Below are positions 1 to 64,000 of a stretch of DNA of 64,000 nt, piece after piece; within the stretch, counting starts at the first letter, position 1, and every line of letters begins with the position of its first letter. Where the stretch lies: positions 4,237,501 to 4,301,500 of the forward strand of contig CM073331.1 of NCBI GenBank assembly GCA_037043015.1, in the 5' to 3' direction. The position numbers and the translations under genes were made by a program. Below the pieces are notes generated by a model. The model worked only from the letters and a program-made list of their open reading frames with translations. It was not told where the DNA came from and did no database searches. The stretch comes from Bryum argenteum. Lineage: Eukaryota > Streptophyta > Bryopsida > Bryales > Bryaceae.

Positions 1-122
1 TGGTGTTGCTTGTAGTCCTGGGAGCGTTGCTGATTTTTGGTGTAGGCAACTACTTCTTATACCAGTATGCGCAGAAGAACCTACCGCCCAGGAAGAAGAA
101 GCTGAAAGCCAAGAGGAAATAG
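1..122 (+). CDS. S1FA: S1FA-like protein, 3' terminal exon (partial)
   Basis: Reading frame 3 is open from the window edge to TAG at 120-122. It encodes a hydrophobic transmembrane stretch followed by [18 protein letters not shown] and a short basic tail. The [12 protein letters not shown] signature after a single membrane segment is diagnostic of the small plant S1FA family, originally described as DNA-binding proteins for a negative promoter element; their membrane segment leaves the true role unclear. The tail after PPRKKK is shorter than in the flowering-plant members I know. The 5' part of the gene lies outside the window. About 370 bases of 3' flank follow before a MITE-like element. 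Confidence 0.85.
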
Positions 123-492
123 GGAGAATCTGCTGCAGATTGAGACTTCTTTTGCTACGAGCTTCTGTTTTTTGCTGTTGTATTGTACTGTACTATGAGT
201 CGGTATCGTCCCGAGCAAGGTACTGACTACATGAATTCAGAAGTGGATGGTGTTCTCTTTCACTTTTGTAGTGAAGATCATAATATGAATGGTACTAATG
301 TGTCAAAAATTGATCTATCTTTGTAGTTGTTTGAGAAATATTGTGTACTTGTGTCAAGCATTGGTGGAGAAGTACCCACATACAAGCGTTTTTTTCTTTG
401 TACTTGTGAAGGTTTTTAAAATGTCTTGATTGTGGGTATATGTTAGTACAAAGAGTAATTAGTAAGAGCCTTCCCAACAGCCTGGCTAGACA

Positions 493-789
493 CTAAGGGC
501 GGGACAGTGGAGGACCTACGCCTCCCTGCCCGCCCACAAAACCCTGCCCGCATAAAATAATTTGGGGGTAAATTTGCCCCCTAAATTTTTGTTGTTGATG
601 TCACCAATGTCATCATGGGACACATCTAAGGGTAAATTGGGGTCGTAGATCCCATTTTTAAACTCAAAATCTGAAAAAAAATATTGTAGGGCCTCCAAAA
701 ATGCAAAAATCAGATTTATACGAAGTTTTTCCGGGCAGCGAGTATGGGCGGGTAGCGGAGGCGTAAGTCCTCCACTGTCCCGCCCTTAG
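493..789. mobile_element. MITE-like element with 33-bp terminal inverted repeats
   Basis: Positions 493-525 and 757-789 form an inverted repeat matching at 32 of 33 positions, both beginning CTAAGGGCGGGACAGTGGAG. The 231-bp interior is AT-rich with no credible ORF. AGAC precedes the left end (488-491, with one extra A) and follows the right end (790-793), a possible short target duplication. Size, long TIRs and lack of coding fit a non-autonomous DNA transposon; the superfamily is not resolved. The short ORFs across it are artefacts of the inverted repeats. Confidence 0.65.
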
Positions 790-1055
790 AGACGAGGGAG
801 GACTAGCTAGAGAAGAGGGGTTGCTAACTGTAGCACCCCTTTGGCACCCCTTTGAAACCTCACTCTTTTCCAACAGATTGGCTTTATGACCTTGTTATAT
901 TTTGCTTTCCACTATACTTTGAGGTGCCAAATGGAGTGTTTTTCTAGTGGGCTGCCAAAGGTGGCAGGTCAGGTCCGTTGGGAAAGGAAACTAACAGTTG
1001 CTTGGCTAATCTCCAAGCATGTATAATTCATGAATTATGACAAATTCAAAATTAT

Positions 1056-1157
1056 GAAGTATGAGAACGTTCTATTTCGTACTTCTCAGAGAGAACGTTC
1101 TCATACTTCTTGGAATGATTTCGTACTTCTCGGTGAGAACGTTCTCATACTTCTTGG
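1056..1157. repeat. Palindromic repeat cluster with GAGAACGTTCTC core
   Basis: The 12-bp palindrome GAGAACGTTCTC, in full or partial form, occurs three times (about 1063-1073, 1091-1102, 1134-1145). The first two lie in an 18-bp perfect inverted repeat (1056-1073 and 1092-1109). The last two lie in a direct repeat with a period of about 43 bp. The nGAAnnTTCn geometry resembles a heat-shock element, but no promoter is identified nearby. It could equally be decayed repeat DNA. Confidence 0.5.
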
Positions 1158-2226
1158 TGTGAGATATTTTATATTGTTCTGACTCCGATGTTGTTTGATT
1201 TGTTTTTCAACTCCTGGAACCTTACTTCCCTCAAATATTAAATACTCCTCTCTAGGTTCTCTCAAACCTACCTCTCAAGACAAATTTAAGAGAACCTACT
1301 TGACAATTATAACAAGGCAAACAATTTTCATATGAATACAAATTACTCCAACTGTAGAACTCCTTCACAAATATCTTACACTAAATAATATCTCATTATC
1401 TCCAATGCACATGATCAGTGAGAAATGTGGCTATGAAGTCACAGTCTGGTGAAATTATTTGGAAAATTAGTCAAATCAAATATTTTATTATAATCAGTGA
1501 AGTGACAGAGAGACTGAAATTGGGTAGTACTTGGAAGATAACCCGCCTTTTGGTCTCTCAGGATTTTTAGGGATGGCGGGGTACTTCATTATTTAAAGGA
1601 CCGTTTTGGCTCTCTTAAAAGGAGATCAAGTTGCAAGGATTATATATTTCACTCTAGAATAGATTGAAGCAAGATTCACGACAATCTTAAGAAAGGAAGT
1701 AAACAAATACCTTACCTTAAAAAGTACCCATAATGTCATTTTCTAAATTTTACCGTGCATGTGTTTATCGGTCACTTGAAAATTGTATCGAGTATACTGA
1801 AAGTGTACCATACCCGCGGCGTTGCCATGCCCACATAAATATGTTAACCTCTCGAGGTGAGCAACCTTAAAACAACAAAAATTCCTCAAAACTACCCTCA
1901 TTTGATGCAAGATGTAAGTTTTCGAATTTGGACAAGTTTTAAAGTACGTAACCGTGAGATCTAGTACTTAATTTGTACATGTACATGCACATTAAATTCT
2001 TAATTCAATTTTCTCACCATTTGTAATATAATAACGTTCAAAGTTGGAAAAGAAGTTTTTTTTCCATGTTGTAGAATCATGGCAGAGTAATGTTGTGGGG
2101 GCCGAAAGAACTAGTTTTGGCGAAATTTTTGATAAAAGGCTCTTCAATTTATTTTTTTCTATTTTTAATATTATTTTATAAAGCTCCAAACTACACATTT
2201 TGTGTGGTTAGATTTTTTTTTTAAAT

Positions 2227-2229
<3 letters not shown>

Positions 2230-2283
<54 letters not shown>
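2230..2283. repeat. Homopolymer T tract (about 54 nt)
   Basis: An uninterrupted run of about 54 T. It produces a spurious poly-lysine ORF on the minus strand. The exact length may be unreliable because of sequencing slippage. Confidence 0.9.
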
Positions 2284-3589
2284 CTCTTTCCTTTCCTTGA
2301 TCTAAAATAAGGCTATATAGGTGAGTTTCCATATTTTTCGAGGCCATAAATACTTTGCAGTTCCCTATCCGCAATCTGATCGTTGCTTGTCCCCTCACGT
2401 AAATACCCCCTTCCAACGACACCCGCCTCACCTAGACCCGAACAATGGTTACTCTAACAAGTAAACAAAGTAAAGATAGCAAGCTATCCGCCTTAAATAT
2501 ATAGATGTAAACCTTAACATGTAGACGTGAATGCCCGTGAAATTGCCTTTTTTTTCAATGCAAGATGCAAAATCTCAAAAATATGACATGTTTTGAAGTA
2601 TGTTATTAAGTACCTACTTTGTACATATGGACAAAATCTTAAGTTCAAATTCCTTTTAAATTTTGGCATCGTAATGTTCTAATTTTTGTAAAACATTTCT
2701 TGTTATAAAAGGAGAAATTAATATCTTAGGAGCAAAAAACCATTCTTGGACCAAAGTAGTTAGAAATAAGCACAGTGTTCATTCGTGCTATGTTGTAACC
2801 AATGGACTAAACAATTCAAAATTGGTCAAACAAAAACTCTAACCAACCTCGAAACACATCTAGAGTTGTTATTATTCTTAATAGTAGGTGGCTCAAAACC
2901 CACTCAACACCACAAACTGCTCAGTAGATCTATCCAAGCAAGAGGTACATTATAGCGTCTAACTTCAATCTCTATGTAATCATGGTGTACATTCTACTTG
3001 AGTGGGTTTGAGTGAACCTCTGAGTTCCCCTTCCAAAATCCAAATCTAATTCAACATTGATCCAAAATTAATGATTCCACTTGGTTCAATCTCGAACATA
3101 CTTTACACAGTTTCCAAATCTGATTTCCTTGGCAAACCCCCAACGAGCTTGCCAATCTGAAATTTGAGCTGTTTTGGACCGACTTACCATAAATTCTTCA
3201 CACTTGTTTCAATCATCATAGGCATAATTGCATTCACGAGTACCACTCTTGGAAGGGTGAAAAAGCCAAAGTCATCGAACAAAACTTTCATCGAAAGCAA
3301 GAAAAACCATCAATACAAATTCGAACATCTAAAGTATCTCGGTAGGTCCGCCCGGCCGATCTACTGTAGTCCGTGCGCGGTTGACTCCCATATTTCTACA
3401 CTAAAATACAAACCACGAGGGACAGTCACAACTTATTTACACCTTCTTTCAAAAGTAGCAGCCGAATTGAAACACGATCGATCATCTTCCCCATTTCCGA
3501 GCTTGCTATTCGAGGATTGTTTATGCTTAAACAGTTCAAGCGAGAGAGATTGTGGCTATGGCTAGTAGCTAGCTAACTTAGCTAGGGTT

Positions 3590-4978
3590 ATGAAGATGAA
3601 TCCGCCAGCAGCCGAGTTTGAAGTGGTAGTGCAGTCGTCAATGAACACACCGACGTCGCTCACACGGCCGAAATCAAGCGCGACAATCGCCGTGATGGAG
3701 ATGACGAATAGCAGCGATGGCATTGATTACCTTCGCACCAAGTCTAACGGTGCTTTAGATCAAGTCGATTCGAAGAAATCGTCTCTACGACTCTCGAACG
3801 AGCCGATTGTCTCCACGCGCATCCACGCCATCCCTCTCTTGATGGTGCTCGTCTTCTTCATTCTTTGGACCGCCTCCTCAGGTACTAATTCTGGCCTGTG
3901 GTGAAGCTTGTAACCCTAGGAGCACCAATTTTTGAAACCTGGATCTCGGTTTTGTAGAGCATGTGTTGGAGGTGAAGGCGGAAGAGGCGTTCGCGATTAC
4001 GAACAAGCTTCAGGAAAGCGAAAGAACGATGCAGCATTTTAACAGCACTGTGAGTGATCAAAGCTCGGCAGGAGCTTATGCGAGAGGCGACGGCGCTCAT
4101 TCTCTTGTTTATTATCGAGCGAGGAAGCGACTTCCTGGACGTGCTACTTACATGCGCGGCGGACATCAGTGATCTCTTCACTACTGTATATTCATATGCA
4201 TTCTTTAGTTTTTTCACGATTTTTTCGTTCTTAATTCTTTGGAGGTTATCTGTTTGATAGCCTCGGTTGAGTAATTTGAGTACACTTCTCTTCCTACTGT
4301 CACCTTTTGTGCTGTTTCGTGCAGCAGTTTTGAATGTTTATGGAATCACTTGTTGCTCTTGTAATATTTGATTGGAGACGTCAATCATCTCTCGATGTTG
4401 ATTTCTTCAATGTTATGGTGACAGATTGTCTACTCATGTCTCACAGTTTTTCATGATTCTTTGAAGGTTAACCGTTTAATAGCCTCGTCGATCTGAGTAT
4501 AGTTCCGTGAATTGGCATTCGGCTTGCTGTCAGCTCCTTGCTGTTTCATCCAACATTTTAATGTACATTGAATCACTTCTAGCTCTTGGAGTCTCGACTG
4601 GAGTTGGAGACATCTCACTTATCTCTAGGTCTTTATTTCTTTTTAGAATATGGTGCAGATTGTTTACTCAGATTGTTTACTCATATTGCATTCAGTTGGT
4701 AATTCGCAATTCTCTGGAGGATATCTGTTTGATCGCCTCGTTCAAGTGATGAGTACAGTTCCATGAATTGGCTTTAATCCTGCTGTTGGATTTTTGCTCT
4801 GCAGTTTTGTGTCGTCGATATGAATGCTTGTTGGATGCTTTGGAATGTTTTGAGTGGAGAGGAAATTTTGGAATGGCACTTTTGCCAACACTACGTGAGT
4901 GCATTGGAAAGTGTGAGGATTTCAAAAGAAGATTGCGATGCACGACTTCGATCATTTTTGTTCGGAAGCAATCGGTGA
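3590..4978 (+). CDS. Unrecognised single-pass membrane/coiled-coil protein, possible frameshift
   Basis: Proposed exons are 3590-3881, 3958 to about 4048, about 4055-4185, and 4805-4978 (TGA 4976-4978). Junctions fit CAG|gtac, gtag|AGCATG, ACT|gtatat and gcag|TTTTGT, and the phases agree. The start is ATG 3590. The N-terminal region of about 75 residues is polar and Ser/Thr-rich. One hydrophobic helix follows (LLMVLVFFILW), then a charged helical stretch (EVKAEEAFAITNKLQESERT). The frame changes near 4048: frame 3 ends STV and frame 1 resumes VIKARQELMREATALILL, with a GTGAGTGA direct duplication at the joint. Either a 4-bp tandem duplication broke the gene or the sequence has an error. I do not recognise the family. 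Confidence 0.45.
4186..4804 (+). repeat. Intron with about three decayed tandem repeats
   Basis: The proposed last intron of the membrane-protein gene contains about three divergent copies of a 200-250-bp unit (near 4200, 4420 and 4670). Each carries a CATTCTTT/TTCTTTGGAGG block, then GTTTGATAGCCTCG-like sequence and a GAGTACAGTTCC-like block. They look like old local tandem duplications inside non-coding DNA. Confidence 0.5.
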
Positions 4979-5629
4979 AAGTGGTCTTTTGACCAGTGCC
5001 TCGGCACTTTTGCAGGTGCCTGCTCTCATTGCAGCTCTTTTTTGAGAGCATGTTATTGGGACATGCGGGAAACTTTGCTTGCACTAGAAAGCTTGAAGAA
5101 TCTTTCCATTCCTTCCTTGTTAGGAGATTTGTCTTCTTTTTCATGTTATCAAAATTTTTACTTAATTTAGAGATGGAATGCTGGAAGTGTTCTTGGGAGG
5201 AGGTGTTGTAAGCATCTTAGGCTAGGGTTTTAGGCGTTGGGAGAGTTTTGGAGCAATGGTGTCATTCGTTTCTTTCTGAGCATTAAAATCTGATCAGAAT
5301 ATTTGTCTTGAATACCTTGTATGGAGGCCTTTTGAGGATTATTTTCATCAGTCTGATCAATCAGAAGTGAGAATCCTAAAGTTGTCAAAATGCTCTGTAC
5401 TCATGTGAAGTAGTGTTCATTAAACCCTGAAGGTGAGTGAGGCCCAAATCGGTTGATTTGACTTTGGTCAGTCTCTGGTTTACTATTTTTAAATTGCATG
5501 GAGGCTAAACCTATTGCAAGTTGTAGAGTTTTTTCATACTTTTTTTGAAAAGTCATTTCATGCTTCAGAATTCCTCATACTTTAAGAGATATTTACATTC
5601 AAAGTTTGAAAACACCGTTTGAAATCTGC

Positions 5630-6211
5630 CCAAAATCTATACGCTCATGGTGTTTTTTGGGAGCTTGAAATCTCAAATCTGCGATTCTCTACCTCTAAGC
5701 ACTCACGGGGTGTGAACCAATTTTTTTTTCTTTTTTTAAAACTTCCAACCGTAAGATCTTGTACCTAGGAATATGCTTGATCATTCTCCAAAATATTGAC
5801 CGTTGGATGTTTACCATTTGAGAGATCATAACATCCAAAGTTTGTCTCCCAAGTTTTTTTGGGCATTACGAAGATTGGTTTTGAAATTTTTGGAGGCTGC
5901 CCTTGTAAAATTGGTAAACTTTTTGACTTGAGTCACTTTAAAATTTGAGTAGTAATTTAGTAATGAGCATGTTTCAAAAAACAAAATTTAAAAAAGTTAC
6001 TTTTTTAAGCTGCCCCATCTCAGCTCGCAACCCAACGATTGTCCTAGATGACTCAAAAATTGGAATTCAATTTTGCAAATTTTACCACATACACTTTGCA
6101 GTATAAGATGGACCCAATAAAACTTTTGGGCAAAAATATTACTTCTAACTCCTTCAAATAGGCTGCCCGTAATTGCAAAAACCCATTTTGGGCTTTAAGG
6201 AGAGTTAGGGG
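5630..6211. mobile_element. TTAA-type MITE, copy 1 (about 580 bp, decayed left end)
   Basis: Homologous along its length to the elements at 41819-42395 and 43280-43852, sharing GGTGTTTTTTGGGAGCTTGA near the left end and GAGAGTTAGGGGTTAA at the right. The right end abuts TTAA at 6212-6215. The left terminus is degenerate here, so its boundary is approximate. No ORF. Confidence 0.65.
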
Positions 6212-6815
6212 TTAAAATGTATTTCCATCTATATTTCACTTGTATGATGATGTATTTGAAGCTTTAAATTTTATGTATCTAGCTGATTCGTAAATATATG
6301 TGCAACATTGTACCTTCATTGGAGTTGACGTTGGCGTGAATACTTTGACCCACTCTTGATAATATGTTCAAAGGATGATTCCTAAAACTTACAAGTCTTT
6401 TGTTTATATACATGTGTCATCATTTGTAAGTACTCAAGAAAAAAGAAATATTTGATGACTATCAAATAAAACTTATCAAAGCAGAAAAATAACAAAGATT
6501 TAGGGTAATCACTCTTTCATTTGTATAAAAAATCACTAAACCTAAGGACACTATCACACAACACCAATTATGCCCCTTATTAAAAACTTCTTTAGTATAA
6601 GTTGAGATAGGCCTATCACAATGGAACTACTAAACTGATGTTAAAAATCAACTGAGAATAGAATTCAATACTATAATATGATCATAAAACTCAAATACTA
6701 TACTATCAAATTCTATAAACCATCTTAAATATATTTCTCTTAAGAAAATTGATTCCCATTTATAACATTTACACCTCATCATTGTAAATCTACTTACACG
6801 ATTACTTATATCACA

Positions 6816-6848
6816 CTAGTAAGGGCCCCGTCGTTCCGACGGGGAAGC
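6816..6848 (-). mobile_element. Helitron-like 3' terminus
   Basis: Read on the minus strand, a GC-rich hairpin (arms CCCCGTCG and CGACGGGG, 6826-6833 and 6837-6844, 3-nt loop) is followed by CCCTTA and then CTAG|T. Hairpin plus CTRR next to a T is the standard 3' end of plant Helitrons. The element would extend to higher coordinates; I could not identify a 5' TC end, and no Rep/helicase coding is present, so it would be non-autonomous or a remnant. Confidence 0.45.
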
Positions 6849-6976
6849 TCATTATATGGTACATTTAAAAAAGTGTTCTGTATTGACCATTTCCTCAAAC
6901 AATATTGTGTTCATATTTTTATATATGCATGTGTTTTTTTAAAATTCTGTCATATATAATCCAAAAACATAAAAGA

Positions 6977-7032
6977 AGGTAGGTAGGTTGGTAAGTTGGT
7001 AGGTTGGTAGGTTGGTACGTTGGTGGGTAGGA
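6977..7032. repeat. Short (GGTTGGTA)n minisatellite
   Basis: About 56 bp of imperfect GGTAGGTT/GGTTGGTA repeats. It is distinct from the plant telomere repeat. It lies just inside the possible Helitron remnant. Confidence 0.8.
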
Positions 7033-7521
7033 AGAATCGTCGTACAATATTTTATTATAAAAGTAAACACCCCTTCAAAAATATCAATTTCTTGATTAAT
7101 GATGTTACATTAATGTATACTTTCTATGAGTCACATCGTATATTGTACTCCACATTAATATGAGGTAGAGCATAATCACTTGAGTACTATGAAGATTATT
7201 GTACTTTCAAGTTTCAAATACATACGTACACCTCAAAACATACATACACAATAATCATTAATCAAACTTCCAAATACTCCCAATCAGAATATTTTGAAAA
7301 CAAGCATACATGTAAAAGATTCCCAACACAAACAAAGGATATTCCTCGCACTCCAATAACCGTGGGTCGAGGTGGTCCGAATTGAAAATGATTCCACGGT
7401 CATAGGACCGAGAACCCAAGACCGTGACGACCACCCCGCCCTCCTGCACTTCCCCGCCACCCATCGACGTCGCGAACCCCTTCTCCTTCTCCGCACGTGT
7501 TTCCAGAATTGTCTCTCAGCG

Positions 7522-10500
7522 ATGGGTCATCTGTATGCACTCGATTTCGATGGCGTCCTGTGCGACAGCTGCGGCGAGAGCTCCATCTCCGCTCTCAAGG
7601 TACCGTTCCTCTCCATTATCACAAATTCTGTGGAAACTTCGAATTGGCAGATTTCTAAGCTCAATTGCCTTCGAAATTATTGAAAATTGCCGGCAGTGCT
7701 TACATTCTTAAGCTCTTTTCTAACTCTCTGTGATGGAGTGCAATCCGATTACGATGATGTGATCCTATGTTTCTATGGGAGTGATTGTGTAGTATTCTGA
7801 CTGCCTTTCTTTTGATTATTGCATTTCTCGAACATTCTGGAAGACTTCGGATTGACAGATTTTAAAGCTGATTTGCCACATTCTAATCGAACAACATCGA
7901 AATATGCCTGTAGTGCTTACATTCTGAAGCAGATTTTAACACCTGGAAGCTTTGAATTTATTGTAATCCAATAACATCGAAATTTGCCAGTAGTGCTGAC
8001 ATTCTTAAGTAGCTTCTCTCTTTTCTTAGTTTCTGTGATGGAGTATAATCTGATTACGGTGATGAGATTCTGTTTTTCATAGAGAGAGAGATGTAATAAT
8101 CGAAATAAAGACAAGCAGTACTCTCCTCAATCACTCCGAAGATTTGAATCGAATGGAAGCGAATGGAAGCACAAGTGCGACATTGTAATCCAACGACATC
8201 AAATGTTGCGAGTAGTGCTTACATTCTTAAGCAGCTTCTCTCTTTTCTAAGTGTGTGTGATGGAGTATAATCGGAGTATAATATGATCACGATGATGTGA
8301 TACTGCTCTTCAATTTATATAACTTAGGGTTTGACTCTCTTTCGACTCGTCACAATGTTTTACGTCTCTTTCTTTCACAAGTCCCTAACTCGGTGTTACA
8401 TCTAGAAGCTTTGAGTTCAATGAAGTGCTGCATTCTGATTCAAGAATATTGAAATGTGTCAGTAGTGCAATTAGCTTTTCGCTTCCAAATTGTTTGTGAT
8501 GGAGTTTAATTTGATCATTTGCTGGTTGAGATGTACCACCAGAGTGTTTTAGGGTATTGCCAGTCTTTCTTTTTCGAACTATCAGATTTCAACACTCTGA
8601 AGCTTTGAATCGATGATTTGAAGCTGGAGCGCCACATTATATCTTTACAACATTGAAATGTGTCAGCTGTGATGAGATTCTTAAGTAGCTTGTCGCTTTC
8701 CAGTTGTTTGTGAGAGAGTATAATTTGATCAGTTGCTCTTTGATTTCTACTGTTATAGTGATTTAATACAGTTTCGAGTGTCTTTCATTTTATAACAACA
8801 AAATTTTAACATTCTGGAAGCTTTAAATTGAATGGAGCATTCTAAAGTGTCACATATTAATCCAACAGCATCGAAACGTGCTAGTACTGCTCAGATTTAT
8901 AAGCAGTTTTTGTCCTCCAATTGCTCGTGATCGAGTATAATCTGCTTATGAATCTGCTCTTCAACTTTCACCATTCAAGTGATTGACTTTCTTTCAACTG
9001 GTAACAGTGTTTTACTTACACACCTCATGTCTATGCTCTTGCAGGCAGCTAAAATTCGGTACCCGGAGCTTTTCGTTGACGTAGACGAAGCAACAGAAAC
9101 TTGGATTCTCGACTCCATGCGAACGGTACTCACTCATCTCGACACATTCTTGAAAAATTCTTCATTACTCTATTGTCCAATACTCAAGTGTGTTAGTTTT
9201 GAGCAGGTGCGGCCAGTAGTGGAGACAGGCTACGAGAACATCTTGCTAGTGCGGTTGTTATTGGAGATTAAGGCTCCTCACCTCCGAAAATCTTCGGTAC
9301 GAAGCTCATTTTTTATTTATTTTTACTTTCAATCCTTTTGCATCGACAGATTCTGAAGTATGTGACTTCAGGTGGCGGAGAAGTTGTCCATAGACGACAT
9401 TTTAGCAGACTGGGAACATGGCATCAAGCCTGTGGTGATGAAAGAATGGAATGAGAACGATAAAGAAGAGCTTGTTGAGCTTTTTGGTAAAGTGCGTGAC
9501 GACTGGATCGAACATGATCTTCATGGTTGGATTGGTGCCAATAGGTGTGCGCTTATTATTATCTCCTGTCCTTGCTTCTTCTCATTGAGTCTACCTTTCT
9601 ATAATCAAAAAGGGTCTCACAAGATTCATATGTTTGCAGGTTCTATCCAGGCACAGCAGACTCCTTGAGGTTCTCATCCTCAACCTTGTACATTGTGACA
9701 ACAAAACAGGTTCGTTTCTCGTTCATTCACAGAATTATTGATCTGCTTTTGTCGCTTTTGTAAAAAGTTCTGAATATGTGCATCTTCTTAAGAGTCTAAC
9801 CTACTTCTTCAGTCTTCAGGGCATTTATTTAATTTGAGGTGACGTAGGACATGGAGCTCATTCTCATAACTGCTTAAGATTCTTTGTAATTAAACATGGA
9901 AAGCTCTTCATCTTGTCATATTCATGTTAAAACGGTATCGGTTCACAGATATTAAGTTTTCACCTTCAGAGTATGCCTTGAATGCATGATCACAGATCCG
10001 TTGAGCTGCTTATGCCTCTTATCATGCACTAGGGAAACGTTTCCAAGTGTGCTTAAACCAGACACTGCATTCTTGTTCAAGCTTCTAAAATTTATGGAAG
10101 AAGATTTACCTCATGTGCACATGGAATATTACTTGATTGAGATTAAGTAAATTGGTATATGTCACTTTTGAAGTTCATAATCTATTTCAATGTTTCTACA
10201 ATACAAAGATATGGGAACTTCTTTCTCTCTTCGTACCTATAATTGAAACTTTATTCATTCAGAGATACCCAACATGTCTTGAGGAAGTTCATCTTATTTC
10301 TTGTGTTTCAGGCTAGATTTGCATCTGCGTTACTGAAGGAATTAGCCGGTGTTGACTTTCCAATGGACCACATTTATGGGCTCGGTAGTGGGTAAGCCTT
10401 CCTTGTTAAAGCTTAGCTCTTGTGATCTCTTGCTATATATTCCTGGAGGTTTGACAAGGATGTTGACCCATCAGGCCCAAAGTGGAGGTGCTCAAGAAGT

Positions 10501-11036
10501 TGCAAGAGCGAGTTGAACATGAAGGCTTGACTCTCCAGTAAGTACTACCTGAATATTTTCAAGGTGATGACATTACTGTGTCATTTTGTCATGGAGTCAC
10601 GTGGAGTCAGATTGGTTGCACTTTCCTATACCAGATCTCAACCAAATCTACACTTTCTACCATTTTTCTTTCTTTTCTACAGTGCCATGGTCCATTATAA
10701 ACTGCCAATATAACAAAATTGAGATTCTAGTTAGTGATGATTTAACAATCGGTTAACATGTTTCATGTGCTGTGTCAACAGTTTTGTGGAAGATAGGCTT
10801 GCCACCTTACGTAACGTCATCAAGACCCCGGCACTCGACAAATGGAACTTGTATTTGGGTAATTCTCAAACCACTTAAATTTTTTGTGCATTCTTTCTTG
10901 ATTATAACAACTTTCGTTTATTTTTTGATGTGCAGGTACTTGGGGTTATAACACTGCTACTGAAAGAGACGAAGCAGCTAGCATTTCACGTATCCATGTT
11001 GTCGACCTTCCGGATTTCTGCTCGAAATTGAAATAG
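7522..11036 (+). CDS. HAD-superfamily hydrolase, nine exons, 270 aa
   Basis: Exons: 7522-7599, 9045-9125, 9207-9296, 9372-9544, 9640-9709, 10312-10391, 10475-10537, 10782-10858, 10936-11036. All introns are GT-AG, the phases join, and the total is 813 nt including TAG. Motif I is LDFDGVLCDS, with Asp8 (predicted nucleophile) and Asp10. Motif II is LYIVTTKQ (Thr161/162), the motif III lysine lies in EVLKKL (198/199), and the acidic motif IV is HFVEDR (Glu215/Asp216). This matches the plant and cyanobacterial family annotated as haloacid-dehalogenase-like hydrolases, probably a phosphatase of unknown substrate. I chose ATG 7522 because family members begin right before LYALDFDGV; an in-frame ATG at 7372 would add 50 residues lacking a clear transit-peptide character. 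The gene appears intact. Confidence 0.88.
7690..8960 (+). repeat. Six decayed tandem repeats in intron 1 of the HAD gene
   Basis: A block resembling AGTGCTTACATTCTTAAGC, then GTGATGGAGTATAATCTGAT, recurs near 7698, 7992, 8211, 8459, 8665 and 8880, at a period of about 205-295 bp. Copies are clearly divergent. They account for most of the 1.4-kb first intron, the longest in the gene. Confidence 0.65.
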
Positions 11037-11439
11037 GATTGTCATGCTGACTGCGGTGATTAAGTAGCTGAACCACAAATTTAATGCATTTACTATTTAT
11101 TCTTAAAACTTTGACTGGCAACGAAATATCGACTATCTTATATCATAACTTGAATGCAACATCATTTTCTGATGACTTTGGTTGCAAATGATCTTCGTCA
11201 TGACATATCTAAACTTGATACATATAAATGCTTCAAGATATTACAAAAACATTCAAGTAATCTATATTTCTTCTAATATTAAAAAAACACTTTCATTCAT
11301 AAATCTAAAGTCTTCATCTCCAGCAAAAGCCTCAAGAGATTGGTTTTGGGATTGTATACCCCAACCATTGATGTTTCCTCAAGAGAGCATTGACCCTTTA
11401 ATGCTAAAGAGTCCACTTGAAACCGGTAGTCCTCGTTCT

Positions 11440-12060
11440 TTTTTGGAGTAATTGAAAGAGAAGGAATCGTATGCTGTTCGATGTAGCTGATGTAGTTTCG
11501 CTTCGTCTGAGCGAGTGAGAGGAGTTTAGTCCGTTTGCTTACTTTGTAACAAGAGTTGATCCTTGCTTGTCCATGTAGCTTATCAGGAGGAAATTCGCCG
11601 AAAATTTGAGGACGAGGTCATTCATCGACTTCAGAGTACGCTTGAATGAACCTGGAAACTCTCATTGTTCAGTCTCAAATCGGAGTCATCGAAAGAGACT
11701 GATCTGTATGCTGTTACTTAAACGTTGTAGCTGATGAAGATTCATATCATCTGGTTTTCAAAGTACGTTCCTGTTTGATGAGGAAGAGAGAGGAATCATA
11801 ACATTGACTTTAATGTCTGCAAATGAATATACTTGAATGAATCGGGAAACCCTCATAATTCTCTCTCAAATTGAAGTAGTCGAAAGAGAATGACTCACAT
11901 GCTGTTGCATGAATGTGGTCTGTTGCTATAGCTGATACAGTTTCAAGTCACTTGGTTTTCAGGCTACGATCGTGTTCGATGAGGCAGGGAGACAGGAGTC
12001 TAGAACAGGATGTCTGCAAATGGGGATTCGAGGCAACATCAGAATGGACCTGGAATCCCT
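11440..12060 (+). repeat. Three decayed tandem repeats downstream of the HAD gene
   Basis: Units near 11440, 11680 and 11870 share a TCGAAAGAGA block, ATGCTGTT, GTAGCTGATG and a TTCGATGAGG-type block, at a period of about 200-240 bp. No coding frame is conserved among them. The rest of 11037-12148 shows no gene. Confidence 0.5.
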
Positions 12061-12148
12061 CACTGCTCTGTGAAGGTTTGTTCTAAATACCCTAGAACTG
12101 AAGAGTGAGGCTTTATAAAGGCAAAATCTGTCATTGGGGACATGAACA

Positions 12149-12221
12149 GCCGACCTAGCTCAGTTGGTAGAGCGCGTGGCTTTTAACCACGTGGTCGAGG
12201 GTTCGAGTCCCTCGGTCGGCG
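12149..12221 (+). tRNA. tRNA-Lys (anticodon TTT)
   Basis: A complete 73-nt cloverleaf: acceptor stem GCCGACC pairs with GGTCGGC plus discriminator G; the D arm is GCTC-AGTTGGTAGA-GC; the anticodon stem CGTGG/CCACG holds loop CTTTTAA; the T arm is GAGGG-TTCGAGT-CCCTC. There is no intron and no encoded CCA, as expected for a nuclear tRNA. The anticodon TTT reads AAA/AAG lysine codons. Confidence 0.95.
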
Positions 12222-13243
12222 ACCAGTTCCGTTTCGTGCATCTTGGGATGCAGTGGAGTCGTAGCGGCGTCACGCAGTGACTTTTGTTTAGAATCTCCAT
12301 GAACCTTTTTGAGGAACACAAGTTTTTCCAATTGAATTGGATGTGTTCTTAAGAATGCGCCACTTCCTTGATCTTTAGCTCTAGTCATGGAGTATATCTT
12401 TTCCTTTGAGGGGGTCAGGTAAATGACAATCTTAAAAGGCCATAATTTTTCCTTCACTGTTTGTTATTGTGCTTCATATTCGAGAATTTTCTAGTTTTTT
12501 TTTTTTTTTTTTTTTCAAATTCTAGTTTATTCTTTAATTGAAGCTTGAAACCACAAGAAGTGGGATTTTCTACCTCTATGCACTTGCGCGAGTGTGAACA
12601 TTCAAAGTTGGTCTCGTAAGTTTCTTCAGTGATTCCTAAAAGCTTTGAAGCTTGCTTCTATTAACTTTGAAGGTGCCCTTCTACAATTGGTAAACAATCT
12701 GACTTTGGGCCCTTTGGACTTAAGTAATGATTTGGTTATGGACATATTTCAATAAAAAAAAAAGAGAAAAAAGAAAATCGAGGAAAGTTCGAAAAAAATT
12801 CCAAACAAATTCCAAAAAATTTCAAAAAAAATTAAAAATTAAAATAAAATAATATATATATATATATAAAGTTCATTTTTAAAAAAATTTAAACTTTTTT
12901 TTCTAGCTGCATTAGGTGTGTAAACTAAAACTTATTTAAAAATCTTTGAAACAGAAATATGGCTTTGAAATTTGTTGCACACACACCTTGCAGTATAGAG
13001 AACACGAAATAAAAATCTCAGTCAAAAAAATTAAAATTAACCCAAAAACTTAGGCTGCCCGAAATGGCAAAAGACTATTTCGGTCTTCAAGGAGCTTTAG
13101 GAGTTAGAAGAAGTATCAACCAATCTAACTAATTTAATACTTTAAGGATAGTCATCATGGAATGAATTTTGAAGATGATGGAATTCCTGTGTGGTGGAAG
13201 TCATAATAGTCTTTCCAAAACTACTATGAATCATGAGCTTGGT
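12222..13243. other. Intergenic stretch with a divergent TTAA-MITE relative
   Basis: No gene seen. The part from about 12540 to 13115 is a distant relative of the 575-bp TTAA MITE family: it keeps the CTACCTCTATGCACT block, TAGGCTGCCCGAAATGGCAA and TTCGGTCTTCAAGGAG in the same order, with A-rich and T-rich insertions between. Terminal repeats are no longer recognisable. Confidence 0.5.
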
Positions 13244-13253
13244 GACCTTAGCT

Positions 13254-14499
13254 GAAAACCCGTATTCCGGGGTATTAAAAGAGGCGGAAAATGCCACAAT
13301 ACAATGCCTCACGGCCAGAGCGCACTAAACGACTCAGTAATGCCAGAAACTGCAAAGTCCTAGGACAAAGAGAGGGCGAGGGAAGCCCAACGGAGTAGAC
13401 TGATTCAACCCGTAAAAAATCCCATAAGGGAAAAATTCAAGAGACCCAAGCTATAAGCTATGCAACTTATCACTTATACTACAAAGGAATGACCTTAATC
13501 TGGTTCCAGAGGTATGAACCTGTCAAGACACTCCTTACATGGGCTTGTGCTATTACTCCTACACACTACACAACACAGAACCTTAAAGGTTGAGGACTTC
13601 TCTCTGTCTCGTTGAGAGGGAGATCTTGATTGCCTATTCGTGGTACGCTCCACCTGCAACTCCAAAGAAGCCGAACTCATAAGAGTCGTTTGAACTTGGA
13701 ACGATGCATTGAGGCCGCCAGCACTTAGTGGAGGCGAAGAAGCCCCGCGCCCTGTAGAATGCGAGGACCAAAAGTTGGCTTGGATACGTAAGTCTTCTGG
13801 TAAGTTGTGCACCGATGAATCTTTGTCTGAGAGACGAAGAGTTGCTAGAGAGGGAGCATGAGCGTTTTGCACGCTTTGCATTCTTGAGATCGACTGTTCG
13901 TTCTCCAGCTCCTTATCGACTTCTTCTTCAAGCTCGCGAAGGACCCTCCCCAGAAAGTCATCGATACATTCTTCAACAACGTTAAGTCGTTGGGAATGGG
14001 ATTGGTCAACCGCATGACGGCTACGCAATGGAGACGAGATGATCTCAGTGTTGTCCTCTTCAATATCAGGAGGTCGAGGTTGTGTAAGACCCGACCTGAA
14101 TTGCTTGTACCTATTAGCAAGATCTCGTGGTAGGAAGTCTCGATGCGGGGCTAAATTCCAATGTAATCCCTTCTCGATGGAACAAAAGAGATTACCACGA
14201 GACCAAGTTTGAAGAAAAGCTTCTTCTCTTAGCATTTGTTGCGCTGATTTCTCATTGCTGCTGAATTTTGTCAAGTCCATCCAAGCACCTATGCCTGCCT
14301 GTACGGTAGTCTGCTAGGCACGGAAAAGAGCTACTCCAATGTGAAATTCTCCATCCCGCAGATCAAAAGCAACCTTTTCGCATCAAAGGAACCAAATAAG
14401 ACAACATCGGAGAACTTCCCATGGTGTCTCATCAAGCATTTGAGGCGGGACATGCCCTCCGATGAAGGCTGGAATAGTCGTACTCCCCGGAGTATGAGA
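13254..14499 (-). mobile_element. Candidate MULE/Pack-MULE-like element flanked by a 10-bp direct repeat
   Basis: The direct repeat GACCTTAGCT flanks the interval exactly (13244-13253 and 14500-14509). The ends carry weak imperfect inverted repeats around CCGTATTCCGGGGTATT on the left and TACTCCCCGGAGTA on the right. The interior is more GC-rich than its surroundings and holds a 261-codon minus-strand ORF plus an upstream open stretch. A 10-bp target duplication around gene-like DNA fits a Mutator-type element that captured gene fragments. The short TIR match makes this tentative; a chance 10-bp repeat is possible. Confidence 0.4.
13495..14280 (-). CDS. Unrecognised 261-codon ORF inside the candidate element
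   Basis: Open from ATG 14280 to the stop at 13495-13497. The protein is polar and serine-rich, with an acidic helical segment (DDFLGRVLRELEEEVDKELE) and a C-terminal cysteine cluster, CCVVCRSNSTSPCKECLD, in a CxxC...CxxC arrangement that could bind zinc. I do not recognise a family. Another open minus-strand stretch at 14386-14497 encodes TIPAFIGGHVPPQ...ETPWEVLR, which also looks protein-coding, so this may be two exons of a captured gene fragment. Base composition is richer than the flanks. Confidence 0.45.
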   Translation of the reverse strand: MDLTKFSSNEKSAQQMLREEAFLQTWSRGNLFCSIEKGLHWNLAPHRDFLPRDLANRYKQFRSGLTQPRPPDIEEDNTEIISSPLRSRHAVDQSHSQRLNVVEECIDDFLGRVLRELEEEVDKELENEQSISRMQSVQNAHAPSLATLRLSDKDSSVHNLPEDLRIQANFWSSHSTGRGASSPPLSAGGLNASFQVQTTLMSSASLELQVERTTNRQSRSPSQRDREKSSTFKVLCCVVCRSNSTSPCKECLDRFIPLEPD

Positions 14500-14509
14500 G
14501 ACCTTAGCT

Positions 14510-15860
14510 TAGAAGTTGCGACAAATACAAGAAGTTAATTATACCATGCAACCATTTAGCACGACTCTAAGTTTTGACGCCAATATAACTAGTAATAATA
14601 AAATACGCACAACCAAATTCTTCAAATTATTAAAACTCTTGATAATTTTTCAAATACCAATAACCAAAACTCTATAGCCGGAGAGGCATTTGTATGTATC
14701 AATTGATGTTAACACACAATGAAAATTTGAGAAGTACTAAGAGTTGTTAAATAAAAATCCTAGACATTGTTGTAATTATCATTTCCAACTTTTTGAATAG
14801 TGTCATTGAATAATATCAAGTTGTTCAATCTCTAAACAATGCTAATGTTGAAACTCATCATTTTGAGTGGACTAAAATGTTGGAAAGCATTGGTTATCAT
14901 TTAAAGTCCATGTAAGAGGAAAAAAGTAAGGATGAATTTCTAATTAAGTCTAATTTGTGGTGAAAATTGTACAATTCATCCAAGTTGTGAATTTATGGCA
15001 TGCATCTTAGTCTAAGGAGGTTCTGATTTTGGGTTTATCCAAGACGTGAATTTATGGCATGCATCTTAGTATAAGGAGTTTTTTTGATTTTGGGTTTTGA
15101 AACATGGGGCTTGTTTTGTCGCTGTAAGTTATTCTCTTTTCTATGAATTTTTCTTATAGAAAAGTGAGTTAGTTTATGAGAATCTAGTTCCTCTATTGGA
15201 AACCTTGAATCAACTTAACTATCAATTCGAGGAGAAGGCATGCATTTTAGTGCGAGAGTCTAGTTTTGGACTATTTTTTATTCGTAAACTTTTGGGCGGA
15301 TTTCACTATTGCAAGAGTATTATTTGAGCGAAGAAATATCCTAATGAATTCTTCTAGTACAAGAGTACTTTTTTGAAATGAGGGTGAACACCTATCTATT
15401 TTGTGCTTTTTTAGTTGTCACGATCTGATAATAACATTTTTACTTCAAAGTGAGAATGATGCGATTCAAAATTTATTTTGGGTATCACTATCTTACAATC
15501 TCACATTCTATAAGGCTTCATTAATTCAAGAATCCAATTAATCTATTTTAGGTTTATCACAAAATTATATGATTTGAATAACTTACCTTCATTTACATCT
15601 CAATTACTTTAAGGGAATCATGTTTGTAAACCAAAAATAAACCCGGACTTCTAGGGCTAAATAATAAATATTCAAGATTCTATAATTGTACAATTTTTGG
15701 TTTCATAAGATGCAACATAAAAAGGAATGCAATTTGATGCATTATCTAAACTTGGGGATAAATGAGTGAAGTCAATTTTTGTTTTCGAGTTTTCAAACAT
15801 ATCGCATGTTTTACCATTGCAAGCCAATTATGTGAAATCAAGAAATCACGATGCTAATGT
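14510..15860. other. AT-rich intergenic stretch before the duplication
   Basis: No gene seen. Blocks such as GAATTTATGGCATGCAT occur twice here (near 14990 and 15047), with relatives near 38,870 and 39,240, indicating older dispersed repeats. Confidence 0.5.
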
Positions 15861-16101
15861 TGCCTTTTGGGGTTAAGGAGTTTTAGTGCATGGCTTTGTT
15901 TAGTCACTTTAAAGGCCTCTTAATAGCTTGTAAATAAACTTGTAGCAAGTTATTTGAGAACTAGAATCCAAAAATGTTCAATTTGGTTTCAATATTTATG
16001 TATGTTAAACAGTTTGATCCTATGAAATATATACTTTAACCAAGATCATAAAGTTTGACTACTAAGATCTGGACATTGACTAAAGTGGGTAGGGAGGGTT
16101 T

Positions 16102-16389
16102 CACTAGTAGAAAATAGCAGTAAAGGTGACGTCGTAATAACTTGTCTGTAATGACGTAGAGTGCCTAATTTAATAGTGCTTCTAATGCCATCAAGATAAA
16201 TTATTGTATTTTTCACTTTTTAGTAATTTATTTTTACTAATCTAGTAGGCTATTGTATGCTTATTACAACCGGAAACAATTCTAAAGAAAAGTGACAAAT
16301 ATAATAATTTCATCCAATGTCATTGGAAGCACAATCAGATCAAAGCACTATGTGTCAGACTTCACTTTTATCGTCAATTTCTACTAGTA
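16102..16389. mobile_element. CACTA-like MITE (about 290 bp), copy A
   Basis: Starts CACTAGTAGAAAATAGCAG and ends with the imperfect inverse (TTTCTACTAGTA at 16378-16389), giving terminal inverted repeats of about 27 bp. No ORF. Present in both duplicates, so it predates the duplication. Confidence 0.55.
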
Positions 16390-16474
16390 TTTCTAAGCTT
16401 TAAAGCTTAAGGTTAGTAACAATACATTGTGGATTGCTTGGTTGAAAAGAAATTGAAGCTAAGTCATGCGATTA

Positions 16475-17003
16475 GAAGAAGAAGAAGAAGAAGAAGAAGA
16501 AGAAGAAGAAGAAGAAGAAGAAGAAGAAGAAGAAGAAGAAGAAGAAGAAGAAGAAGAAGAAGAAGAAGAAGAAGAAGAAGAAGAAGAAGAAGAAGAAGAA
16601 GAAGAAGAAGAAGAAGAAGAAGAAGAAGAAGAAGAAGAAGAAGAAGAAGAAGAAGAAGAAGAAGAAGAAGAAGAAGAAGAAGAAGAAGAAGAAGAAGAAG
16701 AAGAAGAAGAAGAAGAAGAAGAAGAAGAAGAAGAAGAAGAAGAAGAAGAAGAAGAAGAAGAAGAAGAAGAAGAAGAAGAAGAAGAAGAAGAAGAAGAAGA
16801 AGAAGAAGAAGAAGAAGAAGAAGAAGAAGAAGAAGAAGAAGAAGAAGAAGAAGAAGAAGAAGAAGAAGAAGAAGAAGAAGAAGAAGAAGAAGAAGAAGAA
16901 GAAGAAGAAGAAGAAGAAGAAGAAGAAGAAGAAGAAGAAGAAGAAGAAGAAGAAGAAGAAGAAGAAGAAGAAGAAGAAGAAGAAGAAGAAGAAGAAGAAG
17001 AAG
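16475..17003 (+). repeat. Giant (GAA)n microsatellite, about 176 units
   Basis: About 529 bp of uninterrupted GAA triplets. All long ORFs over it (poly-Glu, poly-Arg, poly-Ser, poly-Leu, poly-Phe) are artefacts. At the corresponding site in copy B (42,880-42,925) the flanks GGGATTAG and GCATGAGG are separated by only about 30 bp of unrelated sequence with no GAA tract. Assembled length may be underestimated. Confidence 0.95.
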
Positions 17004-18438
17004 GCATGAGGCAAGAGGCAAGAGGCATGATAACTTGCAACATCATGATGGATTAGTGTTCCAAACATCTTCAATTTTATCATTTTTCACTTTGAAGCAA
17101 AAATGCTATGAACAAACCAATTAAGATTTAAACTAAGAATAAGATTTGCCTTCATCTCAAAAACGATTTTCTACCAAACGTATTCACTCAAAACTTTGTG
17201 CTAAAAATGATATGAAACGATGCAATGATGCACTAGATCCATACCATGTTCTCAACAAATTATAGATTGGACTAATCATGTCTACCGTGGAATAACCCAA
17301 AACCAGAAGTTGCCTTCATTGAAATACAAGTCATTAATAAATACTTAATTGGATGGATTTGAAGTTGTTAACACACAAACTAGATTTGAGTTGGGATCCA
17401 ACCTAAGTGACCAGACCCTAAACGACCTCTTTTGGGCTCTTTCAACATTAGGGGTCAAAACACTCTCCGCATACACTTTCAACATCTAAACATTCAATGA
17501 TTGCTTTTCGGTGTGGTTGGGTTTGTAATTCTTATTTGGGATGCAAAATTAAGAATCACTTGAGAATGTGAAGGGGTACCAACATACTTAAATAGCACAC
17601 ATCGTAAAATGTACCAGAAGTCATTAATATACACTTGGAAAATTATCTCTCCAAAGTATTGTAGTTCCTTAGATTAATGCTATTAATAGATCAATCGCCC
17701 ATACTCAAAGCTATCAAGTATTGCAATGCTACTATTCACATTGTGAGCGAGTATAATGCAAGAATCCTATGCTTGTTGGTCATGAATAATTATTAGCATG
17801 CCAAATTTCAAAGGTGTTGTATGATATATTGCCCTATCACCAATAAACAATGTGTACTATGAAGAAGGTCAGATACATATATCAAATACAACTTTCAAAC
17901 TTGAGTCCTTATTTCATCTCCAAATTATGATATTAGCAAACATAGTTATTTAAATATTAATTTAGAATGAGATAAAAAAAATAAAAAAATCCGCATTTGG
18001 TACTCGTAATAAGTAGTACAAATTTTTTAACTCCCCTCACAATATCTTAGATCACAATAATATATATGGCACAATATCAAGCGTACAACTCCAACACTAA
18101 GCATTCTCCATGGAACAACATGGATCACTTTACTCTTTTACCATGCACAATGTGAACATTGTATTCATAGAGGCATTGTGAAAATTGCAATTTTCTTTAC
18201 AAAGTATCTGAACTACAGTCTCACTATGAACTAGATCATGACATGGCCTTTAAATAAAACTTAATCAAAACAGAGCAATCCTTTGGCATCCAAGTGGAGA
18301 GAGTACCATCATTTTGGATATCATAGTTCCAAAATGATATTAGTTTCTAACTCCCGCAACACCAATGTGGCTTCCCACGTTGTACAAATAATGAGTGGAT
18401 GTAGAAGACTTGATCACACCATGTAATATAATCGTGTG
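17004..18438. other. Non-coding 3' flank of TNL gene A
   Basis: No gene seen. Collinear with 42,926-45,518 of copy B except for a TTAA MITE present only in B; the empty TTAA target here is at 17368-17371. The segment probably holds the 3' untranslated region and terminator of the minus-strand TNL gene, which I cannot place precisely. Confidence 0.5.
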
Positions 18439-21400
18439 TTAAATACCCTTCGTGCGGAAATGGCAACCTTGTGACCGCAGCTCCTGACACTCAAGTTCAT
18501 CTAATCTTACTCCACAGTCCGTAAGCAAGAAATCTCTCAATCCTTGCATGAAAGGGATAGCCGGAAGCTCTTCCAAATTCTCACAATGACGAAGGCTAAG
18601 CTCTTTCAGTGCGTTTAAAGGTTTGCTCGTAGTCAAACTCGACAAATCCTTACAATAACATATTGAAAGTCTTTCCAAGGAAGAGAATTCACTTAAATCA
18701 AGTAAATGATTTTTAAAATTCTTACAACCACAAAGGCTAAGCTCTTTCAGTGCGTTTAAAGGCTTGCTCGTAGTCAAACTCGACAAATCCTCACAGAAAC
18801 TTATTGCAAGTGTTTCCAAGGAAGAGAATTTACTCAAATCTGGTAACTCCATGAAAGACCAGTTTCTAACTGCCAACACCTCCAGCTTCACATGGCCATC
18901 TTGAAAGTTCAAAGGAATTCGAGAAAGTGTTGATTCATATTCTGGACTCATGAGGTCATTACCACGTAGGAAAAGTCGTGTGAGCTCAGGAAAATTACTC
19001 AGCTTCGGTATCTCAATGATTGACCACTCATTAATTTTCAACTTTTGCAGCTTCGAATGGATATCTTCACAATATAAAGCAAATCCCATGCACTTCAATC
19101 TCCTATATTTCGGCCCAAACCAATTACTTATTTCTCTTTCTCTTTCTGATCCTAGAAAAAGCTCAATAAGCTGTGGAAAATGACTCAAATCGGGGAGCTG
19201 AAATGGAGAACAATTTAATCTCAAAGTCACCAAATGTTTGAGAGTCCAATTGCATTGCAGCTTCACATTGATGTTTGGTTCCACTGACTCGAGTCCACCC
19301 ACTCCATCCCAACTTTCCAATTTTCTGCAGTTACTTATTACAATGGATTCTAAATTCATGTCATTACCCATATTAGGTAACCTCTTGAAACCACAACGGA
19401 AAATCCCTAACTTCTTCAACCTTGTCAAATTGTGGAGGTTTGTCAACTCATAGTCTATTTCAAGAAGATCCAAAGAATCCAAAACATGTTTAAATACAGA
19501 CAAGTCCAAGGTTTGTAGAGATTCAGAAGAACTACACACGGTAGCCCCTTTCTTGAATACACATTCATGATCATCGTACCCTTGGTTGAATCCATTATTC
19601 TTTTGGTTGGAGCCATAAATATTATTCCCGTCAGTGAACTCAACATTCACTTTCCTCAAGGCGTCCATCGCTTGGCTACCTTTAAAGGCAATATCCATCT
19701 TGGTCAAATCATCTCCACGTGCAATATTGCAATGGCTCATATTGCTCTCTTGGTTGACTTGCTTGTCTCCAAATTCCAAAATGCTAACTTTTTCAAGATT
19801 CATCCACTTCCCACTATCAAAAATATCTCTTAACAAATTGCCCATAACATGCAATTCTCGTACAGCAATTAAATTGCTCATGCCCAACATACACTCAAGC
19901 ATGCCACAACCTCGCACATCTAGTTTCTGCAAATTGGTAAGCTTGCTTATATCAGGAAATGACTGAAGTCTCGAACAACCAGATGCATCTATTTGTTGTA
20001 AAGCGATGATGTCTTCTAAACTTGAAACTTGAGTGAGTGATTTGTTCTCCGCAATATTTAGTATCTTGAGGTTTCGAAGCTTTCGTAAGTTTGGTAAAAT
20101 CTTTAGTTTAGGGCATGAACGTAACTTGAGAACTTCCAAGTCGAGGATGTCAGCTAGTCCCCCAAAATTCACCAACTCATGGCATTCACAAAGATCCAAA
20201 ACTCTTAGTTTTGAGCTCAAGCCCAACATAGTAATCCCTCCATAATTGATTCTTAATACTCGCAATAAAGTTAACTTCCCAAAATCAAGTGAAAGGATTC
20301 TAGATAGAAGACATGTTAGTGCACGTGATTTGAGATTGATGGGATTGATGGAAATTCTAGCAGGACGAAAATCCAACTCCAAGATATGGAGTTTTGTCAA
20401 CAAATCAATATGTTCAATATTGCATTTAAACTCCGTGCCGATTCCGCTTAATATGAGTACACGCAAATTCTTCAAATTCTCCATCCCACTCATCGTTTGA
20501 ATATTAGAATCATAAATTTCCAAGATTCTCAATTCCCTCAATCCAACTAAGTCCACCCTCCTTTCTTGGAACTCCACTAGAATTAGCCTCAATGCCTTTA
20601 CTTTTGAGCATTCCGTAAAAGAGAGCATAGTTGGAGTGATATTTCGAAAAGGACTACGACGAAGAGATATTCTTTCTAGTTTTTCCCAACCGCCATCGAT
20701 TAAAATGGATTCTTCAAATTCACCTTCACACCCACTACTTCCCTTGTACTCCTCATGTTCACAAACCCACCGTTGGTTCTCCATTTTGTGTGATTCAACC
20801 TCATACACAGCAAATTCCTTCCACAAGTCATGCATGCCAATTCTCTTGTAACCATCCACTTCTTCTAACAAAGACTTCGCCTTCAAGCTATTCAACTGTA
20901 TGACACAAACAATATCCTCATCAAAACTTGTACCTTCTCTTGACTTTTGTACACACTTGCAAGGACTAAATAAAACCAAAACTTAAGAAGCCTTACCCGT
21001 TCCTTTACTTCACCAATATTTGGTAAGCCATGTACCACTCTAAGCCATTCATACACATTCCAATGCAATGGACCGCCCAAACCATCATCATTATATATTG
21101 CACCATAAACATAAATAATCTCAGAATGGAATATGGCCACATCCAGAAACAAGTCTTTATCTTCTTCCTCCAATGCGTCAAAACTTATCCCAAAAGATGA
21201 AAAGACCGGATGCTCCTTCTCACGTAGGCCGTTCAATACATTTGAGGCATTGTGTAATTTCTCCACCCATGTACTTGGATCATTGCCTCTCAAATGCTTT
21301 CCCAAAACCTCCAACACCAATGGTAGGTAATGGGAACTCCCATCACCTTTCCCTTTATTGAATTTGCATCGATTAATGCATAAATCAAGAATCTCACTTC

Positions 21401-23097
21401 CAACTTCACCCTTTGCATTGGCATGGAGGCAAAATAAGATTTTTGCTTCAAACTCGTTGATCTCGGGCATCGAAACGCAATCGCTTGAATCCATCACTTT
21501 TTCTAGCTGATCAAGTGTACGAGCTGTAACCACCAAAATACTACCATGCTTATATCCTGCTTCAAGGTATCTCAATACCTCCTTTATCACTTTTGATTCG
21601 CTAGACACATTATCAATGGCCAAAAATACCTTCTCCTCAACGTTCTTCAAGCGAGTACGACACTACAAAATGCACAAGGCCATCCAGTTATTACTTTATT
21701 TATCATGACATGTTTCTATCCTTCAGAGCTTCACTTGAAAAGCTAACCCTTTCACATTTAATAGTAGACATACCTGATCAAGTGATAACTCTTTCAAATC
21801 TTTTCGATGTGCCTTTGTAAACTTCTTCAAAATCATGTGCAAATTCTCCATTTCAGTTCCTTTGCCCACTTCAACATGGCACACCTTTCCCCAAAACTCC
21901 TCCTCAAAGTGTTTACACAAGTATTTGCAAGCTGTAGTCTTTCCAATACCACCGACACCATACAAGCCCACTCGTATTTCATGGGTCGTTTCTACCAAGG
22001 TTTTCTTGTTATCAATGATCTAGCAAGAACAATACGTAAATGAATATGAGCATGAAACCATGAATACCAAATCTCATACCTCTAAATCACAAATGCTCAT
22101 GTTCCATATTTCCTACAGGATAATTTGATGCATCGTCCCCTCTAAGACAAAACGAACTATGCAGAAAGAAGAAAGTCAACTATTAAAAAGAGAGGTAAGG
22201 TTGATTTTTTTTGAAAGAAAGGTGAGGTAGGAGAATTTCAAAGAAGTGAGTCAATGACACCAAGGAATGACACTCGCATTGTACAAGGAGACTTATATTC
22301 CTTGCAATTGATAAACCTCATTTTCCAAGGCACTCAACTTACTAAACTATCTCCATTAGACAACTATTGGAAAAAGAGAACACACAAACTAAGAAATACA
22401 AAGTAATACCTCACTAAACACTTAAAAGTCAAATAGAAAATCCAAAAGATATTAATAATATCAAGTCATTTTCAAAAATATGTCGTTGAGAAATAATTGA
22501 GAAAAGCGACCGAGTTACCTCAACAAGGCGTGGTTTCCCTTGCACGTGTGAATCATCCCATGGAAGATAAGTTGAAACTTTGGTACATATCGCCTTTACA
22601 ATCTCCTCACGAAACTTTACTTTCCCAATTTTTGAATTGTATACAAGCCCATTGATTGGATTTAACGTTTTGAGAGCCCGTTCCCATACACCAATGTCAA
22701 TGCGTATATCAAGTTCTGCAATCTTTCCCCACATTTCCTTCCATTTTCTTATGTTCTTTTCAACTTTAAGGTCTTCAACTGATACACCAAGAAATATAGG
22801 CATTATCATCATTCGATCACCTTTAATGGCCTTCATTCGAACCATTTCTACCAACTCCAACATAGGCCACTTTGTACTTAAGAATTCATCTGACAAGACA
22901 ACCACACCAACCTCACATTGTTGAATAGCTTCAAAGATAAGATGTGGAAAATTCTCTCCTATTGGAAGGCAATCTTGATCCTTGTCAAAAAAGGCATGAC
23001 GATCGCATTGTTTCAAATCCAAGTTCAATTGCTCCACAAAGCCTTTTTGAGCTCCACTGTGACTCAAAAACACTTTGTGTTTGGGTGCCAATACCAT
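18439..23097 (-). CDS. TIR-NBS-LRR immune receptor A (about 1335 aa)
   Basis: Minus-strand exons: 23097-22519 (TIR, 193 codons), 22019-21774 (82), 21662-20997 (222), 20955-18439 (838 plus stop). All junctions are phase 0 with GT-AG ends. The TIR domain begins KHKVFLSHSG and carries WPMLELVEM, with Glu81 at the conserved NADase catalytic position. NB-ARC motifs: P-loop GVGGIGKTT (214-222, Lys220), kinase-2 VFLAIDNV (287-294), RNBS-B GSILVVTAR (315-323), GLPL-like YLPLVLEVLG (387-396), and MHD at 538-540. About 20 leucine-rich repeats follow. I chose ATG 23097 because GAATCAA just before it follows a consensus acceptor, implying an upstream leader exon. Predicted role: intracellular pathogen sensor that makes NAD-derived signals on activation. 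All frames are intact. Confidence 0.9.
18593..18874 (-). repeat. 141-bp tandem duplication within the LRR exon of gene A
   Basis: Two in-frame copies with a 47-codon period: AGGCTAAGCTCTTTCAGTGC occurs at 18593 and 18734. Each encodes SSLTTSKPLNALKELSL plus a neighbouring repeat. Gene B has a single unit here, so the duplication is probably recent and private to A. It adds about two leucine-rich repeats near the C-terminus. Confidence 0.8.
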
Positions 23098-23104
23098 TTG
23101 ATTC

Positions 23105-24754
23105 CTGCTCACAAAAGAACCCACTCAATGTTACAACCAAATCTCATACAATGGCAACATCTTATGCAATATTAAAAATAGCTCAAATTTACAATATTGC
23201 AAACTTCTAATGATTTATGTTGCATAAAGGTAGTTAAACAAGTGTAGATCTATTGTACAACCAGAAAATCAATGATAATAAGAAAACTAAAAAATCACAA
23301 CTAACAACTAAAAGTAAGCGTCATGTGGTATCCAAAAATTTACACAGTCAACTAATCTCCTGTGGGCAAAATCAATATGCAAAAATCCTACCAATTTATC
23401 ACAATTTAACTAGAATGCGTTTTTTTTCTCTTACTTTTTCTTTCGCTTTAAGTACATCTTAATTTTAAGATCTTTATTGCTATATTACAATTCGAAACTA
23501 CAAGATGTACATTAACATGGATGTGTACCATTGTGTCGAGATTCCAACTAAAATACTCACTTGGATGCTTGATCATCATGCAAGGCCATGGCTTTCAATC
23601 ACCAAAGATCAAATCAAGTCAAACAATTGCACTTGCTCTTTAACGTCGCTTTCCTCTTTCCTGCATCCATACACAATAGAGTCCTTCCTTCTCAATGCTT
23701 TGAAAAGCAACACCGTATGTGCTTACATACACATCACTGGTTTACTTCTTAATACTAGTCAAGTGGTTTAAAGTAAGCGACTAGAATGTTATTCTCGTTA
23801 AATAGGTTTTCTTTCATGTGTCATTTTTTATTCATGTGTCATTAGTTGATTTGCTATTCTACAATGAGTTAGATAGTCACTTGACACAACAGAATTGCTC
23901 AAAAATCATGGACAAACTAACTATGGTTCAAGTGAATATCTCTACATACCAGTTGAATTGAATTAGGAGTTGCTAACTAAATTAGGCTCCAAGGTAATGT
24001 AACCCATTTCAATTTTGTAGATAGTTTTCAAGACACAGTTCTTTTCAACATTGAATAAATTTACACCACTAACTCGATATATGCCAGAAGTAATGTCCCA
24101 TTTCCCATAAATACCTTACCATGTACCCAATTAATGTACGTATAGGGTGACAGTTCACAAAATTTCCGAATATTATCATGTATACTTATTGTGGAGTCAT
24201 TCAAGCATGTAAAGTCTACGGTATCATTCATAAGAGAGCTCGACTTGACTGTAACTGTTCACGAACCAAATGAAGTATGAGATCGTTCACAAAGGGAGTC
24301 CATTTTATTATCCGCTCAGATATTACCAAGTCTTGATAAAGCGCCACTGTAACAAATTCAAGGTTATTGGAATTGATCACAAAAGAAGATCGACAGCACT
24401 TAATGTTCTTTTGAACGTTTCATAAGTAGCGACAATATCAGTTTGCAATGAAATATAAGAACCGGATATTAAACAATCTGAGACCCCACGTACAGAAACA
24501 AAATGGATTCCTAATCGGACATAACAAACTTCAATCGAATGTCACTAGCTGGGCTATACCGACAGAGCGAGAATCTCGAAGAAGAACCAACTATACCAGA
24601 GTGGGTAGTTGTGCCTTACGTGAGAAGCATAGACTCTAAGCAATCCACTCTGAGTAGTGTCTGCAGATTCTCCACATCCCAACAATCTAAAGCCTTGAAT
24701 CCCTCTTCTAGATTGACGATCTCAAATTCCAGATATCAGCTTTGATTGTCTAAC
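23105..24754. other. Upstream region/leader intron of TNL gene A
   Basis: No supported protein gene. On the minus strand it lies between the consensus acceptor TGAGCAG|GAATCAAATGG at the TIR exon (exon start 23104) and the donor of the 185-bp leader exon unit at 24755. It is the expected leader intron if those exons are used. Collinear with 50,058-51,557 of copy B. Confidence 0.4.
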
Positions 24755-24939
24755 CTGAGCCGGATGATACAATCAGAATCTGAATGATGTTGCCTTCGAA
24801 ACCTCACGAATTGGATAGAAACATCTGCTGCCGTTACAAACCTCGAAACTCCAAGCCTGCTGATCAATGACTGCGGGTGCCTATCCGTCGAAGTCACACA
24901 GCTAGGAGAAAATCGATGCTCACAATGAAGACGATAAGC
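24755..24939 (-). promoter_or_regulatory. Candidate leader exon delta of TNL A (185 nt)
   Basis: Minus strand: acceptor GTGCTGCAG|GCTTATCG, donor ATCCGGCTCAG|GTTAGAC. Its open frame (YRLHCEHRFSPSC...IIRLR) ends in phase 2 and would read directly into NQMVLAPKHKVF of the TIR exon. The copy B equivalent has exactly the same length and a better donor (GAG|GTAAGAG). It may be an alternative N-terminal or leader exon. Inference from splice signals only. Confidence 0.4.
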
Positions 24940-25141
24940 CTGCAGCACAACGGAATAACAAATCGTGACTTCTATGAAACTTGTTCACTTGTTTACAAAT
25001 TTTTCTTTCTCATGTTAAACTGACTCCTCTCTGACGACTGGTTAGACTACCATCAGGACTCCTTTCAACTCACTCCTATGATTCATGTAACTATTCTAGC
25101 ACCCTCGGATGATTACCGGACATTCCCGTTGAGTGTCTAAC

Positions 25142-25299
25142 CTGAGCCTGATGACCCCAGCAGCCTGCCTCTGTCTCTGGAACCTTACGAATGTTGATCG
25201 GAGCAGAAGCACACACGTTGAAAATCCAAGCTGGTGATCGTAGAGGCTTGGTGCCTGTAGAAAATACGATGCAAGATCCTGGGTCGATGGATAGACAGC
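25142..25299 (-). promoter_or_regulatory. Candidate leader exon gamma of TNL A (158 nt)
   Basis: Minus strand: acceptor TTTCGCAG|GCTGTCTATCC, donor GTCATCAGGCTCAG|GTTAGAC. The open frame (AVYPSTQDLASYFL...GVIRLR) ends in phase 2, in frame with the TIR exon. An in-frame ATG at 25335 could make it a first exon (MSQLIVRYLISQAVYPS). It shares its 3' end pattern with exon delta, suggesting an old exon duplication. Joined to delta it would hit a stop, so the two would be mutually exclusive if coding. Confidence 0.4.
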
Positions 25300-25310
25300 C
25301 TGCGAAATGA

Positions 25311-27060
25311 GGTAGCGGACAATTAATTGAGACAATCATGTTCATGCATCACGTGGTTCAGAAGGAAACTCCTTGCTTATGATTGAGCCAGTCAGGTCTT
25401 CTCTGAACTCACTAATAGTGAAACTCTTTGCAAATTAACTCAAGAATCAGGTCGCACAACGTGCTCGGGTGAAATTCCTACATTGCTTCTTTTGAAACCG
25501 TAACTTTCGTTTACATATCGCCAATGTAACGACTATGAGATAACAGACTGAGAAGCAGTTCGACATCGATGTTCTTCGTAAAAAGTCTGTCGCTCAGATG
25601 TCATTCCACATGCCTTACAATGAATCTATATGCACGATCACCATGATTGTAAGGAAATTACAAGAACCCCACCACTTCATGGCATACACACTCTTACGCC
25701 CATCTATGTGTCGAACGAAACTGGACATGGCATGCACACTTGATTCGACTGTCGGTAGGTGGGTTCCCCGATAAAACAAGTCTACCGAGAGTCTCTAAGA
25801 CTGAGACCGATCGACTAGCACTAGTGGACACAGTGTTACAACAGACCACTAGTGTTCGGAAGAGTCGGTGTAAGCAAGTGAAACACCAACAAGAATAGGG
25901 CAATCATCGTTAAAATACTATGTTAAACCACTCTCAGTGTTTGAACCGTGATTTTGTACTAGTGTGGTGCCAGAGTGAGAGTCTTGCATCAAAACTAGTC
26001 TACACATGCATGCACTTTGGACAATCCATTGAAGGTTTCCAAACCCCAACAAACAAAGCATTTACAACCTTACTCTAACAGAATGACACCCACAGATCCC
26101 GAGTCGAACCTGAGCCAGAAGTAGTCGATCAGAAGCCTCACGGGCAGGAAAACATGAACGCGGGTATTTGGTAGAGGACAGTTAATTGAGACATGTTCAT
26201 GCATCACGTGGTACCTAGATTGCTTTTCTTGTTATTTTTATTGTCAAGAAGGGACTCCTTGCTTATGATTGAGCCATGCAGGTCTTCTCTGAACTCACTA
26301 ATAAGGGCTTTACCGAAACTCTTTGCAAATTTACTAAAGAATCAGGTGACACAACGTGCTCGCGCTAAATTCCTACATTGCTACTTTTGAAACCGTAACT
26401 TTCGTCTATCTACCTCAACTGTAACGAATATGAGATAACAGACTCAGAAGCAGATCGACATCGATGTACTTCGTGAAAAGTCTAGCATTCCACATGCCTT
26501 ACAATGAACCGATATGCACGATCACCATGTGAGGAAATTACAAGAACCCACCACTTCATGGCATACACATTCGTACGCCCATCTATGTGTAGAACGAAAC
26601 TGGACAATGCATGCACACTTGATTCGACTGTCGGTTTGGTGGGTTCCATGATAGATAGAACAAGTCTACCGACAGTCTCGAAGACGGAGACCGATCGACT
26701 AGCACTAGTGGACACAGTGTTACAACAGATCACTAGTGTTCGGAAGAGTCGGTGTAAGCAAGTGAAACACCAACAACAACAGGGCAGTCATCGTCAAAAC
26801 ACTATGTTAAACCACTTTCAGTGTTTGAGCCGTGGGTTCGTACTAGTGTAGTACCAGTCTTGCATCAAAACGAGTCTACGCATGCATGCTAGTCGCACTT
26901 CGAACAATCCATTGAAGATTTTCAAACCCCAACAAACAAAGCATATACAACCTTACTCTAACAGAATGACACCCACAGATCCCGAATATGCGTCTAACCT
27001 GAGAAAGAAGTAGTCGATCAGAAGCCTCACGAGCAGAAACACATGAACGCGGGTGCTTGG
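25311..27060. repeat. Tandem duplication (units about 859 and 891 bp) upstream of TNL A
   Basis: Unit 1 (25311-26169) and unit 2 (26170-27060) are collinear and share GTTCATGCATCACGTGGT, the CCGACAGTCTC-type block and AACAAACAAAGCAT. Copy B has only one equivalent unit (about 52,115-52,975). Each A unit carries a copy of the distal exon donor (AACCTGAG on plus at 26106-26113 and 26995-27002). Confidence 0.8.
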
Positions 27061-27160
27061 TCGAAGGCAGAAAGCTAGAAGCAAAGTCGATGCTCACAGA
27101 CGAGAGGATACGAGAAAGCGGACCTTCAGAGGCAAGGTGGAAGAAGCAAACCCCAGGCTT
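26999..27160 (-). promoter_or_regulatory. Candidate distal leader exon alpha of TNL A (5' end undefined)
   Basis: The minus-strand donor TTCTTTCTCAG|GTTAGACGCA at 26999 ends a locally more GC-rich block. The block is conserved at 52,918 of copy B, and a partial second copy ends at 26110 within the tandem duplication. I cannot define the 5' end or promoter. It is probably the transcription-start-proximal part of the TNL gene, by position and conservation only. Confidence 0.3.
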
Positions 27161-27328
27161 GACGAAGAGCACTGTAGATCGATGACCGAGTTGGTTGGAT
27201 ATTTTCAAAGGGTACTGTTCCCAGCGTTTACGTGGTGGCCATGCCGTGATCGACACGCCTTGAATTATTGTATTGTGAAGACATTTTGTTGCTGATTGTG
27301 ATTGTTTTGCGCTTTTGTTGTTTGATAA

Positions 27329-27609
27329 GGTAGGCAGTCCTAAAAGCGCCAGGGGACCCAAAAGCGTCTCTACCTCATTTGTAGATTGTGAAAATACAGA
27401 TGTACCTCATTTGTATATAACGCATTTGGGTCAAATCTTACTTAGCACTTTAGAATTTTATATAAAATTCACAAATGCGAATTACATGTTGCAAATTTTT
27501 GCAATCCTCCCGAAAACCTATTTCGAATGTGGTCATAATTTTATTTTGAATTTACTAGTGCTAAAAATAGGTCAGATCTCTTAAGGTGGCGCTTTTAGGA
27601 CACTCTACC
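27329..27609. mobile_element. 281-bp MITE with ATAA target duplication
   Basis: The ends form 23-bp terminal inverted repeats matching at 20 positions (left GGTAGGCAGTCCTAAAAGCG, right ...GGCGCTTTTAGGACACTCTACC). ATAA flanks both sides (27325-27328 and 27610-27613). Copy B has the uninterrupted site GTATGATAATGCTCAC at about 53,246, with one ATAA. No ORF. A 4-bp duplication does not match the commonest plant MITE classes. Confidence 0.85.
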
Positions 27610-27691
27610 ATAATGCTCACAGCTTCAACCTCGATCGCGTTTCAAATCATCCGGACGATGACTGCGAAATGCGAAACATGAGCATGTTCCT

Positions 27692-27977
27692 CACTACTAG
27701 AATTCTAGAAATTGAGGGGTTTGCAACATTTTCTCCTTAAATGTTGCTCAAGTTTATCAATGCCTTAGAACTTGGTGGCGCAATGTTCTCAAGAAAATAA
27801 GCAACATTTTTGGATCACTAAGCAACTAAGCAACGTTATGTATAATCTAGTGGAAAATGTTCCTTAATTTCTTAGAACGTTGTTCAAGCAAGTTCCAGAA
27901 CCTTGCTTGACTTTAGCAACATTTACATAAAAATAATGTTTTGGAACGTGGCAAACCCCCAAGTTTTCCTAATAATG
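27692..27977. mobile_element. CACTA-like MITE rich in internal palindromes, copy A
   Basis: The left end CACTACTAGAA and right end CCTAATAATG (inverse CATTATTAGG) enclose inverted GGGGTTTGC blocks and several AACATT/AATGTT motifs that make the whole element foldable. No ORF. The copy B equivalent is 53333-53595, so insertion predates the duplication. Confidence 0.6.
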
Positions 27978-30497
27978 CATCACATTGAGACATTCGATTG
28001 TCTCTTATATTCTGCATTTCTTCATTCTTATGCTTCACTTGTGAGTGAACAACATTCGAAACCTCATTTGATTGTTTGATTGAAGATTAAAACATCATCA
28101 CATAGTAGAGTTCTTGATGAGCGTCATAAGTGTCAAATGCAAATAAGAACACGAAATGGCACACATCACCTTTGTGTTATAATACCAATTTTCAAGACAT
28201 AATGTTGAATGTGAATACTCGGTAGTTTTGTGAAAGGAGAAGCATTTATTGAAAGGGGCATAGTTGGTGATTTTAAGAAAAGACAAAGAACACTAATTGC
28301 AATGTCGGACCAAATTGAATAATAATCTTTAAAGTTATTGAGAAATAGTGTATTGTTTAACTTTTAGTAAAATAACACTAGTCTCAAAAAACATGCGATT
28401 AATAAATTTTGTCTTGGAAATATGTAGAGTTTCTACCAATCTCTTCCCCGAGATTTCTATTAGAGTGTCTCATTTCACAAGGCTTGGAGGAAATCTTGTT
28501 GAGAGCTTGATGGAAACTCCACATGTTTCCTCTAGTGCATTTGAATGGAAACAAACTTGGCATTATTATCAGTAGAAAGCGAATAGTTGGATGTTGAGCA
28601 ATTTGACTTAAGAGTGAGTCTATATACACAATATTTCCAATTTAGTATTCTACCATGATACCATGCGTATATGTGCCTAATAGCACATGGAGTACTACAA
28701 ATTTGATTTTTCCCTCTACAATCCATTCTACAATGGCACATATAAATTTGCCAATGCAACAAAAATTGGCTTCACAGTCTTATTGATACAATTATATTGA
28801 GACTAATTATTGTCTGTAGAATATAAAAGTCATGTTTTTATGTACAACCTTCCTAGAAGGCCATGTTTTCAATTTAGTATAAAGCATTTTCTTACACTAA
28901 TTAAAATCCTCTAAGTAGTTCGGACATTCACCTATTTAGGAATGCCTATTTAATGTGGCCAACATAATTGTATGTTGTTGACTTGGAGCATAGTCCTCTC
29001 TTTTAACCACTCAAAAACTTTACAAGTAGGCACATTTTTCATGATCTCAAATTATTCTCTTTATTTTGAACACAAATGTCACTTGCATGTTACAAAGTTG
29101 AACATCAAACTTGTTATATTGGTTACATCACTCTAAGAAAATAGTGTTTTTTGTGACATGTTTACTCAACTACTGTGTGATATGTTTTCACTTCCTCAAC
29201 AATCACTCAACTACAACTTAATATGCACTTTGGAACATAGTAAACTAGTAGTAAACTAAACAAATCAATTTTTTTTGCATTTTGCCATTTTTGCCATTTT
29301 CACATGTAGTAATGTGGAGGTAGTTTGGGTGCACTTCTTGCACCAAAATTCCATCAATCAATTTGAATCTCACTAATGTTATTATTTATGGTATACGTTC
29401 CTTCCTCCATTCGATTTGTACTTGCAAATCATCCATTTTCTCTTTCATATACCATATCTTTGTGACATCGTGGATCAGAAAATATGCTTTCTTATAAAAC
29501 TAGACTCTACTCTAATTGGAGTCCCCTCCTAATTCCAACAATAGATGATGGAGATATACCTCCTCAACAATCATTCATGGTTTCACTTTTTGGATTGTAG
29601 AAACAATATACCAAATCCAATACCAAAGTTTTTTGGTTAAAAATTTCAACTAGAAAGTCGTTGGGAACTTGGGATGCATCCATGTAAAATAATTTCATGA
29701 AAAAATATTTTTGAGTTCACATAATTGGCTTGCATTGGTAAAACATGTCCCGTGTGTGAAATCTCAAAATCAAACATTGCCTTCACTAAAATGCACGCCA
29801 TTAATTCCTAAATTTATAGAATACCTATTGAATGGGTTTGCAATTTCACCTCAAAACCTACACTTGATTAATGACCCAACCCAAGTGATTTTGTCAAAAA
29901 GTGAGTTTCATCGAAAATGACACTTGAGGTTAAGAAACTAAAAATTGCGCATAAATTGAACTTATATCCATGCGTTATATATATATTCCTCAAACTAGGT
30001 AGCAGGCCAAACTAAATTATTGTAGTAGTCATGACTTATTATGACATAAATTATTGTGGTTTTTTTACGAGAGAAAGTAGGTTAGACAAAGGCAATTAGG
30101 TAAGTCAAAAAATATAGATCTTTGGAAAAAGAATGCACTTTATATTGTTGGATGTGAATGATTTCATTCTCAGTTGATTATGATATTTCCTTTCTTGAAA
30201 AATTAAGAATCAAAGACGATGAAGAGAAAATATTCTCAATGAGTGCCCATCAACAAGTCCATAGCTTTATGAGGCCTGGAGACTATAGCAAATGTGACAA
30301 ACTAGTAGCGGGAAACAAGATCAATCCTTGTCGAGAAGCTTGCTTGTGTCATGTTGTTCTCATGCTACACTCTCTACTTGCTAAGATTGAGTTGCTTTCG
30401 TTTATGAAAGTGTGTACACTCCTACATTGCTCACACCCTCATACATCGGAGCTACAAATACCAAGCCTATATACTTGTGTATTGCCATTACATTAGT
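27978..30497. other. Non-coding block shared by both duplicates
   Basis: Collinear with about 53,596-56,030 of copy B. The core 28,530-29,400 is nearly identical between copies, more conserved than flanking DNA. Reading frames are not preserved between copies and I see no domain, so I call no gene. Local gene conversion or a non-coding transcript would both fit. Confidence 0.5.
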
Positions 30498-30510
30498 GTG
30501 AGCAATTGAA

Positions 30511-30871
30511 AGGCACCACAAGCCTTGGCTTGGTGGTTAGGGCTTAGGCCCCCAATGAGGAGGTCGTGGGTTCCATTCCCCATGCCGGCGTGGTGTTCAC
30601 CACTATAGTCCACCCAACTATTGTGGAGGGTCTTTGGACCTTGTTGTATGGGTACCTCAAAGCCCTTTGGGGGGATACTATGTCAAGTATCTTCAAGGCA
30701 TTAGTAACTAGGCTAGAAACTAGCGTAGTTACAGTGTCCACCCTCGAGAGGGGGAAGTAGTATTGTTCCAATTTCCCCTTGTCCGGTGGCCATCCGGATA
30801 TTAGCATTACAAACGGACACTTCATTCACGCCGGCCCCTTAGAAAGGGACCGGAGTTTTCTATTCTATTCT
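30511..30871 (+). mobile_element. tRNA-derived SINE, copy 1, with 13-bp target duplication
   Basis: The 361-bp insertion is flanked by GTGAGCAATTGAA on both sides (30498-30510, 30872-30884). Copy B has a single occurrence at the homologous site (about 56,036). The head has pol III-type boxes: A box TGGCTTGGTGG (30526-30536) and B box GGTTCCATTCC (30569-30579). The tail is T-rich (TTTCTATTCTATTCT). No coding. The family occurs at least five times in this window. Confidence 0.88.
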
Positions 30872-30884
30872 GTGAGCAATTGAA

Positions 30885-32429
30885 GGTTTGGTAAAAACAA
30901 AATAGAAGAAACTAAGAAGAGCGTGCCTCTAGATGACAAGACAAAATAAAACAATTGTCAAGCTAAGAGGTAGTCTAGGAGCATATGAGGAAACGTGGTT
31001 ACTAAAAGTTGTGTCCCACGAAGCCAATTGAGTGTGCCAATTGAGTGTGCTCCAACAATCTCATAAAAGCAAAATGAATAATGCAATTCCCTTATAAGAA
31101 TTATGTTACAAATAATGAAGGCAACGCAAGTTTTTTACGCATTTTAAAGCTACTTGTCTATGTAGAGTCACTACTCTTCTTTGTTTATCTTGAAAATCAT
31201 ACATCCGTAAACATTTTGAATTTTGGGACTTTGGTGCACTTGTCGCCCACTGTTTACAAGGGTCGGAATGCAAGCACGTGATGGTATAGAGCAAACAACC
31301 AAACAAGCTGACATGGTTGGAGGAAAGCAGCTACTCATGTATCAAGGTACTGGTCAAGTCCATCATCTTCACATGTGATCAAGCAATTTGCACATGCTTG
31401 CGTGACCCCCACCCCCCAAAGACTTTCCACCAATTTTTAATTTTTCAATTGTCCAGGTTGTCTGATATTTAGGTTCTTGCCTGGAGTGCCTACGTCCCCA
31501 ATGGCTCTCCTATGGAACTTACTTCTCTCAATCACCAAGGAATAGGACTTAACTGTTTAGGTACTTGAAGTGTACATTCTAGCAGCTGAGATAGAATAAT
31601 CTTCTTCGTAATGACCAACGTGGACTGAAAATGGGACTTAGGTGCACCAACTTGCACAAAATGGTCGATGTGATGACTGCACACAAGTACAAAATTGGTC
31701 CTTCTTCATTTCAACATCGGATTCAAACAAACTTGTCGGATTGACAACCATCTTCATTGAAAATGAGAATTTGAATGCACGAGAGTGATTTTGAAGAACA
31801 ACATTTGACGGAAGTAAAGTGCATATGTCTCGTAGGCCGTGTACGTTGGGCGAGGGGTATATTTCATGATATGGCACATGACGGAGGAGAGGTTTGACGA
31901 TGTGGGTGTCAGTGGAGGCAAGTTTTGGCAGGAATGGAACGTGATGTCAGTGTATACATTGTGCCTACTCATTCTTCGTGTATGCATTGAGTGAAAGGTT
32001 GACGACCCTGTATCCATTAGAATTTCAAGTTACCAAACTCAATTGTAAATTGGCAAATTAAATGATGTAAGAAAAGTGTGCAAAGTCTGTGGCTAACCAG
32101 CTTACTTGGAATTGTAATTTTCTTAATATTCTTGATTGATTGGTCAACCCTAAAACGCCCGAGATGTAAAGAAAAACAACATTTTGGATGACAAGGTGAA
32201 ACTTTGTAGAGCTACATCTTATTTGTCTCGAGTCCTTTTTTTTCTGTTTTTCTTTTTTTTGACAAAATCAAATTGCATTTGAATCCCAAATCAAGTCTAG
32301 TTTGTGAGATGAAAATACCAGACCCATCCAACGTAATATTATGACATGTGTTCTTAGTGTACACAACTTTTGTTTTTGGGACTTTGAATTTAGAACATGT
32401 TTTGTCATTGTGTAATTGCCATGAGGGGT
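30885..32429. other. Non-coding block; contains the empty site of the copy B Crypton
   Basis: Collinear with 56,040-56,673 and 59,638-60,600 of copy B. CTCCTATGGAACTTACTTCT at 31507-31526 corresponds to the two flanks of the Crypton-like element in B. No gene seen. Confidence 0.6.
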
Positions 32430-32439
32430 TGAAGGATTG

Positions 32440-32770
32440 TACCTATCCATCCAACCTATTTAGAGGCATGCCTGAAGACATTGTTCATTCGACCTATCCA
32501 TGGGTGTATGCCTAGAGGACATCATGCTAGTGAACATCAGAGAGGTGACACTATGCTAGTTCCTACCTAGCCACTAGTGCTTTAGAGATACTGGACATGG
32601 TATCCCCCCAAAAAAGTTTTAGGTACCCAATACAACGAGGTCCAAGAACCTCCCGCTATTGTGGGGTGGACTATGGTGGTGAGCAACCACGCCGACATGG
32701 GCAGCAGAACCCACCACCTCCTCAATGAAGGCCACGAGCTTTAACCATGAAGCCAAGGCTTGCGGTGCCT
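32440..32770 (-). mobile_element. SINE, copy 2 (minus strand, 3' end decayed)
   Basis: The reverse complement begins AGGCACCGCAAGCCTTGGCT and continues through the family body. It is the positional equivalent of the copy at 60908-61259, whose target duplication (TGACRTGGCATA) is recognisable; here the downstream flank reads TGACATGGCATA. The 3' end is altered. Confidence 0.7.
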
Positions 32771-32789
32771 TGACATGGCATACATTGTA

Positions 32790-33729
32790 CAGTGGGGTAC
32801 AGTTTGCTTACGAATTCCTCCTCAATGGGAGTTTTTGTGAAAAGTTTGATAATTCGTTGTGAACTCAAAAATGATCGGAATCGAAATCCGTAAAGTGTGC
32901 TGGAATCACATTAGGGTGTATTACAATACTATGATGAAATATCAATTCCTTTTTGTAGTACCATTTTGCATATTTTAATTACTTCATACACAATCTACCA
33001 TTGACTACTCTTACTTTTTGTTCTATTTGAGATGTTCATTTCAATTGAAAATTCGAAATCAGCTTTTGAAGTTGTTCTTGGGATACTTAGGCACATACTA
33101 GAATAATAAAAAGAATTTCCTATTATGAATTGTTTGGTATTGAAGCGGTTTCTTATGAATCTCTAATTAGAACCCAAAGTGGAAATTGAATCTTCCTTCA
33201 AAATTGGTAAGAATACTATAAGAATTTAAGCTAGGCATGAGTGTCATGACTTTGATAGCCTCCAACCATCCTTTGAGGACATTTGTTAGTATTTGGGGGA
33301 CATATGTGATTGTGTGAAAGGCTTTCACATGTTCTTGGCAAAGTTTACTGGCTATTGGGACTTACTGAAAAAATTCTCCAAGCCAAAAACTAAACACAAG
33401 GTATATCAATGATGCCACAAATGTGTGCCCAAGTACCCCAAGAACAACTTCAAAAGCTAATTTCGAATTTTCAACTGAAATGAACACCTCAAATAGAACA
33501 AAAAGTAAGAGTAGTCAATGGTAGATTGTGTATGAAGTAATTGAAATATGCAAAGTGGTATTACAAAAAGGAATTGATATTTCATCATAGTATTGTAATA
33601 CACCCTAATGTGATTCCAGCACACTTTACGGATTTCAATTCCGATCATTTTTGAGTGCACAACGAATGATCAAACTTTTTACAAAAACTCCCTCTGAGGA
33701 GGAATTCGTAAGCAAACTGTACCCCACTG
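32790..33729. mobile_element. 940-bp foldback Tc1/mariner-like element at a TA site
   Basis: Two near-identical inverted arms of about 308 bp (32790-33097 and 33422-33729) begin CAGTGGGGTACAGTTTGC, surround about 320 bp of unique AT-rich DNA, and are flanked by TA on both sides. Copy B at about 61,272 has the uninterrupted site (CATTGTATTGCAATA). TA duplication with CAGTGGGG ends suggests Tc1/mariner. No transposase frame. A transcript would fold into a long hairpin. Confidence 0.85.
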
Positions 33730-36110
33730 TACTACAATAAATCCAGCTTTGAACTATTTGCCTTTGTAATTTTTTTGACCATTGTCACCATTGCAAGGCT
33801 ACTGCTTTAGCCAAAAAGAAACAACATTTTTTTTTTTCAGTACATGGGTGTTATTAATTCGGTATTAATCTTTTTTTTATTGGATTCATCCACCAAAGTG
33901 ACCTCTACTTTTGCAAATAAATCTCAATATGATCTCAATATCTTATTAAGTTTAGGCTTAGATTCTAAAATTGAACTTACAAACCATTCATATTTCTAAA
34001 TTGGACCGGTGATTCTTTTTTATTTATAAGATTGTAAGGATTAGAGCAACTTATTATCTTTGTGGAAATTATCTTTGTCAATCTTTCATGCACACCCTCA
34101 TATATATTTGTGTATACTGCTTGGGTAATTCAAATTTGAAGTATAAAGTCGGTTAACAACAAAATATCCAAGTGTTTTTTGGACTTCCAAAACTAAAATT
34201 TGTGATTTTCTACTACCTTGTTGGAATTGAGTTATGCTCCAATATCGTATTGTTTTTCTATACTTCCAACCGTAAGATCTAAAACCCACCTACTATCAGA
34301 GTATCAGATTGAATCTGCACCATTTGTAAGGTCATAACATTCAAAGTTGGTGTAGAAGTTTTTTGGGCATTGCTTGTGAGACTTTGTCTCCATGGTGCAA
34401 AGGAAAACTTGAAAATTGTTACCCCAAACATCTTTTCGTATTTTTTTTCACGTAGATAATCAAGTTGGGTACGCTCATACAAAATTTTGAAGACTCATTT
34501 CACTTTTATGACCTTCATGCAAATAATTTTTTAAAAGAAGGTCTGAAAAAGATGACATAGAAAAACGTGCATACGTTAAATGTATTTGGTTGAGTAAAAA
34601 TTATAAAGGCATAATTTTGTGAATTTTGAGAAACAAAAATTTGGAAAAATTCCAAAATCTTGAATTTTGACAAATTTTGAAAGAATTCTTTGTAAAATTA
34701 CTTAAAATTGTGAAGATTGTTATTGAAAATATTTGAATGTTGCGCTTCTAAAATTGGTAATTTTTTGACTTGGGTCACTTTGGAACTTAAGTAATGATTT
34801 GGTTATGAACACATTTCAGAAAAAATCTAAATTTCAATTGCCCGTTTTGGACTTGAAACCTAGATTTCTAGATGAAGAATTTAAAACTAGAATTTGGCAT
34901 TGCAAGTGTTACCAAACAAACTTTGCAATATAGGAAGCATCTTGTAAGATTTGTAGTCTAAAAGATTAGACTTAACATCTTCATCTAGTCTACGTAAAAT
35001 AGCCAAGAGTCAATGGATAATTCTCAAGGAATCATAATCTCACCTCAGAACTCAAACTTCTAGGTTTTATTAGATTCTAAGAGAATTGTCATATAGGGGA
35101 ACAAACACGTAATATATTTCCAAATAGGGGAAAGATCACATATTACTTGCACATTGGGTAAGGAAAAATATTCCACTATTGTTTCAAAAAAAGGAGAAAA
35201 AACCTTATATTAGCTTCAATATATTGAGGAGCCAATGACTTCATATAAGCTTCAAGTTCATAATGAGTGATGCCAACCTGAGGTGCTTTTGCGTTTTTGT
35301 TCCTCTCTTTGCAAACATCTTGTGATCATTCCCCTCTTTAGAAATGCTTTACCCATGTGTTCCTCTATACAAAGATTCCTTAGATTCTATTGCGCCATAA
35401 TAAAATAAAAAAACTATCATTGTTTGATACTTCATCTTATCCATTCGATTAATGGCTCAAACGTTTTTTAGGGTCTAGCCCAATCTATACAACGGATTCA
35501 GACATACCCCACACCAACTTTTCTAGTTTGTTTCTACTACGTTAGGTATGCTTGAAAATAGGTATTTCTACCATACTCCTTGGTTAAATTCAAGGAGAAC
35601 ATGAACATCCCTTTTTAATTTTAAAATTGCACCGTAATTTCTTCTTCACCACAACCAATTACCAATCCAAGACATCTCTCCCTCCTCAATGTAGCCAACT
35701 CCCAAGCCGGTTTCTCTTTTACAATGCGTATTATAATTAATCTAACATATCTGTACATGCTTGAAACTTTTGAAGCTCATGCCCAAGTCCCAAGGACTCC
35801 TTTCAGATTACAGACACTGGCAAGTCTGTTAGAGAATGCAGCTGCGCACATGCCCATAAAACCATGTTTCAGATAAACTGGCAAGCAGTACCACTTTGTA
35901 CAGGCTTGCTAAGTTACTTTGGAAGATAAATGCATAAGTTAGCATGTCCACTTTTAAAGATTTGCAGGATGTTTGCTTGAGGCTTGTGCACTTGTGGACT
36001 TTCATCGTGCCAACATACTGTTTTCTTCAGTACTAACAAGGGCACCGATCATTATTTAGCCTCAAATTCTTAGAACATTTAATTCCCCCAAACGAACTCC
36101 TCCCAAAAAT
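33730..36110. other. Non-coding repeats-rich block
   Basis: No gene seen. About 34,140-34,990 holds a distant relative of the TTAA MITE family (CTTCCAACCGTAAGATCT, CATTCAAAGTTGGTG, TTTTTTGGGCATTGC), which is also present in copy B near 61,390-62,060. About 35,000-36,110 is strongly similar to 62,180-63,290. Confidence 0.5.
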
Positions 36111-36124
36111 GAGTCCCTTGCATC

Positions 36125-36471
36125 AATCAAGAAGAGAGACTCCAACCCATTTAGAGGCCGGAGTGAATAGAGTGTTCGTTCGACCTATACTTGGATGTAT
36201 GCCCAAAGGTCATTACACCAATGGCGGGACTACCAACTCCTCTTGAGGTGAACACTATGCTAGTTCCTACCTAGCCATTAGTGCCTTAGAGACACCCGAC
36301 ATGGTATCCCCTAAAGGGCTTTGAGATACCCATACAATGAGGTTCAAGAACCCCCCACCATAGTTGGGTGGACCATGGTGGTGAGCACCACGCCGGCATG
36401 GGGAAAAGAACCCACGACCTCCTCATTAGGGGCCATGAGCCCTAACCACCAAGCCAAGGCTCATGGTGCCT
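36125..36471 (-). mobile_element. SINE, copy 3 (minus strand)
   Basis: The reverse complement begins AGGCACCATGAGCCTTGGCT with the B box in GTGGGTTCTTTTCCCC. Flanked by TTGCATC on both sides (36118-36124 and 36472-36478), consistent with target duplication. The equivalent in copy B is at 63305-63656, so insertion predates the duplication. Confidence 0.8.
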
Positions 36472-36478
36472 TTGCATC

Positions 36479-39400
36479 GGCCACATTCTTATGGATGGAA
36501 ATGATAAATCCAATGGTCTTTGGTCTTTGTTACTTTTGTCAGACGTTCCTTCACTTCGCAAAAGCAATTTGATTGTAGTTGCTCTAGCAAAAGAAATATA
36601 ACATAAGTGACAAGACTAGGTGTGGGAACCCCTATGTGTAAAGTCAAACGGGAGAGCCATGTATAATTTGAAGCTATGGAACCCCATTGCCAATATCATC
36701 ATCGATAGAGGCATATTTCACGAGAAAGGTAGATTCCAAGGAGATGAGGTTGTGCACCACAAGGGTCCAGTCCGGTCCCCACCACCGGCCCAGGAAGGGA
36801 TGATTGCTCTCGAGGGGGCTTGTTGGACTGCAGGGCACCTGGTTAGGTGGGTGTCTCTCGAGATGATGCTTATCAGTACTTTTAACGGAAGTATGCCCAT
36901 GCAAGCAAGCAACCACCCCATGGGGCTGTTGTACCATTTGTATTCCTAGAAAATCGTATTGGGTCTGGCTTTGCCAGCTTATGGTGCATGGAGAACTTGG
37001 AACCCAGCTTTTATGTGAAAGATCTAATGGAGCATCTGATGACGGTTGTCGAGAAAAATGCCTGCACTTTTTAGGTGAAGGGCTGATGCCAGCATAGGAA
37101 CTGAGGCCTATGTAGGTCAATTCCCAATGGAAAGATGTGGTATCTCCACCAGGCTCTCCACGAGGATTTCCACCACGAAATGTCTCATGTCAGTAAGCTT
37201 GGTGGATATTGTGGTGGAGAGCCTCGTGGAAATACCACAGTTTTCCACTTGTGAATTTGCCAACCTCAGAAGCGGTTTATATGTGATATAAGTAGCATCC
37301 ATTGAGAAGACACTAGGGGCTAGCCAACATGAAGAATACTAGGAGCCAATTTGATGATACATGTCTATTTGAGTTGATAAATGGACACCAAGCCTTTGTT
37401 GGGTTGGCCTAATAAAATGCTCGCTTGACCAACCTTTATGATATGTACACAGTACACTGGACATAACAACAATGTCGTAGGGTAAGAGCATGATATGGGT
37501 ACCCCCCTCCATAATAGTGTGATTTTTTAATATAAAAAAATTAATACTGATAAAATATTCTAACTAGATGATATTATAGGTGACATGGCTATAGTTGTAT
37601 ACATGAGGTTTAAAAAAGAATTCTCGGCACATAACTAATGAATTATAAATAGGTCACACATAAATCATAATGAAACGCGTCTAACTCGTACCCATATCAT
37701 ACCCTTGCCCTGTAGGAGAAAACCAAAAAAACACCTGACAACACCTTGAGGATGGCCCGAGGTTCTTGCTTTTCTCCGAAGTAATTCACGTCCTGAAGGC
37801 CATGTTAAGCTCCTCTTTATTACATTAGAATTTGGCACATCAAAAACATCAAATTGAAAAAGTAGCCTTTTCACTCTTATCTAAAGACCTATGAAATTAT
37901 TTTGTAGATAAGAACCAAATGGAATTGACTCAAGTGTTTCTGAATCTCCAAATGAATCACAACTTGACAAAGTACACAAAGTACCAAGATAAGAAGTTAA
38001 ATTCTAATTGTAATTTTTATCATCAAACTTGTATTTTAATCACAAAACAGCCTTGAACATGTCTTTTATTAAGTAACAAAGGCATGGTGATAGATTGTTG
38101 TACGATTGTATAATGCAAAGTGCTACATTGCTAAAACAAATTACACCCAAAAATTGATAAGAAATAGAAAGATAATAAATGTCCTCTTGGGTTGGGTAAA
38201 TAACAGCTCTTCTTACAATAGCACAAGAATACATGAGCCAAATATTTTCTGATATATTTGTACACTGGTGCCAAAATAAGAGCACTTGTACACTTGTAAG
38301 GTTGTCTTTTCAAGGTTATGCAATATTTTCTTCACGTGTTTCATGAATCCTCAACCTCCAAACCTGTAAACATCCCCCTCGTCAGATTTGCACAAGTAGT
38401 TCAAAAGGAATAAAATTTAAGTACTTCGAAAATAAATAAATATGACAAAGTTGTAGTGCTTCCATCAAAGTAGCCCTCCTGCTACGATCATAGTGGACCA
38501 TTCATTTGGATTAGTGGAAGAGGGTTCTTTGAGAACAAGTCAAAACAGACGTTGTTCATACTACAAGCCCATGTGCACACTAAGTTGTAATGCTAAGGTG
38601 GCCCTCAAACTATCTAATTAAGTCTCTTAGGTTTGCAATCTTTGCAATCTAAGGTTGTACAATTTTCTTTCACTTACGTATTGGTTTATGAGTGTTGACA
38701 CATGTTATGTTACCTTAATTGCTATACATGCCACATGTAGACAAATAACATTTTGGATGAAAGACAACAACTTTGAAGAGCCATAACTTCTTCATCCGAG
38801 GTTCGTTTTGGATTAAGTTCCATATTAAGTCTATTTTGTGTGATAATATTGCAGACCCATACAAGAGAGTATGAATTTATGGCAAGCATTTTAGTGAAGG
38901 CGACTCTTGTTTTTGGGTTTTCAAACATGGGAGCATGTTTTTTCATTGCAAGCCGATTATGTGAGATCAAATCTAGTTTTTATGAATACTTTTCCATACA
39001 AATATGATTCAAAGATGAAATCCAACAACTTTGTAGTTGAGAGATTTTTATTTTGAGTACTTTAGGTCTTGGGTTTTTGATGATGTTTCTACATTAGAAA
39101 CATTATAATTTTACATAGTTTTTGAGAAGTTGTTTCTCCTTCATCCACTGTTGGATCTCAATTTTGTTTGTTGGGTTGAACTCTAAGTTGAATACTCATA
39201 TAGTGATTTAAATCTTAAAATTTATCCAAGTTGTGAGGAAGACATGGCATACATTTTAGTACAAAAGGTCTAGTTTTGAACCTTTTTTCTTTGTAGATTT
39301 TGGGGAATTTTTCACTATTGCAAGGATATCATTTGAGCTAAGAAAATCCTCGATGAATTTTTTTAGGCAAAGATGTTATTGAGATGAAATTGAATATTTT

Positions 39401-41677
39401 TATGAGTGATTTTGTCATTGTAGTAGGAATATAGGTAGCATGTCCACCTCAAAGAGAAATTGATGAAATTTTGGACTCATTTTTTACTACTAAAACAATA
39501 CAATCTTGCAATTTATGAGGCCCCATGACTCAAACTTTGACCCACATGACCTACAATAAGTCAATATCAAGATCATACACTTGAGACTTGAATAGCTGAT
39601 TTTCAATTTCATACATGATACTTTTATTGAAAATGTGCCTTCACCTTAAAATAGGTTGGGATGTTTACAAGGTTAATTTGATCATATATCACTTGGAAAA
39701 AAAGTGCTATGGGTCACTATACCAAGAAGTGCACCCTTAGTGGCCTTTTCAACCCACTTTGCTTGTAATTTGTCTTTGTGGGGCGTATTGGTGTGGTATA
39801 CTCGAACCGCTTTTCTACTAATGTGTTGTGAGCCCTATATGATTGTGGAGTAAAGGCCAACTTATTCTAAATTAAGTCGAACCTCATGTAATTTTCTTTG
39901 ACACGTTATAGGTGCTACTATCTTATGCACCAGCACCTCCTTTCAGAAGAGACATCAAAATAAAGAAAAGCACTATGCCAAGCATGAAGGAAGCATTTGT
40001 TTGGCTACAAAGCAACCTCCACTGACAGCACTTTAATTCAAGTACCAGATCCCACTTTTAATTGCCGTGAAACATTTGGGCATCTCCCCCAAAGAATGTT
40101 TCCAGTGCAATAAGAAGATGAGTAGGTCATCTAAAAAGTATTTTTCTAATCTTTTATGCTTTCTGTTTCTCAACAATAAATCTCTTTCTATTTGTTTCTG
40201 TAAGGTAAGGTCCTCAATAATGGTGCAAAACTCAGCATGGCATTTGTAGTAAAGTTAGTCATGTCGGAGAAATTTGTTATTACCATGAACATGTAAGTAA
40301 GTAGAAGATTGAAAATAGTAAAATCATAATTCTTCAACCTTCTTAGAAATTTTTTAGAGATATTTGAAGTTGCATTTGTAAATTTTCTTAGTATATTACA
40401 GTCTACACCTGAGTGCCATCCAAACATTTGGGTGCAAAAATAATTCAAAGACTCCAAATAAGCTGAATAGATAATCAATGTGCTAACCCTACCTCATCGC
40501 CTACCGGGTCTATACATGCGGAGTATAGACTAGATTCAAATAACCTAAAGAATCTTCTACAAATATTCCTTTAACATAGTTTTTCGGAGCTTTCCCTTGA
40601 AGTCATCCGCATAGTTTTGAGAAAATTACGATATGTGCTCACCCCTTCGAATGGAGATATCTTGTCTGCATGGTTCCTATGAATGTGAGGAATCACACTC
40701 TTTGGAAAGGGATTGAGCATACTCGTAATGGTTGTATAATGATCTTGGTTTCGGTCCCACCGTCTCAAGCTGAACAACACTTGGCCACTTCACAAACATG
40801 ACTGGAGCTACTTCACTATCGCCTCACACTTGCAGTCCTGATTGAACACCGAATATAACATAGACCATTGATGGCCAACTTTCAATATCTTGTGATAACA
40901 AATACCAACCTCTAAACAAGGATATCTTTTTGAGTGTGATAAGAGTTCACCAACAAATACAGGCGTGCACAACAGTAAAATAAAATGAAAAGAACAATAG
41001 AACTCCGCAACAAGCAGGTTGTGTGTGAGGTGTTATGAAGCGGAGGGTTTTGAGATTCGAAGTACTTCCTGCATCACGAAGGAAGGCTGCTGGTGCGATC
41101 AGGCCACTGATGGTTCGACGTAGTAATGTGTGTGTCTTCATGTGTTTATGAATAAAGCCGTGGTGCTACTCAGTGAGATACAAATTGTAGGATTCAAGTG
41201 GATCCCTTGCTCATCTCCCTTGCTTTCATTGTATTGAATCAAATACTGATTGTACGAGCTCTTACTCTTCTCAGCGCTTGGAAAAAGCAGCCATTTATTT
41301 TGCAAGGATGCAACTGTTGTCCAAAGAAAGATTGAGCGACAATGTACATTACACACTTGAGCCCGAGTGAGGCTGTAATATGTGAATATTAATACTCCCG
41401 GTTACCTTTGTATCCGGCTCCACAATGGCTCTAAAATGGCTCTAAAATGAGCAAAGCCTATGTGTGTGGGTAACATCGCAAGCGTATGTAAAACATGTTT
41501 GAAGGGGCTCAAACCATATTATTGCACAAGAAACATGTAATATTTTGTTCTTCTCATTCAAAAAATAACATAATGTACGACACATATTTTCATGGTTCTT
41601 GGAGTTCAGCCAATACATTATGCGAGGGCATTTAAAAGGGCATTTTCATTTCGGGAGGAGCTCCAATAAGGTCGCAG
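36479..41677. other. Non-coding DNA, possible remainder of duplication unit A
   Basis: No convincing gene. Through 36,826 it matches the end of copy B; beyond that no partner is in the window. A less AT-rich island at about 40,480-41,400 lacks a recognisable domain, primer-binding site or LTR pair. Blocks near 38,870 and 39,240 resemble 14,990-15,110. A short foldback lies at 37137-37238. Confidence 0.45.
37137..37238. ncRNA. Candidate short foldback (miRNA-like or MITE hairpin)
   Basis: Arms at 37137-37163 and 37211-37238 pair over about 27 positions with few mismatches (GTGGTATCTCCACCAGGCTC against the inverse of GAGCCTCGTGGAAATACCAC), with a loop of about 47 nt. Size and mismatch pattern allow a MIRNA precursor, but a MITE remnant is as likely. 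A decayed relative near 28,440-28,530 has lost the pairing. Confidence 0.3.
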
Positions 41678-41818
41678 TTGCGTTTTCTCGGGGTTAAGGA
41701 GTTTTAATGCATGGGTTTGTCTAGTTGCTTAGGAGCCTCTTAATAGCTTGTAAATAAATTTGTCGCAAGTTATTTGAGAACTAAAATCCAAATAGGATTC
41801 TATATTTATGTATGTTAA

Positions 41819-42395
41819 CCTCTAAATCTTCTTGGTGTTTTTTGGGAGCTTGAAACCTCAAAACTGCGATTCTCTACCTCTAAGCACTCCTGGGGTGTGA
41901 ACCAATTTCTTTTCCTTTTTTATAACTTCCAACCGTAAGATCTTGTACCTAAGAATATGCTTGATTAATATTCAAAAAATTGACCGTTGGATGTTTACTG
42001 TTTGAGAGATTATAACATCCAAAGTTTGTCTCCCGAGTTTTTTTGGGCATTGCGAAGATTGGTTCTGAAATTTTTGGAGGCTGCCCTTGTAAAATTGATA
42101 AACGTTTTGACTTAAGTCACTTTGAAATTTGAGTAGTGATTTAGTAATGGACATGTTTCAAAAAACAAATTTTAAAAAAGTTACTTCTTAAAGCTGCCCC
42201 ATCTCGGCTCGCAACTGAATGATTCTCCTAGAAGACTTTAAAATTGGAATTTGACTTTGCAAATTTTACCACATACACTTTGGAGTATAAGGAGAACCCA
42301 ATAAAAATCTTAGGAAAAAATATTACTTCTAACCCCTTCATCTAGGCTGCCCAAAATTGCAAAAACCCATTTCGGGCTTCAGGGAGAGTTAGGGA
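41819..42395. mobile_element. TTAA-type MITE, copy 2 (577 bp)
   Basis: Flanked by TTAA at 41815-41818 and 42396-42399. The copy A empty site is the single TTAA at 16005-16008. The left end CCTCTAAATCTTCTTGG and the inverse of the right end (CCCTAACTCTCC) form imperfect terminal repeats of about 17 bp. No ORF of note. Confidence 0.88.
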
Positions 42396-42500
42396 TTAAA
42401 TAGTTAGATTTCATAAAGTAAATAATTTCACGAAGATCATGAAGTCTGACTACTTAATTTTGCACATTGACGAGAGTGAGTAGGGACTAGGGAGGGTTTG

Positions 42501-42802
42501 ACTAGTAGAATATGGTATTAAAAGTGCAGACGTTGTAATGACTTGTCTATAATGACATAGAGTGCCTTTTTTTAATTGTGCTTCTAAAGTTCTAATGCCA
42601 TTAAGATGAGTTATTGTATTTTTTATTTTTCCTTAAATTTTTTACTAACCTAATAGGCTATTGTATGCTTACTTCAACCAAAAACAATTCTAAGGAAAAG
42701 TGGCAACTATAATAAATTATTTTGATGTTATTGGAAGCACAATTAAAACAAGGCACACTGTGTGATTACAGAAATCACTTATAGTGCCAATTTCTACTTG
42801 TA
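42501..42802. mobile_element. CACTA-like MITE, copy B equivalent of 16102-16389
   Basis: The left end ACTAGTAGAATATGG and right end AATTTCTACTTGTA are a diverged version of the copy A element, at the homologous position just upstream of the GAA site. Confidence 0.55.
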
Positions 42803-43279
42803 TTTTCAAAGTTTAAGGCTTAAGTTTAGCAACAATACATGGTGGATTGCTTGGTTGAGAAGAAAATATAGCTAAGTCAAGGGATTAGCCCATGTAAATC
42901 AAAATTTCACCCACGAGGCATGAGGCCGGAGGCCTCATAAGTTGCCACATTGTGATGTATTAGTGCTCCAAACAACTATAATACTATCATTTTTCACCTT
43001 GAAGCAAACATGATATTTACAAACCACTTGCGATTTGAGACAAGAATATTATTTGCCTTCATCTCAAAAACAACTTTGTACCAAAAATATTCACTGAAAA
43101 TTTTGTGCTACAAATGATAAAAAAGAATGCAAATGATGCACTAGATCCGTACCATCATCTCAACAAATTATGGATTGGACTAATCATGCCTACCTTTAGA
43201 TAACCCAAAACCAAAAGTTGACTTAATTGAAATACAAGTCATTTATCCATACTTAATTCGATGGGTTTGAGGACTTTGA

Positions 43280-43852
43280 CCCCTAAATCTCCTTGGTGTT
43301 TTTTGGGAGCTTGAAACCTCAAAACTGCGATTCTTTACCTTTAAGCACTCGTGAAGGTGTGAACCAATTTCTTTTCCTTTTTTATAACTTCCAACCGTAA
43401 GATCTTGTACCTAAGAATATGCTTGATTAATATTCAAAAAATTGACCGTTGGATGTTTACCATTTGAGAGATTATAACATCCAAAGTTTGTCTCCCAAGT
43501 TTTTTTGGGCATTGCGAAGATTGGTTCTGAAATTTTTGGAGACTGCCCTTGTAAAATTGGTAATTTTTTTGACTTGAGTCACTTTGAAATTTGAGTAGTG
43601 ATTTAGTAATGAACATGTTTCAATTATTTTTTTTAGAAAATTTACTTTTTTAAGCTGCCCCATCTCAGCTCGCAACCCAAGGATCGTCCCAGAAGACTCA
43701 AAAATTGGAATTTGACTTTGCGAATTCTACCACATACACTTTGCAGTATAAGGATCGAGTAAAAATCTTAGGCAAAATATTACTTCTAACCCCTTCATCT
43801 AGGCTGCCCAAAATTGCAAAAACCCATTTCGGGCTTCAAGGAGAGTTAGGGG
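43280..43852. mobile_element. TTAA-type MITE, copy 3 (573 bp)
   Basis: The left end CCCCTAAATCTCCTTGG and right end AGGAGAGTTAGGGG are inverted at about 14 of 17 positions. Flanks are TTGA (mutated) at 43276-43279 and TTAA at 43853-43856. The copy A empty site is TTAA at 17368-17371. It is very similar to copy 2, 1.5 kb away, implying recent activity. Confidence 0.88.
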
Positions 43853-45518
43853 TTAACTCCCAAACTAGATTTGAGTTGGAATCCAACGGAAGTGACTGGA
43901 CCCAAAACGACCCGTTTTGGACTCTATTCAACATTAGGGATAAAACACTCTCCACATACATTTTTAAATTATAAGAATTCAATTATTGCTTTTTGGTATG
44001 ATTGGGTTTGTAATTCTTATTTGAACTTCAAAACTAAGAATCATTTGAGAATGAGAAGGGGCACCATCAATGGAAGGTCCGTTCTTAAATAGCACACATC
44101 GTAAAATGTACCAAAATTCATTATACACTTGGCAGATTATAGCAACAACGTTGAAAAGTATGACAAATATAATCATATGTTTCACAACCAAGCTAACTTA
44201 CCATACTATACTATATCAAATTCATACAATTTTATAAGATTCATGAGGCTGTAAAACTATAGAAAATAGGTTTTGTCATTTGAACCTTTTGAGTTTATTC
44301 ACTCAAGGATTCCAAAACTCTAAATCTTTACAATTCTTACTACTTCTACTAGTATTAGTATTGATATTGTAACATTTACCAATTGAAACATCTAACTTAG
44401 GTATACCAACCGGTGTAATCAAGCTTTGAGGCAACTTATGGATCACTTCAAGTATAAAGTAGTTCACCAACTTCCCGTTCGTTTTGCATAAAATATGAAG
44501 TATTACAATATTCCCATGGAGATATGAAGTATTGTCAAGGGTGCATTTGCGGGCCTTGAACCTATAAAAAATTCCATGTGGTTAAAAGAATTTAATAACT
44601 ATCTTGATTTTATAAAATTGTATGAATCTGATATAGTATAGTTTCTAGATTTTCTTAAGGTATATCTATTTTACATAGAAGATTATCTAGTCAACGTGTC
44701 ATCTTAAAAACAATATTTCTTTAGGTTAATGCTAGTATTAGATCAATCATCAATACTCAAAGCTATCAAGAATTGCGAAGCCACTATTCACATTGTGAAC
44801 AAGTATATTAGAAATAATACAAGAGTCCTATTTAAGCATGTTGGTTACACAAAATTACTAGCATGCCAAATTTCAAAGGTGTTGTATAATATATTGCCCT
44901 ATCACCAATAAACAATGTGTACTATGAAAAAGATAAAGACATAAATCAAATACAACTTACAAACTTGAGTCCTCATTTCATCCCTGATTTCTGATATTAG
45001 CATAGTTAGTTATTAAACTACTACCTTAGAATGAGATCAATACTATTATATACTCCACATTTGGTACTTATACTAAGCCATACAATGAAATTAAACTCCC
45101 CTCACAAATATTTATTATCTTGAATCACAATAAAATATATGGGCACAATATCAAGCGTCCAATTATAACGCTAAGCATCCTCCATAGGACAATATGGATC
45201 ACTTTACTCTTCTGCCATGCACAAGTGACTACTGTATTTATAGAGGCACCATGAAAATTGAAATTTTCTTTACAACGTATCCGAACTACCATCTCATTAT
45301 GAACTAGATCATAAAATGACTTTTAAAAGCAACTAAATCAAAATAGAGATATCCTTTGGCTTCCAGGTGGAGAGTGCACCATCATTTTGGATATCCTAGT
45401 TCCAAGGGGATATCAGTTTGAAACTCCCAAATCACCGATGTGACTACACATGGGTACAAATAATATGTGAATGTAGAAGACTTGATCGTTCTCATATAAT
45501 CATATGCTAAATAACACA

Positions 45519-48500
45519 TTAATACTTCATGCGGAAATGGCAACCCTGTGACCGCTGCTCGAGACACTCATGTTCATCTAAACTTACTCCACTGCCTACA
45601 AGCAAGAAATCTCTTAATGCAAGCATGAAAGAGATAGCCGGAAGCTCCTTCAAATTCGGACAACTTGTAAGGGAAAGCATTCCCAGTGCGGTCAAAGGCT
45701 TGCTTGCAGTCAAACTCGTCAAATCTTGACAACCATGTATTGTAAGTCTTTCCAAGGAAGAGAATCTACTCAAATCTGGTAACTCCATGAAAGGCCAGTT
45801 ACTAACTTTCAACCCCTTTAGCTTCACGTGGCCATCTTGGAAGCACGAACAAAATCCAGAAAGTGTTGATTCATCTTCTGGACTCATATGTGTCTGGAAA
45901 TTACCATGTAGTGAAAACTTCACGAGCTCTGGAAAATTACTCAGATTTGGTACCTTGATGATTGGCCACTTGTAAATTTTCAACTTTTGCAGCTTCAAAT
46001 GGATATCTTCACAATGTAAAGCAAATCCCCTGTCTTTCACTCTCTTTTTCACTCTCTTTTGAGGTGGTTCCCATGATCTTCCTACTCCTACAGAAAGCTC
46101 AATAAGCTGTGGAAAATGACTCAAATCGGGGAGCTCAATTGGAGAACAATATAATGTCAAAGTCACCAAATGTGCCAGAGTCCAACTGCATTGGAGCTTC
46201 ACATTGATGTTTGGTTCCACTAACTCGAGTCCACCCACTCCATCCCAACTTTCCAATCTTCTGCAGTTATTTATATATAGAGATTTTAAATTCATGTGAT
46301 TACCCATATTGGGTAACCTCGTAAAACCATTATGATAAATCGACAAGAGCTCTAACCTTGTCAATTTATGGAGGTTTGTGAGCTCACAGTCTATTTGACA
46401 AAGTTTCAAGAAATACGAAACATGTTCAATTATTGACAAGTCCAAGGTTTGTAGAGGTTCGGAAGAACTACACACGATAGCCCCTTTCTTGGATACACAT
46501 TCATGATCACCGTACGCCTGGTTAAATCCTTCATTCTTTTGACTTGAGCCATAAATATTATTCCCGCTAGTAAAGTCAACATGCACTTTGCTCAAGGTGT
46601 CCATCGCTTGGCTACCTCTAATTCTAGAGGCAATATCCATCTTGGTCAAATCATCTTCATGTGCAATATTGCCATCTCTCTTATTGCTCTCTTGGTTGAC
46701 TTGCTTGTCTCCAAATCTCGAAATGATAACCTTTTCAAGATTCGTCCACTTCCCACTATCAATAGTATCCCTTAATAAATTGCCATTAACATTCAATTCT
46801 CGAAGAGCAATTAAATTGCTCATGCCCAAAATACACTCAAGCATATTACAATACGTCATATCTAGTTTTTGCAAACTGGTAAGCTTGCATAAATCAGGAA
46901 ATGACTGAAGTCTCCAACAACCAGATGCATTCAGTTCACGTAAGGCGATAATGTCTTCTAAGCCCGAAACTTCAGTTAGTATTCTGTTATCCCCAATATT
47001 CAGAACCTTGAGGTTTTGGAGCTTTTGTAGATTCGGCAAAACTTCTAGTTTGGGACAAGAACGTAGCTTCAGAACTTCCAAGTTGCACATGTCTCCTAGT
47101 CCTCGACAATTCACCACATCGTCGCACTTGAAAAGATCCAATACTCTTAGTTTTGAGCTCAAGTCCAACATAGTAAACCCTCCATTATTGATTCTTACTA
47201 CTTGCAATAATGTTAACTTCCCAAAATCAAGTGAAAGGATCCTGGTTGGTAGAGATATAAGTGCGCGTGCTTCGAGAGTCCTGAAATAATGTTTATTTAA
47301 CTCAGGACTAAAATCCAACTCCAAGATATGGAGTTTTCTCAACAAATGAATATGCTCAATAATGCATCTAGACCCCTCACCAATTCCCTTCAATATAAGT
47401 ACCCGCAAATTCTTCAAATACTCGATCCCATTCATTGTCTGAATTTTACAATAATAAATCTCCAAGATTCTCAATTCCCTCAATCCAACTAAGTCCACCC
47501 TCCTTTCTTGGAATTCTACTCGAACGAGCCTCAACGCCTTTACTTTTGAGCATTCTGTAAAAGTGATCACCTTTGCACTAGGGTTTCGTTTCCATTTAAC
47601 ATTAATATATATTCGTTCAAGTTTTTCCCAACCGCCATCCATGAGAATGGATTCTTCAAATTCACTTTCACACCTAGTACTTCCCTTGTAATCCACGTCA
47701 TGTTCAAGAACCCACCGTCGATTCTCCATTTTCTTCAATTCAATCTCATGTAGAGAAAATTCCATCCACAAGTCATGCATGCCAATTCTCTTGTAACCAT
47801 CCACTTCTTCTAACAAAGATTTGGCCTTCAAACTGTTCAACTGCATGACACACACAATATCCTCATCAAAACATGTACCTTTTCTTAACTTTTGTACACA
47901 TTGCAAGAACTAACTAAAACCAAAACTTAAGAAGCCTTACCCGTTCTTTTACTTCACCAATATCTCGTAAGCCATGTACCAATCTAAGCCACTCATAGAC
48001 ATTCCAATGGAATGGACTATCCAAACCATCATCATTATATAATCCACCATCGACATAAAAAAGTTTAGAATGGAATATGGCCACATCCAAAAACAAATCC
48101 TTATCATCTTCTTGCAATGAGTCAAAACTTATCCCAAAAGAAGTGAAGACGGGATGCTCCTTCTCACGTCGACGGTTCAGTACATTTGAGGCACTATGTA
48201 ATTTCTCCACCCATGTACTTGGATTACTGCCTCTCAAATGTTTTCCCAAGACCTCCAACACCAATGGAAGGTAATGAGAACTGTCATCACCTTTGCCTTT
48301 CTTGAATTTGCATCGATCAATGCATGGATCCAGAATCTCACTTCCAATTTCACCCTTTACATTGGCATGGAGGCAAAATAAATTCTTCGCTTCAAACTCA
48401 TCAATCTCGGGCATGGGAAGGCACTCGTTTGTATCCATCACTTCTTTCAACTGATCAAGTGTACGTGCTGTAACTAACAAAATACTGCCATGCTTATATC

Positions 48501-50050
48501 CTGCTTCAAGGTATCTCAGTACCTCCTCAATCACTTTTGAATCGCTATACACATTATCAATTGCCAAAAATACCTTCTCCTCAATGTTCTTCAAGCGGGT
48601 ACGACACTACAAAATACACAAGAGGCCACACAGATATAACTTTAATTACCATCACAAATTTCCATCCTTTTGAACTTAACTTAAAAAGCTATGGTCCAAT
48701 CACATATCATAATAAACATACTTGGTCAAGTGATAACTCTTTCAAATCTTTTCGTTGTGCCTTCGTAAACTTCTTCAAAATCATGTGCAAATTCTCCATT
48801 TCACTTCCTTTGCCAACTTCAACGTGGCACACCTTTCCATAAAACTCCTCCTCAAAGTGTTTACATAAGTGTTTGCAAGTTGTAGTCTTTCCAATACCAC
48901 CAACACCATACAGACCCACTCGTATTTCATGGGTTGCTCCTACCAAAGTTTTCTTGCTATCAATGATCTAGCAAGAACAACACATAAGACAAAGAAATGA
49001 GCATGAAACCATAAAAATCCAAACCCCATACCTACGAATCACAAAGGTGCATTTTCCATATTTCCTTTGTTTGATGTAATTTTCTCTTTAAGACAAAATG
49101 AATTATAAAGACCTAAGAAAATCAATCATTGAAAAGAGAGGTGAGGTTGAAAGAAAGGTAAGGTTGAAAGAAAGGTGAGGTAGGAAAATTTCAAAGAGAT
49201 GAGTTAATGGCACCAACCAAGGACACTCACACTCTAGAGGGAGACTTATTTACCTTGCAGTTAACCTATCTTATTTTCCTAGGCACTCAATGACTAAACT
49301 ATCTCCATTCGAGAGCTTTTGGAAAAGAGAACACCCAAACTAAAGAAATACAAGGTAATACCGTACTAGACCTTTGAAATACAAATGAAAACTTCAAAAA
49401 CATTGAATAGTATCAATTCAACTTCAAAAATACGCCATTGTTAAATGATTCAATTACAACAACCAACTTACCTTAACAAGACGTGATTTCCCTTGCACGT
49501 GTGAATCATCCCATGGAAGATATGGTGAAACTTTGGTACATATTGCCTTTACAATCTCCTCTCGAAACTTTACTTCCCCAATTTTGGAGTTGTATACAAG
49601 CCCATTGATTGGATTCAACGTTTTGAGAGCCCCTTCCCATACATTAATGTCAATGCGGATATCAACTTCAGCAATCTTCTCCCACATTTCCTTCCATTTT
49701 CTTATGTTCTTATCATCTTTAAGGTCTTCAACAGATACACCAAGAAATATAGGCATTATCATCATTCGATCACCTTTTATCGCCTTCATTCGAACCATTT
49801 CTGCCAACTCCAACATTGGCCACTTTGTACTTAAGAACTCGTGTGACAAGACAACCGCACCAACCTCACATTGTTGTATAGCTTCAAAGATAAGATGTGG
49901 AAAATTCTCTCCAATAGGAAGGCAACCCCGATCCTTGTCAAAAAAGGCATGACGATCGCATTGTTTCAAATCCAAGTTCAATTGCTCCACAAAGCCTTTT
50001 TGAGCTCCACTATGACTCAAAAACACTTTGTGTTTGGGTGCCATCACCAT
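45519..50050 (-). CDS. TIR-NBS-LRR immune receptor B (about 1286 aa)
   Basis: Minus-strand exons: 50050-49472, 48967-48722, 48606-47941, and 47888-45519. The first three are identical in length to those of gene A (579, 246 and 666 nt). It has TIR KHKVFLSHSG with WPMLELAEM, P-loop GVGGIGKTT, kinase-2 VFLAIDNV, YLPLVLEVLG and MHD, then LRRs through the C-terminus. The acceptor used in A (CTTGCAAG|TGTGTAC) has lost its G here (CTTGCAATGTGTAC); an in-frame AG 12 nt downstream (ACAAAAG|TTAAG) restores phase 0 at a cost of four residues. The LRR exon lacks the 141-bp duplication of A. Both copies look intact, so both may be functional alleles of a young pair. Confidence 0.88.
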
Positions 50051-51557
50051 TTGATTCCTGTCACAAAAAAACCTCAAGTTACAACCAAATCTCATGGCAA
50101 CATCTCATGCAAAAATGAAAAGAGCTCAATTTTACAATATTGCCAACTTATGATGAATCATGTTAAAGTAAAGGTAAGTTAAACAAGTGTGATTTGCACA
50201 ACAAGGATATCAAGTAATAATTAAGAAACTAAGAAATCACAACTTACAAAAAGAGTAAGCGCCATGTGGTGTCCAAAAATTTCAAAACTAATCTCTTTTG
50301 AGTAGAATCAGTATGCTTTATGTACCTCTTGTTTTTTAGATCTCAACTGTTAAGATTCCAACTAAAATACTCACTTGGATGCTTGATCATCATGCGAGGT
50401 CATGGCTTTTGATCACCAATGAAAGATTAAATCAAATCAAACAATTTCCCTTCTTCTTTGGTGTCACTTTTCTGCATTACAAAATCCATGCTTCTCAAAA
50501 CTTTGAAAAGCAACACCACAAGTGCTTTCTTGCACATCACTAGTTTTCTTCTTAAATACTAACGAAGTGGTTTGAAGCACTTGAGCAACTAGAATGTAAT
50601 TATTGTTGAATTAGATTTTGTTCATGTGCCATTTTTACATTGGCTGATTTGTTATTCTACAATGAGTTAGTGACTTGACACAACGGAATAGCTCACAAAC
50701 CATGATCTAACCAACTATAGATAGTACTAACCATGGTCAAAGTGAAGATCTCTCTTAATAACTTTGTTACAAAGTTGGATTGAGAGTTGCGAACTTAGTC
50801 AAGCTACGAGGTATAATTGTAGAACCATTTCAATTTCATGGATTGTTTCTAGGACATATGATCTTTCAAAATAGAATAAATTTACACCAATTGCTCGGTA
50901 TATGTTAGAAGTAGTGTCCTATTTTATATAAATGTCTTACCATGTAACCAATTTGTGTATATGGTTTGCAATTATTATCATGTATAAATAATGTGAAGTC
51001 ATTCAAGCATGTAAAGTCTGCAAACTCATTCATAAGGGAACTCGACTTGACTAAAACTGTTCACGAACCAAATGAAGTATAAGATTGTTCAGAAGGGAGT
51101 CCATTTTAATATCCTCTCAGACATTAACAAAGTCTTGATGAAGCGCCACTGGAATGAACTTAAGGTAATACAATCTTATTTTTAAAAGAAAATCGACAAT
51201 ACTTTATGTTCTTTTGAACGTTTCGTACTACTGTCAGTACTAGTTTGCATAGAAATATAAGAACCGGATATTAAACACTCCGAGACCCCACGTACATAAC
51301 CAGAATGGATTCCTAATCGGACATAACAAACTTAGTTCCAATGTCAGTAGCTGGGCTTTACCGAAAAAGCGAGATTCTCGAGAGTGAACCGACTATAACC
51401 AGAGTGGTTAGCTGTGCCTTCCGTGAGAAGCATGCACTCTAAGCAATCTACTCTGAGAAGTGTCCGCAGATTCTCCACATCCCAACATTCGAAAGCCTTG
51501 AATCCCTATTCTAGACTGGGATCTCCAATTTCCAGATGAAAGCTTTGAGTCTCTTAC

Positions 51558-51742
51558 CTCAGCCGGATGGTACAATCAGAATCTGATTGACGTTGCCTTC
51601 GAAATCTCACGACTGGGATAGAAACAACTGAGGCCTTTACAAAGCTCGAAACTCCAAGCCTGCTGATCAATGACTGCGGGTGCTCCCTCGAAGTCAGACA
51701 GCTAGAAGAAAATCGATGCTCACAATAAAGACGATAAGCAGC
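51558..51742 (-). promoter_or_regulatory. Candidate leader exon delta of TNL B (185 nt)
   Basis: Acceptor GTGCTGCAG|GCTGCTTATC and donor CGGCTGAG|GTAAGAGAC. Same length as the copy A unit despite substitutions and compensating indels. The open frame (YRLYCEHRFSSSCLTS...TIRLR) ends in phase 2, in frame with NQMVMAPKHK of the TIR exon. An in-frame ATG exists at 51772. Confidence 0.42.
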
Positions 51743-51944
51743 CTGCAGCACAACGGAATAACAAATTGTCACTTCTATGAAGCTTGTTCACTTGTTTACA
51801 AATTTTTCGTTCTCATGTTAAGCTGACTCCTCCCTGATGACTGGTTGGACTAGTATAAGGACTCCTATCAACTCACTCCTATGATTCATAAACCTATCCT
51901 AGCACCCAAGGACCATTACCGGACATTCCCGTTGAGTGTCCAAC

Positions 51945-52102
51945 CTGAGCCTGATGACCCCAGCAGCCTGATTCTGTCTCTGGAACCTCAAGAATCTTGA
52001 TCGGAGCAGGAGCACACAGGTTGAAAATCCAAGCTGGTGATCGGAAAGGCTTGGTGCTTGTAGAAAACACGATGCAAGATCTTGGGTCGATGGATAGACA
52101 GC
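51945..52102 (-). promoter_or_regulatory. Candidate leader exon gamma of TNL B (158 nt)
   Basis: Acceptor ATTTTGCAG|GCTGTCTATCC and donor ATCAGGCTCAG|GTTGGAC. Same length and frame as in copy A (AVYPSTQDLASCFLQAPSL...GVIRLR). In-frame ATGs lie just upstream (MNMSQLSVRYLILQ). Confidence 0.42.
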
Positions 52103-52917
52103 CTGCAAAATGAGGTAGCGGACAGATAATTGAGACATGTTCATGCATCATGTGGTACCTAGTTTGCTTTCCTTGTTATTTTTATTGTCAAGAAGGGACT
52201 CCTTGCTTATGAGAGAGCCATTCAGGTCTTCTCTGAAATCACTAATACTGAAACTCTTTGCAAATTAATTCAAGAATCAGGTCGCACAACGTGCTCGCGA
52301 GAAAATCCAAGATTGCTTCTTTCGAAACCGTAACCCTCGTCTACATACAGCCAATATGTAACGAATATGAGATAACAGACATAGAAGCAGATCGACATCG
52401 ATGTACTCAGTGAAAAGTCTGTCATTCCACATGCCCCACAATGAATCGATATGCACGAGCACCATGGAAGGAAATTACAAGAACCCCACCACTTCATGGC
52501 ACACACACTCTTACGCCCATCTATGTGCCGAACGAAACTGGACAATGCATGCTCACTTGATTCGACTGTCGGTAGGTGTGTTCCCCGATACCGACAGTCT
52601 CGACGACGGAGAGCGATCGACAAGCACTAGAGGACACAGTGTTACAACAAACCACCTGTGTTCGGAAGAGTCGGTGTAAGCAAGTGAAACACCATAAACA
52701 ATAGGGCATCCTTAAAACACTGTCTTAAAACCACTTTCAGTGTTTGAGCCGTGGGTTTGTGCTAGTGTAGTACCAGTCTTGCATCAAAACTAGTCTACGC
52801 ATGCATGCTAGTCGCACTTCGAACAATCCATTGAAGATTTTCAAACCCCAACAAACAAAGCATTTACAACCTTACTCTAACAGAATTACACCCATAGATC
52901 CCGGATATGCGTCTAAC

Positions 52918-53080
52918 CTGAGCCAGAAGTAGTCGATCAGAAGCCTCACGACCCGACCAGAAACACATGAACGCCAGTGCTTGGTCGAAGGCAGAACGCT
53001 AGAAGCAAAGTCGATGCTTACAAACGAGAGGATACGAGAAAGCGGACCTTTAGAGGCAAGGTGGAAGAAGCAAACCCCAG
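52918..53080 (-). promoter_or_regulatory. Candidate distal leader exon alpha of TNL B (5' end undefined)
   Basis: Donor TTCTGGCTCAG|GTTAGACGCA at 52918 ends a block highly similar to 26999-27160 in copy A. Extent and promoter unresolved. Confidence 0.3.
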
Positions 53081-53332
53081 ACTTGACGAAGAGCACTGTA
53101 GATCGATGACCGAGTTGGTTGGATATTTTCAGTGGGTACTGTTCTCAGCGTTTACGTGGTGGCCATGCCGAGCTCGACACGTTCTGAATTTTTGATTTGT
53201 CACAACATTTTGGTGTTGATTGTGATTGTTTTGCGCTTTGTGTTGTATGATAATGCTCACAGCTCCAACCTCGATCGCGTTTCAAATCAGCCGGAAGATG
53301 AGTGCCAAACGTGAAGCGTGACCATGTTCCTC

Positions 53333-53595
53333 ACTACTACAATTTGAGGGGGTTTGCAACAATTTCTTCTCAAATGTTGCTCAAGCTTATCAATGTTTTG
53401 GAACTTGCTTGAGCAAACCTTCTCAAGAAAATAAGCAACTTTATTTATTTGGTCACCAAACAACGTTATTTATAATCTAATTGAAAATGTTGCTTATTTT
53501 CTTAAAAAGTTCCAAAACCTTGTTAGACTTTAGCAACTTTTGCATAAAAACAATGTTTTGGAACGTGGCAAACCCCCCAAGTTTTTCTAATAGTG
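53333..53595. mobile_element. CACTA-like MITE, copy B equivalent of 27692-27977
   Basis: Left CACTACTACAATTTGAGG and right TTTTTCTAATAGTG (inverse CACTATTAGAAAAA) with inverted GGGGGTTTGC blocks. No ORF. Confidence 0.6.
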
Positions 53596-56500
53596 CATCA
53601 TATTGAGACGTTCAATTGTCTCTTTTATTCTGCATTTCTTCATTCTTATGCTTCACTTGTGAGTGAAGAGCATTAGAAACCTCATTTGATTATTTGATTA
53701 AAGATGAATACATCATCACATAATAAAGTTCTTGATGAGCGTCATAAGCGTCAAATGCAAATAAGAACACCAAATGTCACACATCACCTTTGTGTTATAA
53801 TACCAATTTTCAAGACATAATGTTGAATGTGAATGCGCATTAATTTTTGTGAAAGGAGAAGCATTTATTGGAATTGGCATAGTTGGTGATTCTAAGAAAT
53901 GACAATGAACACTAGTAGCAATGGCGGCCCTAATTGAATACTAATCTTGAATTTATTGAGAAATAGTGTAATGTTTGACTTTTAGTAAAATAACGTTGGT
54001 CATACAAAACATCGATTAATAACTTTTGTGTCTTGGAAATATGTAGAGTTTCTACAAATCTCTTCCCCAAGATTTCTATCAAGAGTGTCTCATTTCACAA
54101 GGCTTGGAGGAAATCTTGTTGAGAACTTGATGGAAACTCCACATGTTTCCTCTAGTGCATTTGAATGGAAACAAACTTGGCATTATTATCAGTAGAAAGC
54201 GAATAGTTGGATGTTGAGCAATTTGACTTAAGAGTGAGTCTATATACACAATATTTCCAATTTAGTATTCTACCATGATACCATGCGTATATGTGCCTAA
54301 TAGTACATGGAGTACTACAAATTTGATTTTTCCCACTCTAAGTCAATCCATTCTACAATGGCACATATAAATTTGCCAATGCAACAAAAATTGGCTTCAC
54401 AGTCTTATTGATACAATTATATTGAGACTAATTATTGTGTGTAGAATATAAAAGTCATGCTTTTATGTACAACCTTGCTAGAAGGCCATGTTTTCAATTT
54501 AGTATATAGCATTTTCTTACACTAATTAAAATCCTCTAAGTAGTTCGGACATTCACCTATTTAGAAATGCCTATTTAATGTGGCCAACATAATTGTATGT
54601 TGTTGACTTGGAGCATAGTCCTCTCTTTTAACCACTCAAAAACTTTACAAGTAGGCACATTTTTCATGATCTCAAATTATTCTCTTCATTTTGAACACAA
54701 ATGTCACTTGCATGTTACAAAGTTGAACATCAAACTTGTTATATTGGTTACATCACTCTAAGAAAATAGTGTTTTTTGTGACATGTTTACTCAACTACTG
54801 TGTGATATGTTTTCACTTCCTCAACAATCACTCAACTACAACTTGATATGCACTTTGGAACATAGTAAACTAGTAGTAAACTAAACAAATCAATTTTTTT
54901 TGCATTTTGCCATTTTTGCCATTTTCACATGTAGTAATGTGGAGGTAGTTTGGGTGCACTTCTTGCACCAAAATTCCATCAATCAATTTGAATCTCACTA
55001 ATGCTATAATTTATGGTATATGCTCCCTCCTCCATTCGATTTGTACTTGCAAATCATCCATTTTGTCTTTCATATACCATATTTTGTCACATCGTGGATC
55101 AAAAAATATTCTTACTAATAGAACTAGACTCTACTCTAATTGAAATCCATTCCTAATTCCATCAATAGATGATGGAGATATACCTCCTCAACAATTATTC
55201 ATGTTTTCACTCATTGGATTGTAGAAACATTATTCCGAATCCCATACCAAAGTTATCGGTTCAAAAATAATTCAACGAGAAAGTCAGTGGGATGCATCAT
55301 GTAAAACTATTTCATGAAAAAATATTTTTGATATCACAGAATTGGCTTGCATTGGTAAAACATGCCCCATGTATGAAATCTCAAAAACAATCATTGCCTT
55401 CACTAAAATGCATGCCATTAATTCCTAAACCTATAGAATACTTATAGAAGGAGTTTGCAATTTTACTCCACAAACTAAACTTGATTTGTAACCCAACCCA
55501 AGTGATTTCTTCAAATAGTGAATTTCATCCAAAATGACACTAGAGACGCGTAGAGGTTAACAAACCGACTGTTGCACATTTGGGTGATTGTATGATACTG
55601 AGTGGCAGAAGAGAAAGTATGTTAGACAATGGCAAGCACGCATGTCAAAAAAATGTAGTTTGTGAAAAGAATGCATTTTATATTGAGCGCTCCATGTGAA
55701 TAATTTCGTCTTAAGTTGATTATAATATTTCCTTTCTTGAAAATTAAAGAATTAATGAGGATGAAGAGAAAATATTCTCAATGAATGCCCATCAAGTAAA
55801 TAGCCTTATGAGGCTTCGAGACTATAGCAAATGTCACAAACTAGTAGCAGGAAACAAGATCAATCCTTTTCGAGAAGCTTGCTTGCGTCATGTTGTGCTC
55901 ATGCTACGCTCTGCACTTGCTAATAAAAAGTAGCTCTCATCTATGAACGAGTCTACACTCCTACATTGCTCACACCCTCATACATCACAACTACAAACAC
56001 CAAGCCTATATACTTGTGTATTGCCATTACAATAGTGTGAGCAATTGCGGATTTGGTAAAAACAAAATAGAAGAAACTAAGAAGAGCGTGCCTCTAGATG
56101 ACAAGACAAAACACACAATTATCAAGCTAAAAGGCAGCTTAAGAGCATGTGAGGAAAGGTGGTTAATAAAAGTTGTGTCCCACGAAGCCAATTGAGTGTG
56201 CTCCAACAATCTCATTGAAGCAAAATGAATAAGGCAATTCCCTTCTAAGAATTATGCTACAAATAATAAAGGCAACACAAGTTTTTTTGTGCATTTTTAA
56301 GCTACTTGTCTAATTATGCTATGTGAAGTCACTACACTTCTTTCTGTATCTTGAAAACCATACATTCGTAAACGCCTTGAAATTTGGGACTTTGGTGCAC
56401 TTGTCGCCCACTCTTAACAAGGGTCCAAATGCAAGCATGTGATGGTATAGTGCAAACAACCAAACAAGCTGACATGGTTGGAGGAAAGCAGCTACTTATG

Positions 56501-56673
56501 TATCCGAGGTGTTGGTCAAGTCCATCATCTTCACATGCGCCCTCATGTGTTCGAGCAATTTGCACATGCTTGCATGACCCCAAAGATTTTCCACCAATTT
56601 TTAATTTTTCAATTGTCAAGGTTGTCTGATGTTTACATACTTGGAGTGCCTACGTCCCCAGTGGCTCTCCTAT
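53596..56673. other. Non-coding block of copy B up to the Crypton insertion
   Basis: Equivalent to 27,978-31,512 without the SINE. No gene seen. The junction CTCCTAT at 56667-56673 abuts the inserted element. Confidence 0.5.
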
Positions 56674-56678
56674 TTACT

Positions 56679-56793
56679 AGAGAGCGGGCTGTAATGGCAG
56701 ATTCCGCCATTACCGCGAGGGCACAGGCGAGCCCGAAGGGCGAGCTTGGGGCCAAGCGGTAATGGCGGAATCTGCCATTACAGCCCGCTCTCT
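56679..56793. repeat. Perfect 38-bp inverted repeat at the left end of the Crypton-like element
   Basis: Arms 56679-56716 and 56756-56793 are perfectly complementary around a 39-bp loop. Inside each arm GTAATGGC and GCCATTAC flank a 7-bp spacer (AGATTCC or GGAATCT), so each arm is itself a small inverted repeat with the arm-spacer-arm geometry of tyrosine-recombinase core sites. A short GCCC-GAA-GGGC hairpin lies in the loop. Function inferred only. Confidence 0.8.
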
Positions 56794-56934
56794 GGCGTTA
56801 AGGGCAGGGGTAATGGGGGCAGTCAAGATAATTTATATGTAGACCGTATAAACAGGTGTCATTGTTTGTACTTCCTTGATCTGTCTTTGTTCTTCCTCTT
56901 TTCCGATTCTTGTGCCGCGCCGTGTCCGTGACAG

Positions 56935-58798
56935 ATGTTGTGTCGTTGCATGATTATGGAGTGCGCTCCACTCTCTGATCTTACAAATAGTATAGGTGTG
57001 AATTTTGTCCAACCAGTCTCTCTTTTTGACTTGAAGAAACCTGCTATCTCTTCGAAAGAGGCTAAGAAACCTGCGTTGGAGTTTTCATTTGTCGTTCCTG
57101 ATTCTAATGTTTCTAGATCTCTTTCTGGAGAGCTTTCTGTTGTTGAATCTGCTTGTAGTTCCGATGTTCCAGACTTGAACATTGTCTCCGGTTTGCCTCT
57201 TTCGGAGTCTGATGCATGGGATCTTGGTATCGTTGGTCTTGAGGATCCAGAGTGGTTGATTGATGGGGAGGACGCTTCTGATTTACATGCTAATGGCAAA
57301 GATGTGTTTGAAGTGTCAAATGAGGATACTGAAGCTAATCTTAACTTGCCTCGTTCTGATCCTTCTTCTCTCGATCTGGAGTATCTTCAGAGAGGTTTCA
57401 AACAATTGGAGAGAGAGGAAGTTGAACTTGCCGCTAAAGGTGGCCCTCGGAAGTCTGTCTACATGGACAGATGGGCTCGAAATAGGTTCAATGATTGGCG
57501 TAAGGTGTCTGGCATAGATCAGGAGGAAAGTATCGAGGACATGTTTGAGAGGAGTGTTTCTACGTTAAATGAGCTTTTGTCAACTTTCTTTCTTCAAGTG
57601 CAGCGTAGAGATGGTAGATTGTCTCCTGGCGAAACCTTAGTGAAATTTCTGCGTGCTATCGATCGCATCATCCGTACTAGAATAGAGCTTCGTGGCCATT
57701 AGACCTCTTCTCACTCCGATCAGTTCTATATTTTGGAAGATCCGCGGTTTAAGAAAACTTGCGTGTCTTATATCGTCTCTGCTCAACACTCCGGCAAGGC
57801 TGGCATTGGCCGGAAGCGACGAGTGACTCTAGCTCTTACACCTCAGCAGGATGCAGCAATTATTGCCCAGGCTTTCATGAGTCGCTCTGATCGGCGAGGC
57901 TGCCAATTGAGGCTAGCTTTCTATGTTACTCATAATTTTTGTGCACGAGCTCAACACGAGATGTACAATCTTTGTGATTGTGATTTTCAAATTGCGGAAG
58001 ATAAACTGGGGCGTTATGTAAGATTTGATGAAAGATCCTCCAAAAACCACAAGATCGACTTAAAGCACTGCCAACCTGAGAAGATGCGGCGTCCAGTATT
58101 TTGCTATCATGTTGATGTTGTTGATACTTTTGAGACATATTTCGCTCATCTTCCTAAGTGGAGTGTTGAAGAGAAAGGTCCTCATCCTCTATTCTTACGG
58201 GCGATAGATGGCATTCTTCGCAATCCTGGTATTGTAAGTGTTTAGTACGAATTGGTTTCTATTCTCTCGATTTCATTTGATTGATTTGGGGGAATTGGCT
58301 CTCGTAAGTTTCAGATCTGCTTCAATAAGTTTCAGATCGGTTTCATGAAGTTTCAGATCCGCTTCATCGGCAGATTCTGCAATTTCAAGATGTAGATTTG
58401 GTGCTTGTTTTCAGCTAACTATAGTGTTTGATGTGTTGTAGTGGTACTCAAAATCGAGAGTAGGTGTGAAGAGCATCGCAAAATGGCTCCTACAAATGGT
58501 TCAGGATATTCGTGGTGTTGATATTCAATCGATAACGAACAAGAGTGCTAGAGTCACTACTGTCTCCCGGCTCAATGCCATGGGAGTTCCTGCAGGCATC
58601 GGGATGAAATTAACAGGGCATACATCTGTTGAAGGTTACATGCGCTATAATACTGATGAAGAGGGCATCGAAATGAGAGCTATGCAGAATGTTGCCAGTG
58701 CCGTTCCCGGAACGGGCGGAGACATTTCTTGGCAGCATTGGATTTTGAGCGTCGTCGATATCAAGATGCCATGGGGATTAAGCGCCCTAATCAGTTGA
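56935..58798 (+). CDS. Crypton/KIAA1958-like tyrosine recombinase, one intron, one in-frame TAG
   Basis: Exon 1 runs 56935-58233, the intron 58234-58441 (GTAAGT...TTGTAG, phase 0, 208 nt), and exon 2 58442-58798. The N-terminal part of about 150 residues is acidic and unrecognised. Next is a SAM-like DNA-binding domain (RWARNRFNDWRKVSG, LNELLSTFFLQVQRRDG), then the catalytic domain. Catalytic residues: Arg I in NFCARAQHE (codon 57946), beta-hairpin Lys in RSSKNHK (58042), KxxR in TNKSARVTT (58541 and 58550), His in LTGHT (58619), Tyr in GYMRYN (58646), nine residues after the His as in XerD-type enzymes. The order FERSSK..., WYSKSRVGVK, TNKSAR is as in Cryptons and the animal KIAA1958/ZMYM/QRICH1 (DUF3504) proteins. 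A TAG at 57700-57702 interrupts exon 1 in frame between the two domains: a recent nonsense mutation, readthrough, or an unseen small intron. Confidence 0.82.
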
Positions 58799-58808
58799 AC
58801 TTGTTCCC

Positions 58809-59204
58809 TTGAATGAGCCTGATCGACAAGTTCTACCTCATGTTTGTGAGCCCGGTCCTAGCCAGCAAGTTGTTGATCAACGAGGTGCACCTTGTGTTTG
58901 TGAGCTTGGTCCTAGCCAGCAGGTTGTTGATCGGTCCCATGGTCAGAAAGTTGTTGTAGCGACATGCTATGACGATGATGCATGGTGGCAACAAAAAGAA
59001 GTGGAAGATCAGATTGAGCAAATGATGTGCTCTGTTATGAAGAAGCAAGCCACTGAGGTTTCTCAAATTGCCAACAGTGTAGGAAATATCAGTACCGTAT
59101 TCAATGGAAATCTGAGCGATTGCATGATTCAGCTATCCATTCCTGATTTTAGTGCAGCATCGACTCTCCTTAAATCGTTGCAAAGCAATAGTGATCATGC
59201 GTAA
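58809..59204 (+). CDS. Downstream ORF of the Crypton-like element (131 codons)
   Basis: Open in frame 3 right after the recombinase. It has an in-frame duplication of about 20 residues (CEPGPSQQVVDQ / CELGPSQQVVDR), then a helical stretch (EVEDQIEQMMCSVMKKQATE). It probably was the C-terminal part of the recombinase polyprotein: frame 1 at 58741-58809 encodes ERRRYQDAMGIKRPNQLNLF and ends one base out of frame with this ORF. Joining would need an unrecognised intron or reversal of small indels. No domain recognised. Confidence 0.45.
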   Translation: MNEPDRQVLPHVCEPGPSQQVVDQRGAPCVCELGPSQQVVDRSHGQKVVVATCYDDDAWWQQKEVEDQIEQMMCSVMKKQATEVSQIANSVGNISTVFNGNLSDCMIQLSIPDFSAASTLLKSLQSNSDHA

Positions 59205-59545
59205 TCATCATGATACTGGTAGACAGATTGTAGCTAGTGATCTTAGGAGTTCATCTTGAATTTTTACCGCATACATTGGACATTGAGGTCATGATGACCG
59301 ATGCTAGCAACTATGAAATTACGGTGTTCGTAATGATCATGTAATTCAACTTCATGATGATCGACTTCATCTCACAATCTCCTTATAATTGTCTTCATCA
59401 CGAATTCACGATGTTTGCAGTGTTTTTCATGATCATCATAATTGATGCTGAGCCTCGGAGCGATGTGTTTGCAGTGTCTGAGATTCATGCGTTGTCAATC
59501 ATTGACATTGCTTGATAGTAAGAATTGGCAAAAAGGGAAGATTCC

Positions 59546-59589
59546 GCTGGCAGAATCGACAGTTGCCTCGTAAGGCCGATTCTGCCAGC
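59546..59589. repeat. Palindromic repeats near the right end of the Crypton-like element
   Basis: GCTGGCAGAATCG (59546-59558) and CGATTCTGCCAGC (59577-59589) are perfect 13-bp inverted arms around an 18-bp spacer. A third CTGGCAGAAT lies at 59605-59614. They share GATTCCGC and GGCAGA words with the left-end palindrome, suggesting one protein binds both ends. Confidence 0.75.
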
Positions 59590-59637
59590 AGATCGTGCCA
59601 AAATCTGGCAGAATACCCTTGCCCCTGACCTTAACGT

Positions 59638-60907
59638 AACTTATTTCTCTCATTCATCCGGGACAAGACTTCACTATCTAGGACTTGATGTGTACATTCT
59701 TGCAGTTGAAGTAGAATTATCTTCATCGTAATGACAACCATGGACTCAAAATGTGACATCGTTGCACCAACTTGCACAAAATGGTCAAAGTGACGACTGC
59801 ACACAAGTACGAAATTGGTCCTTCTTCATTTCAACATCGGATTCAAACAAACTTGTTGGGATTGACAACCATCTCCATTGAAAATGAGAATTCAAATGCA
59901 CGAGAGTGATTTTGAAGAAGAACAACAGTTGACGGAACCGAACTGTTTGTTCGACCTACACATCCGCACAAGACATAATACCAGTGGTGTACGTAGGACT
60001 ACTAACCCCTCCCAAGGTGAACACTGTGAAACTTATTGTGTGAATGAGTAGATCATGGACTGTTTTTGAGAGCTTCAGTCTGTTATTTAGAATCGCTTGA
60101 AAATAACTGCCTTCTTGCCATTTGACAAGTTTTGGTAATCCAATACTAGATTGAAAAATGAATGAAACAAAGTGGCTGAGACGCAAGCTACCAAAAACAA
60201 TCTGATGAGCCCTTGAAGCGGTTGCACCGTGAGTGTATATGACTAGTATGGCGTGTACCTTGGGCGAGGGGTATATTTCATTGTATGGCACATAAGGGAG
60301 GAGAAGAATGACGATGTGGGTGTCAGTGGAGGCAAGTTTTGGCAGAAATGGAACGTGATGGCAGTGTATACATTGTGCCTACTCATTCTTCCTGTATGTC
60401 TGATTTACATATTCATGTTCTTCAAGGTTTCTACTGTCAGAGGCACCAAAGTCTTTGACCACCAACGGCGTCATCCCCTTTCATGACGGCCCGTGATGGC
60501 AAATTGCGACCCTGTATCCATTGGAATTTCAAGTTACGGAGTTCACTTGTAAATTGGCAAATTTAAGTATATTAGAAAAATGTGCAAAGTTTGGCTAACC
60601 TGCTCAATTGGAATTGTATTTCATACCAATTATGTGAATCATGTGAAAAATTTCTATCTAAGATTGATTTTAGGATGAAGCCTAGAGACTTTATCCCAGA
60701 TGTTCTTTGATTGAAACCATTTAAGTAGTAGATTTTTAAAGATGTGTCTATTTGGAAAACACTTTTAAAATGTATATATTTTAAGGGGTTGTATTTCATC
60801 CATCCACTATGGGATTTCAATCTCATCTACTGATTAGGTTCTAATTTAGGTTTTAACATTGTTATAATAAAATCAATTTATCCAAGATGTTTTGATGACG
60901 TGGCATA
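59638..60907. other. Non-coding block of copy B right of the Crypton
   Basis: Equivalent to 31,515-32,200 of A plus the B-specific 59,938-60,222. The latter starts with GTTCGACCTACACATCC and AGGACTACTAACCCCTCC, which match the SINE 3' portion, so part of it is a SINE fragment. No gene seen. Confidence 0.5.
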
Positions 60908-61259
60908 GAAAAAGATGAAGAAAAACTCCAATCTCTGTAGAGGTAGGCATGAAGAGAGTGTTTGTGTGACCTTTGCTTGGATGTATGCTTAGAGGTTATC
61001 ACACCAATGGCAGGACTACTCACCCCTCTTGGGGTGAATAATATGATAGTTCCTACTTGTGGCTTAGTGCTCTAGAGATATCGAACATGGTATTTTCCAA
61101 AAGGGCTATTAGGTACCCTATACAACCACGTCCAAAACTCCAAGCCATAGTTGGGTGGACTATGGTGGTGAGCAACCACGCCAACATGGGCAGTAAAACC
61201 CATGACCTCCTCAATGGAGGCCACAAGCCTTAACCATCAAGCCAAGGCTTGTGGTGCCT
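60908..61259 (-). mobile_element. SINE, copy 4 (minus strand)
   Basis: The reverse complement begins AGGCACCACAAGCCTTGGCT. Target duplication TGACGTGGCATA (60896-60907) and TGACATGGCATA (61260-61271), one mismatch. An A/T-rich tail lies next to the left repeat (GAAAAAGATGAAGAAAAA). Confidence 0.82.
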
Positions 61260-61271
61260 TGACATGGCATA

Positions 61272-63304
61272 CATTGTATTGCAATAGGTAAGCTTTGAAC
61301 TATTTGCCTTTGTATATTTTTTGGCCGTTGTCACCTTTTGAAGCCTACTACTTCAACACAAAAGAAACAACAATCATTTTTTTGGTACACGGGTGTTAAT
61401 GACTTTGTCTCCATGGTGAAAAGGAAAAATTGATAATTATTTCCCCAAAGATCTTGGTCATAGTTTTTTCATGCAGATAATCATGTTGGGTACGCTCATA
61501 CAAAATTCTGAAGACTCATTTCACTTTTATGACCTTCATGCAAATTATCTTCTAAAAGAAGGTTTGAAAACAATGACATAGAAAACATGCATTATGTTAA
61601 AAAAATTTGGTTTAAGCTGAATTAAACAATATTAGGTGCCTTTATGAGTTTGTGTATTAAGGAAAAAAAATTTTAAAAAATGGAAAGTTTTCAAAATCTC
61701 AAATTTCGACAAATTCTGAAAGAAAAATTTGTAAATTTACTTAAAATTGTGAAGATTCTTATCGAATCTTTCGGAGGTTGCCTTTGGAAAATTGGTAAAT
61801 ATTTAGACTTGGTCACTTTGGAACTCAAATAATGATTTGGTTATGAAAACATTTCCAAAAAAATCTAAATTTAAACTGCTTGTTTTGGGCTTTAAACCTA
61901 AAATTTCCATATGAAGAATTAAAATTTAGAATTTGGCTTTGCAAGTATTACCACACAAACTTTGCAATATAGGGAACACCTGGTAAGATTTGTAGTATAG
62001 AAGATTACTTTCAACATCTTCATCTAGTCTATGTAAAATAGCAAAGAGTTGTTTTGGTGACCGTGAATCTTGAGGGGGTTAAGAATTATCATTCTTATAA
62101 ATAAAAGAAAAAAAACAAAAAATAAAAAAAAACCAAAAACAAAAACTGTTTTGGATTTCCAAAAAATGAAGCGAAGCAAGTGTATTCAATGAATAATTCT
62201 CAACAAATCGTAATTCCACTTTAGAACTCAAACTTCTAGGTTGTATTAGATTTTAAGAGAATTGTCATATAGGGGAACAAACAGGTAATATGTTTCCATA
62301 TAGGGAAATGATCACATATTACTTGCACATTGGGTAAGGAAAAATGTTCCACTATTGTTTCAAAAAAAAAAAAAAAAGGAGAAAAAACCTCATATGAGCT
62401 TCAATATATTGAGGAGCCAATGACTTCATATAAGCTTCAAGTTCATAATGAGTGATGCCGATCAAAGGTGCTTTTGTGATTTTGTTCCTCTCTTTGCAAA
62501 TATCTTGCGTCCGTTCCCTTGTTTAGAAATGTTTGACCCTGATTTTCCCCTACACAAAAATTCCCCTAGATTCTAATGTGCCATAATAAAATAAAAAATT
62601 ATCATTGTTTGCTACTTTATCTAACCCATTGGATTAATGGCTCAAACTTTATTCAAGGTCTAGCCCAATCTATACAACAGATTCAAACATACCACATACC
62701 AACTTTCCTAGTTTGTTTCTACTTTGTTAGGCATGCTTGAAAATAGGTGCTTCTACCATATTCCTTGGATGCATTCAAGGAGAATACGAACGTCCTCTTT
62801 TTATCTTAAAATTGCACAGCAATTCCTTGGTGACCACAACCAATTACCAATCCAAGACATCTCTCCCTCCTCAATGTAGCCAACTCCCAAGCCAGTTTCT
62901 CTTTTACAATGTTTATTATAAGTAAACTATCTGTACATGCTTGAAATTTTGAAGGTCATGCCCAAGTCCCAAGGACTCCTTTCAGATTGCAGACACTGGC
63001 AAGTCTGTTAGAGAATGCAGCTGCGCACATGCCCATAAAACCCTGTTTTAAATAAACTGGCAAGCAGTATCACTTTGTACACACTTGCTAAGTTATTTTG
63101 GAAGATAAATGCATAGGTTAGCATGTCCACTTTTAGAGCTTTGCAGCATGTTTGCTCGAGGATCGTGCACTTGTGTACTTTCATCGGGCCAACATATTAT
63201 TATCTTCTGTACTAACAAGAGCCCCTATCATTATTCAGCCTCAAATTCTTAGAACATTTAATTGCCCCAAAACTAAATCCTTCCAAAAATGAGTCCCTTG
63301 CAAT
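61272..63304. other. Non-coding repeats-rich block of copy B
   Basis: Starts at the empty site of the copy A foldback element. Contains a decayed TTAA-MITE relative (about 61,390-62,060), then DNA collinear with 35,000-36,110. No gene seen. Confidence 0.5.
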
Positions 63305-63656
63305 AATCAAGAAAAGAAACTCCAACCCATTTAGAGGCCGGCGTGAATAGGGTGTTCGTTTGACCTATACAGTACTTGGATGTATGTCCGAAGGACATCA
63401 CACCAGTGGCGGGACTACTAATCCCTCTCAGGGTGAACACTATGCTAGTTCCTACCTAGCCACTAGTGCCTTAGAGAAACCCGACATGTTATCCCCCAAA
63501 GGGGTTCGAGGTGCCCATACAACGAGGTTCAAGAACCCCCCACCATAATTGGGTGGACCATGGTGGTGAGCACCGCCCCGGCATGGGGAATAGAACCCAT
63601 GACCTCCCAATTAGAGGCCATGAGCTCTAACCACCAAGCGAAGGCTCGTGGTGCCT
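63305..63656 (-). mobile_element. SINE, copy 5 (minus strand)
   Basis: Positional equivalent of the copy at 36125-36471. The reverse complement begins AGGCACCACGAGCC. Flanks are TTGCAAT and TTGCATC, a mutated target duplication. Confidence 0.8.
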
Positions 63657-64000
63657 TTGCATCCGTCACATTCTTATCGATGGAAATGATAAATCCAATG
63701 GTCTTTGTTACTTTTGTGAGAGGTTCCTTTACTTGGCAAAAGCAGTTTGATTGTAGTTGCTCTAGCAAAAGAAATATAACATAAGTGACAAGACTAGGTG
63801 TGGGAACCCCTATGTGTAAAGTCAAACGGGAGAGCCACATATGAATTGAAGCTAAGGAACCCCATTGCCAATATCATCATCGATAGAGGCATATTTCACG
63901 AGAAAGGTAGATTCCAAGGAGATGAGGTTGTACACCACAAGAGGGTCCAGTCCAGTCCTGACCACCGGCCCAGGAAGGGATGATTGCTCTCGAGGGGGCT

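Follow-up and report, generated by a model that had tools for sequence, protein, structure and literature searches.

The question raised by this locus is whether a single-gene insertion in a plant genome belongs with the Cryptons, tyrosine-recombinase transposons described from fungi, animals, oomycetes and a diatom (Kojima and Jurka 2011, PMC3212892), and by what kind of site it enters the chromosome. Self-comparison of the window, the whole 64,000-nucleotide stretch of DNA analysed here, reveals a direct tandem duplication of ~20 kb with arms at roughly 16–37 kb and 42–64 kb. Positions 30871–31513 align with 56036–56673, and 31516–31813 with 59638–59937; because these alignments flank it, the second arm alone is interrupted by an insertion. 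As the first-pass annotation had proposed, an insertion of ~2.96 kb is thus accompanied by an empty site in the sister duplicate, the first arm running on without interruption (^ marks the junction):

56675–59636, + strand: whole element, TACTAG...CTTAACG, 2,962 bp, present in one arm of the tandem duplication and missing from the other
31510–31519, + strand: empty target site CTATG^GAACTT in the sister arm, from self-comparison and junction comparison

The junction letters are CTCCTATGGAACTTAC in the sister arm, CTCCTATT^TACTAG on the left and CTTAACG^TAACTTAT on the right. Two joint bases (GG in the sister; T and T in the window) have no certain assignment to element or flank, and the best-supported bounds, 56675 and 59636, lie one base further in on each side than those first given (56674 and 59637). 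Both ends are confirmed by copies elsewhere in the genome (258.8 Mb in 25 contigs). Further copies, the check that the first-pass annotation had suggested together with an alignment of their ends, match on either side: with a query containing flank, the match to one copy (L009) begins at 56675 and that to another (L010) ends at 59637. A right-end query gave 17 rows in the genome, the window included, of which 16 reach base 235–238 of the 238-base query; a left-end query gave 38, with 20 (window included) starting at query base 1 and the remainder being mostly self-matches of the terminal hairpin on the opposite strand. It is likely that the insertion is younger than the duplication, as had been claimed, yet this falls short of proof, since an element excised precisely from the sister arm would have left an identical empty site.

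The host is a photosynthetic plant, given the 90 matches to the chlorophyll a/b-binding family in its genome, and the element is a real, multi-copy tyrosine-recombinase transposon. An Lhcb frame of the host reaches 480 and 476 bits with PDB chains 8htu_U and 7xqp_a, photosystem entries of Physcomitrium, and 445 with the next chain, although the fused chain 9vfj_2 is listed above them at 535; the host may be a moss. At least 39 genome rows match an exon query (57703–58245) and at least 68 a query from the second family, with several rows per locus in each case; 25 recombinase loci, sorted by best query, form two protein groups. Uninterrupted elements measure 2.4–3.2 kb, and one relative (L011), 69% identical to the window copy, has a reading frame open over 668 codons in two exons. 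Two copies are longer. The first (C6, 6.6 kb) contains a reading frame for a copia-type pol carrying RVT_2 and rve, long direct repeats being absent from the part of its insert that was read; in the second (C10, 13.1 kb, 1,500 of its bases unread), one frame encodes a retrotransposon gag and another is coiled-coil-like. We take the extra DNA in both to be nested retrotransposons. Stretches that fit the search pattern in viral contigs (29) and in prokaryote genomes (29) include none that encodes a relative of the recombinase.

The recombinase gene and its affinities

The element codes for a single protein over two exons:

56932–58233, + strand: exon 1 region, with a variable N-terminal part, the presumed core-binding domain and the first half of the catalytic domain
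57700–57702, + strand: in-frame stop of the window copy, exon 1 region
57946–57948, + strand: catalytic Arg, exon 1 region
58042–58044, + strand: catalytic Lys, exon 1 region
58234–58441, + strand: GT-AG intron, GTAAGT...TTGTAG, in a position shared with the open relative L011
58442–59204, + strand: exon 2 region, with box II followed by a C-terminal region common to relatives
58541–58552, + strand: box II K-x-x-R, exon 2 region
58619–58621, + strand: box II His, exon 2 region
58646–58648, + strand: box II Tyr, exon 2 region
near 58730 and near 58805, + strand: two frame changes of the window copy, exon 2 region

With one stop and two frame changes, the window copy is dead. The five catalytic features named in the first-pass annotation (Arg, Lys, KxxR, His and Tyr) are all found at the positions listed; at the level of sequence, Arg, Lys, H/KxxR, His/Trp and Tyr occupy tyrosine recombinase family positions, and integrase profile matches concur. 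In the columns of alignment A1, K211 and K308 are invariant, and R179, R311, H334 and Y343 are each present at 90% or more.

The joined exons of the window copy, with X at the stop, match the phrog_1 integrase profile (E = 6e-4) and both of the profiles that the first-pass annotation had named for a check, DUF3504 (0.0021) and Phage_integrase (0.089), although the last two matches lie under the curated cut-offs. Across ten aligned members, DUF3504 is the most frequent Pfam match (8/10 at E ≤ 1, best 1.5e-7), and Phage_integrase is matched by five at E ≤ 1 (best 4.2e-6), phrog_1 integrase by six at E ≤ 0.1 (best 3.5e-9) and a XerA/integron integrase model by three at E ≤ 1 (best 0.0026). The three DUF3504 scores seen, 18.6 bits for the window, 15.4 for L011 and 23.8 for L016, are all under the cut-off of 29.7, and the Phage_integrase cut-off is passed by one member with a margin of 0.2 bits. 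Exon 2 regions alone match Phage_integrase in four of four cases, and PDB sequence searches with L011, A1 and A2 matched no recombinase. According to Kojima and Jurka (PMC3212892), DUF3504 itself derives from Crypton recombinases.

This recombinase is the sole mobility gene matched in the scanned frames of uninterrupted elements, and no reverse transcriptase, RNase H or methylase is matched in the scanned frames of the window, L011 and L023 (a member of a family with unrelated end sequences). Several other classes were considered. A MarCry-type fusion was rejected, with no DDE match in the frames of the same three elements and with the integrase of the 6.6-kb copy being part of the nested copia pol; Helitron2 was rejected for lack of a RepHel match in the scanned frames, and so was an ordinary TIR transposon.

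The proposal of a plant Crypton can thus be kept in part. The recombinase is the transposon's own gene, it resides in the genome of a photosynthetic plant, and its most frequent Pfam match is the Crypton-derived domain; however, plain membership is unsupported, because PMC3212892 describes Cryptons as lacking both terminal inverted repeats and long direct repeats, with 50 copies of an insect family showing none, whereas this element has long split inverted repeats.

Split inverted repeats and the predicted fold of the joined ends

The left end starts with TACTAG, followed by arm A and, across a loop, A'; two or three further bases separate A' from B'. The right end carries B, closing CTTAACG:

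56679–56716, + strand: left-end arm A of the terminal hairpin (inverted repeat I1; fold)
56756–56793, + strand: arm A', complementary to A (inverted repeat; fold)
56794–56795, + strand: spacer GG after A'
56796–56819, + strand: B', complementary to the right end at 18/24 bases (fold; end comparison)
59543–59592, + strand: subterminal palindrome of the right end, TCCGCTGGCAGAATCG / CGATTCTGCCAGCAGA (repeat search, I3 and D2)
59613–59636, + strand: right-end arm B, ...CCTTAACG (right-end query; fold)

A' and B' together form a near reverse complement of B joined to A, an internal complementary region with the layout A-A'-B'...B. Because the joined ends have their complement just inside the left end, they could form a single long hairpin with it. 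The two ends are not inverted terminal repeats of one another, the left end matching the reverse-complemented right end at 5–7 of 24 positions. The palindrome at 59543–59592 and the left hairpin contain similar motifs, and the palindrome is possibly an extra binding site.

The same layout is found in four families. The outermost bases are common to three of them; the fourth, that of L023, has ends unrelated to the others (GGTTATG and GACTAGGTAATGG), and the window and L023 families both start NACTAG and both close in G. Within elements of the four families, B and B' match at 18, 23, 21 and 13 of 24 positions (5–14 between elements), and A and A' at 24, 24, 23 and 13 (5–12 between elements). 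Complementarity is higher within than between elements in each comparison, which we read, as a between-family result, as pairing kept while the sequence changes. Paired changes inside single families are few: the window-type left ends (n = 13) have them at 0 of 52 pairs, not above shuffles, and the L011-type left ends (n = 11) at 4 of 44, which 40 of 500 shuffles equal (12 of 500 for cells). The inner spacers (GG, GG, AAG and GGA) differ from the joints of the ends (TACT, TACT, TACTA and GACTA).

Folded with DNA parameters and compared with 200 dinucleotide shuffles, the joined ends of all four families give strong predicted structures: -83.9 kcal/mol for the window (z = -16.6), -78.1 for L011 (z = -19.8), -79.0 for L012 (z = -15.3) and -83.2 for L023, despite its unrelated end sequences (z = -18.3). 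A wider hairpin survey took in 37 loci, from which 23 distinct elements with both ends were recovered by pattern. Unpaired bases lie at or beside the joint in the predicted folds of all 23, and a threshold of 15 B pairs and 20 A pairs is passed by 20; the other three have 10 and 12 B pairs or 19 A pairs. The B positions paired, out of 23 checked, number 20 in the window, 23 in L011 and 23 in L012 (range 10–23 over the 23 elements), and the A stem has 40 pairs in the window and L011 families. A pattern for the inner site finds 20 matches, against none with controls.

Searches for the layout at the recombinase loci were less productive. A strict anchored search recovers it at 4 of 25 loci (window, L011, L023 and L024) versus 1 of 75 shuffled sequences. 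With another anchored scoring, four of the 25 loci respond, namely the window, L011 and L012 plus L027, whose match is due to chance and lies off the end, versus 0 of 25 shuffled. Several of the 21 loci missed by the strict search are cut short, decayed or interrupted, and some may have a different end layout. A loose scan for hairpin-plus-repeat layouts returned mainly chance matches. The split complementary layout is new, in that it is not described for Cryptons in the literature searched.

A separate foldback element, lying beside a simpler recombinase transposon with true ends GCGTTAAG...CTTAACG, is a very improbable source of the left hairpin. The inner pair B'/B alone resembles a terminal inverted repeat, but the 20 left-end matches that start at query base 1 have unlike flanks outside it, so that the hairpin travels with the element, and the unrelated L023 family has the same hairpin-first order in other sequences.

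Target preference and a possible route of integration

Among 29 distinct left junctions of the TACTAG type, G occupies position -1 in 27, a pyrimidine position -2 in 28 and A or T position -3 in 27, and the target reads WYG directly before the element; these counts are of left junctions, the right-flank pattern having also caught unrelated sites. The empty site of the sister arm fits WYG, and the left junction of the window copy, with T instead of G, is one of the two without G. In the L023 family, the six left junctions with this end are tatG, aatG, taaG, aatG, tatG and gaaG. The target half-site is similar to the element's own last bases (TTAACG, TTATG), and the bases common to both junctions, where Cryptons have short terminal direct repeats of 4–6 bp, are only YG/CG in the TACTAG families or approximately WWG/TATG in the L023 family.

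These features suggest a route of movement in which the recombinase would join both ends of the element into a circle. B followed by A, as joined there, and the internal A'B' would fold in the cell into one long hairpin on one strand, presumably the one used in the exchange, with either single-stranded DNA or an extruded cruciform as the source. B/B' and A/A' would each provide a stem for recombinase binding, with a small bulge between the two at the joint, and strand exchange, putatively at this bulge, would take place between the folded site and a short chromosomal WYG half-site resembling TTAACG. No long target duplication would be left behind. On balance, we lean towards reading the window element as a dead copy of a Crypton / DUF3504-type tyrosine-recombinase DNA transposon whose circle integrates via a folded joined-end hairpin.

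An alternative that we consider rather unlikely is an ordinary Crypton-like transposon in which A'B' acts as an additional duplex binding site, inverted in order, for regulation or synapsis, with no single-strand folding. A'B' does contain a near-complete copy of the joined site beside the left end, recombinases typically use duplex sites made of two inverted repeats of 11–13 bp (PMC3212892), and paired changes within families are scarce. However, the complementarity exceeds 13 bp, with 40 pairs in the A stem (window and L011) and 20/23, 23/23 and 23/23 in B (window, L011 and L012), and in all four families the inner spacer differs from the joint in letters and length, a difference that recombination at a duplex site ought not to allow.

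The internal complementary region also recalls DIRS1 elements, in which such regions overlap at a circular junction and no target duplication is made (PMC3266345). An element of that kind without a reverse transcriptase could have moved via an RNA copy made by an enzyme from elsewhere, A'B' serving to mend the cDNA ends. This we regard as improbable, given that the left and right ends are not mutual inverted repeats as in DIRS1, the inner spacer is no copy of the joint, the compact elements (2.4–3.2 kb) show no reverse transcriptase in the scanned frames of the window, L011 and L023, and the pol and gag frames of the longer C6 and C10 copies belong to nested DNA. Moreover, the intron is kept in the window, L009, L010, L011 and L014, which speaks for movement as DNA and against a spliced RNA intermediate.

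Beyond the favoured folded-hairpin reading of the window element, a broader proposal can be advanced only tentatively: that this is a eukaryotic lineage of recombinase-only DNA transposons that uses a folded, attC-like joined-end hairpin for integration, and a candidate link between Cryptons and DIRS1. The link is suggested because internal complementary regions like those of DIRS1 occur in an element without the DIRS1 reverse transcriptase; one reported suggestion is that the combination of an LTR element with a Crypton gave rise to recombinase retroelements (PMC4157794). The genome offers a plant in which Crypton-like transposons can be followed copy by copy, with end structures so far tied to reverse-transcribing DIRS1 relatives and here found in an element lacking any recognised reverse transcriptase. 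Should the joined ends work as a folded site, both the way in which Cryptons move and the origin of the odd DIRS repeats become testable, and integron attC folding would have a eukaryotic counterpart.

Comparison with Cryptons, Helitron2, DIRS1 and integron attC sites

The first-pass annotation held that no well-characterised Crypton was known from land plants. Among the matches listed in the open-licence literature, no described case was found, in agreement with that statement, and the available text of a review of land-plant transposons (PMC9033089) does not contain the word 'Cryptons' and confines DIRS elements among plants to green algae; a review of plant genomes describes Cryptons as relatively rare among eukaryotes (PMC11630846). 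However, Table 2 of one survey (PMC4438587) includes Crypton among the superfamilies of all groups studied, land plants among them.

The element resembles Cryptons (CryptonF/S/A/I) in having its own DUF3504-type recombinase as its mobility gene, non-autonomous derivatives and no long target duplication, and the TATG^G left junctions of the L023 family recall the TATGG termini reported as common to most CryptonS (PMC3212892). It differs in the long split inverted repeats, A-A'-B'...B, of four families. Helitron2 (PMC3627910) likewise has a 5'-terminal hairpin and asymmetric inverted repeats, but its second repeat lies upstream of a 3' hairpin and it uses a RepHel protein, which is not matched in the frames scanned here.

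With DIRS1 elements, which carry internal complementary regions (PMC3266345), it shares a tyrosine recombinase, an internal stretch that is the complement of the two ends as joined, and a short shared integration motif without duplication. By contrast, the scanned frames hold no match to the DIRS1 reverse transcriptase, RNase H or methylase, the ends are not complementary to each other, the internal copy lies at the left rather than the 3' end, and the joint is mismatched rather than copied.

Integron attC sites (PMC2727003) combine little sequence conservation with a tyrosine recombinase and a hairpin of two boxes and an unpaired spacer, and a folded site with an unpaired central spacer is also what the predicted folds display here; the TACTAG-type right end, moreover, reads AAC then G, like the attC R' box. 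Unlike attC, this element is eukaryotic, has its own recombinase and longer stems, ends in TATG in the L023 family, and would have its exchange point one or two bases further out, its use of a single strand being putative. We read it as Crypton-like in its enzyme, and DIRS-like and attC-like in its ends.

C-terminal coding region of the recombinase

Beyond the catalytic domain, and preceded by a variable linker, the motif GN-L/M-S/T-NC-I-L lies near the C-terminus of the recombinase, both in the window copy (59098–59147 region) and in the relatives L011 (an open frame of 668 codons), L012 and L013; Pfam returned no match for this motif region in the window frame. In the window copy, the sequence encoding the C-terminal part also contains two 54-base direct repeats, side by side and 81% identical (58820–58927).

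Interrupted and duplicated copies in the host genome

A sister copy of the element (L009 from 4468, together with L045 1–3510) is broken by a copia-type pol frame running in the opposite direction. The C10 copy of 13.1 kb (L044 118–3537 plus L010 4752–6998) holds an open frame of 1,140 codons, with a weak, below-cut-off match to the coiled-coil family PF05911, as well as a retrotransposon gag frame; a ~129-base repeat is present in five copies at L044 4887–5816. Two non-autonomous copies, L057 and L058, lie ~34 kb apart with identical flanks, and therefore represent a single insertion that was duplicated afterwards.

Other repeats and clusters of chlorophyll-binding matches

Self-comparison of the window revealed two further repeats outside the element:

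16474–17003: tandem array of 51-base units, copies identical
30509–30761, 32450–32789, 36131–36473, 60917–61278 and 63311–63658: dispersed repeat of ~180–350 bases, both orientations

The same comparison found no counterpart of the array in the other duplication arm, and showed the several dispersed copies to be ~75–85% alike.

Elsewhere in the host genome (G000), weak chlorophyll-binding matches spanning profile positions 31–161 are clustered on C2 (25.06–25.09 Mb) and C5 (8.16–8.41 and 14.73–14.76 Mb). These clusters are possibly ELIP-type genes, which are associated with desiccation-tolerant plants.
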